Shown here in pieces: positions 1 to 57,415 of a stretch of 57,415 bases of DNA. Every line of letters starts with the position of its first letter. Position 1 is the first letter of the stretch. Source of the stretch: Candidatus Poseidonia sp. (GTDB taxonomy: Archaea; Thermoplasmatota; Poseidoniia; Poseidoniales; Poseidoniaceae); NCBI GenBank assembly GCA_030828165.1, contig JAURDA010000007.1, positions 1-57,415 on the forward strand, in the 5' to 3' direction. The translations under genes were made by a program, and so were the position numbers. The notes beneath the pieces were generated by a model, which ran no database searches, was not told the DNA's origin, and saw nothing but the letters and a program-made list of their open reading frames with translations.

Positions 1-287
1 CGGCTGCCGGCGTCCAAGTTCATGGAGGCGACGTCGGCGGCGCTGACCAACTGGTCGTTCACAAACACCCAGGTGCCTGCGGAGCGGTTGGCGGTTTCTG
101 CAATCTCAGCTTGGGTCATCACGGCGGCGCTGTGACCGGTGCTGTCGGCGATTTCAACTTCGAAGGTGGGCGCATCGGCGCCACCAACGAGGCCGGGCAT
201 CAAGCGAATGCGGCTGCCGGCGTCCAAGTTCATGGAGGCGACGTCGGCGGCGCTGACCAACTGGTCGTTCACAAACACCCAGGTGCC
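1..287 (-). repeat. 210-bp in-frame direct repeat inside the beta-grasp gene
   Basis: Bases 1-77 are identical to bases 211-287, a spacing of 210 bases or exactly 70 codons. The identity probably continues left of the window. Upstream parts of the unit differ (for example residues GHSVVQMSQ versus GHSAAVMTQ), so identity is confined to the half encoding the beta-hairpin and tail. Perfect identity at synonymous positions suggests recent duplication or gene conversion. Confidence 0.9.
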
Positions 288-392
288 CTGGGATTGGGTG
301 GCCTTCTCGGCGATTTCGTTCTGTGACATCTGCACAACGGAGTGCCCAGATGCGTCTGCTATTTCTACGTCAAACACGGTCTTTTCTTTCAT
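1..392 (-). CDS. Tandem beta-grasp (ThiS/ubiquitin-like) repeat protein, 3' end cut by window edge
   Basis: Reading down from ATG at 392 there are 130 open codons to the window edge, so the C-terminus is missing. After five residues the protein consists of 70-residue repeats; one complete and most of a second are visible. Each runs F-[DE]-VEIAD..GHS, a short helix-like stretch, then GTWVFVNDQLV, and the first closes with DAGSRIRLMPGLVGG. The last 34 residues of the unit align without gaps to the C-terminal half of bacterial ThiS (from memory), sharing VN-x-Q-hydrophobic-V, D-x-G-x-x-hydrophobic, and the terminal Gly-Gly. The same stretch also resembles ubiquitin. A short Ala-Asp-Ala-Pro-Thr linker follows the Gly-Gly. 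Function is unknown; possibilities are a processed protein modifier or sulfur carrier, or a purely structural beta-grasp array. The fold assignment is inference by eye. Confidence 0.75.
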   Translation of the reverse strand, partial: MKEKTVFDVEIADASGHSVVQMSQNEIAEKATQSQGTWVFVNDQLVSAADVASMNLDAGSRIRLMPGLVGGADAPTFEVEIADSTGHSAAVMTQAEIAETANRSAGTWVFVNDQLVSAADVASMNLDAGS

Positions 393-427
393 GGTCGTTC
401 CCTTCCGAAGTGTTGACTCCTTGACTA

Positions 428-436
428 CATATAAAG
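428..436 (-). promoter_or_regulatory. TATA box for the beta-grasp repeat gene
   Basis: On the minus strand the sequence reads CTTTATATG, centred about 40 bases before the ATG at 392. With archaeal spacing of about 25 bases this predicts a start of transcription near 406 and a leader of roughly 14 bases. It lies in the 150-base gap after the aldolase-fold gene, so the repeat gene probably has its own promoter. Confidence 0.55.
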
Positions 437-542
437 TCCCGAAATTCACGAACCCGTTGGGTTCGTTCAACCTCAAAACGTTCCGGTCGTCCAAGCCATT
501 CACCTCGCCGGTAAAGGCCGCTCAAGCGTATATGAAGAATCA

Positions 543-1928
543 TCAAATCTTGAGGTTGGCTTGGCGGGCAAGCAGGTGAATGTGCATGCTGTGTTCCAAC
601 ATTGCAGCGTTTGCCCATGCCTGGTCAAAATCCGCTCCCACAGCGTATGCGCCGTTGCCGCGGACCACAACGCATCGCATGCCGCCTTGCTGAAGTGCTT
701 CAGCCACTTGACGAAGGAATTCTTCGGGATGGTCAGGGTCGGGGTCGACGATGATGATCTTCCCAATGTGTTGTTTTCCTACGGCGTCCAACGGCGTCAA
801 GAGGACCAAGTCCTGCTCGCAACTGGCGGCTGTTGTGTGCGGGCCATGCATATGGATCACGGCCGCAGGACCTCCGGTAACCACGGAAACCGAAGCCAAC
901 ACGACCTCCATGACGTGCCAGTCCCCGGGTGCTCCACGGGGCGACATGCTCCCCAGAGGAGCAGCGCACAAACTGCGCTCGTTCATTCGGGGCAAGGTCA
1001 CCATGTTGCGACTTGAGATCATGAGGTTGGGCTGCTCAGGGTGAATCATGGCCACCGAACCCATGGTCGCCCGTACGAGGTGCTCCCTGTCCAACTGCCT
1101 CCCGATGCGGACGAAATCCGAAACCACATGCGAGGGAATCACGATGTTCTCATCGACGTGCGGGGGCATCGCCGGCTCTTCCAATTGCTCGATGACCTCG
1201 GTCGCTCCCGCCATCGACTGGCGAAGACGAGCGTTTTCCATGTGAAGGCGTTCGAGTTCCGCCTCTTTTTCGGCGAGAACATCGGTGGTGGGCGAATCGG
1301 CGACGGGTTGAGTTGATTCACTCTCGGCAGGAACGGGTTCGGCCGTTTCCGTGACCGGCGGTTCCGATGGAGGTTCAGGAACGGGTTCCGGTGCAGGTTC
1401 TGCCGCTGGTTCTGCCGCTGGTTCTTCGGAAGGGGTTTCAACGGATTCGGGTTCAGAAGGTGAGGCAAGGGCTGCGGGTCCTTCGACGGGCGATGTCGCT
1501 TCGGATTCCTGCAAGTCGGGTTCGCTCGGTGTCTCGGAGGGTGGACCAGAAGGCGGTCCACCGGGAGGGCCCGAGGGGGGTCCGCTTGGAGGACCTGACG
1601 GTGGTCCCGACGGCGGCCCACTTGGAGGCCCCGAGGGTGGGCCACTTGGAGGACCTGAAGGAGGGCCGGAGGGGGGCCCCGAGGGTGGGCCTGTGGGCGG
1701 AGAAACGGGTGTTTCGGTTGTTTCCTCGCTCGAGGTCAAGGTCGCTTCGTTGGCCTCATCCTCGGTCATGTTTTCTTCCGTTTGTGCCTCCGCGACCTGG
1801 GATTCAAGGGCCTCGATGTCGCCAAAAGCACCGCCCAGCATGCTCTCAAGTTGGGAACTCTCTTCTTCTTCTCGGGCTTTTTCAGCAGAAGTTTTCGGTT
1901 TGACCACGGTAGCACCCAATTCACCCAC
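543..1928 (-). CDS. Class II aldolase/adducin-fold protein with N-terminal Ser-Gly-Pro-Pro array
   Basis: The 461-residue frame has an acidic N-terminus, a Ser-Gly-Pro-Pro array at residues 77-130, a Pro/Glu-rich spacer to about 215, a short predicted coiled coil (218-250), and a class II aldolase/adducin-like domain from about 263 to the end. That domain shows the family's His-x-His zinc pair (AVIHMHGPH, His359 and His361). In the usual third-ligand motif (asparagine-histidine-glycine in the family) the histidine is replaced by Asn425 (VVRGNGAYAVG), and the catalytic Glu region reads GDW. Aldolase activity is therefore doubtful, and an adducin-like binding role is possible. The frame opens with GTG at 1928, but the nearest TATA box (1938-1945) would start transcription inside it, so TTG at 1919 or GTG at 1907 may be the real start. 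Confidence 0.8.
   Translation of the reverse strand: MGELGATVVKPKTSAEKAREEEESSQLESMLGGAFGDIEALESQVAEAQTEENMTEDEANEATLTSSEETTETPVSPPTGPPSGPPSGPPSGPPSGPPSGPPSGPPSGPPSGPPSGPPSGPPGGPPSGPPSETPSEPDLQESEATSPVEGPAALASPSEPESVETPSEEPAAEPAAEPAPEPVPEPPSEPPVTETAEPVPAESESTQPVADSPTTDVLAEKEAELERLHMENARLRQSMAGATEVIEQLEEPAMPPHVDENIVIPSHVVSDFVRIGRQLDREHLVRATMGSVAMIHPEQPNLMISSRNMVTLPRMNERSLCAAPLGSMSPRGAPGDWHVMEVVLASVSVVTGGPAAVIHMHGPHTTAASCEQDLVLLTPLDAVGKQHIGKIIIVDPDPDHPEEFLRQVAEALQQGGMRCVVVRGNGAYAVGADFDQAWANAAMLEHSMHIHLLARQANLKI
1539..1700 (-). repeat. 12-bp-period repeat encoding a Ser-Gly-Pro-Pro array
   Basis: About thirteen tandem four-residue units (Ser/Thr-Gly-Pro-Pro, once Gly-Gly-Pro-Pro) occupy residues 77-130 of the aldolase-fold protein. 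Codons vary between units, so the repeat is kept at protein level rather than being a fresh slippage product. It probably forms an extended, flexible or polyproline-like linker. Confidence 0.9.
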
Positions 1929-1937
1929 ATGGCGCGG

Positions 1938-1945
1938 CTTAAATA
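1938..1945. promoter_or_regulatory. TATA-like element between tRNA-Asp and the aldolase-fold gene
   Basis: The plus strand reads CTTAAATA, centred about 32 bases before the first tRNA base at 1974. The minus strand reads TATTTAAG. It could serve the tRNA, the minus-strand gene, or both. For the minus-strand gene it lies only about 14 bases from the annotated GTG, which argues for a start further inside. Confidence 0.45.
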
Positions 1946-1973
1946 GCGGTTGCGTCCCCGAAGGGCTGAAACT

Positions 1974-2048
1974 GCCCGCTTGGTGTAGAGGTTATCATGC
2001 AGGATTGTCATTCCTGCGACCCGGGTTCAATTCCCGGAGTGGGCGCCA
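1974..2048 (+). tRNA. tRNA-Asp (anticodon GTC), 3' CCA encoded
   Basis: The acceptor stem GCCCGCT (1974-1980) pairs with AGTGGGC (2038-2044), with one G-T pair. The anticodon stem CAGGA/TCCTG encloses loop TTGTCAT with anticodon GTC. The T arm is CCGGG-TTCAATT-CCCGG. The discriminator base is G at 2045, and CCA is encoded at 2046-2048. The stop codon of the opposite-strand membrane protein gene begins at the next base. Confidence 0.95.
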
Positions 2049-2879
2049 TCACTCTTCCTCGAGATTGGTTGATGTTGGCTTTGAGGCCGGGAACACCAAC
2101 CAAAGGAACGGCACAACGAACAACGCATCGAGGTTTTTTCCGTATTCGATGGCAAACGTTGACTCAAAGGCGATGAACGATTTTGCATCCGGTGTACCGT
2201 TGAGAGGGACAGCCAGAGAGACGTTGGTCCGATTCTCGGGTTGAACCAAGCCCAAATCGTATCCTGAAAACGAGGCGTCAAGCTCCATACCAAGCCATTT
2301 GAGGTTGAGGTCAGAGTTGGCCTCGGGGTGGGCAAACGCGCTGTTTTCGAGATCAAAACCGGGTGAGTTTTGAGCCGTTGACTGCCCCCCTAAATCCGCC
2401 ACATAGGCGGTGGGGAAGAGGATGAAAATCGCCAACAAGGCAAGAGAGAACGCCCCGACACGCCAAGCTCGGGCCCACTTGAATCCCTTCCAAACGGCAA
2501 ATTCGGCGACCAGTAACAACAGGAAACTGGTCGTGACGAACAGTCGGCCCAAGCCGAGCCAATCCGTGTCCGATGATGCGGTGACCTCGCTATCGCCTTC
2601 CGTATTTTCATCGCTGGCGTTGGTTTCGACTTGGCGGTCTCGCTGAAGCGAGTACAAAACGAACGAAGTTGCCTTTTCCATCTTCACATCAATGGCCGTT
2701 TGGTCTTTATCAACGGCAACGATTGAGTGAATTTCGGTGGGCGCAGGACGGCCTTCGGTGTAGGCTGCGTCAACCGTAGCAACCAACCAAGCCGAAATGA
2801 AGACATGAAGCAACAACAGGCCAGTGAAGGACAGGCGAAGCAAGCTCAACACTGGATGAGGCTTCGGTCGCTTCAACAC
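2049..2879 (-). CDS. Multi-pass membrane protein of unknown function
   Basis: A 276-residue protein with a hydrophobic segment near residues 14-36, an acidic Ser/Thr-rich stretch (about 80-105), two or three central membrane segments (about 108-170), a polar domain with N-glycosylation-like sequons, and a final hydrophobic helix before an acidic tail. No family was recognised. It starts 28 bases after the stop of the large surface protein gene on the same strand, so the two are probably co-transcribed and it may act at the cell surface with that protein. Confidence 0.75.
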   Translation of the reverse strand: MLKRPKPHPVLSLLRLSFTGLLLLHVFISAWLVATVDAAYTEGRPAPTEIHSIVAVDKDQTAIDVKMEKATSFVLYSLQRDRQVETNASDENTEGDSEVTASSDTDWLGLGRLFVTTSFLLLLVAEFAVWKGFKWARAWRVGAFSLALLAIFILFPTAYVADLGGQSTAQNSPGFDLENSAFAHPEANSDLNLKWLGMELDASFSGYDLGLVQPENRTNVSLAVPLNGTPDAKSFIAFESTFAIEYGKNLDALFVVPFLWLVFPASKPTSTNLEEE

Positions 2880-2907
2880 GACCTTGCCTCCCTGTTGGAG
2901 TACTTCA

Positions 2908-5900
2908 TCACTCGTCTTCTTCTCGTCCGCTTTGGGCGAAGGCCACAGCGAGACCGATCATGGCAACCAGAGCGAACGGCGACATGAAGGGCAGGAGGCC
3001 AGCGTCTTCAGCGATGTCTTCGGCGGAGGGGGTTCCTTCGCCGTCCTCGCCGTTGTCGTCGGTTGAATCGGTGATATCCAACGTGGAGGTGTCAACGCCG
3101 GCTTCTTCGAGGGCTTCAGCAAGCGAGTCAAGATCGTGGTTTTCAACATCAACGATGTCCTCAAGAGTGTCGATGTCGGCCATAGCGGTCTGGGCTTCTT
3201 GGGCGGAAACACCGGTGATGTAGTTGATGCTGGCGAAGACCATGGGGAGGTCGGTGCTGTAGCCGGTCGTTTCGGGACCTGCGAGCACGTACCCGTTGTC
3301 GTCCTCGTCCCAAGCGTAAACGCCCACGCCAACGATGGTGGCGTGTTCGGTGCTCCAGAGCGGAGCCCACATGCCGTCAACGTAGGGGAATTCGGGGGTC
3401 TCTTGGTTTTCGGCCACTTCGGTGAAGGTCTGTTCCAGGTTCTCGCCAAAGGCCGTCAGCACCTCTTCAAGGCCGGAGTCGGCAAAGGCTTCGGCAATGG
3501 CCATCAAGCGGTCGCTTGGCTCGGGTTCTTCGGTGACATCGCCGCATGTGAATTGCTCATCAAAGGGTGTCGTCTCACCGTCGACAAACAATTCAGCAAC
3601 AAGGCAATATTCGCCGGTTGAGGAAACGTCGTACGTTTCCACGAGGTCGGCTGCTGAAGAGCCGCCGTATGGGACCGACCATGAATTCAAAGCGGATTCG
3701 GATTCGTCAAAGAGCGTCACCACAAGGGTTACGTCGTTGTATTGTCCGTTCCAATCAGACGACTCAACCCACAAGTCAAGCTCGTACCCGTTGCTCTCAA
3801 CGTCAACATAATCGATGGAAGGGCCGTTCCAGCCCGACTCACAGTAGGCGTCTGTTTCGAGGAGGAAGTTCCCCAATGAATCGTAAAGTTCGGCGCCGAT
3901 GCACTGCTCGAAGTCGCCGTAGCCTCCGGAGGTTGACACGGGCGTGTCGGTCGTGATGTACATGCTGTCACCGGGCGAGAAGTAAACGTCACAGGCGGAA
4001 TAATCGGAACACACCAAGAGTTCGTTCGCATTCATGATCATGTTGCCTTCGCCGTCATCCATCCAAATGTCCAACATCATGTAGAAAGCGCTGCCCTCGT
4101 CTGCACCGTCGCTGCAGTCGTCCATGCCGTCGTTCACGGCCTCGAACGAAATCGTGGCGTCGTCAGCGTCGCAGTAGAAATCGGTGGGGTTGGTGGCGTC
4201 GTACTCGTCCGAACCGTCTGCGCAATCGGCCTCACCGTCGTTGACCCACTGGAAGGGCACTGAGGTGCTCCAGTCGCTGCAGTAAAACCAGTCATCGGCC
4301 ACCTCGTTGCTCGCAACTTCATCGGAGCCGTCGGTACAGTCTTCCCATCCATCGTTGACCGACGAGAAAGGAATCTCTGAACCGTCATCGCAGGTGTAGA
4401 CGGTATACTCTTCGTACTGCGATTCGTCCGATCCGTCGTCGCAGTCTGCGAAGCCATCGTTCACCCAAGAGAGAATGAACGTATCCGAACCGTCTGCACA
4501 GGTGAACATCGAGGTTTCTTCCCCAGTGGTCTCGTCGTACTGGGATTCATCCGAGCCGTCTGAGCAGTCTTCTTCGCCGTCGTTGACCCACGAGAGGTAG
4601 ATGGTACTCGAATTATCAGCGCACTCCATCATCGTGGTTTCTTCACCGTAAACGGCTACGTCGGATTCGTCGTCGCAGTCAGGGTAGTCGTCGTTCACGT
4701 AGGACCAAGGAACGAGTTCTCCGTCATCGCAAACAAACCAAACCTCTTCATCCTCGTCCATGCCAAGTGCGCTTGGTTCAACGGAGCCCCAGAAGGCGTA
4801 GACAGGGTTTCCTTGATCGTCAGAGGCGTCGGACGATTGCAAGTAGAAATCCATCTCGTCCGAGCCGTCTGCACAGTCTTCCCATCCATCGTTGACCGAC
4901 CAGATGTTGATGACTTCGCCGTTGTCGCAGGTCCACTCGTATTCGCTGTTGTCATACTCGTGGTCATCGCCTTCGGCAGAACCGAACCACTCCTCGAGCA
5001 AGTCTCCGACGGATTCGTCAAGTTGCGCTTCAACGTCTTCAGCGACGGCTTCCCCGAAGGCGCTGCTGGAATAAGCGAGCACGTTTCCGAGCAGGCTGAA
5101 CATCACGGGGTTTCCGGGTGGGCAGGAGTCGCAGCCTTGTGCGGCCACCGGAGTGCCGTCACCGAGGTCAACTTCGAGGGCTTCCTCCATCATCGAGAAC
5201 ACAACCCATCCCATCTCTGCATCTTCTTCGTAGTCGCCGGAGTTTTGGAACGCATCCGATATGGTGAGGTCAAACTGACCAGCATCGAAACCAAAGTCTT
5301 CGGTTGGAAGGCCGGTAAGATAGACTTCATAGTCGGCCGAACCGGTGTACGAGCCGTCAACGAGACCGCAGTCGTCGTAGACATAAGTCTCGCCCCAATC
5401 TTCTTCGTAGACGCCGATATCCATCTCGTCCTCAACACAGTCCCAGGAGGTGTAGTCGTTTTCGGCCGCTTCGATGTAGATGGGGCTGGCGGATCCGAGG
5501 CGCCAAACGGCGTCTGAAGAGATGGAATACTCGAAGTTGATTCCCGTGTCAAAGTCAACGGTCATCTCCTCGCCACCGCCTTCAAGGGCGATGTCAACGC
5601 CGAGGTTCATGTCGTTGCCCACCGTCATGTCAACGCCGATGTCGGCACCGACCAGTTCGTAAGCATCGTTGAGGTACTCGGTGTAGAGGATGTCAACCGT
5701 AAGCACGTTTTCGGCTTCAGCGATCACGTCAATGTCAAAGGAAGTCGGGTCGCCGCCGAAAGAGGCGCCTTCTGACCAATCGGTAAGCAGCACAAAGTTG
5801 GAGAGAATGCCGTGACGCAAGGTCACGTCGCTGGTTCGGCTCCAGACTTCAAGGTCGTCGCCGTCCAAGTTCTGAATGGTTTGAGGGGTGATGTCCTCGG

Positions 5901-6183
5901 TCTGATGAACGTACACGTTGGTGGCGCCCGTGGTCAACTGGCCCAAGTCAAGGTTGAACCCGGCGTCCGTAGCGTCGTCCATGATTTCGGTGAAGAGGGC
6001 TTGAATGTCCAAGCCGCTCACGTTTTGCAAGTCGGAGTCAAGACTGGTCCAGTCGTATTCTACGCCGTAGTAGTATTCTGAAGCTTGTTCGGGTTGGGCT
6101 TGAACCGTTGCAAGCGGAGAAAGCGCCGTCAACAACAAAAGGGTCACAAGCAGGCCAGATGGGGTACGCCGAGGGGTGTTCAT
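2908..6183 (-). CDS. Large acidic surface protein with LDL-receptor-A-like repeats
   Basis: A 1091-residue secreted protein that starts with a signal peptide (MNTPRRTPSG, a run of Leu/Thr, then TVQAQ) and ends with a single membrane helix and charged tail (about 1062-1091), so most of it should face outward. Residues about 415-697 hold seven cysteine-pair repeats of the form C-x-DG-x8-VNDG-x2-DC-x-DGSDE, which match the calcium-binding half of LDL-receptor class A modules. The rest is Asp/Glu-rich. The frame is open upstream to 6318, but ATG 6183 lies 27 bases from a TATA box and is directly followed by the signal peptide, and the longer form would overlap guaAa. It probably acts in adhesion or calcium-dependent surface assembly; this is inference. 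Confidence 0.85.
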   Translation of the reverse strand: MNTPRRTPSGLLVTLLLLTALSPLATVQAQPEQASEYYYGVEYDWTSLDSDLQNVSGLDIQALFTEIMDDATDAGFNLDLGQLTTGATNVYVHQTEDITPQTIQNLDGDDLEVWSRTSDVTLRHGILSNFVLLTDWSEGASFGGDPTSFDIDVIAEAENVLTVDILYTEYLNDAYELVGADIGVDMTVGNDMNLGVDIALEGGGEEMTVDFDTGINFEYSISSDAVWRLGSASPIYIEAAENDYTSWDCVEDEMDIGVYEEDWGETYVYDDCGLVDGSYTGSADYEVYLTGLPTEDFGFDAGQFDLTISDAFQNSGDYEEDAEMGWVVFSMMEEALEVDLGDGTPVAAQGCDSCPPGNPVMFSLLGNVLAYSSSAFGEAVAEDVEAQLDESVGDLLEEWFGSAEGDDHEYDNSEYEWTCDNGEVINIWSVNDGWEDCADGSDEMDFYLQSSDASDDQGNPVYAFWGSVEPSALGMDEDEEVWFVCDDGELVPWSYVNDDYPDCDDESDVAVYGEETTMMECADNSSTIYLSWVNDGEEDCSDGSDESQYDETTGEETSMFTCADGSDTFILSWVNDGFADCDDGSDESQYEEYTVYTCDDGSEIPFSSVNDGWEDCTDGSDEVASNEVADDWFYCSDWSTSVPFQWVNDGEADCADGSDEYDATNPTDFYCDADDATISFEAVNDGMDDCSDGADEGSAFYMMLDIWMDDGEGNMIMNANELLVCSDYSACDVYFSPGDSMYITTDTPVSTSGGYGDFEQCIGAELYDSLGNFLLETDAYCESGWNGPSIDYVDVESNGYELDLWVESSDWNGQYNDVTLVVTLFDESESALNSWSVPYGGSSAADLVETYDVSSTGEYCLVAELFVDGETTPFDEQFTCGDVTEEPEPSDRLMAIAEAFADSGLEEVLTAFGENLEQTFTEVAENQETPEFPYVDGMWAPLWSTEHATIVGVGVYAWDEDDNGYVLAGPETTGYSTDLPMVFASINYITGVSAQEAQTAMADIDTLEDIVDVENHDLDSLAEALEEAGVDTSTLDITDSTDDNGEDGEGTPSAEDIAEDAGLLPFMSPFALVAMIGLAVAFAQSGREEDE
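4096..4940 (-). repeat. Seven LDL-receptor-A-like repeats (protein level)
   Basis: Seven copies of a 35 to 65-residue module lie in the surface protein. Each has one Cys near the start, an invariant VND-G/D, and a DC-x-D-G/E-S/A-D ending. Canonical LDL-A modules carry six cysteines, while these carry two, so only the acidic calcium cage and one possible disulfide are retained. Copy 2 is the most divergent (VNDDYPDCDDESD). Confidence 0.8.
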
Positions 6184-6206
6184 CGGTTTGGCGTTCGTTT
6201 GACTCC

Positions 6207-6214
6207 ATTTTAAG
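6207..6214 (-). promoter_or_regulatory. TATA box for the surface protein gene
   Basis: The minus strand reads CTTAAAAT, centred about 27 bases upstream of ATG 6183. This predicts a nearly leaderless transcript and supports the chosen start. Confidence 0.55.
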
Positions 6215-6259
6215 TGTATTCCAGCCAACTTAGGAGCGTTTTCTCCGGCGTCCGCCGTA

Positions 6260-6850
6260 TCAGCCGTCTCGTCGCCGACGGCACACTTCAACGAAATTTT
6301 CGAACATTTCCTTGCCAAATTCAGAATCGTTAACTTCCGGGTGAAACTGCAGACCGAAGCGGGTTCCTTCTTCGTTTTCCATGCCTTGAACGGCGCACGA
6401 AGGGCTGCTGGCTGTCACAAAAAACCCATCGGGAACGGCGTGCACTTCATCGTTGTGCGATTCCCAGACCGTTTGGACGGGGCTGGTCCCGGAAAAAATC
6501 GTTCCCCCGCCGTTCACCAGTTCAATCTCCATGGCACCGAATTCTGGCTCAGGGGACTCTCGTGCGTCGCCGCCGTAATGCCGGGCCATGAACTGATGTC
6601 CTGCGCATATGCCGAGAATCGGGATGTCCAACACCAAAAAAGCGGCACAGTTGCCCAATTCACCGCTCAAGCCCACCCGTGCTGCGCCTCCGGAAAGAAT
6701 CAATCCGTCGAGCTCCCGGAGGTCGTCAACCGGTGTTGTGTTGTCGATGATTTGCGTGTCCACCTTCAAGTAGCGTAGCATCCGCCACTCCCTGTGGGTC
6801 CACTGGCCACCGTTGTCAACCACATCAATGACCAGGGGTTTGTCCGTCAT
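6260..6850 (-). CDS. guaAa: GMP synthase, glutamine amidotransferase subunit
   Basis: A 196-residue class I glutamine amidotransferase that releases ammonia from glutamine for XMP amination in the two-subunit archaeal GMP synthetase. The nucleophile elbow is ILGICAGHQ with Cys82, and the catalytic His170 and Glu172 are in LQFHPEV. The N-terminus (VIDVVDNGGQWTHR) matches the subunit family. The synthetase partner is not in this window. The frame runs open to 7114, but that extension has no domain character and overlaps the divergent M24 peptidase gene, so ATG 6850 is preferred. The 78-base gap to the M24 start at 6929 must hold both promoters. Confidence 0.92.
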   Translation of the reverse strand: MTDKPLVIDVVDNGGQWTHREWRMLRYLKVDTQIIDNTTPVDDLRELDGLILSGGAARVGLSGELGNCAAFLVLDIPILGICAGHQFMARHYGGDARESPEPEFGAMEIELVNGGGTIFSGTSPVQTVWESHNDEVHAVPDGFFVTASSPSCAVQGMENEEGTRFGLQFHPEVNDSEFGKEMFENFVEVCRRRRDG

Positions 6851-6928
6851 CGTACTCGACGCGCTGGCGGCGTGGAACGACCATGAACATGCCGATGCAA
6901 CCAAGAGGAGGCGGGTGCTCCCCGTTCC

Positions 6929-7999
6929 ATGAGCAGAACCGTTGCTGTGGGCCTCGCGTTCTGCGTTCTCGTTTGCCTGTTGCCCGCTTCCGAAGCCTGC
7001 GAGACCGAAGTCGCCAACGCTTTGGAAGGAAAATTCCCTTCGCCAACAGGCATTTCTCCCAACAAAGACGATTCCATTCGGGAATCCGTTCACCTCGCCA
7101 GCATCGGCCAGCACGTTGGTCGTGAACTGCTCTGGCAGGTGTTGATGGGGGCCAACTTGACCGAACGAGCCATCGCTGACGAAATCAATCGCGCCATGAT
7201 CGAGAACGGGTCAAACCCCGACTGGCCGTCGTTTTCGACCATCGTCGCCTCCGGGGCAAACGGCGCCATCCCTCATGGCGACCCGGCCAACGACGGCGCA
7301 GGGCCAAAACAGGTCATGGTCGGCGATGTTGTCGTCATCGACTTGGGCGGCCGGGTGAACGACTGGGTCAGCGACGTCACACGAACCTACGTCGTGGGCG
7401 GGACGACCAACGCCACGATTCTCAAAGCCTACATGGCGGTGTACGATGCGCAAAACCTCACCTTCCCGCTCATTGAAGCCGGCACGCCAGCGTGGGCGCT
7501 GGACGATATCGCCCGTACGCACATCGAGGAGCAGGGGTTCGGTGACCAATTCATTCATTCCCTCGGGCATGGATTCGGCGTTTGTGTCCACGAACCGCCG
7601 TTGCTTTCCGGCGGCACGGACGACCCGTTGTTTGGCTTGTCGTACAACCAACAGCCGCTGGCCCCCTACGACGCCATCACGATCGAGCCCGGCATCTACC
7701 TCGACGGATGGTTCGGCATCCGAATCGAAGACGATTTTTTGGTGAATCAGGAGAGTCACGAGTTCTTGACCGCCGACCTGCCCCGGGATTTGGATTGGTT
7801 CCAAATTGAGGTGGACGATTACGATGCTTCGAAGGCGTTCTCTGCAGACAACGACGAAGATGCGGACGTTGATCGTTTACTGCCTTCGCCGATCGGTTTG
7901 ATCGAAATCGTGTGTCTGGTTGGCCTTGCCGGTTGGCGAAGCCAGCGTTTGAACCGGGATTTTGAAGAAGTCGATGTTCTCAACGATGATGCACCGTGA
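6929..7999 (+). CDS. Secreted M24 metallopeptidase (Xaa-Pro peptidase-like)
   Basis: A 356-residue creatinase-fold peptidase exported by an N-terminal signal peptide (AVGLAFCVLVCLLPASEAC) and tethered by a C-terminal hydrophobic segment (about 325-338). All five dinuclear metal ligands are visible: Asp138 (VVVIDLGG), Asp149 (SDVTRTYVVG), His214 (HSLGHGFG), Glu253 (TIEPGIY) and Glu267 (IRIEDDF). His116 in IPHGDP matches the family's substrate-side histidine. It lacks the extra N-terminal domain of full aminopeptidase P. It probably trims proline-containing peptides outside the cell, which fits the other exported peptidases here. Confidence 0.9.
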   Translation: MSRTVAVGLAFCVLVCLLPASEACETEVANALEGKFPSPTGISPNKDDSIRESVHLASIGQHVGRELLWQVLMGANLTERAIADEINRAMIENGSNPDWPSFSTIVASGANGAIPHGDPANDGAGPKQVMVGDVVVIDLGGRVNDWVSDVTRTYVVGGTTNATILKAYMAVYDAQNLTFPLIEAGTPAWALDDIARTHIEEQGFGDQFIHSLGHGFGVCVHEPPLLSGGTDDPLFGLSYNQQPLAPYDAITIEPGIYLDGWFGIRIEDDFLVNQESHEFLTADLPRDLDWFQIEVDDYDASKAFSADNDEDADVDRLLPSPIGLIEIVCLVGLAGWRSQRLNRDFEEVDVLNDDAP

Positions 8000-8129
8000 C
8001 GGTCCCGCAAACGCGGCACCAAACCTTCGTTCCGTCCTTTCGAGGGGTTGTCCCGGCGATGTCAATGCTCGCACCGCACTCGCACTTGACCACGTTGTCC
8101 ATGGAATCGGCGAGGAGCAGGTGCTTCAT
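7980..8129 (-). CDS. Zinc-ribbon microprotein (49 residues)
   Basis: A short frame from ATG 8129 encodes MKHLLLADSMDNVVKCECG followed by a 21-residue spacer and WCRVCGTVTVHHR. The C-x-C and C-x2-C pairs look like a zinc ribbon. An internal ATG at 8102 would give a 40-residue form starting just before the first pair. It begins 12 bases after the trm5 stop on the same strand and its end overlaps the convergent M24 gene by 20 bases. No specific family was recognised; a nucleic-acid-binding role is possible. Confidence 0.6.
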   Translation of the reverse strand: MKHLLLADSMDNVVKCECGASIDIAGTTPRKDGTKVWCRVCGTVTVHHR

Positions 8130-8141
8130 CAAGTGAACGCT

Positions 8142-9230
8142 TCAATCCCATGCGATGATGGTCTGAAAGACAACGAAACAGCGGGTCGAAGAAAACCCCT
8201 TGATCTCCTCAACGGACACGTCTTCGCAACGCCCGTTCGCCTCACTCACGGCGTCATGGATGCGCTGAGGGCACGCCGAAAGCAGGGTTCGCTCAACGAT
8301 GGCCCAGCCTCGCAGAAGCGAACGGTTCTGTTTTCGCAACAACGGCAGCAGGCTTGGGAGATGGTCGAGACTGTCGTGGGGAAGATTGACGAGCAAAACG
8401 TCCGCTACGCCAACCAATTCCGGTCGTTCCGACCACTTCAGCGCATCTTCACAAAACACGACCTTTGGCTCAAATTCGGTGGTGGGAGCGGTCCAATCGG
8501 CGATGTTCAACGCAAGGAGGCCAACCGCATCCGGGTTCAAATCCCCGGCGAGGAAGCCTTCGAGAAGGTCGGGTTCGGCCAACAGAAGAGGAAGGGAAGG
8601 GCCGACGCCAGCGTAGGGGTCGGCCACCACGAGCGGGCGGTTGAGCAGCGCACGAAACCGCTGCATCGCCTTCAACGTCTCAAGGCGTTGGGTCGATAGG
8701 CGGGCGGAGAAATACACCGAGCCCGGGTCCACCCAGATCGAAACACCGTGTTCCCGAATCTGGGTTCTCGTCGACACCGAACCGTCCCGGCTTGCAAGAG
8801 GGTTGAGTTGACGAACCCTGAATTCGCCCTCGACCCCGGCGTCCGCGCAAACCAATCGCACGTTGGGAAGCTGTTCCAACATCGCCTGAGCCATCACTTT
8901 TGCATGGGGCTCCACGTCGGGTTCAACCTTCACCATCAGAACATCGCCTTGAATTTCGTAAGCCGAAGGCCAGAACGATTCGGGGAGGTGGTGCAACTCC
9001 ACGGGGAGTCGTTCGCGCCAATGGGTCGGCCCTTTCGACCGCGGTTCTGTATCAACAACCTGCATGCCCTCCCAAACCTCGTCGTCATCCGCCGGGGCAG
9101 ATTGGGTCAAGGGAACCCCGCGGTGGTCGCTTTCGAGAGGCACAACACCCGTGGGGGCAAGCCAACCGTTTGAGCGACAAAACGCAAGCCACCGCTCGGT
9201 TTCATGACTCGGCACGCTCAAATGACGCAT
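8142..9230 (-). CDS. trm5: tRNA (guanine-37 N1)-methyltransferase, Trm5 type
   Basis: A 362-residue SAM-dependent methyltransferase that would modify G37 next to the anticodon. The central motif VSIWVDPGSVYFSARLSTQR and the SAM-binding loop VADPYAGVGPSLPLL are those of archaeal and eukaryotic Trm5. The later motif LLVNLPHDSLDHL matches the NLP catalytic region. The N-terminal part (about 1-120) is less typical. The frame continues upstream, but ATG 9230 gives family-like length and avoids reading through the start region of dph5. Confidence 0.88.
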   Translation of the reverse strand: MRHLSVPSHETERWLAFCRSNGWLAPTGVVPLESDHRGVPLTQSAPADDDEVWEGMQVVDTEPRSKGPTHWRERLPVELHHLPESFWPSAYEIQGDVLMVKVEPDVEPHAKVMAQAMLEQLPNVRLVCADAGVEGEFRVRQLNPLASRDGSVSTRTQIREHGVSIWVDPGSVYFSARLSTQRLETLKAMQRFRALLNRPLVVADPYAGVGPSLPLLLAEPDLLEGFLAGDLNPDAVGLLALNIADWTAPTTEFEPKVVFCEDALKWSERPELVGVADVLLVNLPHDSLDHLPSLLPLLRKQNRSLLRGWAIVERTLLSACPQRIHDAVSEANGRCEDVSVEEIKGFSSTRCFVVFQTIIAWD

Positions 9231-9255
9231 GGCCCTCGCCCTGTCCAAGCCCCTT

Positions 9256-9261
9256 GGAGGT
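9256..9261 (+). promoter_or_regulatory. Shine-Dalgarno site that sets the dph5 start
   Basis: GGAGGT lies six bases before ATG 9268. This selects 9268 over the in-frame ATG at 9229, which would overlap the divergent trm5 start by two bases. Confidence 0.7.
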
Positions 9262-9267
9262 TTGAGT

Positions 9268-10158
9268 ATGGCGGCGCAGAAGGGAACCAGAAACGTACTC
9301 CCGTCCACCGGGTTGGTGCTCATCGGCATCGGCATGGGAACGGTTGAAGGGTTGACCTTGGAGGCCATCAACGCCGCAAAGGCCGCCGGCCACCGATGGT
9401 ACGAAGCCTACACGGCGCTTTGGCCCGAGGCTTCGTTGGCGGTGTTGGAAGAAACCGTTGGGCCGGTCGAGCGGGTCATGCGCCCCGACATTGAGGCCCC
9501 GGAGCGTTTGTTTTCATTGGCGTCCACCTCGCTGGTTGCACTTCTCGTGGTGGGCGACCCGCTACAGGCGACCACCCACGTCGACCTCCAACTGCGAGCG
9601 ATCGAACACGGTATACCGTGCGCCGTCGTCCACGGCATTTCCATCACCAACCTCGTGACCGGGGCCGTGGGCTTGTCAAATTACAGGTTCGGACGCCAAA
9701 CCACCTTGACCTACCCTTACGGCGATTGGGTAGCCACATCCCCGCTCGAAGTGCTGGCGAGCAACAAGGAACAGAACCTGCACACCTTGGCTTTGCTCGA
9801 TCTTGACCCAACCGGTCAAGGAACCGGCGAACAGCGCCCGATGTGCCCCGCTGATGCGGTGAACTCGCTGAGAATGATGTGGCAGAAACTTGCCGAAGAG
9901 GACGAAGGCCCGCATGCTGACGTAAACGGCCTTGAGGCGTTTCGTCGTTTCGCCTTCACGCGCTACCTCGACCAAACGTTCGAGGACATTTCCGTCGTTC
10001 TTTGTTCGGATATGGGTACGCCTGAGCAGCAAATCGTCACGACGACCCTTGGCCAGCTCAGCGACGAGCCGGGTGGCCGCCTCAACTGTCTTGTCTTTCC
10101 AGCCAACGCGAGTGAGGTTGAAGAGAAGGCTTTGACTCGTTGGGTCCGAGGTGAGTAA
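9268..10158 (+). CDS. dph5: Diphthine synthase
   Basis: A 296-residue SAM-dependent methyltransferase of the diphthamide pathway, which modifies a histidine of elongation factor 2. Family signatures are LVLIGIGMGTVEGLTLEAI at the N-terminus, the HRWYEAYTALWPE segment, LLVVGDPLQATTHVDL, and the VVHGISITNLVTGAVGLSNYRFG region. The start was chosen at ATG 9268 for the well-placed GGAGGT; an in-frame ATG at 9229 would add 13 residues. The next gene begins at the base after the stop codon, so the two are translationally coupled. Confidence 0.92.
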   Translation: MAAQKGTRNVLPSTGLVLIGIGMGTVEGLTLEAINAAKAAGHRWYEAYTALWPEASLAVLEETVGPVERVMRPDIEAPERLFSLASTSLVALLVVGDPLQATTHVDLQLRAIEHGIPCAVVHGISITNLVTGAVGLSNYRFGRQTTLTYPYGDWVATSPLEVLASNKEQNLHTLALLDLDPTGQGTGEQRPMCPADAVNSLRMMWQKLAEEDEGPHADVNGLEAFRRFAFTRYLDQTFEDISVVLCSDMGTPEQQIVTTTLGQLSDEPGGRLNCLVFPANASEVEEKALTRWVRGE

Positions 10159-12273
10159 GTGTTCGGCCTATCTGACGAGATTGTTCTGCTCTTGTCCTTT
10201 GTGCTGTTCATGTGTTTCTTCGCTGGTGTGGGCCTTGCCTCCATGCGGGTGAAACAGGACACAACGGACGATTACTTGGTCGCTGGCCGCGGGATGCACC
10301 CTGCGCTCGCTGCCCTCAGCGCCGTGAGCACCTGGAATTCCGGCTACATGTTCATCGGTTTCATCGGTTTCATCTTCGTTCAGGGCTATTCCGGCATTTG
10401 GATTGGCCTTGTCTCCACCATCGGCCAAGCCGTTGCTTGGATTTGGTTGTACAAGTTCATTCAGAAAGAAGGCAACGAACGTGGCGTCCGTTCCCTTTCC
10501 TCCCTCGTCTCACGGACCACGGGTGCTCCTGAAGCAAAGTTAGCAGCAATCCTCTCCGTCGTCTTCCTGGCCATCTACGCAGCGGCCCAGCTCGTCGCTG
10601 GCGGCGTTGCGCTCCGAGCCATGTTGGGCTGGTCCGAAGTCATTGGCATCCTCATCGGCTTTGTCTTGGTCGTGGCGTATTGCTATGCAGGCGGCATTCG
10701 TGCCTCCATTTGGACCGATGCGGCTCAGTCTTGCGTGATGATCGTGGGGTCCACCATTCTCTGTTACGTCGCCGTCTCGGAAGCAGGCGGGTTTTCGGGT
10801 CTTCACCGGACCTTGGAAAGCGTTGACCCCGGCATGGTGAACCTGTTTCCTGCCGACCTCACCTTCGGCGTGACCTTGTGGATCGGCGCCTTCTTCCTCG
10901 GTGGACTTGGCGTAGCGGGTCAACCTCAGGTGGTTTCCCGAGTGATGACCCTCAAGGACGACAAAGACCGCAAGCAAGCCGCCATCTGGTTCTTCGTCTG
11001 GCAGACCCCGTTCATCGCGCTCATGTTCATCATCGGGTTGGCCTGCAGGGCCATCTTCCTCGATTTGGACGCCTCCGACGCACAAGACGGGCTTCCGTTG
11101 CTCGCCATGGAAGTGCTCAATCCCTTCCTTGCTGGCGTGATTCTGGCTTCGATTTTTGCGGCGACCATGTCCACGGCCGACAGTCAGGTCTTGGCGTGCA
11201 CGGCTGCCATTACCGATGACGTCAAGCCCGAATGGAGTCAAGAGCACAAAACCACCAAGCGCGTAACCATGGTCGTCGCCGTTTTCGTGACGTTGATCGC
11301 CTTGGGCGGTCAGCAATTCCCCGGGTTTGGCGACTCCGTGTTCGCCTTGGTCGTCTTGGCCGTGTACGGATTGGGCGGCATCTTCGTCCCCCTCTTGTTG
11401 ATTCGAATGATGGGTTACGAACCCGATACCGAACACACGATTTGGATGATGGTGGCCGCTCTCAGCGCCGTGATCGTCTGGAGCGCAAGCGGATACGGCG
11501 AGGACATCTTCCCGTCCATTCCCGCCATGAGTTCAGCCTTCGCCACGCACTTCATTCTCTGTTGGAAGCGAGATGCGTCCAACCCGAACCCGTTGGGCCG
11601 ATACAGTCTGCCCACGCAACAAACGGCAACGGTTGCGGCAATAGCCATTCTCGTTCTCTTTGGAGCCTTGGAAGGCACTTACCAAGCCGTGGCCCCCGAG
11701 GGCAACGGCGGCTCGTCGGGCAACGACCCCTACCAACTCACCTACACCGTGAGCGAATGGACCGAAAGTCAGTCCTTGACCCTCAGCGACGGCGAAACGC
11801 AAACCTTCGAAGTCTCGATCGACGAGAGCATGACGGCGGTGCTGATCGCTGAACTGACCATCACCTACACCGATACTGGAGAAACCGGGACCCAAGCGTG
11901 TGACGAGGTCATCACCAGCCCGGATTACAGCGGCCTCGCCGGTCCGTTTTCGGAGAGCGACGACGCCGACCGCAGCACGACGGCCTGCGACACCACGACC
12001 GGCGTGGGAAGCATTCGGCCCAACGCCGACCTGAACCAATACGCGGCGGAAGGCGCGGGCGATTACGCCCTGAACGGGACCGAGTCGGACTTGCTCGGCG
12101 TGCTTGAGATGCTGGGTACCTCTCCCGAGATGGTCGGCACCCTCACGATGGACGTCACCGTCGAGGTGAACAACGGATTCCCCCCCATCCCCGGTGATGA
12201 CGGCGAAACCGTGACCGTGACGCTGACGATGCTGGTGTTCCAACCCAGCGGCATGACGCCCCTCACAGCGTGA
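10159..12273 (+). CDS. Sodium:solute symporter (SSF family) with an extra C-terminal domain
   Basis: A 704-residue protein. Residues 1 to about 510 form about 13 membrane segments of the sodium:solute symporter family; the N-terminus (DDYLVAGRGMHPALAALSAVSTWNSG) carries the family substrate and sodium-site region. The last helix is followed by about 190 polar residues (515-704) rich in Thr/Asp with a few cysteines and a beta-strand-like pattern, unusual for this family and probably exposed at one face of the membrane. The GTG start follows the dph5 stop immediately and has a purine-rich site before it. Substrate unknown; amino acids or organic acids are likely. The end overlaps the convergent metallo-beta-lactamase gene by 11 bases. 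Confidence 0.88.
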   Translation: MFGLSDEIVLLLSFVLFMCFFAGVGLASMRVKQDTTDDYLVAGRGMHPALAALSAVSTWNSGYMFIGFIGFIFVQGYSGIWIGLVSTIGQAVAWIWLYKFIQKEGNERGVRSLSSLVSRTTGAPEAKLAAILSVVFLAIYAAAQLVAGGVALRAMLGWSEVIGILIGFVLVVAYCYAGGIRASIWTDAAQSCVMIVGSTILCYVAVSEAGGFSGLHRTLESVDPGMVNLFPADLTFGVTLWIGAFFLGGLGVAGQPQVVSRVMTLKDDKDRKQAAIWFFVWQTPFIALMFIIGLACRAIFLDLDASDAQDGLPLLAMEVLNPFLAGVILASIFAATMSTADSQVLACTAAITDDVKPEWSQEHKTTKRVTMVVAVFVTLIALGGQQFPGFGDSVFALVVLAVYGLGGIFVPLLLIRMMGYEPDTEHTIWMMVAALSAVIVWSASGYGEDIFPSIPAMSSAFATHFILCWKRDASNPNPLGRYSLPTQQTATVAAIAILVLFGALEGTYQAVAPEGNGGSSGNDPYQLTYTVSEWTESQSLTLSDGETQTFEVSIDESMTAVLIAELTITYTDTGETGTQACDEVITSPDYSGLAGPFSESDDADRSTTACDTTTGVGSIRPNADLNQYAAEGAGDYALNGTESDLLGVLEMLGTSPEMVGTLTMDVTVEVNNGFPPIPGDDGETVTVTLTMLVFQPSGMTPLTA

Positions 12274-13114
12274 AGGTCATGCCCTGCTCGCCCACACGCC
12301 AGCCGAGGGTCGTCACCTCGCGATGCTCTTCCGAATTGACGTCGTGAAGCGGGTTGGTGTGGTTCAGGTGAACGAACACGATGTCGGGGTCACCCTCCTG
12401 GCGTCGGCCCAAACGCTCCAACGATTCCTGAACGGGCGGGTGAGGCACTTCGTTTTGCACCCTTCCTTCGAGTTCATCAGCGCTCCAAAACGTCCCGTCG
12501 ATCAGCGCGATATCGACTTGCAATTGCGTCAACCACGCCCGAATGGAGGGGGCGCCATGAGTGGTGAGCGTTTCGTCCCAACGGTCGTGGTCGGGCAAAA
12601 AAAGGAGGCCGCGATTCGGCCCCCGGAAGACCAAGGCGTGCATGTCCGAAAGTTCGGCTCGGTGCGGTACTGGAACCGCTTCAACCGACAAGCCAGGCCC
12701 CAACGTGGTGGGTTCATGCCCGCTGAGCACCACGGTTGAAAAGACCCCCTGCTCGACCAAGAGCGCCCAAGCCGGCGTTGCGTTCACCAAGTTCAACATC
12801 GACGAGGAGGCGTACAGCGACAGCCCCCGTGCATTCAGTGTCTCACGACCAAAAAGGCCCAAGCCGTCCACGTGGCCAAAATGGGCGTGGGTCAGAAGCA
12901 CCGAATCGATCGGAGGATGATTCCAACGAAGCAGTTGTTGGCCAAGCGCCCGTGTGGCCTCCACCAAATGGCCTCGGCCGTCATCGTCCACGAACCCCAA
13001 ACTGACGGGGTCACGAACATCCACTGCGGTGAGGTCGGCGCAGCACGGCTTTGTGCACCCCGGTTGAGGGCGCCCCCCGTCCTGCGCCGTTCCGAGAAGC
13101 GTCACCGTGACCAT
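12263..13114 (-). CDS. PqqB-like metallo-beta-lactamase-fold hydrolase
   Basis: A 283-residue protein that opens with VTLLGTAQDGGRPQPGC, close to the N-terminus of PqqB-type proteins. It has the LTHAHFGHVDGLG metal-binding motif, a later GHEPTTLGPG region, LPDHDRWDE and HLNHTNPLHD, which supply further histidine and aspartate ligands. PqqB itself works in PQQ synthesis, but no other pqq gene is visible, so the substrate is unknown. The open frame extends to 13291 but the domain begins at ATG 13114. Confidence 0.82.
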   Translation of the reverse strand: MVTVTLLGTAQDGGRPQPGCTKPCCADLTAVDVRDPVSLGFVDDDGRGHLVEATRALGQQLLRWNHPPIDSVLLTHAHFGHVDGLGLFGRETLNARGLSLYASSSMLNLVNATPAWALLVEQGVFSTVVLSGHEPTTLGPGLSVEAVPVPHRAELSDMHALVFRGPNRGLLFLPDHDRWDETLTTHGAPSIRAWLTQLQVDIALIDGTFWSADELEGRVQNEVPHPPVQESLERLGRRQEGDPDIVFVHLNHTNPLHDVNSEEHREVTTLGWRVGEQGMTFTL

Positions 13115-13200
13115 GGCGAGACGATGCGCCTTCTCGTCAAGAGGGCTTTCACGCGAAGGGCTCAAACGCATCCACCCGCAGGGCATCAGCGGGGAGCACC

Positions 13201-14943
13201 GTGGCCGCACCGTCAAAAGTGGAATTCCCAGGAAAAAAGAAACAACGCATTCAGATGAAGGGGACCAAGCAAGCCAACGAAGCAACGGCAAAAAAACTGG
13301 CCCGCGACCTTGGCAAATTCCTTGACGACCCGCGCAGCCACCTCCCGGCCATGACCTTCTCTGGAAAATTGCGGTGGGGAAGGACCGACCCCGTCACAAA
13401 AACCTTGAATGAAATTGAGAAAATCATCCACAAAAAGGACGATCTCAAGTGGTTATCAAAACGAATGATGGCCAAACGAGGCGACGATGTTGCCAAAGCC
13501 TTCGCAGGCTCGCTCCACGCTGCCCACGATACGGAATTCACGATGGTGGGCCAATTCAACTCCGGTTCGTTTGGCGGCGGGTCCTATGTTCGCCGGGGCG
13601 ACGGGAAGCCCGGTTACATGGCGGGTATCCAAAATTTCAGCAATGTCACCCTTCGCATGCTGCCTTGGGAAGCCCATGCAAAACACGGCATGTACTTCTT
13701 CAGCTGGGAAGGCGGCTTTGTCTGCACCGGCCCCAACCCGATTCCGCCCGAGGCGTGGTTGGAAGACGTGCTTGATCGGTCCCGGTTTTCCTTCACGAGC
13801 AGCGAAGTGGACGGTCGACCTGTGTGGTACACCGAGGGCCTTGACGCCGGGGCCATCGTTGCAAAAAGCCCCTCCGGACAGGGTTACATTTCCCTGCATT
13901 TCCACGGCGGTCAAGTCGTTGGATTGGGCCTCGATGCGCTTCAAACCTTCACCAAAAAGGACAGTCCGTTCATCCACCACCTCGCCCTTTCCATGTTGCC
14001 CCCGTTGTTGCCTTCCGTGCTGACCTTGGATGCGGTTTGGTCGCCCAACGGCTGGCCTGAGGAACGGCCGCTCCCCGAAGAAAGTCGGGAGAGCATGGAC
14101 CGAATTTTGGATGCGTGGCAGGGACTGACCATGAACGAGGGCGTGGTGGGGGCCTCGATGAAACAAGGCGTCATGGAGGGCATTGAAGACGGCATTCTCA
14201 TCGACGAAGATTGGCTTGACGGGACATCGTTTGATGATCTTTTGACCGCCCTCGCATCCATGCCCGGCTCCCCTGAGGAGCACCAACTCACGGCTGAAAT
14301 CCTCAGGTTGGCCGTGACCAACCCTCACGAGGACACCGAGGGGCTGAGAATCGAGGCGAAAGGAAGCGCAGAACAACGCGACGGGCGCAGCCTTCGCATC
14401 ATGTCGGGCGCCACGTGCGGCGATGTTTTGACGACGTTCTGGGCCACCCACGGCTTGGAAGCGTTGGGCGTCCTTGGCTTGACCGGGTCGGAAGCGGAAA
14501 CCATTTGGAAGGACCAAAACGATTCACCCAAACCGTTTGGAAAGTTCCTCAAGAGTTTGGACCAAGCACGGGCGCTTGCGAAACAGCGCGCTCGGTTCCC
14601 CGATTGCAACGCGGGCGGTGCAGCGGCTCAGATTCACCGTTACATCGTGGACGGCCTCACCAAAGGGATGGGTTCCATCGAACGTGAAGCGACTTCTCGC
14701 CACGATGATGTCGACGGAGCGGCGGCTTCGTGGGCTTGGTTGGTTGCCGTGGGGCGCTCCGGGGGCCAAGAGTGGCACTTTGAGTCGAATGCTCGGGACC
14801 GCGGAGGTGTATGGGCGGTGCCGACCGGCGTGCTCGTTCAACTCGGGGAGCGCCTGCTCGCTGCCGATGAGAGTGAACTTTCCGACCTCCAAACCGAATG
14901 GGATGAGGCGTTTGCGACCTTGCTAGTCACGACGGGTCAGTGA
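13201..14943 (+). CDS. Large protein of unknown function
   Basis: A 580-residue soluble protein with no recognised domain. The first 35 residues are strongly basic (Lys/Arg-rich). A Gly-rich segment SGSFGGGSYVRRGDGKPGYMAG occurs near 120-140 and a mixed alpha/beta body follows. There is no signal peptide or membrane helix. GTG at 13201 opens the frame; ATG at 13255 (MKGTKQANEATAKK) is an alternative. It ends directly against the convergent lysE stop with no gap. Confidence 0.75.
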   Translation: MAAPSKVEFPGKKKQRIQMKGTKQANEATAKKLARDLGKFLDDPRSHLPAMTFSGKLRWGRTDPVTKTLNEIEKIIHKKDDLKWLSKRMMAKRGDDVAKAFAGSLHAAHDTEFTMVGQFNSGSFGGGSYVRRGDGKPGYMAGIQNFSNVTLRMLPWEAHAKHGMYFFSWEGGFVCTGPNPIPPEAWLEDVLDRSRFSFTSSEVDGRPVWYTEGLDAGAIVAKSPSGQGYISLHFHGGQVVGLGLDALQTFTKKDSPFIHHLALSMLPPLLPSVLTLDAVWSPNGWPEERPLPEESRESMDRILDAWQGLTMNEGVVGASMKQGVMEGIEDGILIDEDWLDGTSFDDLLTALASMPGSPEEHQLTAEILRLAVTNPHEDTEGLRIEAKGSAEQRDGRSLRIMSGATCGDVLTTFWATHGLEALGVLGLTGSEAETIWKDQNDSPKPFGKFLKSLDQARALAKQRARFPDCNAGGAAAQIHRYIVDGLTKGMGSIEREATSRHDDVDGAAASWAWLVAVGRSGGQEWHFESNARDRGGVWAVPTGVLVQLGERLLAADESELSDLQTEWDEAFATLLVTTGQ

Positions 14944-15537
14944 TCAGGCAAGAACAAGGTACGCCGCCACGCCCACGAGCGCAAGGCCAAAGATTTGGTT
15001 GAGGGTTTTTCCCGAAGTCTCCGAGGTGAACACCGAGCGAAGGTACGAGCCAAACATGGCCCAAGTGAGGACGGCTGGCCAGCCAAACGAAAGGTTGAGC
15101 AGCACCAGCAACACCTTGGCAAGCAAACCGCTGCCGAAGAGATGGCCAAAAGTCGTCATCAAAACCAAGAAATGAACCCAAGCTTTTCCGTTCACGATTT
15201 GAAGCATGAAGCCGGTTTGAAAGCCAAGTTGGTGTTCGACGTCTTCTGCCTTGACGGTGGAACTCCGCATCACGGACACCCCGATGTAGGCGATGTAGAG
15301 CGCCCCGACCACGCCAAGAGCGTTGAAGAACGCTTCATAGCGCTCAATCGTGTTCGTGGCCATGCCGATGAGGACGCCCAAAATGGACCATCCAACGCCC
15401 ATGCCGAGAATCATCGGGAGGGTGTCTCGCACGCCAAACCTCGACCCGTGCGCTGCGCAAAGGATGTTGTTGGGCCCGGGCGTGAAACACATCGGGACAA
15501 TGAACACCAAGGCCGCAACGAGCAGTTCGGTGTCCAC
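14944..15537 (-). CDS. LysE/RhtB-family amino acid exporter
   Basis: A 197-residue membrane protein with about six hydrophobic segments. The N-terminal motif FIVPMCFTPGPNNILCAAHGSRFG is the family signature (PGP motif). It probably exports amino acids or similar solutes. The GTG start follows a purine-rich GGGGGAAGGT site. It lies 13 bases after the cystathionine-type enzyme gene on the same strand, suggesting export of a sulfur amino acid or pathway product. Confidence 0.88.
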   Translation of the reverse strand: MDTELLVAALVFIVPMCFTPGPNNILCAAHGSRFGVRDTLPMILGMGVGWSILGVLIGMATNTIERYEAFFNALGVVGALYIAYIGVSVMRSSTVKAEDVEHQLGFQTGFMLQIVNGKAWVHFLVLMTTFGHLFGSGLLAKVLLVLLNLSFGWPAVLTWAMFGSYLRSVFTSETSGKTLNQIFGLALVGVAAYLVLA

Positions 15538-15550
15538 CGACCTTCCCCCT

Positions 15551-16729
15551 TCAGACGGCAGCGAGTGCTTGGGCGATGTCGGCCCAAAGGTCGTCCTTGT
15601 CTTCGATACCGATGCTCAATCGGACAAAGCCCGGGACAACGCCTGCGGCCACCCGAACATCCTCGGGAACGAACATGTGGCTGGAGTTGAACGGACATTC
15701 GATCAACGATTCGACGCCACCAAGGCTCGTGGCCTCGTAAATGATGTTCAAATTCCGCATGAACTTGAGCGCCGCATCGTCGCCGCCTTTGACGACAAAA
15801 GCCACCATCCCGGACCCCTTCGGCATCGTTCGTTGAGCAACTTCGTAATCGGGATGGCTTTCAAGTTGCGTGTGATAGACGCGGACCACCATTGGATGAG
15901 CTTCCAACCGACGAGCGATTTCGGCGGCGTTCTCGCAAATACGCGGCATGCGGACATCAAGGGTTCGCATGCCCCGTTCCAACAGGTAGCTGGAGTGGGC
16001 ATCGGGGCTGCCTCCAAAGTGGATTTTCCGCTTGAATATCTCAGCGATCAGGTCCTTGCTGCCGACAACGGCACCGCCAATGAGGTCCGAATGGCCGCCG
16101 AGGTACTTCGTGGTTGAATGAATCACCAAATCAACGCCCATGGTGAGCGGTTGACAGCCCCAGGGCGAGGCGAAGGTGTTGTCGATCACGATGAGCAGGT
16201 CGTGTCGCTTCGCAACGGCGACCATGGCCTCGATATCGCACACCTTCAGGACGGGGTTGGTCAGGGTTTCGATGTAGAGCATCTTCGTGTTCTCTTGAAT
16301 GGCCGCTTCGTACGAAGACGGGTCCTGCATGTCGGCCATCGTGGTGTGAACACCAAAGCGGGGCAGTTCGGTTGCGAGCAGACCGTACGTGCCGCCGTAG
16401 ACGTCGGCACTCGCCACCACGTGGTCTCCCTGTTCGAGAAGGGCGAGCATCGTTGTCGAGATGGCCGCCATGCCCGAGGAGAAGGTTTCAGCGTCTTCTC
16501 CGCCCTCAAGAGCCGTCAACTTTTGAGCGACGGCGTCGGAGTTTACGGTTGACATGCGAGCATAAAGAAGCGTGTGCTGAGCCCCTGCTGCCCATCCCGC
16601 ATAGCGCTCCTCGGTGAGTTTGTAGGTCGAGGATTGGAAGATCGGCGTGTTCACGGCGTCACCGATGTGCTGTGTCCCGCTGTGAACGACGTGCGTGCCG
16701 AATTTGGTGTCGTCTTTGTTGGTGCCCAT
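15551..16729 (-). CDS. Cystathionine gamma-synthase/lyase-type PLP enzyme
   Basis: A 392-residue PLP enzyme of the Cys/Met metabolism family. Visible features are the tyrosine/arginine cofactor-site region YARMSTVN, the glycine-rich AETFSSGMAAIST segment, the aspartate site LLIVIDNTFASP, and the PLP lysine in IHSTTKYLGGHSDLIGG. Length is normal. It would carry out transsulfuration or a beta/gamma elimination on homocysteine or cystathionine precursors; the exact reaction cannot be fixed from sequence alone. It probably forms an operon with the EamA transporter before it and lysE after it. Confidence 0.9.
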   Translation of the reverse strand: MGTNKDDTKFGTHVVHSGTQHIGDAVNTPIFQSSTYKLTEERYAGWAAGAQHTLLYARMSTVNSDAVAQKLTALEGGEDAETFSSGMAAISTTMLALLEQGDHVVASADVYGGTYGLLATELPRFGVHTTMADMQDPSSYEAAIQENTKMLYIETLTNPVLKVCDIEAMVAVAKRHDLLIVIDNTFASPWGCQPLTMGVDLVIHSTTKYLGGHSDLIGGAVVGSKDLIAEIFKRKIHFGGSPDAHSSYLLERGMRTLDVRMPRICENAAEIARRLEAHPMVVRVYHTQLESHPDYEVAQRTMPKGSGMVAFVVKGGDDAALKFMRNLNIIYEATSLGGVESLIECPFNSSHMFVPEDVRVAAGVVPGFVRLSIGIEDKDDLWADIAQALAAV

Positions 16730-16765
16730 CGTTCTCTCCGATAATCACGAGCCGAACGCGCTCTT

Positions 16766-17737
16766 TCAACCATTCTCTCCATCGGCGTGGACATTCTTCG
16801 CCGATGCCTCGACCGGTGAGGTCACTTCCACCAAGATGTTTCCAGCGAGGAGAACCCCGCCGCCGAACACAATCCACCACGTCCAAGGAACCAATCCAAG
16901 GGCGAGACCAAAGAGCGTGGCCCAAACGGGTTCAAGCGCATAGATAACGGCAGCTTGAACGGGGTGCATGTGACGCTGATAGAGGTTCAAGGCGACCAAA
17001 CAAAAGAAGGAGCCGCCCACGCCAAGAAGCACCAAAGGAAGAAGGACGCCTTTCCGAGAAAGAACGGCTTGAGCCATCTCGATCGGAGCAGAGGAGGTCG
17101 CAACGGCCAAAACTGCAGAACCCCCGCCGATGATGAGAAACTGGGTGAGCGTGAGCTTCAGCGGGTCGTGTTCAAGCGTCCAATGCTGCGTGTAGATGAT
17201 GTGCAACGCAAAGAAAAAGGCACACACGACCGTGATGACCTCCCCCCACCCCCACGAAAGGTGAGGTGGGCCCTGGATGAAGCCGGCACCAAGGGTTGCC
17301 ATCAACACGCCCCAGTAGAGGGCGCGCCGCGGCGTGTTGTCGGCCATCACCACCGTCAAAACCGCCGTCATCACCACGTAAAGCGAGGTCAAGAAGGCTG
17401 AAGTTGCGGGGTTGATGTCGTTGAGGGCCACCATTTGCCCGACGAAACCAACGAGCATCAACGAGCCAAGAACGGCCCCTCCTTTCCAAATTACCCGGGA
17501 CCTCACGCCGCTTCGTGCGGACGGTAAGAAGGTGACAACGAGGACGAGCGCGATGAAAAAGCGAAGGCTGACCAAGAACGCCACCACGGGAAATTCGCCG
17601 TATTCGGCCAATTCCAATTCCAACGCATTGAGCGCCTGCTTCATCCAAATGAACGTGGCGCCCCAAATCAGGGTCACGGCGAGAAGGATCGCCGCTGCTT
17701 TCCGGCGGTTCGGCTCAAAGGACGTGTCGGATTCCAT
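16766..17737 (-). CDS. EamA/DMT-family transporter
   Basis: A 323-residue protein with ten hydrophobic segments arranged as two EamA repeats, beginning AAAILLAVTLIWGATFIWMKQALN, which is typical of drug/metabolite transporter family exporters. The final repeat includes YALEPVWATLFGLALGL. It is 36 bases upstream of the cystathionine-type enzyme gene on the same strand. Confidence 0.88.
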   Translation of the reverse strand: MESDTSFEPNRRKAAAILLAVTLIWGATFIWMKQALNALELELAEYGEFPVVAFLVSLRFFIALVLVVTFLPSARSGVRSRVIWKGGAVLGSLMLVGFVGQMVALNDINPATSAFLTSLYVVMTAVLTVVMADNTPRRALYWGVLMATLGAGFIQGPPHLSWGWGEVITVVCAFFFALHIIYTQHWTLEHDPLKLTLTQFLIIGGGSAVLAVATSSAPIEMAQAVLSRKGVLLPLVLLGVGGSFFCLVALNLYQRHMHPVQAAVIYALEPVWATLFGLALGLVPWTWWIVFGGGVLLAGNILVEVTSPVEASAKNVHADGENG

Positions 17738-17840
17738 CCCCTTTCACCGTTCCCCGGGAAACTTTGACAGGCCATGAGGCTGGTGGTTGACTTGGCAGGG
17801 CAACCATATCCTCAAAGGGTGCCCATGACCCAAACCAAGC

Positions 17841-19220
17841 ATGGGAAGCCCTCGAACGGGAGACGATGTCGTCTGGAAGCAACCCATTGATTCAGGGCCG
17901 GCTCCGGAGGACAAGAGCAGTTTTGACGCGGTTGTCGTCGGTGGAGGTCCGGGTGGGTCAGCGGCCGCTGGCTACCTCGCCATGGAAGGAAAGCGCGTGC
18001 TGCTCATCGAAAAGGAGACGTGGCCTCGTGACAAGATCTGCGGCGACGCCGTCGGTGGAAAATCGCTCAGCCACGTCAAAGCCTTGGGCGTGAAAGAAAC
18101 GCTGGAGGCCACGCCTCATTTTCGCGTCACGGGCATCGTGTTCTCGTCCCCAAAGGGGGCCAGCGTGCGTGTTGCGCTGCCCGAGGAAGACGTCCAGCGG
18201 CTCGAGGCGGGGTATTCGCTGCCTCGCCAACAATTTGACCATTTGCTGTTCAACCAAGTCCAACAGCTCGTACGAGATGCCGGTGGCTCAATCATTCAAG
18301 GAGGGGATGTTCGCGAGGTGTTGTACGACGACGGTCAAGGCGGTCAAGACCCCGGAAAAGGCTCAGGAACCGAACGGCACGCCAAGGGCATTATGGTCCG
18401 AATCGGAGGTCGAAGCGGAGAGGAATTCACCTATTTTGCTCCAACCGTCGTTGGCGCCGCAGGCTACCGGTGCCCCGTAGCGAAATCCATGCTCGAAGAG
18501 ACCTATGAAGAGCCCATGGTGGACCGATCACACTACTGTGCAGGCTACCGAGAGTACTGGCGCGGCGTCAAAGGATGCGAGGACAACGTTGGCGATATCG
18601 AGATTCATTTTGTTGACACCGTCATCCCCGGATATTTCTGGCTCTTCCCCGTCGCTGAGGGAGTCGTGAACGTCGGCATCGGCATGGTGATGTCCCTCTT
18701 GGATAAGCAATCCAAGAAGCTCAAGGCCCTCCAAGCCGAAGTCATTGCCCAGCACCCCTTGTTCAAAGAGCGCTTCGCTGACGCTTCGATGATTCCCGGT
18801 ACAGGCAAAGGTTGGCAATTGCCGTTTGGTTCGCCCAGAAAGAAGGCGAGTCGGCAACCAAGGCGTTCAGCAAGCAACGGGATTTACCTGGTGGGCGACG
18901 CAGCTTCGCTGGTCGATCCGTTTAGCGGCGAAGGTGTGGGCAACGCACTCGTCAGCGGCGAAATGGCGGCGAAGCACATCATGGAAGGCAAATCCCCAGA
19001 AGAATACCAAGAAGCCCTTTGGAAAGCACTTGGACCCGAACTCACGAATTCCTTCCGCATGCAAAAGATGAGTCGCCGTGCATGGTTGCTCAATTGGTTC
19101 GTGGGCAAAGCCTCGAAGAAGCCGGCCATTCAAGAGATGATGACGGAGATGATCGCGAGCAAAGAAGCGCAAGAAAACCTCCACTCACCATGGTTCATGT
19201 TCAAGACCTTGATGTTCTAA
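17841..19220 (+). CDS. Geranylgeranyl reductase-family flavoprotein
   Basis: A 459-residue FAD enzyme that would saturate double bonds of isoprenoid chains in archaeal membrane lipids or quinones. The dinucleotide motif DAVVVGGGPGGSAAAGYLAMEG is at about 29-50, followed by KRVLLIEKETWPRDKICGDAVGG, the signature of this family. The later FAD site reads GIYLVGDAASLVDPFSGEGVG. The first 25 residues are an unusual polar extension. The HAD gene follows after nine bases on the same strand. Confidence 0.9.
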   Translation: MGSPRTGDDVVWKQPIDSGPAPEDKSSFDAVVVGGGPGGSAAAGYLAMEGKRVLLIEKETWPRDKICGDAVGGKSLSHVKALGVKETLEATPHFRVTGIVFSSPKGASVRVALPEEDVQRLEAGYSLPRQQFDHLLFNQVQQLVRDAGGSIIQGGDVREVLYDDGQGGQDPGKGSGTERHAKGIMVRIGGRSGEEFTYFAPTVVGAAGYRCPVAKSMLEETYEEPMVDRSHYCAGYREYWRGVKGCEDNVGDIEIHFVDTVIPGYFWLFPVAEGVVNVGIGMVMSLLDKQSKKLKALQAEVIAQHPLFKERFADASMIPGTGKGWQLPFGSPRKKASRQPRRSASNGIYLVGDAASLVDPFSGEGVGNALVSGEMAAKHIMEGKSPEEYQEALWKALGPELTNSFRMQKMSRRAWLLNWFVGKASKKPAIQEMMTEMIASKEAQENLHSPWFMFKTLMF

Positions 19221-19229
19221 GGCCGCACC

Positions 19230-20018
19230 ATGGACTCCACCCTCTCGGACATCGACGCCGTGTTTCTTGATTTGGACGGCACCATTTACCTCGGGGGCGA
19301 ACTCATCGAAGGAGCCGAGGACTTTCTTCAACGGTGCAGAGACCAAGGTGTTCAACGCTACTTCCTCTCCAATAATTCGTCGAAGTCCGTGACGCAATAC
19401 TTGTCAAAACTTCACGCGCTTGGCCTTGAAGCAAGCGAAGAGGATGTTTTGCTCTCAACGCACGACCTGTTGGCGTGGCTCAGTGAAAACAACGTCACCA
19501 AAACGTGGATGGTCGGCACCGAAGGCATGCGAAGCATGCTTGAAGAGCAGGGCATTGCTACCTCAAGCAGCGATCCAGAATACGTCGTTCTCGGGTACGA
19601 TACGGAGTTGACCTACGACAAAATCGCACAAGCGAGCATCCACATGCATGCTGGCGTTCCCTTGGTCGCCAGTCACCCCGACATGGTGTGCCCGAGCCCG
19701 GACGGTGGCTTGCCCGACGTAGGGGCGTACTTGGCGATGTTCAAGGCGACGACAGGGGTTGACCCTGAACACATCACGGGCAAGCCCAATGCGGGCATGA
19801 TCCTCCACAAAATCGAGGCCTTGGGACTCCGGCCGGAACGGTGTGCCATGGTTGGAGACCGCCTCTACACCGACATGGCCATGGCGAGTCGAGCAGGCGT
19901 TGTTGGGGTTCTCGTCCTGTCCGGTGAAGCGACCCGAGCCGATGTCGATGCGCTTCCGCCAAACGCAGAACAACGGCCGACCGTCATCGTCAACAGCGTC
20001 GATGAACTCCTCCGGTGA
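19230..20018 (+). CDS. HAD-superfamily IIA phosphatase (NagD-like)
   Basis: A 262-residue HAD hydrolase. Motif I is FLDLDGTIYLGGELIEGAE, motif II is YFLSNNSSKS, the lysine is in ITGKPNAGMI, and the metal Asp is in MVGDRLYTDMAMASRAG. The cap and order match the NagD/p-nitrophenylphosphatase branch. The substrate is probably a sugar or glycolate phosphate, not determinable here. It shares four bases with the next gene. Confidence 0.9.
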   Translation: MDSTLSDIDAVFLDLDGTIYLGGELIEGAEDFLQRCRDQGVQRYFLSNNSSKSVTQYLSKLHALGLEASEEDVLLSTHDLLAWLSENNVTKTWMVGTEGMRSMLEEQGIATSSSDPEYVVLGYDTELTYDKIAQASIHMHAGVPLVASHPDMVCPSPDGGLPDVGAYLAMFKATTGVDPEHITGKPNAGMILHKIEALGLRPERCAMVGDRLYTDMAMASRAGVVGVLVLSGEATRADVDALPPNAEQRPTVIVNSVDELLR

Positions 20019-20947
20019 CCGGCATGAAGTTCGCTCAACGACTGAAATGGTGGAGGGAGCGGCGGCGACACCATCCACCCGACGACATTCATCGCGCCGG
20101 TGAATTGGCCGAGCAGCGACTGGCGAAGATCAGCCGTGCCGCAGGCAAAAAAAACGGATGGCATGTGTTTGAGTCCGTGCGGATCCCCGATGTTGAACAG
20201 GGTGGAAAGCGGGAAATCGACCTGGTCATCGTTGGCGGAAACACCCTGCTCGTGGTTGAACAAAAGCACTGGTCAGGTTCCTTCGAAATCAACGGGGATG
20301 AAGAGTTCATTCAGCATCGAAAAAACGGGACGACCCACAACCACAGCACCGTCAACCAGCGCATTGCCCGGAAATCCCGAATGCTTGTGGCCATGCACAA
20401 CGAACGGGTGGGCAACGATGACGGGGTTGATGTGCGGGTTGTGTTGGCCTTCACCAATCGAAATTTGGATTGGCCGGCCAACGTCATGGGCTTGGGCAGC
20501 GCGGTCAAGGACGAGGCGGGTTTCATCGCCCTCTTGGAAGACGAAAACCCCGGCCCTCTCAACGAAGCTCTGCTGGAGACCTTGCAGGGATTCGGCACCT
20601 GGGATGAAGTGGAATTGAACGGCGGGCTGATGTGCAAAGGCGATGTCTTGGATTTAGGATTGGGAGAGGCCATCAACGAATGGCAGGGCGGGCGCAGGTC
20701 ACCGTTGAAAGGAGCGGTTGTTCACCCAAGAGGGATTCTTTCGCTTTTTAGGACCTCTGCAAGCCGACTCACCCTCCACGCTGGAGAGCGTCATGTCGAA
20801 GCCCAACTCCCGTATGGGAAATCGTTGAAAATGCATGTTGTCGGCAGGAAAAGTCCAGAGGACATCCCGTGGTCAACCGTGGCCTCCATCAACCTCTCAA
20901 CCCCCTCGTTGAACGACGGGTTGGGCCAAGACCTTGAGAAGCCTTGA
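20015..20947 (+). CDS. NERD-domain (nuclease-related) protein
   Basis: A 310-residue protein whose residues about 25-150 resemble the NERD domain: an N-terminal helix with Glu (GELAEQRLAKI), then REIDLVIVGGNTLLVVEQKHW, which carries the Asp...Glu-x-Lys nuclease-like core. No helicase or kinase domain follows; the remaining 150 residues are unassigned. The GTG start overlaps the HAD stop; ATG 20024 is an alternative. Possible roles in DNA processing are inference. Confidence 0.78.
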   Translation: MTGMKFAQRLKWWRERRRHHPPDDIHRAGELAEQRLAKISRAAGKKNGWHVFESVRIPDVEQGGKREIDLVIVGGNTLLVVEQKHWSGSFEINGDEEFIQHRKNGTTHNHSTVNQRIARKSRMLVAMHNERVGNDDGVDVRVVLAFTNRNLDWPANVMGLGSAVKDEAGFIALLEDENPGPLNEALLETLQGFGTWDEVELNGGLMCKGDVLDLGLGEAINEWQGGRRSPLKGAVVHPRGILSLFRTSASRLTLHAGERHVEAQLPYGKSLKMHVVGRKSPEDIPWSTVASINLSTPSLNDGLGQDLEKP

Positions 20948-20972
20948 AGCGCACGGTGCTCAGGCCCCAACG

Positions 20973-21251
20973 ATGGCAGTGTGGTGGATCGAGAGCATCG
21001 GATTGGTCGCCGGTGCGCTCGGAATCGTCGCTTGGATTCCCCAGATTCGTGACGTGTGGGTGCACGAACGCCACGAAGGCATTTCTTTGACCACATTCAG
21101 CGTCGTCACCGTCGCCTTGTCCTTGTGGCTTGTCTACGGGATCCTGGTTGAATCCTTGGCAATGATCGTCGCCAACGTGTTCACCCTCATCGTCATCCTT
21201 GCCGTGCTCGTCGGTGTTCGCCGCCTACGAAAGCGGGAGGCGATTGCGTAG
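20973..21251 (+). CDS. SemiSWEET-type PQ-loop sugar transporter
   Basis: A 92-residue protein with three membrane segments and the PQ motif in GIVAWIPQIRDVWVHERHEG, typical of SemiSWEET half-transporters, which dimerise to move sugars. A frame from 20934 would add 13 residues overlapping the NERD gene; ATG 20973 fits the family length. It is convergent with the glutamine synthetase gene, with three bases between stops. Confidence 0.85.
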   Translation: MAVWWIESIGLVAGALGIVAWIPQIRDVWVHERHEGISLTTFSVVTVALSLWLVYGILVESLAMIVANVFTLIVILAVLVGVRRLRKREAIA

Positions 21252-21254
21252 TCA

Positions 21255-22265
21255 TCAACAAACCGACTTCGTCGTCTGGATGATGACGGCGCCGATTTTG
21301 TACGGGTCACCGTTTGAGGCCGGGCGGCGGTCTTCGAGACGACCCACCCAACCGTCGGTTGGCACGGAGGCAGGCACGCGAATGGACGCCCCTCGGTCCG
21401 AAACGCCATAAGAAAATTGGTCGATGGACTGGGTTTCGTGCAGCCCGGTCAAGCGCTCCTCGTTGTGAGCGCCGTAAACGGCCATGTGCTTCTCGATGTT
21501 CTTGCCGAAGGCTTCACAGATGCTGTTGAACAGGTCTTCGCCGCCCTTGTCTCGCATGGCACCGTTGGAGAAATTAGCGTGCATACCCGAGCCGTTCCAA
21601 TCGCCCTTGATGGGTTTGGGGTGGTATTCGATGTAGTACCCGTAGCTTTCCGTCAATCGGTCGAGGAGGTAGCGGGCAACCCAGAGTTCGTCGCCGGCTT
21701 GCTTGGCGCCTTTGGCGAAGATTTGGAACTCCCATTGTCCGCAAGCCACTTCTTGGTTGATCCCTTCAAAGTTGAGGCCTGCTTCCAAACACAGGTCTGC
21801 GTGCTCTTCCACAAGGGCGCGCCCGTGCGTGTTTTTGCCGCCAACGGAACAGTAGTACAAGCCTTGAGGGCCAGGGTAACCGCCAACGGGGAACCCAAGC
21901 GGAAGCTGCGTGTCGACGTCCATGATGAAGTACTCCTGCTCGTATCCAAACCAGAAGTCGTTGTCGTCGTCGTCAATGGTTGCTCGGCCGTTGCTGGCAT
22001 GCGGGGTTCCGTCGGGGTTGAGCACTTCGCACATCACGAGGTAACCGTTCACGCGCTGGGGATCGGGGAAGATGTTCACGGGCTTGAGCAGGCAATCGGA
22101 CGCACTGCCGTCGGCTTGGCGGGTGGAAGAGCCGTCAAACATCCAAATTGGGCATTCTTCGAGCGTGCCGCTGAAATCCGAGCGGACCATCGTTTTGCTA
22201 CGCATGTTTTGCGTGGGTTCGTATCCGTCAAGCCAAATGTACTCCAGTTTTGCTTTATCGTCCAT
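21255..22265 (-). CDS. Type II (eukaryotic-type) glutamine synthetase
   Basis: A 336-residue enzyme making glutamine from glutamate, ammonia and ATP. It matches GSII rather than the 440 to 470-residue GSI usual in archaea: LEYIWLDGYEPTQNMRSKT, PIWMFDGSSTRQADG, FGYEQEYFIMD, PQGLYYCSVGG, INQEVACGQWEFQIF and the nucleotide-site GDWNGSGMHANFSN. Ligand residues in these motifs are intact. ATG 22265 was chosen over TTG 22274 because it follows a TATA box by about 32 bases. Confidence 0.93.
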   Translation of the reverse strand: MDDKAKLEYIWLDGYEPTQNMRSKTMVRSDFSGTLEECPIWMFDGSSTRQADGSASDCLLKPVNIFPDPQRVNGYLVMCEVLNPDGTPHASNGRATIDDDDNDFWFGYEQEYFIMDVDTQLPLGFPVGGYPGPQGLYYCSVGGKNTHGRALVEEHADLCLEAGLNFEGINQEVACGQWEFQIFAKGAKQAGDELWVARYLLDRLTESYGYYIEYHPKPIKGDWNGSGMHANFSNGAMRDKGGEDLFNSICEAFGKNIEKHMAVYGAHNEERLTGLHETQSIDQFSYGVSDRGASIRVPASVPTDGWVGRLEDRRPASNGDPYKIGAVIIQTTKSVC

Positions 22266-22292
22266 GGGTATCAAATGCGGCGTTTGCGAGAC

Positions 22293-22302
22293 GGTATATG
22301 AA
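22293..22302 (-). promoter_or_regulatory. TATA box for the glutamine synthetase gene
   Basis: The minus strand reads TTCATATACC, about 32 bases before ATG 22265, giving a very short leader. An AT-rich stretch (22305-22375) further upstream, including ATTAAATTG, may hold regulator sites. Confidence 0.55.
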
Positions 22303-22498
22303 CCATACGCTCAATTTAATGGTCAAATTACTCATCAAATGCTCAGCATTACGCTTTCCATCTGATATTTTGGTGAAATTTTGCTTTCGTTCTTTCGCCT
22401 CCGTTTTGCATTTGCGCGGTCATCTCTGCGGTTTTGTTGCATTTGAGCAAGCCAAAGAATTGGCCCCTCGTCGAGAAAAACATCGTCGCCGAACACCG

Positions 22499-24292
22499 TC
22501 AAGCGTTGTTGGCGGCGTCTTCGCCTTGGGGCGTGATGAGGACGTTCGCATCGTCGCGAACGATGGTTGGTATGGAGAGCGTTCCCGAGTTCACCGTAAT
22601 GGGGCACGCGTTGCTGCAAGCGGGTGGAAGGTAGTCCTCGCCGCTTTGCGTCAGCACAATTTCAAGAGCATGTCCTGCTGGAAGGATCACGTCCATTCCC
22701 TGAAACTCCATGAGCATCGTTACCGAGGAAAACGGCACCACCGTCTGGGCATTGTATCCCCCAGCGTGATACCGCACGTCCATCGTTGCGTGGCCGAAAC
22801 GCAAACCGGTTTCAGCGTCACGGAGTTCAGCGAAAATTTGTCCGCCGTCAAAGGACGGAGTGACCTCGAGATGCAGTGTGGGCAAGCCGCTGATGTGAGT
22901 GTCTCGGTCCATGGAAAAGGCTTCGCACGTCACGAGAACCGAAGACGAAGCCCCCACCGAACCCTGCGCATCGCAGCTTGGTGTTTCCCACATCGCATCC
23001 AACGGAGGCCACGTTTCTTCGATTCGCCATTGGCCGTCGTTGCGCTGGATTTGAGCGTGAAGTGATGGACGCTCGCCGATGCCTTTGAGATAGTACTCCA
23101 TCCATTCGAACAGGTCTTGGCCCCAATCCCAACGCGTCATGTTGTGGATGGCTTCTCCACCGTACCCGCTGGGTTGGTTGTTGTGTTTGGCCCACTGGTC
23201 CGGATAGTTGTGTTCCCACTGGCCCAACATGCCGGCGACCTCGTAGCCTTCGTCGATGTAGGTCTGGTACCATTGCGTACCGGGGGGCCCGCCGAAGACT
23301 TGGTGGGGGTCAACGTTCCAATCTTGCATGCCCTGGACCCAATAGATGCTCCCTTTGTACGTCCCGAGGGCTTTGTCAATGTGGCTTCGCTCATCGTAAT
23401 AATTGTCCATGTACGGGTCAAGTTCGCCCAGGCCGTACCGCGTCGGCCCCGCCAAAAATCCCTCGAGCACGTCACCGCACAAGTTGTCGAGATCGTCGCT
23501 GTCGTAGTCGAGAATGGAGCCGCCGTAATTGGAATGCATGACTTGACTGCGAGCTTCTGCGCTCCCGTTCTTGTAGAGCAACGGGCCCAAAGCCGTGGTC
23601 CCGGAAATGGGAACGATGGTCTTCAGGTATTCGCTTCCTTGGGCGGCGGCTTCCCAAGCCGTGGCGCCTTCGTAGGACTTTCCGTAAATCGCCACGTTGC
23701 CGTTGCTCCAATTTTGTTGACCCAACCATTCAACGGCGGCATGGATGCCTTGGCCCTCTCCGTCGCCGCGGTAATCGAAGCAGCCGGTGCTCTCCTCGGT
23801 GGCGAAGACGGCGACCTGTGCAAGTGCATAGCCGTGGGGGATGAAATTGTCGTAAATGAACTCGCCCCGGCCTGCCCCAACCACGTTGGTGGGCGTTGAC
23901 TGGCTCCCGGGCGACCCGTAGTCAAAATAGGGACTCACGACCGCAATGACGGGGACTTTCTCTCCGGTTTCGGTGTTCGATGGAAGCCAATAGGACAGAT
24001 GGACTTCAGCGGTGTTGGGTCCGCCTTCCCACGTGCCGGTTGTGTCGACTTCAATGGTGGCTTCCTGGACGGGAAGGGGTTGGTGCGGGCCTTGTTTGAG
24101 CACCATGGCGTAGGTGCCCGTCCAGTTCCAGTCAAGCGTGTGGCGGTCCCAAATCGAAGGGTACATCCCCTCCTCAGCCGTTTCAACGCCCAAGTCTCCC
24201 TCTCCAAAGCAACCCGAAAGCGGCATCAGCAGCAACAGCACGGTGAAACCGATGGCCTGTCGCATGGTGAAGGCACGCCGGGGGTCTGTCAT
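22499..24292 (-). CDS. S15/CocE-type peptidase lipoprotein
   Basis: A 597-residue secreted hydrolase of the X-Pro dipeptidyl-peptidase/CocE family. The signal peptide ends in the lipobox LMPLSGC (Cys28), so it is probably lipid-anchored outside the cell. The catalytic triad is visible: Ser206 (YGKSYEG), Asp324 (GMQDWNVDP) and His361 (QWEHNYP). The C-terminal third is the beta-rich X-Pro domain. The frame is open far upstream but has no protein character there; the start at ATG 24292 puts the signal peptide at the N-terminus (ATG 24265 is also possible). Confidence 0.88.
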   Translation of the reverse strand: MTDPRRAFTMRQAIGFTVLLLLMPLSGCFGEGDLGVETAEEGMYPSIWDRHTLDWNWTGTYAMVLKQGPHQPLPVQEATIEVDTTGTWEGGPNTAEVHLSYWLPSNTETGEKVPVIAVVSPYFDYGSPGSQSTPTNVVGAGRGEFIYDNFIPHGYALAQVAVFATEESTGCFDYRGDGEGQGIHAAVEWLGQQNWSNGNVAIYGKSYEGATAWEAAAQGSEYLKTIVPISGTTALGPLLYKNGSAEARSQVMHSNYGGSILDYDSDDLDNLCGDVLEGFLAGPTRYGLGELDPYMDNYYDERSHIDKALGTYKGSIYWVQGMQDWNVDPHQVFGGPPGTQWYQTYIDEGYEVAGMLGQWEHNYPDQWAKHNNQPSGYGGEAIHNMTRWDWGQDLFEWMEYYLKGIGERPSLHAQIQRNDGQWRIEETWPPLDAMWETPSCDAQGSVGASSSVLVTCEAFSMDRDTHISGLPTLHLEVTPSFDGGQIFAELRDAETGLRFGHATMDVRYHAGGYNAQTVVPFSSVTMLMEFQGMDVILPAGHALEIVLTQSGEDYLPPACSNACPITVNSGTLSIPTIVRDDANVLITPQGEDAANNA

Positions 24293-24357
24293 GAACATGA
24301 TGCCCGTCAGCCGAAGGCACCACAAGCATTGAGGGGGTGGTTCGTCTCCGATAAGCC

Positions 24358-25158
24358 ATGGAAGCGTCCGCTGCATGGGGGGCTCGTTGGGGGTCTGCAT
24401 CCTCGCCGATGGCGAAGCGATACATGGAAGTCGCCACCGAGAAACAATCCCTCGTCTGTTTGGCCGCCGACCGAAACACCATGGCGGGCTTGATGGCGTT
24501 GATTGAAGCCGTTGGGCCCCACATCGCCGCACTGAAAACCCACGTTGACCTCGTCGATGATTGGAGTCCGGAGGCGTGGGCAACCTTCTGTGAGGCGGCC
24601 GTTCGCGCCAATCTTCTCGTTTTTGAGGACCGCAAATTTGCCGACATCGGCGCCATCAGTCGGGCACAGATGGCCGGAAAATACGACATCCGTTCGTGGT
24701 CCGATTTGGTGACGGCCCACCTCATCAGCGGACCCGATATCGTGGACGGGCTGCAGGCGGGCTGGTCCGATGTCGGTCGGCAAGGCGGCGTGTTGTTGCT
24801 CGCCCAAATGTCGAGCCGTGGAAACCTCCTCCATCCGGCCTACACCGACGAAGTCGTTGCAAAAGGAAAAGCGCATCCCGGCGTTTTTGGCTTCATTGGG
24901 AACGGGTCACGACCAGCAGAATTGGCCGTTTTGCGATCAAACGTGGGCGAAGAGAAAATGATCTGGACCCCAGGCGTTAACCTCGCCGTGGGGGACGGAG
25001 CCATGGGTCAACGCTACGGCGACCCCACGGAAGCGGTGCTCGCCGGCTCAGATTGCATCATCGTCGGGTCCGGCATCCACAAGGCGGAGGACCCTGCAAA
25101 GGCTGCAAAGGCATACGCAGACGCCTCGTGGGCGGGCCTGTTGAAACGAAACGGGTGA
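24358..25158 (+). CDS. pyrF: Orotidine 5'-phosphate decarboxylase
   Basis: Catalyses the last step of UMP synthesis. The 266-residue frame shows the eukaryotic-like arrangement LVCLAADRNTMAGL, ALKTHVDLVDDW, and the catalytic VFEDRKFADIG, with the phosphate-binding TPGVNLAVGDGAMGQRYGDP and IIVGSGIHKAEDP loops. ATG 24409 (MAKRYMEVATEKQ) is a plausible later start that fits the family N-terminus. It is followed by a small membrane protein gene after seven bases. Confidence 0.92.
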   Translation: MEASAAWGARWGSASSPMAKRYMEVATEKQSLVCLAADRNTMAGLMALIEAVGPHIAALKTHVDLVDDWSPEAWATFCEAAVRANLLVFEDRKFADIGAISRAQMAGKYDIRSWSDLVTAHLISGPDIVDGLQAGWSDVGRQGGVLLLAQMSSRGNLLHPAYTDEVVAKGKAHPGVFGFIGNGSRPAELAVLRSNVGEEKMIWTPGVNLAVGDGAMGQRYGDPTEAVLAGSDCIIVGSGIHKAEDPAKAAKAYADASWAGLLKRNG

Positions 25159-25165
25159 GGTCAGC

Positions 25166-25414
25166 ATGTGGGTGCAAATGCTGCTCGCTTCGCTCGGGTT
25201 GCTTTTGCCGGCTTGGTTGATTTGGCGGGCCGTTTCAACGGCTCGAACCCTCGAAAAGCGCCTCGCTCAAGGCGATGCAACCTTGCTGAACGACGACCGC
25301 TTCAAAGTGGACCGAGTCACCCTTGGTCCCGCAGGCACCGAACTGATTGAGGACGTTCAGTTTGTCTCGGTGGTCGCTCCCTCCTACCAACAAGGAGGCG
25401 GTCCCCATTCCTGA
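25166..25414 (+). CDS. Small membrane protein
   Basis: An 82-residue protein with one N-terminal hydrophobic helix (VQMLLASLGLLLPAWLIW) and a polar tail of about 55 residues. No family was recognised. It follows pyrF closely and its end overlaps the CYTH gene, so these three genes probably share one transcript. Confidence 0.65.
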   Translation: MWVQMLLASLGLLLPAWLIWRAVSTARTLEKRLAQGDATLLNDDRFKVDRVTLGPAGTELIEDVQFVSVVAPSYQQGGGPHS

Positions 25415-26000
25415 CCTCGTTGAAATTGAACGACGTTTTTTGGTCGACGGTCGCGAAGAAAAGCCATGGCGCACGGGATCGACCGCCCACACCATTGAAC
25501 AGCATTACGGCGTGGAGGAACACATCCAATCAAACGAGAGAATGCTCTCATGCGACGGCGTATTCTTAGCCGAATTCACCTCAGAACAGCACGCTGTTTG
25601 GAGACGGATGGACACAAAAATTGGGCGTTTACGACGACGAGATACGGTGTGGGTGTTGACGTTCAAATCCCGTATTGACGCAGCTGCAGCGTATGAGTTG
25701 GAATGGAACGTGCATGCTGAGGCGGCGGCGGCGTTGATGGCTCACGGGCCGTACCCCTCGGTGAAAAAAACCCGCTACGTTATGAACGGTCCCGACGGTC
25801 ACGCGTGGGAAATCGACGAGTTTGAAGGAGCGTTGGCCGGGGTGGTTTTGGCTGAAGTAGAGCTCGATTCTGTGGATGAGGCGTTGGCGATTCCTCCGTG
25901 GGTGAGTCACGAAATCACGGGGTTGGCGTCCTGGTCGAATCGCGCCCTGGCTCAAACCCTTGCGGCTACGATGAACACGCACGAACCACGGCCTGAATGA
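25407..26000 (+). CDS. CYTH-domain protein with a probable ATT start
   Basis: The protein begins PDLVEIERRFLV, the EIERKFLV-type signature of CYTH (triphosphate tunnel metalloenzyme) proteins, with further basic and acidic strand motifs (RLRRRDTVWVLTFKSR, YELEWNV, WEIDEFEG, LAEVEL). It probably hydrolyses a triphosphate or polyphosphate. The reading frame has no ATG or GTG near the domain; TTG at 25347 lies deep inside the preceding gene. A perfect AAGGAGG (25392-25398) sits eight bases before ATT 25407, which makes ATT the best start, giving 197 residues. Its end overlaps the convergent DegT gene by 35 bases. Confidence 0.8.
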   Translation: MPDLVEIERRFLVDGREEKPWRTGSTAHTIEQHYGVEEHIQSNERMLSCDGVFLAEFTSEQHAVWRRMDTKIGRLRRRDTVWVLTFKSRIDAAAAYELEWNVHAEAAAALMAHGPYPSVKKTRYVMNGPDGHAWEIDEFEGALAGVVLAEVELDSVDEALAIPPWVSHEITGLASWSNRALAQTLAATMNTHEPRPE

Positions 26001-27060
26001 CCCGCTCAACGTCGTCATCGCTCAAGTGATGGTGAACAGGAATGGCAACCAGTCGGTGGCAAACCTCGTCAGTCACTGCAAAGGTTGCATCGTGTTGAGG
26101 GTGATCGGCGTATACCTGTTGGCGATGACACGGGGTTGCGTAATAAATGCGGCTGTCGATGTTGGCGCTGGAGAGCGTTTGCTGTAACTTCTCAGGGTCA
26201 TCGGCGAGCAAACAATACTGATGCCAGGCATGCCGCGTTTGGGCTCGGACTTTTGGCGTGGTGATGCCGTTCAGACCTGCAAACGCCCCCTCGTAACGGG
26301 CGGCCACGCTCTGGCGTTGTGCGAGCCACGCTTCGAGCCGCTTGAGTTGGACGCGACCGATCGCCGCAGCGACCTCCGACATGCGAAGGTTTGACCCGAG
26401 TTCGTGGGATTCAAGCCGGGCATCCCGGCCGTGATTGACCAGTGCGGCCATCCGGTGAGCGAGGTCATTGCGTCGGGTCATCATCATCCCCCCTTCGCCG
26501 CCAACGGCCAAATTTTTGGACGGGAAAAACGAGAAGCACGCCACATCCCCAACGCCTCCGGCCATTTGACCCGAGGGCGTTTGCGCCCCGTGGGCTTGCG
26601 CAGCGTCCTCGATGTAGGCGATACCGTGTTCTGCACACCACGATACGATGGCGTCGTCGCTCATTTGCCCAAACAGGTGAACGCCGATGACGGCTTTTGT
26701 CCTCGGTGTACGCGCCCGTTCCAGTGCCTTGACGTCAACGCACCAATACTCGGGCTCCACGTCCACAAACACGGGCGTTGCGCCCACCAGCGAAACGCAC
26801 GTCGCCGTTGCAATGTACGTGAGCGAAGGGACGAGGACTTCGTCTCCCGGACCGATTTCAAGCAGCCTCAAGGCCCCCCACAAAGCGACCGACCCGCTCT
26901 GACAGGGCGTGCCTTGAACCGCCCCGCAGTAGGAGGCAAACTCCTCGCCGAAGGCTTTGCCTTGAGGGCCCTTCACCCAATGAAGCGAGTCGAGGGTGTC
27001 CATCGCTGCTGCCCGCATCTCGTCGTCCCACGAGGGTTGGGCCATGGCGATGCGTTCCAT
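25966..27060 (-). CDS. DegT/DnrJ/EryC1-family aminotransferase
   Basis: A PLP enzyme of about 364 residues that aminates nucleotide-linked ketosugars, or a related dehydratase. Typical segments are CGAVQGTPCQSGSVALWGAL, EVLVPSLTYIATA, YIEDAAQAHGAQ (PLP Asp), and the lysine-bearing SFFPSKNLAVGGEGGMM. The C-terminal half includes NLRMSEVAAAIGRVQLKRLE. The frame is open upstream to 27153; ATG 27060 (MERIAMAQPSW) fits the family start and leaves a divergent promoter gap before the HerA-like gene. It suggests surface glycan synthesis. Confidence 0.88.
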   Translation of the reverse strand: MERIAMAQPSWDDEMRAAAMDTLDSLHWVKGPQGKAFGEEFASYCGAVQGTPCQSGSVALWGALRLLEIGPGDEVLVPSLTYIATATCVSLVGATPVFVDVEPEYWCVDVKALERARTPRTKAVIGVHLFGQMSDDAIVSWCAEHGIAYIEDAAQAHGAQTPSGQMAGGVGDVACFSFFPSKNLAVGGEGGMMMTRRNDLAHRMAALVNHGRDARLESHELGSNLRMSEVAAAIGRVQLKRLEAWLAQRQSVAARYEGAFAGLNGITTPKVRAQTRHAWHQYCLLADDPEKLQQTLSSANIDSRIYYATPCHRQQVYADHPQHDATFAVTDEVCHRLVAIPVHHHLSDDDVERVIQAVVRACSS

Positions 27061-27151
27061 GCTCCGGCGTTCATGTCCTCCTCCTTGAGTGTGCGTTTCG
27101 GTCAGGCTCATCATCGCGCCCTTCAAGACCCCCTCCGGTGTTCGGTCGGCC

Positions 27152-29587
27152 ATGGTGTCCGAAGACGAGGGTCATGCCCCTTCCTCGGAAGAGGAGGCGG
27201 GGGGCGTCGGCGGCCTGGTGGAGGACCTCTTTTCAACGGAACCAACCCCCGCTCCTGCCTTGATGAAACGGTACAAACCTCGGGGATTGTTCCTCGGCCA
27301 ACGCAGGGATACCAACGAAGCCATTGACATCCCTGCGCAGGTGTTGGCTCGTCACGGGGCCATGCTCGGTTCAACCGGTTCAGGAAAAACCGTGATGGCA
27401 AAGGCGCTGATCGAGGAGGCAGCCTTGGCGGGTATCCCCTCCCTCATCATCGACCCGCAAGGCGATTTGGCGCGTTTGGCGTTGGGCATCGATCCGGTGG
27501 AGTTGGAAGAAAAGGACGGCGATGTCGCCCGAGCGAAGAAATTGATTGAGCAGTGCGAAGTTCGAATCTGGACACCGTTACGAAGCAAGGGGTTGCCGTT
27601 GTGCATTGACCCGTTTCGTGCACCGCCTGCCGATCTCGACCAAGAAGAAGCCATCACGGCATGGGACATGGTGGCCGCAGGCTTTGCCAACCTGGCGGGT
27701 TTTGACGTTGAAAAGGCGCAAGGAAAAACGGTCAAGCCCTTCCTTTACGAAATCCTCGTTGAAGGCACGCGTTGTGGACTCAACGTTGGCGATTTTCAGG
27801 CCCTCGCTCGCGTGGTGCGGGAACCGCACCAAGAGTTCACTCGCCAACTCTATCCCGAATGCTTCGATGAAGACGTGGAAGAGGAGGAAAAGGTCTCACC
27901 ACCCACGTGGAACGAGGTGATGGTGGAACACCGTTTGACCGACTTTGAGGAGCGCTTGCCGAAATCAACGCGAAACGACCTCGCTCGCAGGCTTGCTGCC
28001 TTCTCGTCGGGCGTGAACCAATTGTTGTTCTCCAACGGCGTGCCCATCGACATCGATGCCTTTGTCGAGCCGGCCGTTCCTGGAAAAATCCCGTTGAACA
28101 TTGTGTACCTCAACACCATTCAAGACGAAAATCAGAAGCAATATTTCGTGCAAGAACTCTCCCGTGAACTCTACGATTGGATGTTGACGCAACAACCGGC
28201 TGACGGTGAACTCAAACTGCTCTTCTTCATGGACGAAGTGGCCCCGTATTTGCCGCCACACCCCCGCAATCCACCGGCAAAGGACCTCATCAAACTCATT
28301 TTCAAACAGGCGAGAAAATACGGGGTCGCCTGTGTTTTGGCAACCCAAAACGTCAGCGACGTCGACTACAAGATTCTCGCTCAAGCCAACACGACCTTCA
28401 TCGGGCGGTTCACCCAACCTCAAGACGTCGAGAAGGTGCGCCACCTGCTCAAAGAGAGCGGCGGCGACCAGGACCTCGTTGCTCAATTGCCCACCCTCGG
28501 GCCCGGTCAATTCCAAATGGTCGCGCCCGACGTTGACCCGAATCCCGTTCCAATCCAGTGCCGGTGGCTGTACACCGATCACGGTGCACCGCTCAACGAA
28601 GACCAGGTGGAAGAGCTCATCACCCCCGAAATCCGGGCGTGGGCAAAAACCCGCTCAGCCGGCGGGGGGCGGTCCCGAGGCGCAGGAGCGGCTCATGCAG
28701 CCAGCCGGGGCTCTTCGTGGTCGGGCGGCAGCGATTGGGAGGACGGTGCAGCGCAAAGCATCGTTGAGGCGGCCCGCATCAAATCGGCCGGTGGAATGGC
28801 CGCTGCAGCCCACGGAATCGTTGACGACTCGGCGTTTGAAGTCAAATTGATGGGAGGGTTTGCCGTTCTTCGGGACGGTCGAGACCCGTTGTACACCATG
28901 CAAGCGGCGGTGAACCTCGCCACCGTGCTGGTCTTGGGCTGGGTCATGGCGGCGTTGATGCTGGCGTGGCGAGACGCCGACCTCTCCGGTTGGTGGTTGC
29001 TGGTCAGCGCCACGGCCTGTTTTGCAGCGGTGGGCGTCTTGGTTCTGGAGTCCGTTCTCGGCCACGACGCGGAATTGCTGCAAAAATTGAGTCGTTTTGC
29101 GCATACGTTCCAGGTTCTCTTGGTGATCTGGTTGTGGATTTTGCTTGGTTGGACCGTCTGGGGGTCGCTTGACCTTCGGGGTGCTGAGCCTATGCTCGAG
29201 GTCGTGGTGGTCTGGGTGACGTTGTTCACGGGCATTGAATATTTGACGCGCTTCCGTTTGGGGCGCATTCGTTGGAACGGCGGCTCCGCACTTGACAAAA
29301 TCGTCGGCGTCACGGCCTTGCTCACCAATGCCGAACTTACGGAAATGAAGGCCACCTCGAAGGACCTTCTGAGCGCTGTTCGATGGATCGTTCACGGTGC
29401 AACCTTGGTCTGGTTGTGTTGTTTGCTCGCCCTTCAATCCGGTGTGCTCCCAACGGGCGACGAAGCCATGGCATGGGGGCGGCCAACGCTATGGCTGGCT
29501 TCCGTCTACGGTTTGATGTTCTGCAGCGAGGCGTGGCTACGGTTGCGCGGACGGTGGCCGAATGAACACAACACCTCAAATCATTGA
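27152..29587 (+). CDS. HerA/VirB4-like ATPase fused to a C-terminal membrane domain
   Basis: An 811-residue protein. Residues about 40-505 are a HerA/DUF87-type ATPase with Walker A GSTGSGKT (73-80), IDPQGDLARL, Walker B LLFFMDEVAPYLP (about 357) and a sensor-like ACVLATQNVSDVDYK. A Gly/Ser-rich linker follows (about 520-550), then about six hydrophobic segments from residue 583 to the end. Family HerA proteins act with NurA in DNA end resection, but membrane fusion suggests DNA or protein translocation, or a conflict role. An upstream in-frame start at 27089 is possible; ATG 27152 avoids overlap with the divergent gene. Confidence 0.85.
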   Translation: MVSEDEGHAPSSEEEAGGVGGLVEDLFSTEPTPAPALMKRYKPRGLFLGQRRDTNEAIDIPAQVLARHGAMLGSTGSGKTVMAKALIEEAALAGIPSLIIDPQGDLARLALGIDPVELEEKDGDVARAKKLIEQCEVRIWTPLRSKGLPLCIDPFRAPPADLDQEEAITAWDMVAAGFANLAGFDVEKAQGKTVKPFLYEILVEGTRCGLNVGDFQALARVVREPHQEFTRQLYPECFDEDVEEEEKVSPPTWNEVMVEHRLTDFEERLPKSTRNDLARRLAAFSSGVNQLLFSNGVPIDIDAFVEPAVPGKIPLNIVYLNTIQDENQKQYFVQELSRELYDWMLTQQPADGELKLLFFMDEVAPYLPPHPRNPPAKDLIKLIFKQARKYGVACVLATQNVSDVDYKILAQANTTFIGRFTQPQDVEKVRHLLKESGGDQDLVAQLPTLGPGQFQMVAPDVDPNPVPIQCRWLYTDHGAPLNEDQVEELITPEIRAWAKTRSAGGGRSRGAGAAHAASRGSSWSGGSDWEDGAAQSIVEAARIKSAGGMAAAAHGIVDDSAFEVKLMGGFAVLRDGRDPLYTMQAAVNLATVLVLGWVMAALMLAWRDADLSGWWLLVSATACFAAVGVLVLESVLGHDAELLQKLSRFAHTFQVLLVIWLWILLGWTVWGSLDLRGAEPMLEVVVVWVTLFTGIEYLTRFRLGRIRWNGGSALDKIVGVTALLTNAELTEMKATSKDLLSAVRWIVHGATLVWLCCLLALQSGVLPTGDEAMAWGRPTLWLASVYGLMFCSEAWLRLRGRWPNEHNTSNH

Positions 29588-29604
29588 CCGGAGGGTGGTT
29601 GGGT

Positions 29605-30147
29605 ATGGTAACCCAACTTGAAGAGCCAAAATACACGGTGGCTCGGTCATTTGATGCTTTTGAGGTGAGGCGATACGACGGGAACATTCAGGCGCGCGTT
29701 CAAACCGGCGGTGACGGCGCAGCCTCGGGCGGATTTCGGCGAGTTGCGCGCTACATCTTCGGAGGGAATCAAACCGGCGAATTCATCGCCATGACCGCTC
29801 CTGTCAGCATGTGGGACGAGAACGATGCCGGTTGGTTGGCGTTCACGATGCCATCGGCGTACGCCCTCGAAACGTTACCGAACCCCCATGATAACGGGGT
29901 TCTCTTGATAGAGCAAGAGGAAAAAACGGTGGCCGTGCTTGCCTTCTCGGGACGAACGACCGCTGGGAGAACGTCACGGCTCGAACAAAAATTGCGCAAG
30001 GCCATCGCCGCAGAAGGCTTCAGCGCCGTGGGCCCTGCTGTTCTCGCCGTCTATGAAAACCCGTGGACAACCCTACCGTTCATGCGCCGAAACGAACTTC
30101 ATCTCGAAATTCAAGAGGCAACGCACCAGCGCGACGAAAAGGAATAG
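29605..30147 (+). CDS. SOUL heme-binding domain protein
   Basis: A 180-residue protein spanning the SOUL/HBP domain: YTVARSFDAFEVRRYDG at the start, then GGFRRVARYIFGGN, IAMTAPVSMW, LAFTMPSAYALETLPNP, VAVLAFSGRTT and YENPWTTLPFMRRNEL. These match the family throughout. It probably binds heme or tetrapyrrole. GGAGGG lies nine bases before ATG 29605. It follows the HerA-like gene closely. Confidence 0.88.
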   Translation: MVTQLEEPKYTVARSFDAFEVRRYDGNIQARVQTGGDGAASGGFRRVARYIFGGNQTGEFIAMTAPVSMWDENDAGWLAFTMPSAYALETLPNPHDNGVLLIEQEEKTVAVLAFSGRTTAGRTSRLEQKLRKAIAAEGFSAVGPAVLAVYENPWTTLPFMRRNELHLEIQEATHQRDEKE

Positions 30148-30172
30148 ATACGCCGTGCGGGGATTGAGCCCC

Positions 30173-30850
30173 ATGGAACCCCATCCATTCATCCCCCTGA
30201 GGTGGAACGAACGTTCGCACGAGGAGATGCTGGCCTTGGCGAAGGCGAATTATACTGAACTTGCTCAGCGGCGCACCACGCGTCATTTTTCATCTCGGGA
30301 CGTGGACAGGCGGCTGATCGAGCTCGCCATTCTCTCCGGCTCCACTGCACCCAATGGCGCTCATCTTCAGCCTTGGACATGGGTGGCCATCCGAAGCGGT
30401 GAGTTGCAAGCAAAACTCCGGGCAGCAGCCGAAGCTGAAGAGCGAAAAACCTACTCGGAGCGTATGCCTGAGGCTTGGTCGGAAGTGCTTGCGCCACTGG
30501 GCACGGATGCGGTCAAGGCCCACCTCACCGATGCGCCTTGGATCGTTGTGCTGTTCAGGCAAAAGAAACGTGAGAGGGGCAACGGGAACTGGGGGCCGAC
30601 CTATTACAGCGTTGAATCCTGTGGCATCGCCGCGGGGATGTTCATTCAAGCCGTTCACCACATGGGCTTGGTCACGCTGACCCACACGCCCTCGCCCATG
30701 GGCTTTCTGCGGGAACTCTTGGGCAGGCCTGCTCATGAAGAGGCCATGTTGGTGATGCCGGTGGGCTACCCATCTGAAGAAGCGACGGTTCCTGATATCC
30801 ATCGGAAAACGCTTGACGAGGTGGCCGTCTTCCACGATGAACAGGCTTGA
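30173..30850 (+). CDS. Nitroreductase-family flavoprotein, iodotyrosine-deiodinase-like
   Basis: A 225-residue FMN enzyme. RRTTRHFSSRDVDRRLIEL and SGSTAPNGAHLQPWTWVAI are the FMN-binding signatures, followed by RMPEAWSEVLAPLGTDAVKAHLTDAPW, which is characteristic of the IYD-like branch, and SCGIAAGMFIQAVHHMGLVTLTHTPSPM. It would reduce a halogenated or quinone-like substrate with NAD(P)H; substrate unknown. The frame continues upstream to 29939 inside the SOUL gene; ATG 30173 fits the family N-terminus (GTG 30155 is possible). Confidence 0.88.
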   Translation: MEPHPFIPLRWNERSHEEMLALAKANYTELAQRRTTRHFSSRDVDRRLIELAILSGSTAPNGAHLQPWTWVAIRSGELQAKLRAAAEAEERKTYSERMPEAWSEVLAPLGTDAVKAHLTDAPWIVVLFRQKKRERGNGNWGPTYYSVESCGIAAGMFIQAVHHMGLVTLTHTPSPMGFLRELLGRPAHEEAMLVMPVGYPSEEATVPDIHRKTLDEVAVFHDEQA

Positions 30851-30867
30851 TGAAAGGTCGCGGTGTT

Positions 30868-30875
30868 GATATACG
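30868..30875 (+). promoter_or_regulatory. TATA box for tRNA-Leu
   Basis: GATATACG is centred 26 bases before the first tRNA base at 30898, the expected archaeal spacing. Confidence 0.6.
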
Positions 30876-30897
30876 CGAGGCGAGAGCGAGGGACGGC

Positions 30898-30981
30898 GCA
30901 GGAGTCGCCCAGCTTGGTCAAAGGCGCTGGGATGAGGTCCCAGTCCGTAACGGTTCGCAGGTTCGAATCCTGCCTCCTGCA
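30898..30981 (+). tRNA. tRNA-Leu (anticodon GAG), no encoded CCA
   Basis: The acceptor stem GCAGGAG (30898-30904) pairs fully with CTCCTGC (30974-30980), with discriminator A at 30981. The anticodon stem CTGGG/CCCAG encloses loop ATGAGGT with anticodon GAG. A long variable arm (TCCGTAACGG region) marks a type II tRNA. The T arm is GCAGG-TTCGAAT-CCTGC. The following bases are CTC, so CCA must be added after transcription. Confidence 0.95.
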
Positions 30982-31086
30982 CTCTTGTTCTGAAGACGTC
31001 CCCGTATTGGATTCAGTAGCTGAACTCGAGGCGGAACACATTCTTCGCCCGCCACGATTAAGGGCGGAAGGCATGTGGTGCAGTGT

Positions 31087-32439
31087 ATGGCTTCAAACGA
31101 AATCGATTTCATCGGCGGTGGTTTCAAACTGACGTTGCCATACACGTTTGGTGGATGGTTGTTCTGGGCTTTCGGTCTTCTCATCACCGGTTTTGGCTTC
31201 GTACAAACGGCATCGGATGGCGTCGTAGGTCTCGCTATCGCCGCTTTCGGACTGCTGATCCTGGCATCGGCTTCTCCAGGGAGCCTATCAGCCGGCCTTC
31301 ACAGGTTGCGTAAGCAATCGATACCGCCCGAAGAATTGGAAGCAAAGGCTCAGGCAAGCGGGCTCACGGTGAACAACTGGTTCCTTCAGCAAACCACGTT
31401 GGTTCCCACCAACGACCCGAACGATTGGATCCTCCCTGCCCCCGGCCCCCAAACCTGGGACGCCGCCAATCCGTACGGACCTCATGGCGACGGAACACCC
31501 CTGCCAGAACACCCGGTAAAGGTGGGCACGCCCAGACCTGCAACCATGACCTCGTATGCTGTTTTCTCAGCACTCGCCGCACTCTGCGGTCTTGGGGCGG
31601 TGGCCGGAGCCATGCAAGTCGAGCCGGTTGACCCTTCCCAAGACCTCGGTGCGACGCCGGCCCTCATCGTTGCTGCGGTTGGGTTGGCCCTGCTTTTGGT
31701 TGGATACTTCAGGGCCAAAGCCTTGGGGCAAATGCTGGATACCCCAACATCACTCGTGCGTTCCGCTCCGGTGGGCCACCCCGAATTGGTGGGGCAGGTT
31801 CGACCCGGTTTGCAGGGGGGCATGACCGTGAACGTGGATGGAAGCGACGCCATGGTCATGCACAACATGGTCGGCTTCTATTGGACCTACGAGCAGAAAC
31901 AATGCAGGACGGTCACGGATAGTGAGGGCAACAAAAAGGAAGAATGCTCCTGGGTCACCGTACGCTCGGACCGCGGCGGCGTCCCCTTCGTTCTTCACGA
32001 CGGTACGGGCGGCATCAAAGTCAACCTCACCAGTTTCAAGCGAACCGATTACGGCCAAATGCTGAAACGATGGGATGGGGCTTTCGCCGAAACCCTCGGC
32101 AAGCAACTCATGGCTTCAGCCGTCGCAGGGTTGTTGGGCGGAGCCAAAGTGAAGGGGCACCGGTGGACGCTCTATGGCATGCGCCTTGGCGACCCCGTTT
32201 ATTTGCTGGGCCAGACAAAGCCCCGTCCTGCAGAGGAGCTTCAAGCCGAGGGTTTGGACGGCACCTTGGGCAACAGCGTCATCGAAGTATGGGGCGACGA
32301 AGATGCGCCCGGTACCAAATGCACCCTCAAGCGTGGCTCGGAACTGTCCAACATCGGGAAATCTCGCTCGGGCTTTGAAATGTTAGCGGCTCCGCTTCTT
32401 CTGCTGTTGGGCGGCTTGGCTTTGCTTGGCTTGGCTTAA
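31087..32439 (+). CDS. GIDE-domain-like membrane protein
   Basis: A 450-residue protein with membrane segments near residues 20-70, 145-190 and at the C-terminus. Between them lies a domain of about 200 residues that resembles the GIDE/MUL1 membrane domain: MVGFYWTYEQKQC, a charged insert, SWVTVRSDRGGVPFVLHDGTGGIKVN, then HRWTLYGMRLGDPVYLLGQ. MUL1 itself is a membrane ubiquitin ligase, but no RING finger is present here. The role is unknown. ATG 31087 was chosen because a TATA-like CGATTAAGG lies about 28 bases upstream; GTG 31075 is an alternative. Confidence 0.65.
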   Translation: MASNEIDFIGGGFKLTLPYTFGGWLFWAFGLLITGFGFVQTASDGVVGLAIAAFGLLILASASPGSLSAGLHRLRKQSIPPEELEAKAQASGLTVNNWFLQQTTLVPTNDPNDWILPAPGPQTWDAANPYGPHGDGTPLPEHPVKVGTPRPATMTSYAVFSALAALCGLGAVAGAMQVEPVDPSQDLGATPALIVAAVGLALLLVGYFRAKALGQMLDTPTSLVRSAPVGHPELVGQVRPGLQGGMTVNVDGSDAMVMHNMVGFYWTYEQKQCRTVTDSEGNKKEECSWVTVRSDRGGVPFVLHDGTGGIKVNLTSFKRTDYGQMLKRWDGAFAETLGKQLMASAVAGLLGGAKVKGHRWTLYGMRLGDPVYLLGQTKPRPAEELQAEGLDGTLGNSVIEVWGDEDAPGTKCTLKRGSELSNIGKSRSGFEMLAAPLLLLLGGLALLGLA

Positions 32440-32478
32440 ACAGCGGTTCGCCTGGCCTGATGATGAACGGTGGAGTAG

Positions 32479-33132
32479 ATGGCGACAGAAGACATCGGAA
32501 ACGATGCGCTTGGGATTCTCGTTGACGGCGGTTTGTTGTACGCTGCCCCGATGTTTGGGCTCTCCTTGTTGCTCGTGGTGGAGGGGCGCAAACGCATACC
32601 CCTCACCATCGGCTTGGTGGGCTTCGTTCTCGGATTCGGCCTCGTAGGCCCGTTGTACCCGTTGCTGGGCCCGTCGCCTCCACTTGAGGAGCAGGCGTTT
32701 CGCTTCGTTGCCGCTGTCGTCATCGCCGGCGTATCCGTCAGTGTAGCCCAAGTGGCGATGCGGTTTCTTGCGGCTGGACTCGTCTACGTCGTCATCACGA
32801 GCCTGATCGCAAACGGAAAACGATTTGACATCGACTTGGAGGGGGACGCTTTTCTCTCCGGTATCTTGACCCTGATCGCTTTTTTCTTGAGTTTCGGCTT
32901 CCGGCGGCTGGTTCCTGCCCTGATGGCGGGATTGGTGGGCACGCTGGGCATGATGCTTGCTGTGTACATCGCCCTAGGCTGGCCCGTTGAACGCTTGAAC
33001 GGCGTTGATGCTCCCGACGCCTACTTCGCCTTCATCGGGATGTTCGTGAGCGCCTACCTGCAGTGGAAACAGATTCAGCGCAAGCGGGAAGAAGAGGAAG
33101 AGCCCGAGGTGGAGAAAGAGTACATCTTCTAG
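32479..33132 (+). CDS. Multi-pass membrane protein of unknown function
   Basis: A 217-residue protein with about six hydrophobic segments and a charged C-terminal tail (IQRKREEEEEPEVEKEYIF). No family was recognised with confidence. It follows the GIDE-like gene by 39 bases on the same strand and converges on the VIT-type gene with four bases between stops. Confidence 0.7.
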   Translation: MATEDIGNDALGILVDGGLLYAAPMFGLSLLLVVEGRKRIPLTIGLVGFVLGFGLVGPLYPLLGPSPPLEEQAFRFVAAVVIAGVSVSVAQVAMRFLAAGLVYVVITSLIANGKRFDIDLEGDAFLSGILTLIAFFLSFGFRRLVPALMAGLVGTLGMMLAVYIALGWPVERLNGVDAPDAYFAFIGMFVSAYLQWKQIQRKREEEEEPEVEKEYIF

Positions 33133-33136
33133 GCCA

Positions 33137-33637
33137 TCAACCAAGAAGGTCGCCGAGTGCCAGCCCCAGCGCATACGACAGCACGGTAATGAAGGCGAGA
33201 ATGCCCATCATTTCGAAAAACCGAGGAAGGAAGGCCACGCCTTTTTTGGACGACCACCAAACGTTGAAGGCAGCCACCACGCCGACCCCGAGAAGCAAGG
33301 TGACCGTGAAAGCGGCGACGTGTGCCTCCATCCCGCCAACCTCGCCATCGATGAGCAAGTAGGGCGATATCAGCACCGTCACGACGCACAAGTAGGCCGC
33401 CCAGGTCGAAAAAGCCGCTTTGACGGGGGAGCCCCCGTCGGGCTCGGCCCGTTTGGACAAAAATTCAGACGCCCCCATGCTGCACGAGGCAGCGATGCCG
33501 GTGACCATGCCCGAGAGGGCGATGAGCGACATGTCCTGAAAAGCGAACGTGAGGCCGGCTAAAATGCCGGTCATTTCGATGAGGGCATCGGAAATACCGA
33601 GGACGACGCTGCTTGAATAATCGCGCTCCTCTTCCAT
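33137..33637 (-). CDS. VIT1/CCC1-family metal transporter
   Basis: A 166-residue membrane protein. SSVVLGISDALIEMTGILAG and MVTGIAASCSMGASEFLSKR are the two conserved regions of the VIT family, which moves ferrous iron or manganese. Four or five hydrophobic segments are visible. It is shorter than many family members, lacking the long cytosolic metal-binding loop. The start was taken at ATG 33637; the open frame to 33676 adds only 13 residues. Confidence 0.8.
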   Translation of the reverse strand: MEEERDYSSSVVLGISDALIEMTGILAGLTFAFQDMSLIALSGMVTGIAASCSMGASEFLSKRAEPDGGSPVKAAFSTWAAYLCVVTVLISPYLLIDGEVGGMEAHVAAFTVTLLLGVGVVAAFNVWWSSKKGVAFLPRFFEMMGILAFITVLSYALGLALGDLLG

Positions 33638-33735
33638 GGAAGGCCCACCTCGCCAACGGGGAAAAACCCTCGGCAACCGAAAAGTGTGGGGTGTTTTTCA
33701 GCGAAGGTTATCGCCTCGCCGGTGAAGCCACGACC

Positions 33736-34413
33736 ATGCCCGTCGCATTGGTGACCGGGGCCAACCGGGGCCTCGGCCTTGAGTTAACACGTCAATTGCT
33801 AGAGAGCGGGTACACCGTTCACGCCACCTACCGAACCAGCAAGGGTGGATTGGCCGACCTTCATCACCCAGAATTGCACCTTGCTTCCATGGATGTTCGA
33901 ATGCCTGAGGATATCGCCTCGGTGCTTCAACAGATCAAAACCGGGCTTGATCTCGTGGTCAACAATGCCGGAGTTTCCGACGGGCGGTGGGCGAACATCG
34001 AGGAAATTGATTTTGAGAAGGTGACAGAAGTGATGGACATCAACGCCGTTGCCCCCGTAAGGGTCACGCAGCAGGCCCTCCCGTTGTTGGATCAAAACGG
34101 TGGCGGCACGGTGGTGATGTTGTCAAGCCTGATGGCCAGCATTGCGGACTGCCAGAGCGGAAAGTCCTACGCCTACCGTGCCTCAAAAACCGCCCTGAAC
34201 ATGTTCACGGTGGCCATGAAGAAGGAATTGACCGATCGAAACATCTCCTTGTTGATCGTTCACCCTGGCTGGGTTGAAACGGACATGGGTGGGCCCAAGG
34301 CGCCCGTAAAAGCCGACGAAAGCGTACGAGGCATTCTCGAACGCATCGAAGAGCAGACGGTCGCCATGTCGGGTCGTTTTGTCGAATACACGGGGCGGAC
34401 GCTGCCTTGGTAA
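33736..34413 (+). CDS. Short-chain dehydrogenase/reductase
   Basis: A 225-residue NAD(P)-dependent oxidoreductase. The cofactor motif is VTGANRGLGLEL, followed by NNAGVSDG, the catalytic Ser in VVMLSSLMASIAD, and Tyr/Lys in SYAYRASKTALN. HPGWVETDMGG is the usual substrate-side segment. Length is typical. The substrate is unknown. The long upstream extension of the frame was rejected because it overlaps the divergent VIT gene and lacks domain character. Confidence 0.9.
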   Translation: MPVALVTGANRGLGLELTRQLLESGYTVHATYRTSKGGLADLHHPELHLASMDVRMPEDIASVLQQIKTGLDLVVNNAGVSDGRWANIEEIDFEKVTEVMDINAVAPVRVTQQALPLLDQNGGGTVVMLSSLMASIADCQSGKSYAYRASKTALNMFTVAMKKELTDRNISLLIVHPGWVETDMGGPKAPVKADESVRGILERIEEQTVAMSGRFVEYTGRTLPW

Positions 34414-34449
34414 GCCAAGGCAAACGTGAGCGTCGTTGGCGAACACCGC

Positions 34450-34842
34450 TCAGGCACACGCGGTGCAGAGGCCGCGAAGCGTCCATTCCACGCCCTCCAC
34501 ATCGGCCAACCCCGTAACGGTGCTTGGCGCCTTTGTGTCGGGCAGCGGGATGTCCCACAACCTGCCGCATGACGTGCACGTGGCGTGGCCGTGTGCTTCG
34601 TTGTTGCAATCGTAGCGAACCTCGCCTTCATGCTCCACCGTGGAAATCACGCCGTCGTTCGCCAAGATCGCAAGATTACGGTACACCGTAGCCAAGCCGA
34701 TCCCGAGAGGGGCAAGGGCTTCGTGGACTTCTTGAGCCGTTGGATGGTCGCAGCGATTCATCACGTTGTCGAAGATGGCTTGCTTTTGCTTCGTCATCCG
34801 ACGCACCGGAGGTGCATCGTGCCGCTGTGTCGGCTTCGACAT
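34450..34842 (-). CDS. Fur/PerR-family metalloregulator
   Basis: A 130-residue winged-helix repressor. The DNA-binding part includes RMTKQKQAIFDNVMNRCDHPTAQEV and GLATVYRNLAILANDGVI. The metal-binding part has the Cys pair in TCTSCGRLW and a C-terminal pair in LCTACA, plus HGHA. It lies 14 bases after katG on the same strand, so it is probably co-transcribed, and with that neighbour a PerR-type peroxide sensor is the best guess. A GAGGCGGG site precedes ATG 34842. Confidence 0.88.
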   Translation of the reverse strand: MSKPTQRHDAPPVRRMTKQKQAIFDNVMNRCDHPTAQEVHEALAPLGIGLATVYRNLAILANDGVISTVEHEGEVRYDCNNEAHGHATCTSCGRLWDIPLPDTKAPSTVTGLADVEGVEWTLRGLCTACA

Positions 34843-34856
34843 GGATGAAACCCGCC

Positions 34857-37064
<2,208 letters not shown>

Positions 37065-37092
37065 TCAAGCCTTGAGTGGAAAGGCAGGAACC

Positions 37093-37479
37093 ATGAGCGA
37101 TTCCCTTCCCCTCATCACGCTGGTCAAAGCAAAGGAAGTGGACGACCGCCCCAATTTAGGCGAAAGGCACCTGGGTCTTGAGCAAACGCTCTCAATGCTT
37201 TGTTCCTTCCTCTCTCTCGATGATTTTCTTCAATTTCTGAGATCGGATATTTTTGTTGGTTTCAGCAGAACCTCAGAGCCTTGGATCCAATTTGAACTCG
37301 GCTTGTACACCAACCACACCAAAACGCTGCAACTCATTCCCGAACAGCGTCACTTGACCCTTGTTGACGAGGCGATGACGGGCGCCATCGAAGACGGTAT
37401 CTGGAGGGGCGAAGCCGACGAAAGGATGGAAACCGTGTTGGCCCGGTGGGTCCAAACGGTTGCAAATGAGGCTCAGTAA
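37093..37479 (+). CDS. Unknown protein divergent from katG
   Basis: A 128-residue protein starting MSDSLPLITLVKAKEVDDRPN, mostly helical and acidic, without membrane segment, signal peptide or cysteine motif. No family was recognised. It shares the katG intergenic region and its palindrome, so it may be co-regulated with the peroxide response. Its end overlaps the convergent DDAH gene by seven bases. Upstream in-frame starts run through katG and were rejected. Confidence 0.6.
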   Translation: MSDSLPLITLVKAKEVDDRPNLGERHLGLEQTLSMLCSFLSLDDFLQFLRSDIFVGFSRTSEPWIQFELGLYTNHTKTLQLIPEQRHLTLVDEAMTGAIEDGIWRGEADERMETVLARWVQTVANEAQ

Positions 37480-38282
37480 AAGATGGAGCAGCAGGTCAAC
37501 GAACCGTCGGCGGCCCTGATTTCGCTCATCTCCACTTCGACCAATTCAAGTCCCCGAGCACGGAGCGTGGCGTGAACCGTTGGGTAGCCCTTCGCGACCA
37601 GCACTTTTCCGTTCGGCAACCCGATGGTGTTGCACCCGTAGGCTTCCTCCTCAGGCATCCAAAGGAGTTCGCACCCACTGGGAAGTTCACCAAAGGCTTC
37701 CGGAGACAAGTAACCTTCTGGAACCAAGATGGTGGAATCCGTGGGGGTTGACGAAATGCTCGTGAGGTGAAGAGCGTGGCTCGGGATATCGATCACGCGA
37801 AGTTCGTGACCGAAATCTTCGAGCAAGCTGCGCAAGCTTGCAATACCGAGATCGTTGGTCCGCGATGAGCGGCCGACAAAGAACAAATCTCCCAGGCGAA
37901 TGATGTCGCCGCCGTCCATTCTCGCTTCACCGCCCATTCGACAGGTTTGAACCCCCTCGAGTTCGCTCATCAGAAATTCAGCGATGGGGGGTTGTTCTGC
38001 AACTCTGGAGGGGTGTCCCGGATGCGGAAGGAGCATCTTGCCGTCGATGACGACGGCTTGGTCTTCGACGAAGATACAATCGGGGTGGCGATCGTCGGCT
38101 TCAAGGGCATGAACCTGAACGCCGTTCGCTTCGAGGGCGGCGATGTAGGCTTGGTGTTGGGCCCGTGCAACCTCAACGTCGGTTGGTCCGCTACCGAAAT
38201 AGTAGGCAAGGGCGTTGGTGAACGATTCGGGTACCCTACGGACGAGAGCCTTTCTTTTTTGGTCCACCCGAACGGAGGCCAT
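37473..38282 (-). CDS. DDAH/arginine-deiminase-type amidinohydrolase
   Basis: A 269-residue protein that would hydrolyse methylarginines or a related guanidino compound to citrulline-type products. Guanidino-modifying family motifs are present: RRVPESF, PDCIFVEDQAVV, MDGGDIIRLGDLFFVG, catalytic His172 in HALHLTSISS, and the C-terminal catalytic Cys in DGSLTCCS (264 or 265). The length is that of DDAH rather than the longer arginine deiminases. Confidence 0.88.
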   Translation of the reverse strand: MASVRVDQKRKALVRRVPESFTNALAYYFGSGPTDVEVARAQHQAYIAALEANGVQVHALEADDRHPDCIFVEDQAVVIDGKMLLPHPGHPSRVAEQPPIAEFLMSELEGVQTCRMGGEARMDGGDIIRLGDLFFVGRSSRTNDLGIASLRSLLEDFGHELRVIDIPSHALHLTSISSTPTDSTILVPEGYLSPEAFGELPSGCELLWMPEEEAYGCNTIGLPNGKVLVAKGYPTVHATLRARGLELVEVEMSEIRAADGSLTCCSIFY

Positions 38283-38412
38283 GTGTTGTTCGGCCCGCCG
38301 ATGCCCCTTAACATTTCGCCTTTTTTCGGTAGTCGTTTTCCGCTGAGCGGAAAAAGCAGGGCTGGATGCCCTTTACCGCTGTCTTCAACAGGGGGTGCTG
38401 GTTGGCTTGTCC

Positions 38413-39999
38413 ATGGCCAGTCAACGCCGAAGCGCCCTTCTCCTGATGTGGTTGATGGTTTTGGCCCCAATGTCCGGATGTTTCGGTGAGAACGAAGCCC
38501 CCGCCGTAACGGTTGATGCCCTCGCCGTCGAGGAGGCCGATTCGCTTCAAGGAGGCATGTGGCAGCAAATTACCCTCACGGCAAAGGAAGACGTGGCCGT
38601 CTACATCCCTTACTTCGTTCAAGACCCCGGTTCACTTCGCGCCCAAAACGGTACGGTTCTCGATGTGGCCAAGGGCGAAGCCGTCGCCGTCGATGTGCTC
38701 TTCCCGCCACGCAACGAAGACGTGGTGCTTTTCCTTGGCGAATTTGGTCGGATTCACTGGCCCATCCGTGCTGCGAACCAGTCATGGATGTCGTGGCTTG
38801 AGAGCATGCCAGACGTCGGTGCTGTTGAAGCCGTTCCAAATCAGGACGAGGGGGGTGTTTGGCCTTGGTTGATTCCTGGAAACACGACCGGTGGAGACGT
38901 GGTCCCGCTCAAGTTGACGACCGTCCGTCCAGAGCGCAGTGACCTCACCGAAGAAAACGGTGCATCGGCGTCCGGCGGTTGGCTCAACGGCCGAGACGTC
39001 TACGAATGGGTGGAGTTCATCACCGATGAGACGGCGGACCCTACTGACCCTTATGACGGAGCGGTGGGCTACCTCGACCGTTGGATCGGTAACGGTAATC
39101 CTGCTTACGAGGACGCCATCGCGTACTTTGAAGGCGTGATGGTTGGCTACGGTCTTGATGTTGAAGTCCATCGCTTCCAGTCTGGCACCCTCTGGGCTGT
39201 GAACATTTGCGGCTACAAAACCGGAACCGTGTTCCCCGATGAATGGTTGGTTTTCGGAGCCCACTTTGACATCGCCCCTCCCGTAGCCTACCTTCCCGGT
39301 CCAAACCTTCCCGGCTACGGCACGCGAACCGGTGCTTACGACAACTCTGCCGGAACGAGTATGGTGTTGACCACGGCCAGCGTGCTCGCTGACTTTGACG
39401 CCCGCCGAACCATGGTTTTCTGCCTCTGGTCTTCCGAGGAGGAGGGGTTGTGGGGTTCAAGTGCATTCACGGGCGATGTCCCCGACGGCGTGACCATCAG
39501 CAATTACCTGAACCTCGACATGGCCGGCATCAACTACCCCGGCGACTATGCGCTCTCGGTCTACCTCGGCCCCGACGGGACGGGCGATGTGATCGACCAG
39601 GCGGGCATGTACCACCTCGCAGAATGGATTGGCGCCGACGCGTTTGACCTTGCCTACCAAATGGAGCGAGGCCGCACCGAATGGGAGGCGGGGGGTGAGT
39701 CGCCTCTGTGGCAGAACAACTACGAAGACACGGTGGCCATTTACGAATCCCCAACCGCCCGGAGTGACCATCAGCCCTTCCAAGACATCGGCGTGGCCAC
39801 CTTGGGGTGGAACGGCGTGGTTGACGGGTATCCTTGCTACCACCGAAATTGCGACACGCTGGACACCATGAAAGGTTACATGGAAACCGACACCGCTTCT
39901 GGCGAAGCAAACCTTGTCCATTCATGGGACATCGTCACGTGGTGGGCGGTCTACGCCTTCTTGCACATGGACCAAACCCCGGTTCCAAACGAATTGTGA
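38413..39999 (+). CDS. M28-family metallopeptidase lipoprotein (copy 1)
   Basis: A 528-residue exported zinc peptidase. The signal peptide ends in lipobox LAPMSGC (Cys23). A beta-rich N-terminal domain of about 190 residues precedes the M28 catalytic domain, whose metal ligands are all visible in VFGAHFDIAP, AYDNSAGTSM, WSSEEEGLWGS, NLDMAG and SDHQPFQDIG. It probably releases amino acids from external peptides. A close paralogue lies at 43530-45290, sharing the same domain order, lipobox position and motif spacing. ATG 38413 was preferred over the GTG at 38395. Confidence 0.9.
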   Translation: MASQRRSALLLMWLMVLAPMSGCFGENEAPAVTVDALAVEEADSLQGGMWQQITLTAKEDVAVYIPYFVQDPGSLRAQNGTVLDVAKGEAVAVDVLFPPRNEDVVLFLGEFGRIHWPIRAANQSWMSWLESMPDVGAVEAVPNQDEGGVWPWLIPGNTTGGDVVPLKLTTVRPERSDLTEENGASASGGWLNGRDVYEWVEFITDETADPTDPYDGAVGYLDRWIGNGNPAYEDAIAYFEGVMVGYGLDVEVHRFQSGTLWAVNICGYKTGTVFPDEWLVFGAHFDIAPPVAYLPGPNLPGYGTRTGAYDNSAGTSMVLTTASVLADFDARRTMVFCLWSSEEEGLWGSSAFTGDVPDGVTISNYLNLDMAGINYPGDYALSVYLGPDGTGDVIDQAGMYHLAEWIGADAFDLAYQMERGRTEWEAGGESPLWQNNYEDTVAIYESPTARSDHQPFQDIGVATLGWNGVVDGYPCYHRNCDTLDTMKGYMETDTASGEANLVHSWDIVTWWAVYAFLHMDQTPVPNEL

Positions 40000-40017
40000 G
40001 GGAGCGGTAAACCCTGC

Positions 40018-40131
40018 TCAATCCATCAGGAAAAAATCCGGAAAGAGAAGCGAGAGGGGTAAGGCGAGAAGGAATCCGAAGATTCGAATCGCATCCTGCA
40101 TCATGAACCGCCTATTCCTCCACGAGTTCAT
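40018..40131 (-). CDS. Possible 37-residue membrane peptide
   Basis: A short frame downstream of the SCO1 gene encodes MNSWRNRRFMMQDAIRIF followed by a hydrophobic stretch GFLLALPLSLLFPDFFLMD, so one membrane segment. The only support is its orientation, 22-base spacing after SCO1, and hydrophobicity. It could be a chance frame. Confidence 0.3.
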   Translation of the reverse strand: MNSWRNRRFMMQDAIRIFGFLLALPLSLLFPDFFLMD

Positions 40132-40153
40132 AACCGTTTGCTGGGGTTTTCGT

Positions 40154-40801
40154 TCAAAGCGTGTGAAGATGGCGGAGGTCCTCAAGGAAGAGGTCGAGGA
40201 TCCAATCGTTATCGCCCCACCAAACTTGCAACGTTCCAAACCGGTCGACCAAGACGGTCCCCGTCGAGTGGTTGACGGTGTAATCATCGGGGTGATGTCG
40301 TGCAGTGTCACTCGTGCCAGCATCTTCAATGGTCAGGCCGACACCAAAATTCAACCAAACGCTTTGGATGGCGGCCATCGCCTCGCTGTCCGAGGTGTTG
40401 TCATCAACGGTCAAGTGGGCCCAGTTGGATTGTGTTCCCGTTTTCCATTCATGGAGGGTTGAAACGTTGTCTCGCCAGGGATCAACGGTCACCGTGAGGA
40501 ACGTGGTTTTGTTCAATTCCTCGGGGGTGAGTTGGCTCTTTACCCACTTCATGTTGTGCGTGACAACGGGGCAAATATCGAGGCAATTGGTAAAAAGAAA
40601 CGCCACGACGAGGGTGGTGTTTGCCGCTTCCTCTGAATAGGTCCACGAGGTGTTTTCACTGGACGTGAGGGTGAAATCCGAGACCACTGCGCCGTTCAAC
40701 ACATCGCCATGGGGCGCCCATTCCGCTTCGACTTGAGGTCCAAGGCAACCCGATAAGAAAAGGGTCGCAACCACGAGCGTCAACAAGGGATTCGTGTTCA
40801 T
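40154..40801 (-). CDS. SCO1/SenC-family copper protein, lipid-anchored
   Basis: A 215-residue thioredoxin-fold protein. The lipobox is FLSGC (Cys19), and the copper site is complete: C-x3-C-P in TNCLDICP (Cys73, Cys77) and His178 in DYTVNHST. SCO proteins deliver copper to the CuA centre of cytochrome oxidase or act as thiol reductases. It lies nine bases after the LVIVD beta-propeller gene and is probably in one operon with it. Confidence 0.9.
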   Translation of the reverse strand: MNTNPLLTLVVATLFLSGCLGPQVEAEWAPHGDVLNGAVVSDFTLTSSENTSWTYSEEAANTTLVVAFLFTNCLDICPVVTHNMKWVKSQLTPEELNKTTFLTVTVDPWRDNVSTLHEWKTGTQSNWAHLTVDDNTSDSEAMAAIQSVWLNFGVGLTIEDAGTSDTARHHPDDYTVNHSTGTVLVDRFGTLQVWWGDNDWILDLFLEDLRHLHTL

Positions 40802-40810
40802 TGCACCACT

Positions 40811-42586
40811 TCAAAGACGGTAGGGGAGGTCAATATCGAGTTGAACCAAGTACAGACCGGTCGATATGCACGAGGCGTACGTGATTCCGTCATGGTGTTC
40901 AACGGCCCAGAGGAAGGGCACCCATCCAAAATCGTAGAAACTTGAATCCAACGGGGTGCCGTCTTCACCGTGAGGCAAGTAATACGCCACCGTGGACTCT
41001 TCGTGAACGGAAATGCGATCGTCGGGGTTCGTCGGGTCGACGAGGGTCTCGATGTCAACCACCCAAAGCCCGGCGTGATAGTGTGAAATGTAGAGGCGCC
41101 CGTCCCATCCACCACCGTGGCTTTGGTCGGTGGTTTCATCGGTCTCGAAATACGTGCTGTCAAGGTTGTGGGGTGAAAACAACAGCCATTCATCGCCGTT
41201 GGGATGGGCTTCACAATCGGCCCCGTAACAGTGGTCCTCAGCGTAAGGAATCTCCCAATCACGTATCAGTTTGGGTTTGAATTTGAATTGCCCGTCTTCC
41301 ATCGTATAATCGGTAGTGTCGATGAGGTAGATGATGCCCGTTCCAACCGAGGTGCTCAACACTTCCACGGCGGCCGTCACCATGTGAACGGGTTCATCGG
41401 AATAGCCGACGTGTGACAAATCGACCATATTGGGGAAGGGTTCTGCGTAGTGAATGTAGGAAACTCGGCCACCGTTTTCGTTTCCGGTCGTTCCGCTGTC
41501 GGGTTGGCCGTCGTCGTCCAAATCAAGGAAATCCATCCAAAGGCCGACTTCGGGGGCGCGCCATCGGCACATCAGGGGGTTACCAAAGCCGGTGCGGCAC
41601 GTTGTCGCATGCAGCGTGTATGCCTCGGGAGAGTTCACGGGGTGCGGAACGTCCGTCACGTCACCAATTCGAAGGCCAGCTTCCCAGTAACTGCCGTAGA
41701 TGAACGTGCGGCCGTAGCGAGGGTCGTTTGGGTCCTCTCCTGGCCACAGTTGTACGGTCATGTCGTGAATGTAAATCCATCCTCCTCGCGTGGTTTCCCA
41801 CGCCACCTCGTATTCACCAACCTTGACGATGGTGTGGCCATAGCCAGACAAGACACCTTGGAGGTTTCGTGCCGCTGAACCGTCCAGATTCAAGTGTGCA
41901 ATGGTCACGCCGCCGCACGCTTCTCCGATGGCGTCATTGCAGTCGTTGTAATCGGGGTTCGCAACGAAAATGTACCACTCGCCGTCGATCATGTGGGTGT
42001 AGAGGTTGTGCGGTCCGCTCGGGTGGTCGACATCGTACCAGCTGTCGATCAACGTGGGATTGGTCTTGTCCGTAACATCGATGAGGAGGACAGAAACTTG
42101 TGTGGGGTCACTCCATTGTCCAACGTTTGGGTCCGCATTTCCCGGGTCCACCAGTTGATTTTGCTGTATGATGTATTCTCTGCCGTTGTACTCAAGATAC
42201 TTGACATCCAGTACTTGGGTGTTCGGATCGTTAAACACGCCGACAACTTCGGTGTTTTCTGGGTCCGTCACGTCCACGATGTGCATGTCGTTCCATCCCG
42301 CCAAGTAGGCGTACGTTTCACCATCCGGAGTGGTAGCAACTTGAACTTCCGCATTGCCTGCAGTGGTGAGGGGATTGAAGTCAAGCAGTTCCATGTTGGA
42401 GGTACCGGCGACGTGTTGGCTGGCGTTTTTGTGGTCGTGACCTTCGTATTGGAACAGTGGGTCGCCGCTGTTCGCAAGCACGTCGTTGGTGGTGGATTGT
42501 TCGATATCGTCTCCAAGAATGAACAAGGTTGCGGACGTCAAAAACAAGACCGTGAAGACCGCCAACAGCCATTCCTTCCCGCCCAT
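40811..42586 (-). CDS. Secreted LVIVD-repeat beta-propeller protein
   Basis: A 591-residue exported protein with one N-terminal hydrophobic signal or anchor (WLLAVFTVLFLTSATLFIL). Repeated blade motifs of the LVIVD type occur, such as MHIVDVTDPENTEVVGVF, LLIDVTDKTNPTLIDSW, LRIGDVTDV and LWVVDIETLVDP. The His-rich segments (YEGHDHKNASQH, EHHDG) might bind metal. Catalytic activity is not evident. It is likely a surface scaffold or metal-related protein linked to SCO1. The start at ATG 42586 agrees with the shared TATA box. Confidence 0.82.
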   Translation of the reverse strand: MGGKEWLLAVFTVLFLTSATLFILGDDIEQSTTNDVLANSGDPLFQYEGHDHKNASQHVAGTSNMELLDFNPLTTAGNAEVQVATTPDGETYAYLAGWNDMHIVDVTDPENTEVVGVFNDPNTQVLDVKYLEYNGREYIIQQNQLVDPGNADPNVGQWSDPTQVSVLLIDVTDKTNPTLIDSWYDVDHPSGPHNLYTHMIDGEWYIFVANPDYNDCNDAIGEACGGVTIAHLNLDGSAARNLQGVLSGYGHTIVKVGEYEVAWETTRGGWIYIHDMTVQLWPGEDPNDPRYGRTFIYGSYWEAGLRIGDVTDVPHPVNSPEAYTLHATTCRTGFGNPLMCRWRAPEVGLWMDFLDLDDDGQPDSGTTGNENGGRVSYIHYAEPFPNMVDLSHVGYSDEPVHMVTAAVEVLSTSVGTGIIYLIDTTDYTMEDGQFKFKPKLIRDWEIPYAEDHCYGADCEAHPNGDEWLLFSPHNLDSTYFETDETTDQSHGGGWDGRLYISHYHAGLWVVDIETLVDPTNPDDRISVHEESTVAYYLPHGEDGTPLDSSFYDFGWVPFLWAVEHHDGITYASCISTGLYLVQLDIDLPYRL

Positions 42587-42616
42587 GGCCCTCACACACC
42601 AGACATCCGTTTGGTC

Positions 42617-42623
42617 TTTATAA
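42617..42623. promoter_or_regulatory. Shared bidirectional TATA element
   Basis: TTTATAA reads as a TATA box on both strands. It lies 21 to 27 bases before the plus-strand ATG at 42644, giving a leaderless transcript, and 31 to 37 bases before the minus-strand ATG at 42586. Confidence 0.55.
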
Positions 42624-42643
42624 CCCCTTGACTACCCTGTGAC

Positions 42644-43324
42644 ATGGGCAGAAGGTGGGCGTTGGTGGTGGCCCTCATGATGTGTGTAGGCCTCAACACG
42701 TCTCCCGCAGTCCAGGCCCACGAACAGAAAACACTCGCCGTGATTCTTCTTGACGATGGAATACCGTCTGGCAACATCACCGATCCTACCTTTGTGCAGG
42801 GCAACGCCGTTTGGTTCCGAATGGAAGACAGTACAAACAACACCTCCATGGTTGTTCAGCTCGATCTCGACCAAGACGGGGTGTTCAACGCTTCAAATGA
42901 TTTTGAATCGGGTGCTTTGGTGAATGCCTGTGAATTGGATGAAAACGGTACCTTGGTCGATGAATCGTGTGCGGTTTCAGCAACCTACGCCTTCCCAGCG
43001 AATGCCAGCACGGGAACGTACACCTTCTGGATTCACCGCACCCACAACGAAAGCGAAGAAAGGTGGGAATACCATATTGTGGTTCATGAAGACGTGCATG
43101 TAGAAGAAGGGGATGGCCCTTCACCCGGTGATTGTTTTGGTCTGGGTTGTGCCGATGAAGAGACGGCTGCTGGCGACGCTGTCAATGAAGAAACGGCCGA
43201 TGAAACAGAGGTGGTGTTGCTCGTCGCCATCATCGCTTTGGTGGGCATGGTGGCGACCGTTCTCTCCATCCAAAAGGAACGGCGCGAAGAAAAGACGTTT
43301 CCGAGCCTCAACGAAGAAGAGTGA
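42644..43324 (+). CDS. Secreted protein with C-terminal membrane anchor, unknown function
   Basis: A 226-residue protein with signal peptide (WALVVALMMCVGLNTSPAVQA), an outward domain of about 150 residues with several N-x-S/T sequons and three or four cysteines, an acidic linker, a membrane helix (about 188-210) and a short basic/acidic tail. No family was recognised. It shares a promoter region with the LVIVD/SCO1 operon, suggesting related expression. Confidence 0.75.
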   Translation: MGRRWALVVALMMCVGLNTSPAVQAHEQKTLAVILLDDGIPSGNITDPTFVQGNAVWFRMEDSTNNTSMVVQLDLDQDGVFNASNDFESGALVNACELDENGTLVDESCAVSATYAFPANASTGTYTFWIHRTHNESEERWEYHIVVHEDVHVEEGDGPSPGDCFGLGCADEETAAGDAVNEETADETEVVLLVAIIALVGMVATVLSIQKERREEKTFPSLNEEE

Positions 43325-43325
43325 T

Positions 43326-43439
43326 TCACCCTTCGATCAGCGGGCAACGAAGGTCGTCGATGATTTCGATCACGTGCGATGAAAACAACGATGCTTTGGA
43401 CAACCGCTTGGCCATGTTTTTTCGTGTGGTTCTCGTCAT
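43326..43439 (-). CDS. Possible 37-residue protein
   Basis: A short frame, MTRTTRKNMAKRLSKASLF continuing to DDLRCPLIEG, fills most of the 205-base gap between convergent and divergent neighbours. The basic N-terminus and acidic C-terminus look protein-like, but there is no motif or clear promoter. Reported as tentative. Confidence 0.3.
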   Translation of the reverse strand: MTRTTRKNMAKRLSKASLFSSHVIEIIDDLRCPLIEG

Positions 43440-43529
43440 GTTCTCATGAATTCATTGGTTCTGTTCCTTCTTCAAAGAATCGGTCGTATGAGGGCAGACC
43501 TTGAGAAGGTGAACCGCGACGGCAGTTGC

Positions 43530-45290
43530 ATGGGACACCGACTGGGGCGGGCCTTCTTCCTCGTCGCCTTGATGTTGTTGACCCCACTTTCGGGGTGTTT
43601 TGGCGAGCAGAACGAAGGCGGGCTCGATTCCCTGGAGGACGTCGCAATCACGCCCTCCACCCTCATCGGAGGGGTGTTTCAGGGGATGACGATCACCGCG
43701 GATGCGGACCTCTCAGCCTTTGTGCCATACCTTATTCTCAATCCAGAGAGTGGTTACGTTCAAAACTCCACCGTGGTCGACTTACGAGCAGGCGAATCGG
43801 TTCTTCTGACGGTGCTTGCACCTCCAAGAACCGACACGGCCGTCGTGCTGCTGGGTGATTACGGAAGAGAACATTGGCCGATTCGGTCAATCGATGAATC
43901 GTGGCGGACGTGGTATCAGCGCAACGGCCAAGACCGAAACGACAACCCGGGTATTCAGCGAATTGAAGGCGTAAACGGGAGTTTGGATGTGGTCCAAACC
44001 TCCAACCAAAGCGGTGGGCCTGTCTACGCTCTCCGACTTGCAATTGAACGCCCGATGGCCCCTGCCTACGGCGAAGCCGATGGTGGTCGTCACTCCACGG
44101 GCGTCGTCAACGGGAGGACGACGTTCAACTTCCTGTCCGCATTAACCGACACCTCTGCAGACCCCACCGATGCGGCAGACGGGGCCCTCGGCTACCTTGA
44201 CCGTTGGGCCGGACAGGGGAACTTCGCCTACGAGGATGCGGCCCTTCACCTCCGCCAAACCTTGGAAAATTTCGGGCTCGAGGTCATCGTGCAGCGCTTT
44301 ACGTACGATTCACTCACCACCGGCTCTCAAAACCCAGAGGCCTACAACATCTGCGGGTATCGGTACGGTGAAGTTGACCCGGACAAGTGGATGGTCTTCG
44401 GCGCCCACTTCGACATCGCCCCTCCCGCCAACGCCGCCGTGTTGGACCCGCACGTGTTCGGCAGAACCTACGGAACCCGCGTTGGCGCTTACGACAACAC
44501 GGCAGGAACCAGCATGGTCTTGACCGTTGCTGAAGCGATGGCCAACTATCAAACCCGGAACACGATGGTGTTCTGTTTGTGGTCGGGCGAAGAAGGTGGA
44601 AAGCGTGGAAGCGACTTCTGGACCGACGAATGGGTCAAGGAAGAGAATCCAAACGTCGAGGTCACCAATTACGTCAACCTCGACATGGCCGGCGTAAATT
44701 GGCCCGGTGGAGGCGGTGCCCCGTGCGGCAACAACCACGGCCCCGACGGTGGATGCGACCCTCAGCCCGAAGTGGACCCCGACGGGTATCCAAAGGACGA
44801 GGAAGTGTGGCCCATGCGGGTTTACATCGGCCCGAGCCTTGACCACGACGTCATGAATCAGCCGGAGATGGTGGGTTTGGCCTTGTGGATCGGCTCCGAC
44901 GCCATCGGCGTCGAGAAGCAAATGTCCCCTCTCCTCGGCGAAGGGCACGCTCCAGAAACGTGGAAAGTTGACGATTGGATGGCCAAAGACCGGCCGGAGA
45001 TCATCGTCTACGAGGACACCACGGCCCGTTCAGACCACGCCACCTTCCAAGACAATCTCGGGACGGTCACCATGGGCTTCGGAGGGCTGGTTGACGGGTA
45101 TTGGTGCTACCACCAAACCTGCGATACGCTCGATGAAATGATTGACTGGATGGACACGACCGGGAAGGATTACGGCGAAGAACAGAGCGGAACCAGCAAC
45201 TTGGTGGACGCATTGGACACCATCACGTGGTGGGCAACGTATTCCTTCTTCCATTTGGATGAAAACCCAATCCGAAACGCCTACTTGTGA
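43530..45290 (+). CDS. M28-family metallopeptidase lipoprotein (copy 2)
   Basis: A 586-residue paralogue of the peptidase at 38413-39999. The lipobox LTPLSGC again has its Cys at residue 23. Metal-site motifs are VFGAHFDIAP, AYDNTAGTSM, WSGEEGGKRGS, NLDMAG and SDHATFQDN. It carries a longer insert around the NLDMAG region (Gly/Pro/Asp-rich, with three cysteines). The frame is open from 43446, but ATG 43530 puts the signal peptide at the N-terminus. It converges on the M50 gene with no gap. Confidence 0.9.
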   Translation: MGHRLGRAFFLVALMLLTPLSGCFGEQNEGGLDSLEDVAITPSTLIGGVFQGMTITADADLSAFVPYLILNPESGYVQNSTVVDLRAGESVLLTVLAPPRTDTAVVLLGDYGREHWPIRSIDESWRTWYQRNGQDRNDNPGIQRIEGVNGSLDVVQTSNQSGGPVYALRLAIERPMAPAYGEADGGRHSTGVVNGRTTFNFLSALTDTSADPTDAADGALGYLDRWAGQGNFAYEDAALHLRQTLENFGLEVIVQRFTYDSLTTGSQNPEAYNICGYRYGEVDPDKWMVFGAHFDIAPPANAAVLDPHVFGRTYGTRVGAYDNTAGTSMVLTVAEAMANYQTRNTMVFCLWSGEEGGKRGSDFWTDEWVKEENPNVEVTNYVNLDMAGVNWPGGGGAPCGNNHGPDGGCDPQPEVDPDGYPKDEEVWPMRVYIGPSLDHDVMNQPEMVGLALWIGSDAIGVEKQMSPLLGEGHAPETWKVDDWMAKDRPEIIVYEDTTARSDHATFQDNLGTVTMGFGGLVDGYWCYHQTCDTLDEMIDWMDTTGKDYGEEQSGTSNLVDALDTITWWATYSFFHLDENPIRNAYL

Positions 45291-46247
45291 TCAGCGCACC
45301 AGCGAAGACACCGGTTCTGCAACGCTGTAGAGCAAATTCATCGGCGACCAAACGCCGGTGAACATCGTCAACACCAAAGCTGCAAACACCAGCAAGACGC
45401 CAAAGAACACCTGTTCGTTCCAATCCTTGACTTTCAGCCCGTCAAGCGGTCCGAAAGGAAGCATGTTGAACAAACCCAAGATCAAGTTCGCACTCAACCA
45501 AAACACGCCCGCATCGATGAGCATGGCTTGCCAAACCAACGACCCGTTGACGAGATAAGTTGGCTCAAACAACGAAGACACCGTCGCCGATTGGAAGGCT
45601 CCGGTGAGGCCAAGGAGGATTCCCCAAAGCGGGATGCCGATCAAAAACAAAGCGAAATTTGTCAGCGGGCCCGCAACGGCGATGTGGCCGTTTTGGCGGC
45701 GCGTGACGAGTCCTGCCACCATCACGGCTCCCGGCGCCATGAAAAGAAAACCAAGAAACAACGAGAGGAGAATACCAAATTGAAGCCCTTTGGGGTCGGC
45801 TCGAAACTCGGCCCAACACCCGTGTTTCTTGGCCACGAGTTTGTGGCCGATTTCATGGAACAAAAAGGCCGGGCCGATGGCGATAAACATCACCGGCATG
45901 GACAACAAGAGCATCAGCAACCACGAGGACACCCCCATTGAGGAAAGGCTCGAGAGCCCTCCTACGGCCATGAACCCCAGGGCCAGCGTAAACGCGCCCA
46001 TGGCCAAGCGGAGGTGTTCTTTTTCGGTGTCGCTGAAGTGCCACAGGCGTCCCGTGTGATGTTTGGGCTTCTCCCAAACTTCCTGGCCAAGAAATTGCAT
46101 CAATGCGCCGGATAGTGGTGATGAACTCTCAAACTTCGCACGCCCGCCGTACGCCGGTTGATGAACGCGGTGTATTTTGGGTCGGTCTTGCCGCCGCGAA
46201 AAGGGGTCGTCGTTGAGCATATCCGCCCGGGAATCGCGTTTGCCCAT
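45291..46247 (-). CDS. M50-family (site-2-type) intramembrane metalloprotease
   Basis: A 318-residue membrane protein with a cytosolic N-terminal region of about 90 residues and about six hydrophobic segments. The zinc motif is HEIGHK within FLFHEIGHKLVAKKHGC, and the second ligand region is NMLPFGPLDGLKV. AGPLTNFALF is also typical of the family. It probably cleaves membrane-anchored proteins, for example regulators. ATG 46247 was chosen over GTG 46262. Confidence 0.88.
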   Translation of the reverse strand: MGKRDSRADMLNDDPFSRRQDRPKIHRVHQPAYGGRAKFESSSPLSGALMQFLGQEVWEKPKHHTGRLWHFSDTEKEHLRLAMGAFTLALGFMAVGGLSSLSSMGVSSWLLMLLLSMPVMFIAIGPAFLFHEIGHKLVAKKHGCWAEFRADPKGLQFGILLSLFLGFLFMAPGAVMVAGLVTRRQNGHIAVAGPLTNFALFLIGIPLWGILLGLTGAFQSATVSSLFEPTYLVNGSLVWQAMLIDAGVFWLSANLILGLFNMLPFGPLDGLKVKDWNEQVFFGVLLVFAALVLTMFTGVWSPMNLLYSVAEPVSSLVR

Positions 46248-46329
46248 GAGGGTACCATACACAGCTCAACCTTGAATCCTCGTGTCCGAGGGTTCATGTG
46301 GAGGAAAACAATGGGATGATGAGAACACC

Positions 46330-47034
46330 ATGTCCATGCCTCGAAAAGCCATGCAGGAATTAGGCTTTCAGGCCTGTTGTCTACGGTGCGATGCGGGCGA
46401 TACGCCCGGCCTCGCCCGCTGCGCCGCATGCATTCAACACCATCGCACCGTACGTGAGGTCTTGGCATCTGCCCCACCCGATGACCCGCTGTTCCAACTC
46501 GCCAAGGAGATCATGGCCATGGCCGCCTCCCCCCAACGGTACAGCCACGACGAGACCCACGGCGAATCGCTGGTGGAACAAGAGCGCTTAGCAGGGGCCT
46601 TGGTCCCTGGGCGCCCAAAACCAACCGAAGAAGACGTCTTTTCATCCTTTGAAGCGCAACGAACAGCAACCAAGGCAAACGTTCTCCGAGACGTCGGCAA
46701 TCAAAACCCATGGAGCAGGTCTGGGATTGAGGCCAACGATGCAAGAGAGATTGGAGAAGCGACCCTGTTGGTGGACGGTTCGGTGGAGGCTTCGTACGGT
46801 GCCCGAACCGTCCCGAGCAAGCCCATTCAGTCGGTCGATCGTAGCGACCGTTTAGGAGAAGATACGGCACTTACCGACCGCGTGCACGCAGCGGCAACCA
46901 CCGTAGCTCAGGATGAGACGGCGGCGGAAATTTTCGAAGACTTGGCCTTCAAGGAACGGCAACAAGCACGTAAAAAATTGAAATCTGCGATGGACGACAT
47001 CAAAAAACTCGTTGAGGACGATTTGGAGTTTTGA
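46330..47034 (+). CDS. Unknown protein with N-terminal cysteine-pair motif
   Basis: A 234-residue soluble protein. Near the N-terminus C-x2-C-x9-C-x2-C (CLRCDAGDTPGLARCAAC) followed by HH suggests a zinc finger. The C-terminal part is helical and charged (ERQQARKKLKSAMDDIKKLVEDDLEF), likely a coiled coil. The middle is low-complexity and acidic. No family was recognised. It is convergent with alaX, with one base between stops. Confidence 0.65.
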   Translation: MSMPRKAMQELGFQACCLRCDAGDTPGLARCAACIQHHRTVREVLASAPPDDPLFQLAKEIMAMAASPQRYSHDETHGESLVEQERLAGALVPGRPKPTEEDVFSSFEAQRTATKANVLRDVGNQNPWSRSGIEANDAREIGEATLLVDGSVEASYGARTVPSKPIQSVDRSDRLGEDTALTDRVHAAATTVAQDETAAEIFEDLAFKERQQARKKLKSAMDDIKKLVEDDLEF

Positions 47035-47035
47035 G

Positions 47036-47797
47036 TCACAACACGGCGTCGTTGAATGTTCGCGGTGAAAACGCCTCTTCCAAGCGGTAGGAGAATCGTT
47101 GCGTTCCTTTCCCCTTGGATTTCTTTCCAAGGACCTCAACGTGCCCGAGTTCTGCAAGGTTCGAGACGTGGGTTCCCGCACAAGGGCACATGTCAATTTG
47201 GTCACCGATTTGAATCACGCGAAGTTCCCTCACGCTTTCGGGCAGCAAATCCATGTTGGTGCGGTCTGGAGGCATGATGGCGTTCATGGCTTCACGGGTC
47301 ATCACCGATTCGGAAACCTGCAGGCCTTCATCGATGCGCTGGTTGGTTGCTTGAATCAATTGCTCCAGCATGACGTCATCAAAAGCGATGGGATTGAAAT
47401 CGATGCGGGAACGGTCGGCGTGAATCTGGTTACCAACCGTTCGAACGCCGTTGAACAATTCGTAGGCGAGGCCGCTGACGAGGTGTTGGGCCGTATGCAT
47501 CCGCATGTGGGCGTACCGGGTCTCCCAATCGATGGTCCCGCGAACTTCGTCGCCGACCTCCAATTGGTGGTCGGCGCTCACCGTGTGATGCACCGCTTGC
47601 CGTCCCCGAACCTCCGACACCTCCACGTGACCGTTTGGCCCCTCGAGGGTTCCCGTATCCCAGTGCTGGCCGCCTCCCAGTGGATAGAAGAGTGTCCGGT
47701 CAAGCACGATGTTGAAGCCCTCGATCGCCGTTACGGTCGCATCAAATCGGCGATGATAGCCGTGCTCGAGGTCTTCGAGGTACAATTTGACCGTCAT
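47036..47797 (-). CDS. alaX: AlaX-type alanyl-tRNA editing protein
   Basis: A 253-residue trans-editing enzyme that removes serine or glycine from mischarged tRNA-Ala. Zinc ligands are visible: His101 and His105 in MRMHTAQHL, and Cys/His in MCPCAGTHV (Cys204 or 206, His210). The N-terminal beta domain (TLFYPLGGGQHWDTG) marks the longer AlaX-II/M type. ATG 47797 fits the family start. Confidence 0.9.
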   Translation of the reverse strand: MTVKLYLEDLEHGYHRRFDATVTAIEGFNIVLDRTLFYPLGGGQHWDTGTLEGPNGHVEVSEVRGRQAVHHTVSADHQLEVGDEVRGTIDWETRYAHMRMHTAQHLVSGLAYELFNGVRTVGNQIHADRSRIDFNPIAFDDVMLEQLIQATNQRIDEGLQVSESVMTREAMNAIMPPDRTNMDLLPESVRELRVIQIGDQIDMCPCAGTHVSNLAELGHVEVLGKKSKGKGTQRFSYRLEEAFSPRTFNDAVL

Positions 47798-47833
47798 GAA
47801 TAGACCGAACGGAGGGGTCGCCAAGAGGTTTGC

Positions 47834-48910
47834 TCACTCCGGGACGGCGTGCCCCGGGCCGAAATCCTCCAGGAGGCCGGCGTGTTTCTCATCGGAGCCG
47901 TCAATGACAATGGCGGGGGTTTTCCATGCGATGGCGAGGGCGACGGTCGAGTCCCAGAGGGCTCGTAAAAAGCCGACTTCTTCGTACTCCCAACCTCGTT
48001 CTTCGGCATACTCCTTCACGATAGGGGCCGCCTTTGGGAGATTGAAATGGGAAAGAGCCGGAAGGAGGTGGTGTTCGATTTGATAGTCAAGTCCAACGAA
48101 GAAAAACGATCCGACCGGTCCGAGCTTGATGCGGCGCCCGGTTTCAATTTGCAAACGCCAATTTTCGTCGTATTCCATGACGATGGGGCGTCCAGCGTGC
48201 CCGACGATGAAAATCGCCGTCAAGTAGACGCCGACGCTTGCCCATAGCAGCACATAGAAGCCGACCGTTACTTGCCAGGTAAGTCCGAGCATGATCGGAA
48301 GAACCAACCAAAGGAAAAAGTGAGCGAGAAGCAAACCCGCATCGAGCAACCACATTTTGTTGAACCGGTTCTTCTTGGCAACAAACGGCGCCTTGATGAT
48401 GTATTTGATGCCGTCATATCGCATCAAGTGACCTACAAGTGGCGTGATGATGGGCCAGAAAATGTAGGCTTGGATGTATTTTTGAAAGAAGCGTCGAACC
48501 CGTCCGCTCGTCACGTATTCCTCTTGAGAAAACGTGAGGGGCCACGAATAGATGTCGGGGTCTTTGTCGATCACGTTTGGGTGTGCGTGGTGTTTCATGT
48601 TGTGCTTTTCTCGCCAGTAATTCATTGACAATCCAGAGAACAGTGGAAACGCCAGGGAGGCAAGGGTGAGGTTTCCTGCTTTGCTTTTGCAGGCCGAGGA
48701 ATGAACGCCTTCGTGGCCGATCATGGCGATGGTGGTGGTGAGTAAGCCGGTGAGCGGGAGCAACAGCAACCCCCATTTGAGAGGGAGGGCGATGTGCGCG
48801 GCATACAGGCCGCCGACAACGGCGAGCAAGATGATGATTTTCGTCCAAGATTTGGCCGTGGGCTTGTCCAAAAGGCCTTTTTCCTGCAGCTTTTTCCGCA
48901 AATCTGCCAT
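47834..48910 (-). CDS. Membrane fatty acid desaturase
   Basis: A 358-residue di-iron membrane enzyme. The three histidine boxes are present: GHEGVHSSA, EKHNMKHHAHPN and QIEHHLLPALSH. Hydrophobic pairs flank them. There is no fused cytochrome b5 domain, so an external electron donor is needed; the ferredoxin encoded upstream on the same strand is a candidate. The substrate is uncertain because archaeal lipids are isoprenoid-based. ATG 48910 (MADLRKKLQEKG) was preferred; an in-frame ATG at 48925 adds five residues. Confidence 0.88.
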   Translation of the reverse strand: MADLRKKLQEKGLLDKPTAKSWTKIIILLAVVGGLYAAHIALPLKWGLLLLPLTGLLTTTIAMIGHEGVHSSACKSKAGNLTLASLAFPLFSGLSMNYWREKHNMKHHAHPNVIDKDPDIYSWPLTFSQEEYVTSGRVRRFFQKYIQAYIFWPIITPLVGHLMRYDGIKYIIKAPFVAKKNRFNKMWLLDAGLLLAHFFLWLVLPIMLGLTWQVTVGFYVLLWASVGVYLTAIFIVGHAGRPIVMEYDENWRLQIETGRRIKLGPVGSFFFVGLDYQIEHHLLPALSHFNLPKAAPIVKEYAEERGWEYEEVGFLRALWDSTVALAIAWKTPAIVIDGSDEKHAGLLEDFGPGHAVPE

Positions 48911-49014
48911 CGGATGTGCTCCCATCTGCGTCACCAACGCACGAGGCGTTCCGGTTGGCGCTAACAAGTGGAGACTAAGAAAGTGGTGTTTCCAAGCACA
49001 CCAAATAGTCCTGT

Positions 49015-49734
49015 TCACACAAGTTTTTGCAAAAAGGAACGGACACGACCAACGGCAGCGTCAAACGTGAGATCCTCGAGCGAACAGGGAAGATTTGCTT
49101 CATAGGTTTCAACAAAGCCTCGCTCGGGAATCCATGATGGTTTTTCAGCCCACCATAATTCGGCGAGACCGTCGCTTCGATGCAATTCCAACGCTGCATT
49201 GGGTGCTTGCTTTGCGTCGGCTTGCAAGAGCAACGCCCCATACCATGGCTGGAGGGGTTCGCTTCGGTACTCAATACGGTGTTCAGGTTTTACCTGATGC
49301 TCGAGACCGCCTGGTCTTGAACCACCGAACTTGGTGAAGTCAACAATACGATTGAGAACGACTTCGGAGGGGAACGAACGCTCTCCTGCTGTGAGGTCAA
49401 CTTTGAACCCCTTAGGGTTGGAGGTGGTGTTGAGGACACGGGTTCTTGGAAAGCAGTTCACGCCTTTCTTAGTTGCTTGATGAGAAAGAAATTTCATCGC
49501 CCATTCCATACGAAAGGCCCATCCATGCTCATTTTCGTGAAGCGTCAAAAAATCACGTTGTTCTTTCGATAACCAATTTCCGAGAACTTCCAAATCGATC
49601 AGCCATCCTGGATACTGAACCGGCATCCCAAGTTCTGCATCGATTTCAAACAAGAAAACTTCGTGCTCATGTTTCCGAAGTTCGAGAGCGAGCAAGAGAC
49701 TTTCAAGTGTAGCACCAAGAAGTCCGATGTTCAT
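49015..49734 (-). CDS. Rossmann-type (FAD-dependent oxidoreductase-like) protein
   Basis: A 239-residue protein that starts MNIGLLGATLESLLLALELR followed by HEVFLFEIDAELG, a beta-alpha-beta dinucleotide fold with an atypical glycine pattern (GLLGATLE). The rest is unassigned; a conserved-looking NRIVDFTKFGG and WYGALLL occur. It lies 17 bases after the ferredoxin gene and about 100 bases before the desaturase gene on the same strand, so the three may form an electron-transfer unit. GC content here is lower than in the surrounding genes. Confidence 0.65.
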   Translation of the reverse strand: MNIGLLGATLESLLLALELRKHEHEVFLFEIDAELGMPVQYPGWLIDLEVLGNWLSKEQRDFLTLHENEHGWAFRMEWAMKFLSHQATKKGVNCFPRTRVLNTTSNPKGFKVDLTAGERSFPSEVVLNRIVDFTKFGGSRPGGLEHQVKPEHRIEYRSEPLQPWYGALLLQADAKQAPNAALELHRSDGLAELWWAEKPSWIPERGFVETYEANLPCSLEDLTFDAAVGRVRSFLQKLV

Positions 49735-49751
49735 AGCAGACCCTTCCATTT

Positions 49752-49958
49752 TTATTCAACTTCGTGAGGCTTTAATTCCAGGGCGAAAACAGGGCATGAT
49801 GGAATGCATAATCGACAATGGGTGCAATGTTCTTCATCCACGTAGACCATTCGATTTGTCAAAGTTAGAATGTCCACTGGACATAATGCAATGCACGCGC
49901 CGCAACCAAAACACCGATCTTCGTCAACGGTGAACCGGTGGTTTTGGAGTCGGCCCAT
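49752..49958 (-). CDS. Ferredoxin with two [4Fe-4S] motifs
   Basis: A 68-residue protein with two cluster motifs: CFGCGACIALCPVD and CTHCRLCIPSCPVF, both C-x2-C-x2-C-x3-C-P. It is a typical small bacterial-type ferredoxin and would carry electrons at low potential. It is the first gene of a minus-strand group that continues with the Rossmann-type protein and probably the desaturase. Confidence 0.9.
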   Translation of the reverse strand: MGRLQNHRFTVDEDRCFGCGACIALCPVDILTLTNRMVYVDEEHCTHCRLCIPSCPVFALELKPHEVE

Positions 49959-50277
49959 GACCTTTGGAATGAATCCCTATTCATGGAGACTTCGTTTTCC
50001 AAAGGAACATGTTGACGTCTTTCAACGAAGTGAGGATGGGGATATGAATAGACCCCTTCATTTCCATTGGAGATATTTTGAACCTTGCAATTCAGAACGG
50101 GAGAAGGGAGAGAGAGATTCAGAACGGAAAAAACCCGTTGGATATGGTCGCGAGTAGTTAATCAAGTTTAGGAAAAGAAAAATTGAACTTTCAAGTCGAT
50201 GAAGATCGAATACCTCTCCAATGGAAGCAAGGGGGTCTGACCCACATCTTCATGAGAGGTCACACAAACCCAAAGAC
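49959..50277. other. AT-rich divergent intergenic region
   Basis: 319 bases between the ferredoxin and beta-CASP genes with visibly lower GC than average (23 of 60 bases in 50041-50100). ATTCAGAACGG is repeated at 50090-50100 and 50117-50127. AACGG-N7-CCGTT can form a small hairpin at 50123-50139. Two TATA-like stretches occur (AGATATTTTG near 50071 and AGTTAATC near 50157). A 66-codon plus-strand frame from ATG 49957 is open but unsupported. Confidence 0.5.
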
Positions 50278-51594
50278 ATGGTCCTTTATGCTCCAGGCCG
50301 AACGAGTTCGTATCCAGAAGACCCTCCATCATCCGGCTTGCGTTTCCATTACCTTGGCGGCGGTGATGAAGTTGGGAACGTAGGAATTGTTCTTGAAGAT
50401 GCCAACGGTACTCGAATTCTTCTCGATTATGGTTTGGCTCCAACTTCGCCACCACGTTATCCTTCAGAAGCTCCACCCGTTCACGATGCTGTTATCACCC
50501 ATTCTCATATCGATCATCTTGGAATGGCACCATGGCTTTGTGCGCACCACCGAACACGATTGCACGGCACTTCGATTACAGCCCAACTTTCCGAGATGAT
50601 GTGGCATGATTGTTACAAAGTAAGTTCCATCGAAAAATACCCTCTGGCTTGGGATAAACGAGACATTGATACTGCCTTGGACTCATGGTATGTCCATGAT
50701 TTTGGAACATCATGGAAACATCACGATTGGACAATGACCTTGCATCCCGCAGGTCATATTCCGGGTGCGGCGATGCTTCACATTGAATTGCCCTTCACCA
50801 GCGTCCTCATGACGGGCGATTTCGATACACGTGATTCCCCTCTCGTCTCAGGAGCAAAGCCGGTTCGTGCAGACGTATTGTTCGTCGAAGGAACCTACGG
50901 AGGGCGTGATCATCCCGAAAAAGCGGTGGAGATACAACGTTTCATCGATGCCGTTGAACGCGTGGTGAAGGCCGGAGGCAAAGTCCTCATCCCCGCCTTT
51001 GCAAACGGACGAACTCAAGACGTCGTTATGCTTCTCCATCAGCATCTTCCTTGGCTCGATGTTCACGTTGACGGAATGGGAAAACGGGTCGCGAAAACCC
51101 ACCTTGAACACGCCTCTACCCTGCGAGACGGAAGCGCTTTGGAGCGGGCCTGGCGATGGGCAAAACAAGTATCAAGCAAATCCGACAAGAAGAAAGCCCT
51201 TGCCGGAGACGTCATTGTGACAACCTCGGGAATGCTCGACGGCGGCCCAGCCCTTTGGTACCTTAACCGCCTACGTCACGATGCGAAAAACGCTGTGTTC
51301 TTCACCGGATATCAAGCCCGTGACACGGGCGGGCGCGGGTTGTTGGATACCGGGCGTGTCGAAATCTACGGAACCCCCGTTCACATTGATCTGGAACTCC
51401 TCCAATTCTCTTTTTCAACCCACGCAGGCCACCAAGAAATTCTTGATTTTGCAAAGGCCTGCGAAGCGAAGCATGTGATCGTTTACCACACGGATCCGAA
51501 CCATGCACGACCCCCGCTGGTTACGGCCCTTGAAGCACAAGGGCATACCGTTCATCAACCAGTCAACGGTGAATCGTACGTCCTTGACTTTTGA
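50278..51594 (+). CDS. Beta-CASP metallo-beta-lactamase RNA nuclease
   Basis: A 438-residue nuclease of the CPSF73/RNase J group. The catalytic motif is THSHIDHLG (His75, His77, Asp79, His80), later ligands are in LHPAGHIPGAA and LMTGDFDTRD, and beta-CASP motifs include VLIPAFANGRTQDVVMLLH and FSTHAGHQEI. It lacks the KH domains of the archaeal aCPSF1 type, so it resembles the shorter aCPSF2-like proteins. It would process or degrade RNA. ATG 50278 was chosen; ATG 50221 would add 19 residues. Confidence 0.9.
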   Translation: MVLYAPGRTSSYPEDPPSSGLRFHYLGGGDEVGNVGIVLEDANGTRILLDYGLAPTSPPRYPSEAPPVHDAVITHSHIDHLGMAPWLCAHHRTRLHGTSITAQLSEMMWHDCYKVSSIEKYPLAWDKRDIDTALDSWYVHDFGTSWKHHDWTMTLHPAGHIPGAAMLHIELPFTSVLMTGDFDTRDSPLVSGAKPVRADVLFVEGTYGGRDHPEKAVEIQRFIDAVERVVKAGGKVLIPAFANGRTQDVVMLLHQHLPWLDVHVDGMGKRVAKTHLEHASTLRDGSALERAWRWAKQVSSKSDKKKALAGDVIVTTSGMLDGGPALWYLNRLRHDAKNAVFFTGYQARDTGGRGLLDTGRVEIYGTPVHIDLELLQFSFSTHAGHQEILDFAKACEAKHVIVYHTDPNHARPPLVTALEAQGHTVHQPVNGESYVLDF

Positions 51595-51648
51595 TGTCAG
51601 GAAGCGAAGTCATTGAATACATCCACGCATAGGGACAGGACGAGTCCC

Positions 51649-51942
51649 ATGGCGAGGAAAGCACCATCCGGCGGCAAGAAAGGAAAGAAGAAGCGCAAGA
51701 TGCGGCTTTCCCTCAAGCAATCCAAGATGAACACAGCCGCCGACAAATACAGCGACTCGCTCGGCTGGTCGCAAGATGTAGGCCGAACCTTGGCTGACGC
51801 ACCCGCCCCAAAGGGCCCCGAGACACTGAAAGTGCAATGCGATATGTGCGGTTCAATGCTCAAGATTCCAAAACCAAAGCGCTCCAAATACACCGTTACG
51901 TGCACGTACCCCGAGTGCGGCCACGAAATGAAATTTGATTGA
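51649..51942 (+). CDS. Small zinc-ribbon protein with basic tail
   Basis: A 97-residue protein with a strongly basic N-terminus (ARKAPSGGKKGKKKRKMRL) and a C-terminal zinc ribbon VQCDMCGSML...TCTYPECGHEM, with C-x2-C and C-x4-C pairs. Such proteins usually bind nucleic acid or ribosomes. ATG 51649 was preferred to 51613. It ends one base before the tupA start codon. Confidence 0.7.
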   Translation: MARKAPSGGKKGKKKRKMRLSLKQSKMNTAADKYSDSLGWSQDVGRTLADAPAPKGPETLKVQCDMCGSMLKIPKPKRSKYTVTCTYPECGHEMKFD

Positions 51943-51943
51943 A

Positions 51944-52753
51944 ATGGGCCGACGACTCGGCCCTTGTTTTGTTGCGCTTCTGCTCCTTTCAGGATGCCTT
52001 ACCGCCCCGGATGCATCAGCGGATGCCGAATTTCGACTGGGCACCACCACCTCCATGCGCGACTCAGGATTGTTGGATATCTTGGTCGAGGAGTTCGAGT
52101 CCTTGCACGGAATTGACGTGGAATACGTTGCGGTTGGAACGGGTGCAGCCCTCAACCTCGGTGCGAACGGCGATGTCGATGCGCTTATCGTTCATGCGCC
52201 CGACCAAGAAGAAGCCTTCATCGCCCAAGGCCACGGCGTTAACCGAACGCAAATCGCCTGGAACGCCTTTGTCTTGCTCTCGCCCGTCAAACTGCCCGAC
52301 GCCCTTCTTGATGCCTTCACCTTCATTGCGGAGGAAGAACACTGTTTTGTGTCCCGAGGAGACAATTCGGGAACGCACATGAAAGAACAAGCCGTCTGGG
52401 AGCAGGTGGCGAACATAAGTTCCGTTGAACTTGTTCACGACATCAATGGACTCCACCCTGAAGGCGATTGGTATTATTCAATCGGGCAGGGCATGGGGGC
52501 GACCATCAACATGGCAGACGAAAAGCAATGCATCACGCTCACCGATCGAGGAACAGCCCTTCAGTTTCAGCCGAAAATTGACCTCGTTCGGTACGAGTTT
52601 AACGACACCCTTGTCCATAACCCGTACGCCTATCTCCCCGTAACCGGAGGCAACGAAGAAGCCTCAACGCACTTCCTTCACTACCTGCTCAACGAAGGTC
52701 AGCAAACCATCGCCACCTACACCATCAACGGTGAACCGGCGTTCTACGTCTAG
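51944..52753 (+). CDS. tupA: Tungstate ABC transporter substrate-binding lipoprotein (TupA-like)
   Basis: A 269-residue solute-binding protein with lipobox LLLLSGC (Cys18). The mature N-terminus FRLGTTTSMRDSGLLDIL and the segments VGTGAALNLGANGDVDALIVHAPDQEE, FVSRGDNSGTH and LTDRGTALQF are typical of TupA proteins that bind tungstate with very high affinity. Some relatives bind molybdate. Its end overlaps the convergent tupBC gene by four bases. Confidence 0.85.
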   Translation: MGRRLGPCFVALLLLSGCLTAPDASADAEFRLGTTTSMRDSGLLDILVEEFESLHGIDVEYVAVGTGAALNLGANGDVDALIVHAPDQEEAFIAQGHGVNRTQIAWNAFVLLSPVKLPDALLDAFTFIAEEEHCFVSRGDNSGTHMKEQAVWEQVANISSVELVHDINGLHPEGDWYYSIGQGMGATINMADEKQCITLTDRGTALQFQPKIDLVRYEFNDTLVHNPYAYLPVTGGNEEASTHFLHYLLNEGQQTIATYTINGEPAFYV

Positions 52754-54084
52754 TCCCGTTGCCCAGGCACCTTGGCCAACATCTGCTTGGCATACTCGTC
52801 GTCGTGGGGCACGATTGCACCGTCTTTGAGCACGAGGATGTGGTCAGCAAGCCGTCTTGCTTGCGAGATGCTGTGGGTGGCCAAGACGATGCAAACACCG
52901 CCCTTTTTCAGCCGCAGGAGCTCGTCTTCGATGGTCTTGACATGCATCCAGCCCAAGTTCGCCGTGCATTCGTCAAGGAGCAGCAAAGACGGCATCAAAC
53001 TCAGTTGCCGAGCAAGCACGAGGCGTTGGCGTTCTCCCCCTGACAAATCCAACGTTGACTGGTCAGCTTTCTCGTCAAGGCCAAACAAGCGGGCGTATCC
53101 GGTGGCCGATGGGGGAAGGTCAGGGAACCATCGCTTGGGGAGCATGAGTTCCGAGCCCACCGTGGACGAGAAGACCACGGGTTGCTGCTGAACATACACG
53201 CAGGCTCGAGGCCCACACACAACATCGTCGGTTTCCAGTCCCGCAAGGCTGCGCAAAAGGGTCGTCTTTCCCGCCCCGGATTCACCAATCACGGCGGTGA
53301 CGGTGCCGGGAGCAAGATTTACCTCGGCCCCCTTCAACAGGTCAACACCGTTTTTGGAGACGGAGCAGGATTTCGTCAATGTACCTTTGAATGCGTGCGG
53401 TTCGGGGAGATCGTCTCCAGCCAAAGCAACCTTGACCAGTTGTCGGCGCGTCTCAACCAAACTTGCAAGACCCACCAAGAGCAAAGAGAGCGCAAGTAAG
53501 AGAACACCGAGCAAACCGGCGACCTCCATGTTGCCTTTCGAGGTTTCAAGCACGATGCTGGTGGTCATTACCCTTGTCTTTCCGGCGATGTTGCCGCCGA
53601 CCATGATGACCGCCCCAACTTCTGCAATCGCCCGCCCGAAAGCGATGACAACGGCATGATAAACACCGTTGCGCGCAAGGCGAATTTCCATCTTTAAGCG
53701 GGTGCGCTCACCAATCCCCAACGTCGACAAGGTATCGCTGTAGGCTTTTCCAACCCCATCAAATGCAGTCCAAGAACCACCCCAGACCAGCGGTAAAATC
53801 AGCAACGTCTGTGCAAAAATCATGGCTTCAACCGTGAACAACAAGTCCAGCGCCCCAAGCGGTCCGGACCTTGACAACATGGAATAGACGAAGACACCCA
53901 CGACGACAGGGGGCAGGCTGTACAATGCCGTCAGCAGGGTCTTGAGGCGACGATACGATGCACGGGATTGACGGGCACACCACGCTCCAAGGGGCACACC
54001 GATCAGGGTTGCCAAGAGGGTGGCCGTTCCGCTGGTGAGGAAGGTGGTTTGAACGGCCTGCCATACAGCGCCGCTATCCACCAT
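52750..54084 (-). CDS. tupBC: Fused tungstate ABC permease-ATPase (TupB-TupC)
   Basis: A 444-residue fusion. Residues 1-225 are a TupB-type permease with about five membrane segments and the coupling loop region GRAIAEVGAVIMVGGN. Residues about 235-444 are a short ABC ATPase with Walker A GESGAGKT (267-274), signature LSGGERQR (347-354), Walker B LLLLDEC (Asp371, Glu372) and switch ATHSIS. In most organisms these are two proteins. It is convergent with tupA. ATG 54084 was chosen; the frame extends upstream without membrane character. Confidence 0.88.
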   Translation of the reverse strand: MVDSGAVWQAVQTTFLTSGTATLLATLIGVPLGAWCARQSRASYRRLKTLLTALYSLPPVVVGVFVYSMLSRSGPLGALDLLFTVEAMIFAQTLLILPLVWGGSWTAFDGVGKAYSDTLSTLGIGERTRLKMEIRLARNGVYHAVVIAFGRAIAEVGAVIMVGGNIAGKTRVMTTSIVLETSKGNMEVAGLLGVLLLALSLLLVGLASLVETRRQLVKVALAGDDLPEPHAFKGTLTKSCSVSKNGVDLLKGAEVNLAPGTVTAVIGESGAGKTTLLRSLAGLETDDVVCGPRACVYVQQQPVVFSSTVGSELMLPKRWFPDLPPSATGYARLFGLDEKADQSTLDLSGGERQRLVLARQLSLMPSLLLLDECTANLGWMHVKTIEDELLRLKKGGVCIVLATHSISQARRLADHILVLKDGAIVPHDDEYAKQMLAKVPGQRD

Positions 54085-54159
54085 GTATCGGCATTGTGGA
54101 GCCCCCCATGAGTTTACCGTTACCATCACCCTCAAGCACGGGTAGCCGTTCGCCGAATC

Positions 54160-54624
54160 ATGGATGGCCACGAGCGCTGGTTGGAACAGTGCTCAAAATT
54201 GGGCTCGACGTTCCCCGCTCGCCGGTACAACGAGGGAACGCGAACGAGCGAGGATGCAGCCCTTCAACTGGGGTGCGACGTCGCCCACATCGCGAAATCC
54301 ATCGTGTTTGAAGGCCCAGAGTCCCCGGTGATCGTCATCACCAGCGGCGCAAACCGGGTCGACCGGAAACGAAAACTCAAGCGGTTGCTCGGGTTCAAGC
54401 CAAGCATGGCTCAAGCGGAATACGTGCTACAACAAACCGGCTATGCCCCCGGTGGGGTGCCGCCGTTCGGCCATCTTTTTCCGTGCACGATGGTGATGGA
54501 CGAAGACCTCTTTCTGTACGAATCCGTTTGGGGCGCAGCCGGATGCGCCGAAACCGTCTTTTCCGCCACACCAAGCGAACTTCAACGCATCACAGGGGCG
54601 CTTGTGGGCGATGTCAAACAATAG
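54160..54624 (+). CDS. YbaK/ProX-type aminoacyl-tRNA deacylase
   Basis: A 154-residue domain that would clear misacylated tRNA such as Cys- or Ala-tRNA-Pro. The family pattern is clear: TSEDAALQLGCDVAHIAKSIVF, VIVITSGANRVDRKRK with the conserved lysine, and GYAPGGVPPFGH. It is followed by moeA after nine bases and starts divergently from tupBC. Confidence 0.88.
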   Translation: MDGHERWLEQCSKLGSTFPARRYNEGTRTSEDAALQLGCDVAHIAKSIVFEGPESPVIVITSGANRVDRKRKLKRLLGFKPSMAQAEYVLQQTGYAPGGVPPFGHLFPCTMVMDEDLFLYESVWGAAGCAETVFSATPSELQRITGALVGDVKQ

Positions 54625-54633
54625 GTGAACAGC

Positions 54634-55845
54634 ATGAGTGAAACGCCGTATTTTATCCAACTCGACGAAGCCAGGGCTCTGTGCAGTAAGACGCCTCCTG
54701 CGTTGGCCGTGGAACACGTCAGCCTTGACAACGCCCATCAGCGAACCTTAGCCGCCGACCTGCAAAGTTTGGTGAACGACCCACCGTTTGACAATTCTTC
54801 CATGGACGGTTTTGCTTGCCGGTTTGACCCGTCGGCAACCTACCCGCTGACCCTCCGCATCTTGGGGACACAGGCCGCAAGCGGTGAAAATCCCGAACTT
54901 TCCGTCGGTGTTGGCGACGCCGCCCGCATCATGACCGGCGCACCGATGCCCGCCGGAAGCGACGCGATTCTACCCATCGAAATGTGCACCGTTTCCGAAG
55001 ACGGAAAAAGCGTCGTTCTGAACGAAGCACCGAAGCCCCATTTTGTCCGAAAGAAGGGGGAGAATTTGCAAGAGGGCGCCACCGCTCTCATCAAAGGAAG
55101 CTACCTTTCGCCAGCGCAAGTGGGTCTGTGTGCGACGATGGGGCATGCGACCGTCCCCGTGTATCGGCGTTTGAAAATGGGCATCATCTCGACGGGCGAC
55201 GAACTCAAATTCCCTGGCGAGCCGTTGCTTCACGGTGAAATCTACGAATCCAACTCCTTTGGTTTGGCGGGGCTCGTTCGGTGGTTAGGTCATGAACCGG
55301 TTCGGTACCAAGCCGTTGCGGACTCCCTCGATGGTCTGCGAGCGGCGCTTAACAAGGCCTCTGCAGAATGCGACATCGTACTGACGTCGGGCGGCGTATC
55401 CATGGGGGAATTCGATTATGTTCGTCGCATCATGGAGACGGAAGGCGAAATTCACTTTTGGCGAATGAAAATCCGCCCAGGCTCCCCCCCGCTGTTCGGC
55501 TTGTGGAAGGGGACGCCGATCTTCGGCCTTCCCGGAAACCCCGTTTCAAGCCACGTTGTTTTCCGGATGTTGGTTGCCGATTATGTTCGCCATGCTCTTG
55601 GAAGCGACGGGCCGAAGGAATGGACGGTTCGGGCCAAACTTTGCGACCGGGTCAAATCCACCATGGATTGCGTAACGTTGCGCCGGGTTGAACTCGTTTC
55701 AACCGATGAGGGCATGATGGCCTATCAGCCAAAGCATCAGGGTTCGGGAAACCTCGATAGCCTTGCAAGCGCCAGCGGCCTTACCATGCTTCAACCGGGT
55801 GAAATCGGCGAGGTTGGCGAATGGATTGATGTGGTGGTGCTCTAG
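54634..55845 (+). CDS. moeA: Molybdopterin molybdenumtransferase
   Basis: A 403-residue enzyme that inserts molybdenum or tungsten into adenylated molybdopterin. Segments are FDNSSMDGFACR, the region IMTGAPMPAGSDAILP, GIISTGDELKFPGEPL, VLTSGGVSMGEFDYV and IFGLPGNPVSSHVVF; domain IV forms the C-terminus. ATG 54634 was preferred to the GTG at 54625. Next to tungstate uptake genes it probably serves tungsten cofactor assembly. Confidence 0.92.
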   Translation: MSETPYFIQLDEARALCSKTPPALAVEHVSLDNAHQRTLAADLQSLVNDPPFDNSSMDGFACRFDPSATYPLTLRILGTQAASGENPELSVGVGDAARIMTGAPMPAGSDAILPIEMCTVSEDGKSVVLNEAPKPHFVRKKGENLQEGATALIKGSYLSPAQVGLCATMGHATVPVYRRLKMGIISTGDELKFPGEPLLHGEIYESNSFGLAGLVRWLGHEPVRYQAVADSLDGLRAALNKASAECDIVLTSGGVSMGEFDYVRRIMETEGEIHFWRMKIRPGSPPLFGLWKGTPIFGLPGNPVSSHVVFRMLVADYVRHALGSDGPKEWTVRAKLCDRVKSTMDCVTLRRVELVSTDEGMMAYQPKHQGSGNLDSLASASGLTMLQPGEIGEVGEWIDVVVL

Positions 55846-55854
55846 GCGGACACC

Positions 55855-56724
55855 ATGGAGGCGACGGTTGAACAGGACGGCACGCTTCTCGAGCTCCTGA
55901 AAGAACTCCACCCCCAATCCAGTACGACCACGCTTCGCAAAATGCTCACTCAAGGGCGCGTTACCGTGAACGCTAAGGTCGCCCACCGTGCCAAACACGA
56001 GGTTGTTGCTGGAGATATCGTCAACGTCCTCCCCCGGTCAAAAGCCGAAGAACTCACGCCACCGCCAACGTCCGCCGCCGTTGATATCGAGGTGTTGTTT
56101 GAGGACGATGCCCTGCTCGTCGTGAACAAACCGGCGAACCAATTGTCGGTTGCAACCGACCGGCTGGAAGTGGACACCTTGCACAGCCGGTGCGTGGAAC
56201 ACGTCAAACACGCCGATCGAAACGGGTGGTGTTTCATCGTCCATCGTCTTGATCGGGACACTTCAGGGGCGATGGTACTCGCCAAGAGCAAAGATGCGAA
56301 GCGAGAACTTCAGGCCCAATTTGCAGACCGGAGCGTTCACCGCCTCTACATCGCACAAGTTGAAGGGCAGCCCAACCCCACATCCGGTACCGTGAGGACC
56401 TGGCTCATGGAAGACAAGCACCTGAATGTGAAAGCCGTCAATCCCAATCACCCGCAGGGAAAGGAAGCCATCTCCCACTACAACGTCGCCTCGTCAAACG
56501 GCGACACATCGCTGGTCGAGGTTATGATCGAAACCGGCCGACGCCATCAAATCCGCATGGCCATGCAACATCTCTGTACCCCGGTGGTCGGCGATGAAAA
56601 GCATGGCGCCACTTCGAACCCGAACGGGCGCATCATGCTCCATGCGAGTGCTTTGGAGTTCCTCCACCCGGAAACCGATGACCCCGTTCGCTTTGAGGCA
56701 CCGGTTCCTCGAACCTTCGTCTAA
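55855..56724 (+). CDS. RluA-family pseudouridine synthase
   Basis: A 289-residue enzyme with an N-terminal S4-like RNA-binding domain (TTTLRKMLTQGRVTVNAKVAHRAKHEVVAGDIV) and the RluA catalytic motif HRLDRDTSGAMVLAKS with its catalytic Asp, then ETGRRHQIRMAMQHLCTPVVGD. This family is mainly bacterial and eukaryotic, so lateral acquisition is likely. It follows moeA by nine bases. Confidence 0.9.
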   Translation: MEATVEQDGTLLELLKELHPQSSTTTLRKMLTQGRVTVNAKVAHRAKHEVVAGDIVNVLPRSKAEELTPPPTSAAVDIEVLFEDDALLVVNKPANQLSVATDRLEVDTLHSRCVEHVKHADRNGWCFIVHRLDRDTSGAMVLAKSKDAKRELQAQFADRSVHRLYIAQVEGQPNPTSGTVRTWLMEDKHLNVKAVNPNHPQGKEAISHYNVASSNGDTSLVEVMIETGRRHQIRMAMQHLCTPVVGDEKHGATSNPNGRIMLHASALEFLHPETDDPVRFEAPVPRTFV

Positions 56725-56796
56725 CCTCAAACCTCCGCCGAGTTCACCGGACGAAGGGAAGCAGGACTGGAAGGACCGTTGCCCTTTGGTTGAAGT

Positions 56797-56802
56797 GGAG
56801 GT
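56797..56802 (+). promoter_or_regulatory. Shine-Dalgarno site that sets the uvrA start
   Basis: GGAGGT lies six bases before TTG 56809. No ATG or GTG occurs in frame between the upstream stop (56791-56793) and the conserved UvrA N-terminus, so this site supports a TTG start. Confidence 0.7.
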
Positions 56803-56808
56803 CGCGTT

Positions 56809-57415
56809 TTGCACCACGGTCAGCAGGGGGGTTGGAGTGAGGTCAAAGGGGCTCGAACCCACAACCTCAAGGACGTCACCGTCAACCTCCCAAAGGGCAA
56901 ATTTGTCGTTATTTCGGGTGTTTCAGGGTCCGGAAAATCCAGTTTGGCCTTTGACACCCTTTACGCCGAAGGTCAGCGCCGCTACGTCGAGAGCCTCTCG
57001 TCCTACGCTCGTCAATTCATCGGGCAAATGAAGAAAGCCGATTGCGATTCCATCGAAGGCCTCTCACCCGCCATTTCCATTGACCAAAAACAAGGCAGCC
57101 ACAACCCGCGGTCGACCGTTGCCACCGTCACGGAAATCCAAGATTACCTACGTCTCCTGTGGGCGAGAGTCGGAAAACCGCACTGTCCAACCTGCGGCCA
57201 GGAGGTGGCTCGGCGAACCGTCCAAGAGATCGTTGACGACGTGTTCTGGCAGATGGAAGGACACGCCGTGGCCGTCTGGAGCCCGGTGGTGCGGGCCCGA
57301 AAAGGTACCCATGTCGAGCTGTTCCGCCAACTGGTGGAGCAAGGCTATCTCAACGGGCGCGTGAATGGCCACGAGACCTCTTTCGAGGAGCCGCCCACGC
57401 TTGACAAAAATTTCC
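56809..57415 (+). CDS. uvrA: Excinuclease ABC subunit A, 3' end cut by window edge
   Basis: The frame runs open to the right edge for 202 codons. It shows [20 protein letters not shown], Walker [58 protein letters not shown], and [20 protein letters not shown], then the first zinc-site pair HCPTCG. This is the N-terminal fifth of UvrA, the DNA-damage sensor of nucleotide excision repair. The TTG start at 56809 follows GGAGGT by six bases. It is a bacterial-type repair gene known from some archaea. Confidence 0.93.

Follow-up and report, generated by a model that had tools for sequence, protein, structure and literature searches.

A candidate polyubiquitin-type modifier precursor in Poseidoniales archaea and its associated E1, E2-like and JAMM genes

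The gene at the left end of the window (the whole 57,415-nt stretch of Candidatus Poseidonia sp. DNA analysed here) probably specifies a modifier protein in the form of a polyubiquitin-type precursor, which would be served by a dedicated pathway of E1, E2-like and JAMM proteins. Computational support covers the tandem units ending in Gly-Gly (GG), their fold class, the E1 family, an intact JAMM motif, an invariant Cys in the E2-like proteins and co-inheritance of the components; we infer cleavage, activation and transfer of the modifier, its targets and its physiological role. A precursor of this type had been proposed in an earlier reading of the DNA alone (the sequence-only reading), and the idea is supported by the tandem GG units, the beta-grasp model of the unit and the E1 and JAMM genes; of the two findings that would have spoken against it, a fold other than beta-grasp and a GG not kept among units and homologues, neither was made. 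Polyubiquitin-style precursors are a eukaryotic gene organisation, paralleled in bacteria by the polyUbl operons (PMC1779556). An archaeal counterpart, fixed and accompanied by E1, E2-like and JAMM proteins, would represent independent ubiquitin-like tagging in widespread ocean plankton, would bear on how, and how often, complete ubiquitin cascades arose, and would supply a short gene list for in vitro tests. The broader proposition, that Poseidoniales have a chromosomally fixed polyubiquitin-type tagging system (polyprotein modifier, E1, new E2 family and JAMM protease) standing apart from SAMP/Urm1 and bacterial defence systems, with modifier genes that evolve in concert, seems to us evenly balanced between true and false.

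Results

The window gene and its surroundings

As the gene lies on the minus strand, what had been described as the first gene of the stretch is really the last gene of that strand on the contig. The relevant features are:

3..392, minus strand: first 130 residues of the poly-Ubl gene, with its ATG at 392 and open at the contig end
180..392, minus strand: unit 1, complete (residues 1-71), predicted beta-grasp, ending LMPGLVGG (DAGSRIRLMPGLVGG)
180..185, minus strand: Gly-Gly of unit 1 (residues 70-71), candidate site of JAMM cleavage and of E1 activation
165..179, minus strand: inter-unit linker Ala-Asp-Ala-Pro-Thr (ADAPT), from the translation
3..164, minus strand: unit 2, 54 residues before the contig ends, from the translation and a profile match
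213..287, minus strand: 75-nt stretch of unit 1 that recurs without change at 3-77 in unit 2 (nucleotide comparison)
3..77, minus strand: second copy of this 75-nt stretch, in unit 2 (nucleotide comparison)
546..1928, minus strand: upstream gene on the same strand with a C-terminal Aldolase_II domain (Pfam, 2.2e-14)

The tandem units of about 70 residues, their GG tail and the ADAPT linker, all noted in the sequence-only reading, were confirmed by translation and by the homologues, and a 33-row unit profile matches unit 1 at 180-374 (E 5.5e-31). In a 98% identical relative (L051, from genome G018) the whole gene consists of two units, a tail of Ile-Thr-Ala (ITA) and a stop, the C-terminus of its second unit reading LMPGLVGG-ITA-stop; this second unit contains no lysine, so chain building through it would be limited.

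The assembly comprises 1.79 Mb in 116 contigs with the poly-Ubl gene on contig 95, and searching the genome with the window protein gave no second copy (best other match E 0.6). The tandem repeat might be a chimera created at a contig end, as the window stops inside the repeat and the contigs of G007, G015, G016 and G026 likewise stop at or near the gene. Contig ends at this gene in several assemblies are, however, as expected of a near-identical tandem repeat, and complete genes of two to four units sit well inside long contigs (for example 133 kb into the 246 kb of G027:C3), with a complete gene also in the single-contig genome G039, which refutes an assembly artefact and reduces its probability practically to nil.

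The Aldolase_II gene (cluster c4) adjoins the Ubl gene in 17 of the 19 own-genus loci fetched and is given no predicted role in the tagging system; its protein has a low-complexity GPPSGPPS stretch in the N-terminal part. Further along the window are a tRNA-Asp (GTC) at 1974-2048 and a large gene at 2908-6318 with repeated Cys-rich DGSDE motifs, LDL-receptor class A-like by eye.

Fold and sequence affinities of the unit

The AlphaFold2 model of unit 1 (33 rows; pLDDT 86.8, pTM 0.73) runs strand, strand, helix, strand, strand, short helix, strand, so that the fold predicted is the beta-grasp supposed in the sequence-only reading. With this model Foldseek ranked the Chp1-Tas3 complex first, followed by MoaD (probability 0.99), SUMO and other ubiquitin-like domains, with ThiS at ranks 12 and 13 and, at rank 22, what we take to be a Urm1-like protein; no match had E <= 0.001. 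At the sequence level 37 of 38 PDB matches of the unit profile were ubiquitin, aligned without gaps over residues 40-76 with GG on the terminal Gly75-Gly76, and the resemblance to the ubiquitin tail that had been pointed out earlier is thus in register. It should be noted that the profile scores weakly against single ubiquitin (E 0.17 at best) and that the E of about 1e-15 against polyubiquitin chains is not counted as significance because it sums nine domains of about 5 bits. The likeness to ThiS was also found again: at E <= 0.01 ThiS is the one NCBIfam model that the window protein matches, though with 16.4 bits against a cut-off of 37.45; the four-unit protein L043 reaches 30.1 bits with ThiS (TIGR01683), also below the cut-off.

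Against Pfam the window protein gave sub-threshold noise only. The Multi_ubiq model (PF14452, cut-off 24.5 bits) matched none of 33 single units at E <= 1 and scored at best 12 bits in the own genome, at an unrelated place; judged by this sequence model the unit is not a member of Multi_ubiq. The phage tail TAPI model Lambda_tail_I is just passed by L043 (24.0 bits, cut-off 23.8), by summing over units of which no single stretch passes, but it had no match in the window protein or the 33 single units at E <= 1 and there is no phage context here.

Homologues, unit number and tails

The window protein was matched in 57 of 97 genomes (its own included, E <= 0.1), and the 33-row unit profile in 37 of a phylum-level set of 292 genomes, all 37 in Poseidoniales (E <= 0.001; the share of negatives outside this order is unlisted), from which we conclude that the gene is not a product of chance. 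The JAB profile matched 39 of the 292 genomes, again all within Poseidoniales. This order name for the homologues is based on the names of 24 named-assembly loci, 15 of which are Poseidonia, Poseidoniaceae or Poseidoniales and 8 Euryarchaeota archaeon or euryarchaeote, with one probable chance match; L204 (Victivallis, 42% over 38 residues), the only genome_contigs match outside the group, was taken as chance.

In Poseidoniales (Marine Group II archaea) the number of tandem units per homologue ranges from one to four. The GG, on whose conservation the sequence-only reading depended, ends 74 of 78 unique units (counting those without X) and the other four end in AG. By eye, linkers are of 3-5 residues in stand-alone homologues and of about 9 in L049 and L050. 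For the tails, units less than 8 residues from a stop were counted, with identical repeats and X-containing units dropped, giving 34 distinct last units (L064 falls outside these because 14 residues follow its GG). By script, 32 of them have 1-6 residues beyond the GG; one of the remaining two, L146, has His-Gln after its AG (by eye), so only L068:301-507 ends at the GG itself. Cys is the final residue in 13 of the 34. The unit alignment (A4) holds 33 of 80 unique units. In L047 a second gene (10154-10801) follows the three-unit poly-Ubl gene; in its product a single Ubl-like unit is continued by a long C-terminal extension.

If the tandem Ubl domains made up an uncleaved structural or scaffold protein, the variation of the internal linkers would be natural enough, and the oligomeric bacterial Ubls reportedly described in a 2025 paper offer a parallel. 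We regard this as very unlikely, since the GG is kept at internal and last units alike, family f2 includes single-unit homologues that carry a tail, and a JAMM protease is co-inherited.

Homogenisation between units

The C-terminal halves of the two window units are identical over the 75 nt available and the N-terminal halves match at 50 of 87 nt. L035, L036, L042 and L044 show no difference in 108 nt between C-terminal halves, with N-terminal halves at 58-70/87; others, such as L040 (78-95/108) and L043 (77-91/108), are intermediate in the C-terminal half, and L045, L047, L048 and L065 (51-63/108) show no homogenisation. Polyubiquitin genes evolve in concert, and we read the nucleotide pattern as gene conversion that would be confined to the GG-bearing half of the units.

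The E1, JAB and E2-like proteins

The own-genome E1 matches Pfam ThiF at 3.2e-17 (62.9 bits, cut-off 28.1), and the E1 profile matches UBA1, MccB, MoeB, ThiF, Uba4 and Cap2 in the PDB. Proteins with E below 1e-50 were counted as E1s; most genomes also give weaker matches, of about 1e-10, to other ThiF-family frames some 400 aa long, which were left uncounted. GxGGIG and a Cys in the context [SG]C[QVI], which presumably corresponds to the catalytic Cys of MoeB/Uba4-type E1s, are each present in 30 of 31 E1s, the exceptions being the two pieces of the N-interrupted gene L055. E1s usually carry NLxRQ; the form N[LI]x[HF]Q found in 29 of the 31 was counted against the favoured pathway. CxxC is absent from 30 of the 31. 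The closest NCBIfam model is PRTRC_ThiF (55 bits, cut-off 144.75), and the model of the SAMP-activating UbaA (NF047750) gives 30.2 bits, below its cut-off of 450.

All 26 JAB proteins have the HxHP...SxxD motif, with a spacing of 6 in 20 and of 5 in 6. The own-genome JAB matches no Pfam family at 0.1, and Prok-JAB (PF14464) matches four of seven others below its cut-off, with a best E of 0.0018 (one of them scored 13.4 bits against 25). In the PDB, AMSH-type proteases were matched over the motif (E 0.02-0.15), ranking below two designed (Pizza) proteins.

The E2-like proteins were picked up by gene neighbourhood and not by similarity to E2s. As their alignment (A5, 20 of 24 listed segments) had been selected with a pattern that required the Cys, invariance of this residue was rechecked free of the pattern on all 36 matches, and the Cys is present in 36/36 rows, which represent 34 distinct proteins because L069 and L172 denote a single locus. 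A CxxC..CxxC segment opens the larger members of the family. The AlphaFold2 model (pLDDT 84.7, pTM 0.78) has a helix, five strands, Cys82 and further helices, the Cys lying at what may be the catalytic position as judged from secondary structure alone. Foldseek returned E2 or E2-like titles for 19 of the best 20 matches (UBE2D3, UBE2G1, Ubc13, Rad6 and others; frataxin at rank 6), with low scores throughout (E >= 0.095, TM about 0.2-0.4). Among PDB sequence matches of the domain there was no E2, and the proteins scanned match no E2 model in Pfam; the family is recognised by no Pfam model in these proteins. By these numbers the case is weak, and we call the domain E2-like, as its predicted structure suggests, claiming no membership of the E2 (UBC) family.

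These properties also bear on a quite improbable alternative, that the units are ThiS/MoaD-like sulfur carriers, matured by the JAB protein and charged by the E1 with a thiocarboxylate for cofactor, tRNA or natural product synthesis, with no conjugation. The closest curated model is ThiS (below its cut-off), MoaD and ThiS are among the top folds, and operons combining JAB, E1 and ThiS-like genes in siderophore and sulfur pathways are tabulated in the accessible text of PMC1779556. Such a scheme has, however, no clear place for linked E2-like proteins whose Cys is invariant, no sulfur genes were seen by eye among the printed neighbours, and the lack of CxxC in nearly all E1s also argues against it.

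Gene linkage

Of the genes that the sequence-only reading suggested looking for beyond the edge of the contig, E1-like and JAMM genes both exist in the genome, E1 (22365-22979) adjoining JAB (21835-22287), but they lie on another contig (G000:C23) and not past the edge; two E2-like genes are on C73 and C40. In the own-genus loci fetched the Ubl gene is not beside E1, JAB or E2-like genes; an RFC-like gene follows it in 19/19, and cluster d2 is found beside E1-JAB in 6/6. Partner genes are linked to the units in other genera: four genomes (L049, L050, L055 and L056) encode two Ubl units and an E1/ThiF-like domain as a fusion, Ubl, E1, JAB and E2-like genes occur together in L060, L063 and L064, and L068 has Ubl, E2-like and E1 genes before its contig ends. 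E1-JAB fusions with the JAB domain C-terminal are found in L058, L069 and L145. Four f2 loci (L057, L059, L061 and L067) have a single-unit gene amid unrelated genes with E1 and JAB elsewhere or, in G092, with no E1 found.

Several further observations concern these loci. Beside JAB, 10 of 20 E1/JAB loci have a gene for a small protein of about 80-100 residues (cluster d7), a possible fifth component of the system; the one member scanned (L136:6463-6696) has no Pfam match above cut-off. In the L060 operon TFIIB and AAA ATPase genes (5501-6517 and 4073-5473) are flanked by E2-like paralogues, an arrangement suggestive of a module equipped with a transcription factor of its own, and genes of the same clusters in L068 are likely counterparts. 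At L143:11792-12922 a gene whose product matches the TFIIB zinc ribbon below threshold (22.1 bits, cut-off 29) stands directly before a single-unit Ubl gene, and L063:8759-9841 has a Ubl unit and an E2-like domain in one frame, the latter after the GG. The second E2-like gene of the own genome (L164, G000:C40:10000-26000) is about 10 kb from a separate 402-aa ThiF-family frame, with comparable spacing in relatives including G024, G029, G015, G011, G017, G032 and G039.

Co-inheritance of the components

Partner profiles were built from Ubl-holding operons and then run genome-wide, presence lists were compiled by hand, and machinery was scored as present where at least two of E1, JAB and E2-like were found. 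Weak Ubl matches in G056, G060, G067 and G076 were left out of the counts, and G072 and G094 were counted as Ubl-positive on the strength of about 2e-18 in a subsequent profile scan. All four components are present in 49 of the 97 genomes, none in 38 and some in 10. Ubl and machinery agree in 92/97 genomes (66/67 without the own genus). As Fisher p-values ignore kinship we relied on within-genus shuffles, in which agreement averaged 81.5 and reached 92 in 1 of 20,000. The five disagreeing genomes (machinery without Ubl in G001, G010, G019 and G055; Ubl with E2-like only in G018) are drafts of 73-93% estimated completeness, and missing components may reflect assembly loss because the poly-Ubl repeat breaks contigs.

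A role in antiviral defence of the Bil/CBASS/Bub kind, with the modifier put on viral or effector proteins, has to be weighed here since presence varies within genera g5, g13, g15 and g16, Ubl and machinery varying jointly; in addition the E1 matches PADLOC E1-E2 models (and BilD weakly) and the f2 operon L060 has its TFIIB and AAA ATPase. We consider it unlikely. Only the three E1-bearing proteins of 10 scanned have a PADLOC match, the Ubl, JAB and E2-like proteins among them matching no model at 0.01, and searches of plasmid and viral contigs with one protein, the window protein, gave no matches. In the own genus the system looks like housekeeping because Ubl and machinery are present in 26 of 30 genomes and neighbours (the RFC-like gene and d2) are shared across loci.

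Discussion

For the polyubiquitin-type precursor that we favour, the predicted order of events is as follows. The dedicated JAMM/JAB protease would cut behind every Gly-Gly, so that linker and tail are lost and monomers released; the dedicated ThiF-type E1, encoded beside the protease, would adenylate the Gly-Gly; the modifier would then be handed to the Cys of the E2-like protein and from there to targets; and the JAMM protease could also strip it off again.

Eukaryotic polyubiquitin genes have head-to-tail GG units, a short C-terminal tail and within-gene homogenisation. The present genes share these features and the register with ubiquitin 40-76, but they have linkers, only the C-terminal half is homogenised, and no single-domain match is significant. 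Archaeal SAMP/Urm1 systems have single beta-grasp units with GG and a ThiF-family E1 of the UbaA type; the genes described here have in common with them a beta-grasp GG modifier and a ThiF-family E1, and the SAMP1 model matches L043 below cut-off, but the units are in tandem and the E1 is not UbaA-type by model. As the own genome has its separate 402-aa ThiF-family frame (at G000:C40), the poly-Ubl system looks like an additional one. PRTRC and Bil/CBASS systems resemble it in the E1, which is nearest to the PRTRC_ThiF (NCBIfam) and E1-E2 (PADLOC) models, and differ in that PRTRC_ThiF is far below its cut-off and none of the remaining components scanned is matched by a PADLOC model.

Of known kinds, the bacterial polyUbl operon (Iyer et al. 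2006, type 6e; PMC1779556) comes nearest; it has 1-3 tandem Ub-like domains of 70-75 residues, an E1-like protein with a JAB domain and an E2-fold partner. Tandem Ub-like domains of about 70 residues, an E1-like protein, a JAB and an E2-fold partner are common to both. In contrast to type 6e the host is archaeal, the units belong to a different sequence family to which the Multi_ubiq model is blind, and there are up to four of them; most loci seen have JAB and E1 as adjacent but separate genes, and in the fusions the JAB domain is C-terminal where it is N-terminal in 6e; the Ubl gene is unlinked from JAB-E1 in the own genus; and the E2-like Cys is kept, whereas the E2/RWD-like partner of 6e/Multi_ubiq lacks it. 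A Zn-finger partner (C-x3-C-x35-38-H-x2-C) is a feature of 6e/Multi_ubiq.

The closest tested archaeal precedent that we have seen, going by the accessible text of the two papers concerned, is Caldiarchaeum, whose ubiquitin precursor has residues after the GG and is cut exactly there by the JAMM enzyme Rpn11 (PMC6043591), in a system with E1, E2 and RING E3 (PMC5654768). Residues beyond the GG and a JAMM enzyme are found here as well, cleavage being predicted in our case, but the precursor described in that text has one unit where ours has tandem units. Among the matches listed, titles and abstract starts on Poseidoniales/Marine Group II or on archaeal tandem ubiquitin do not describe the present system, most subscription papers being outside the scope of that search; one Marine Group II genome is reported to carry a UCH gene and RING genes (PMC4327156).
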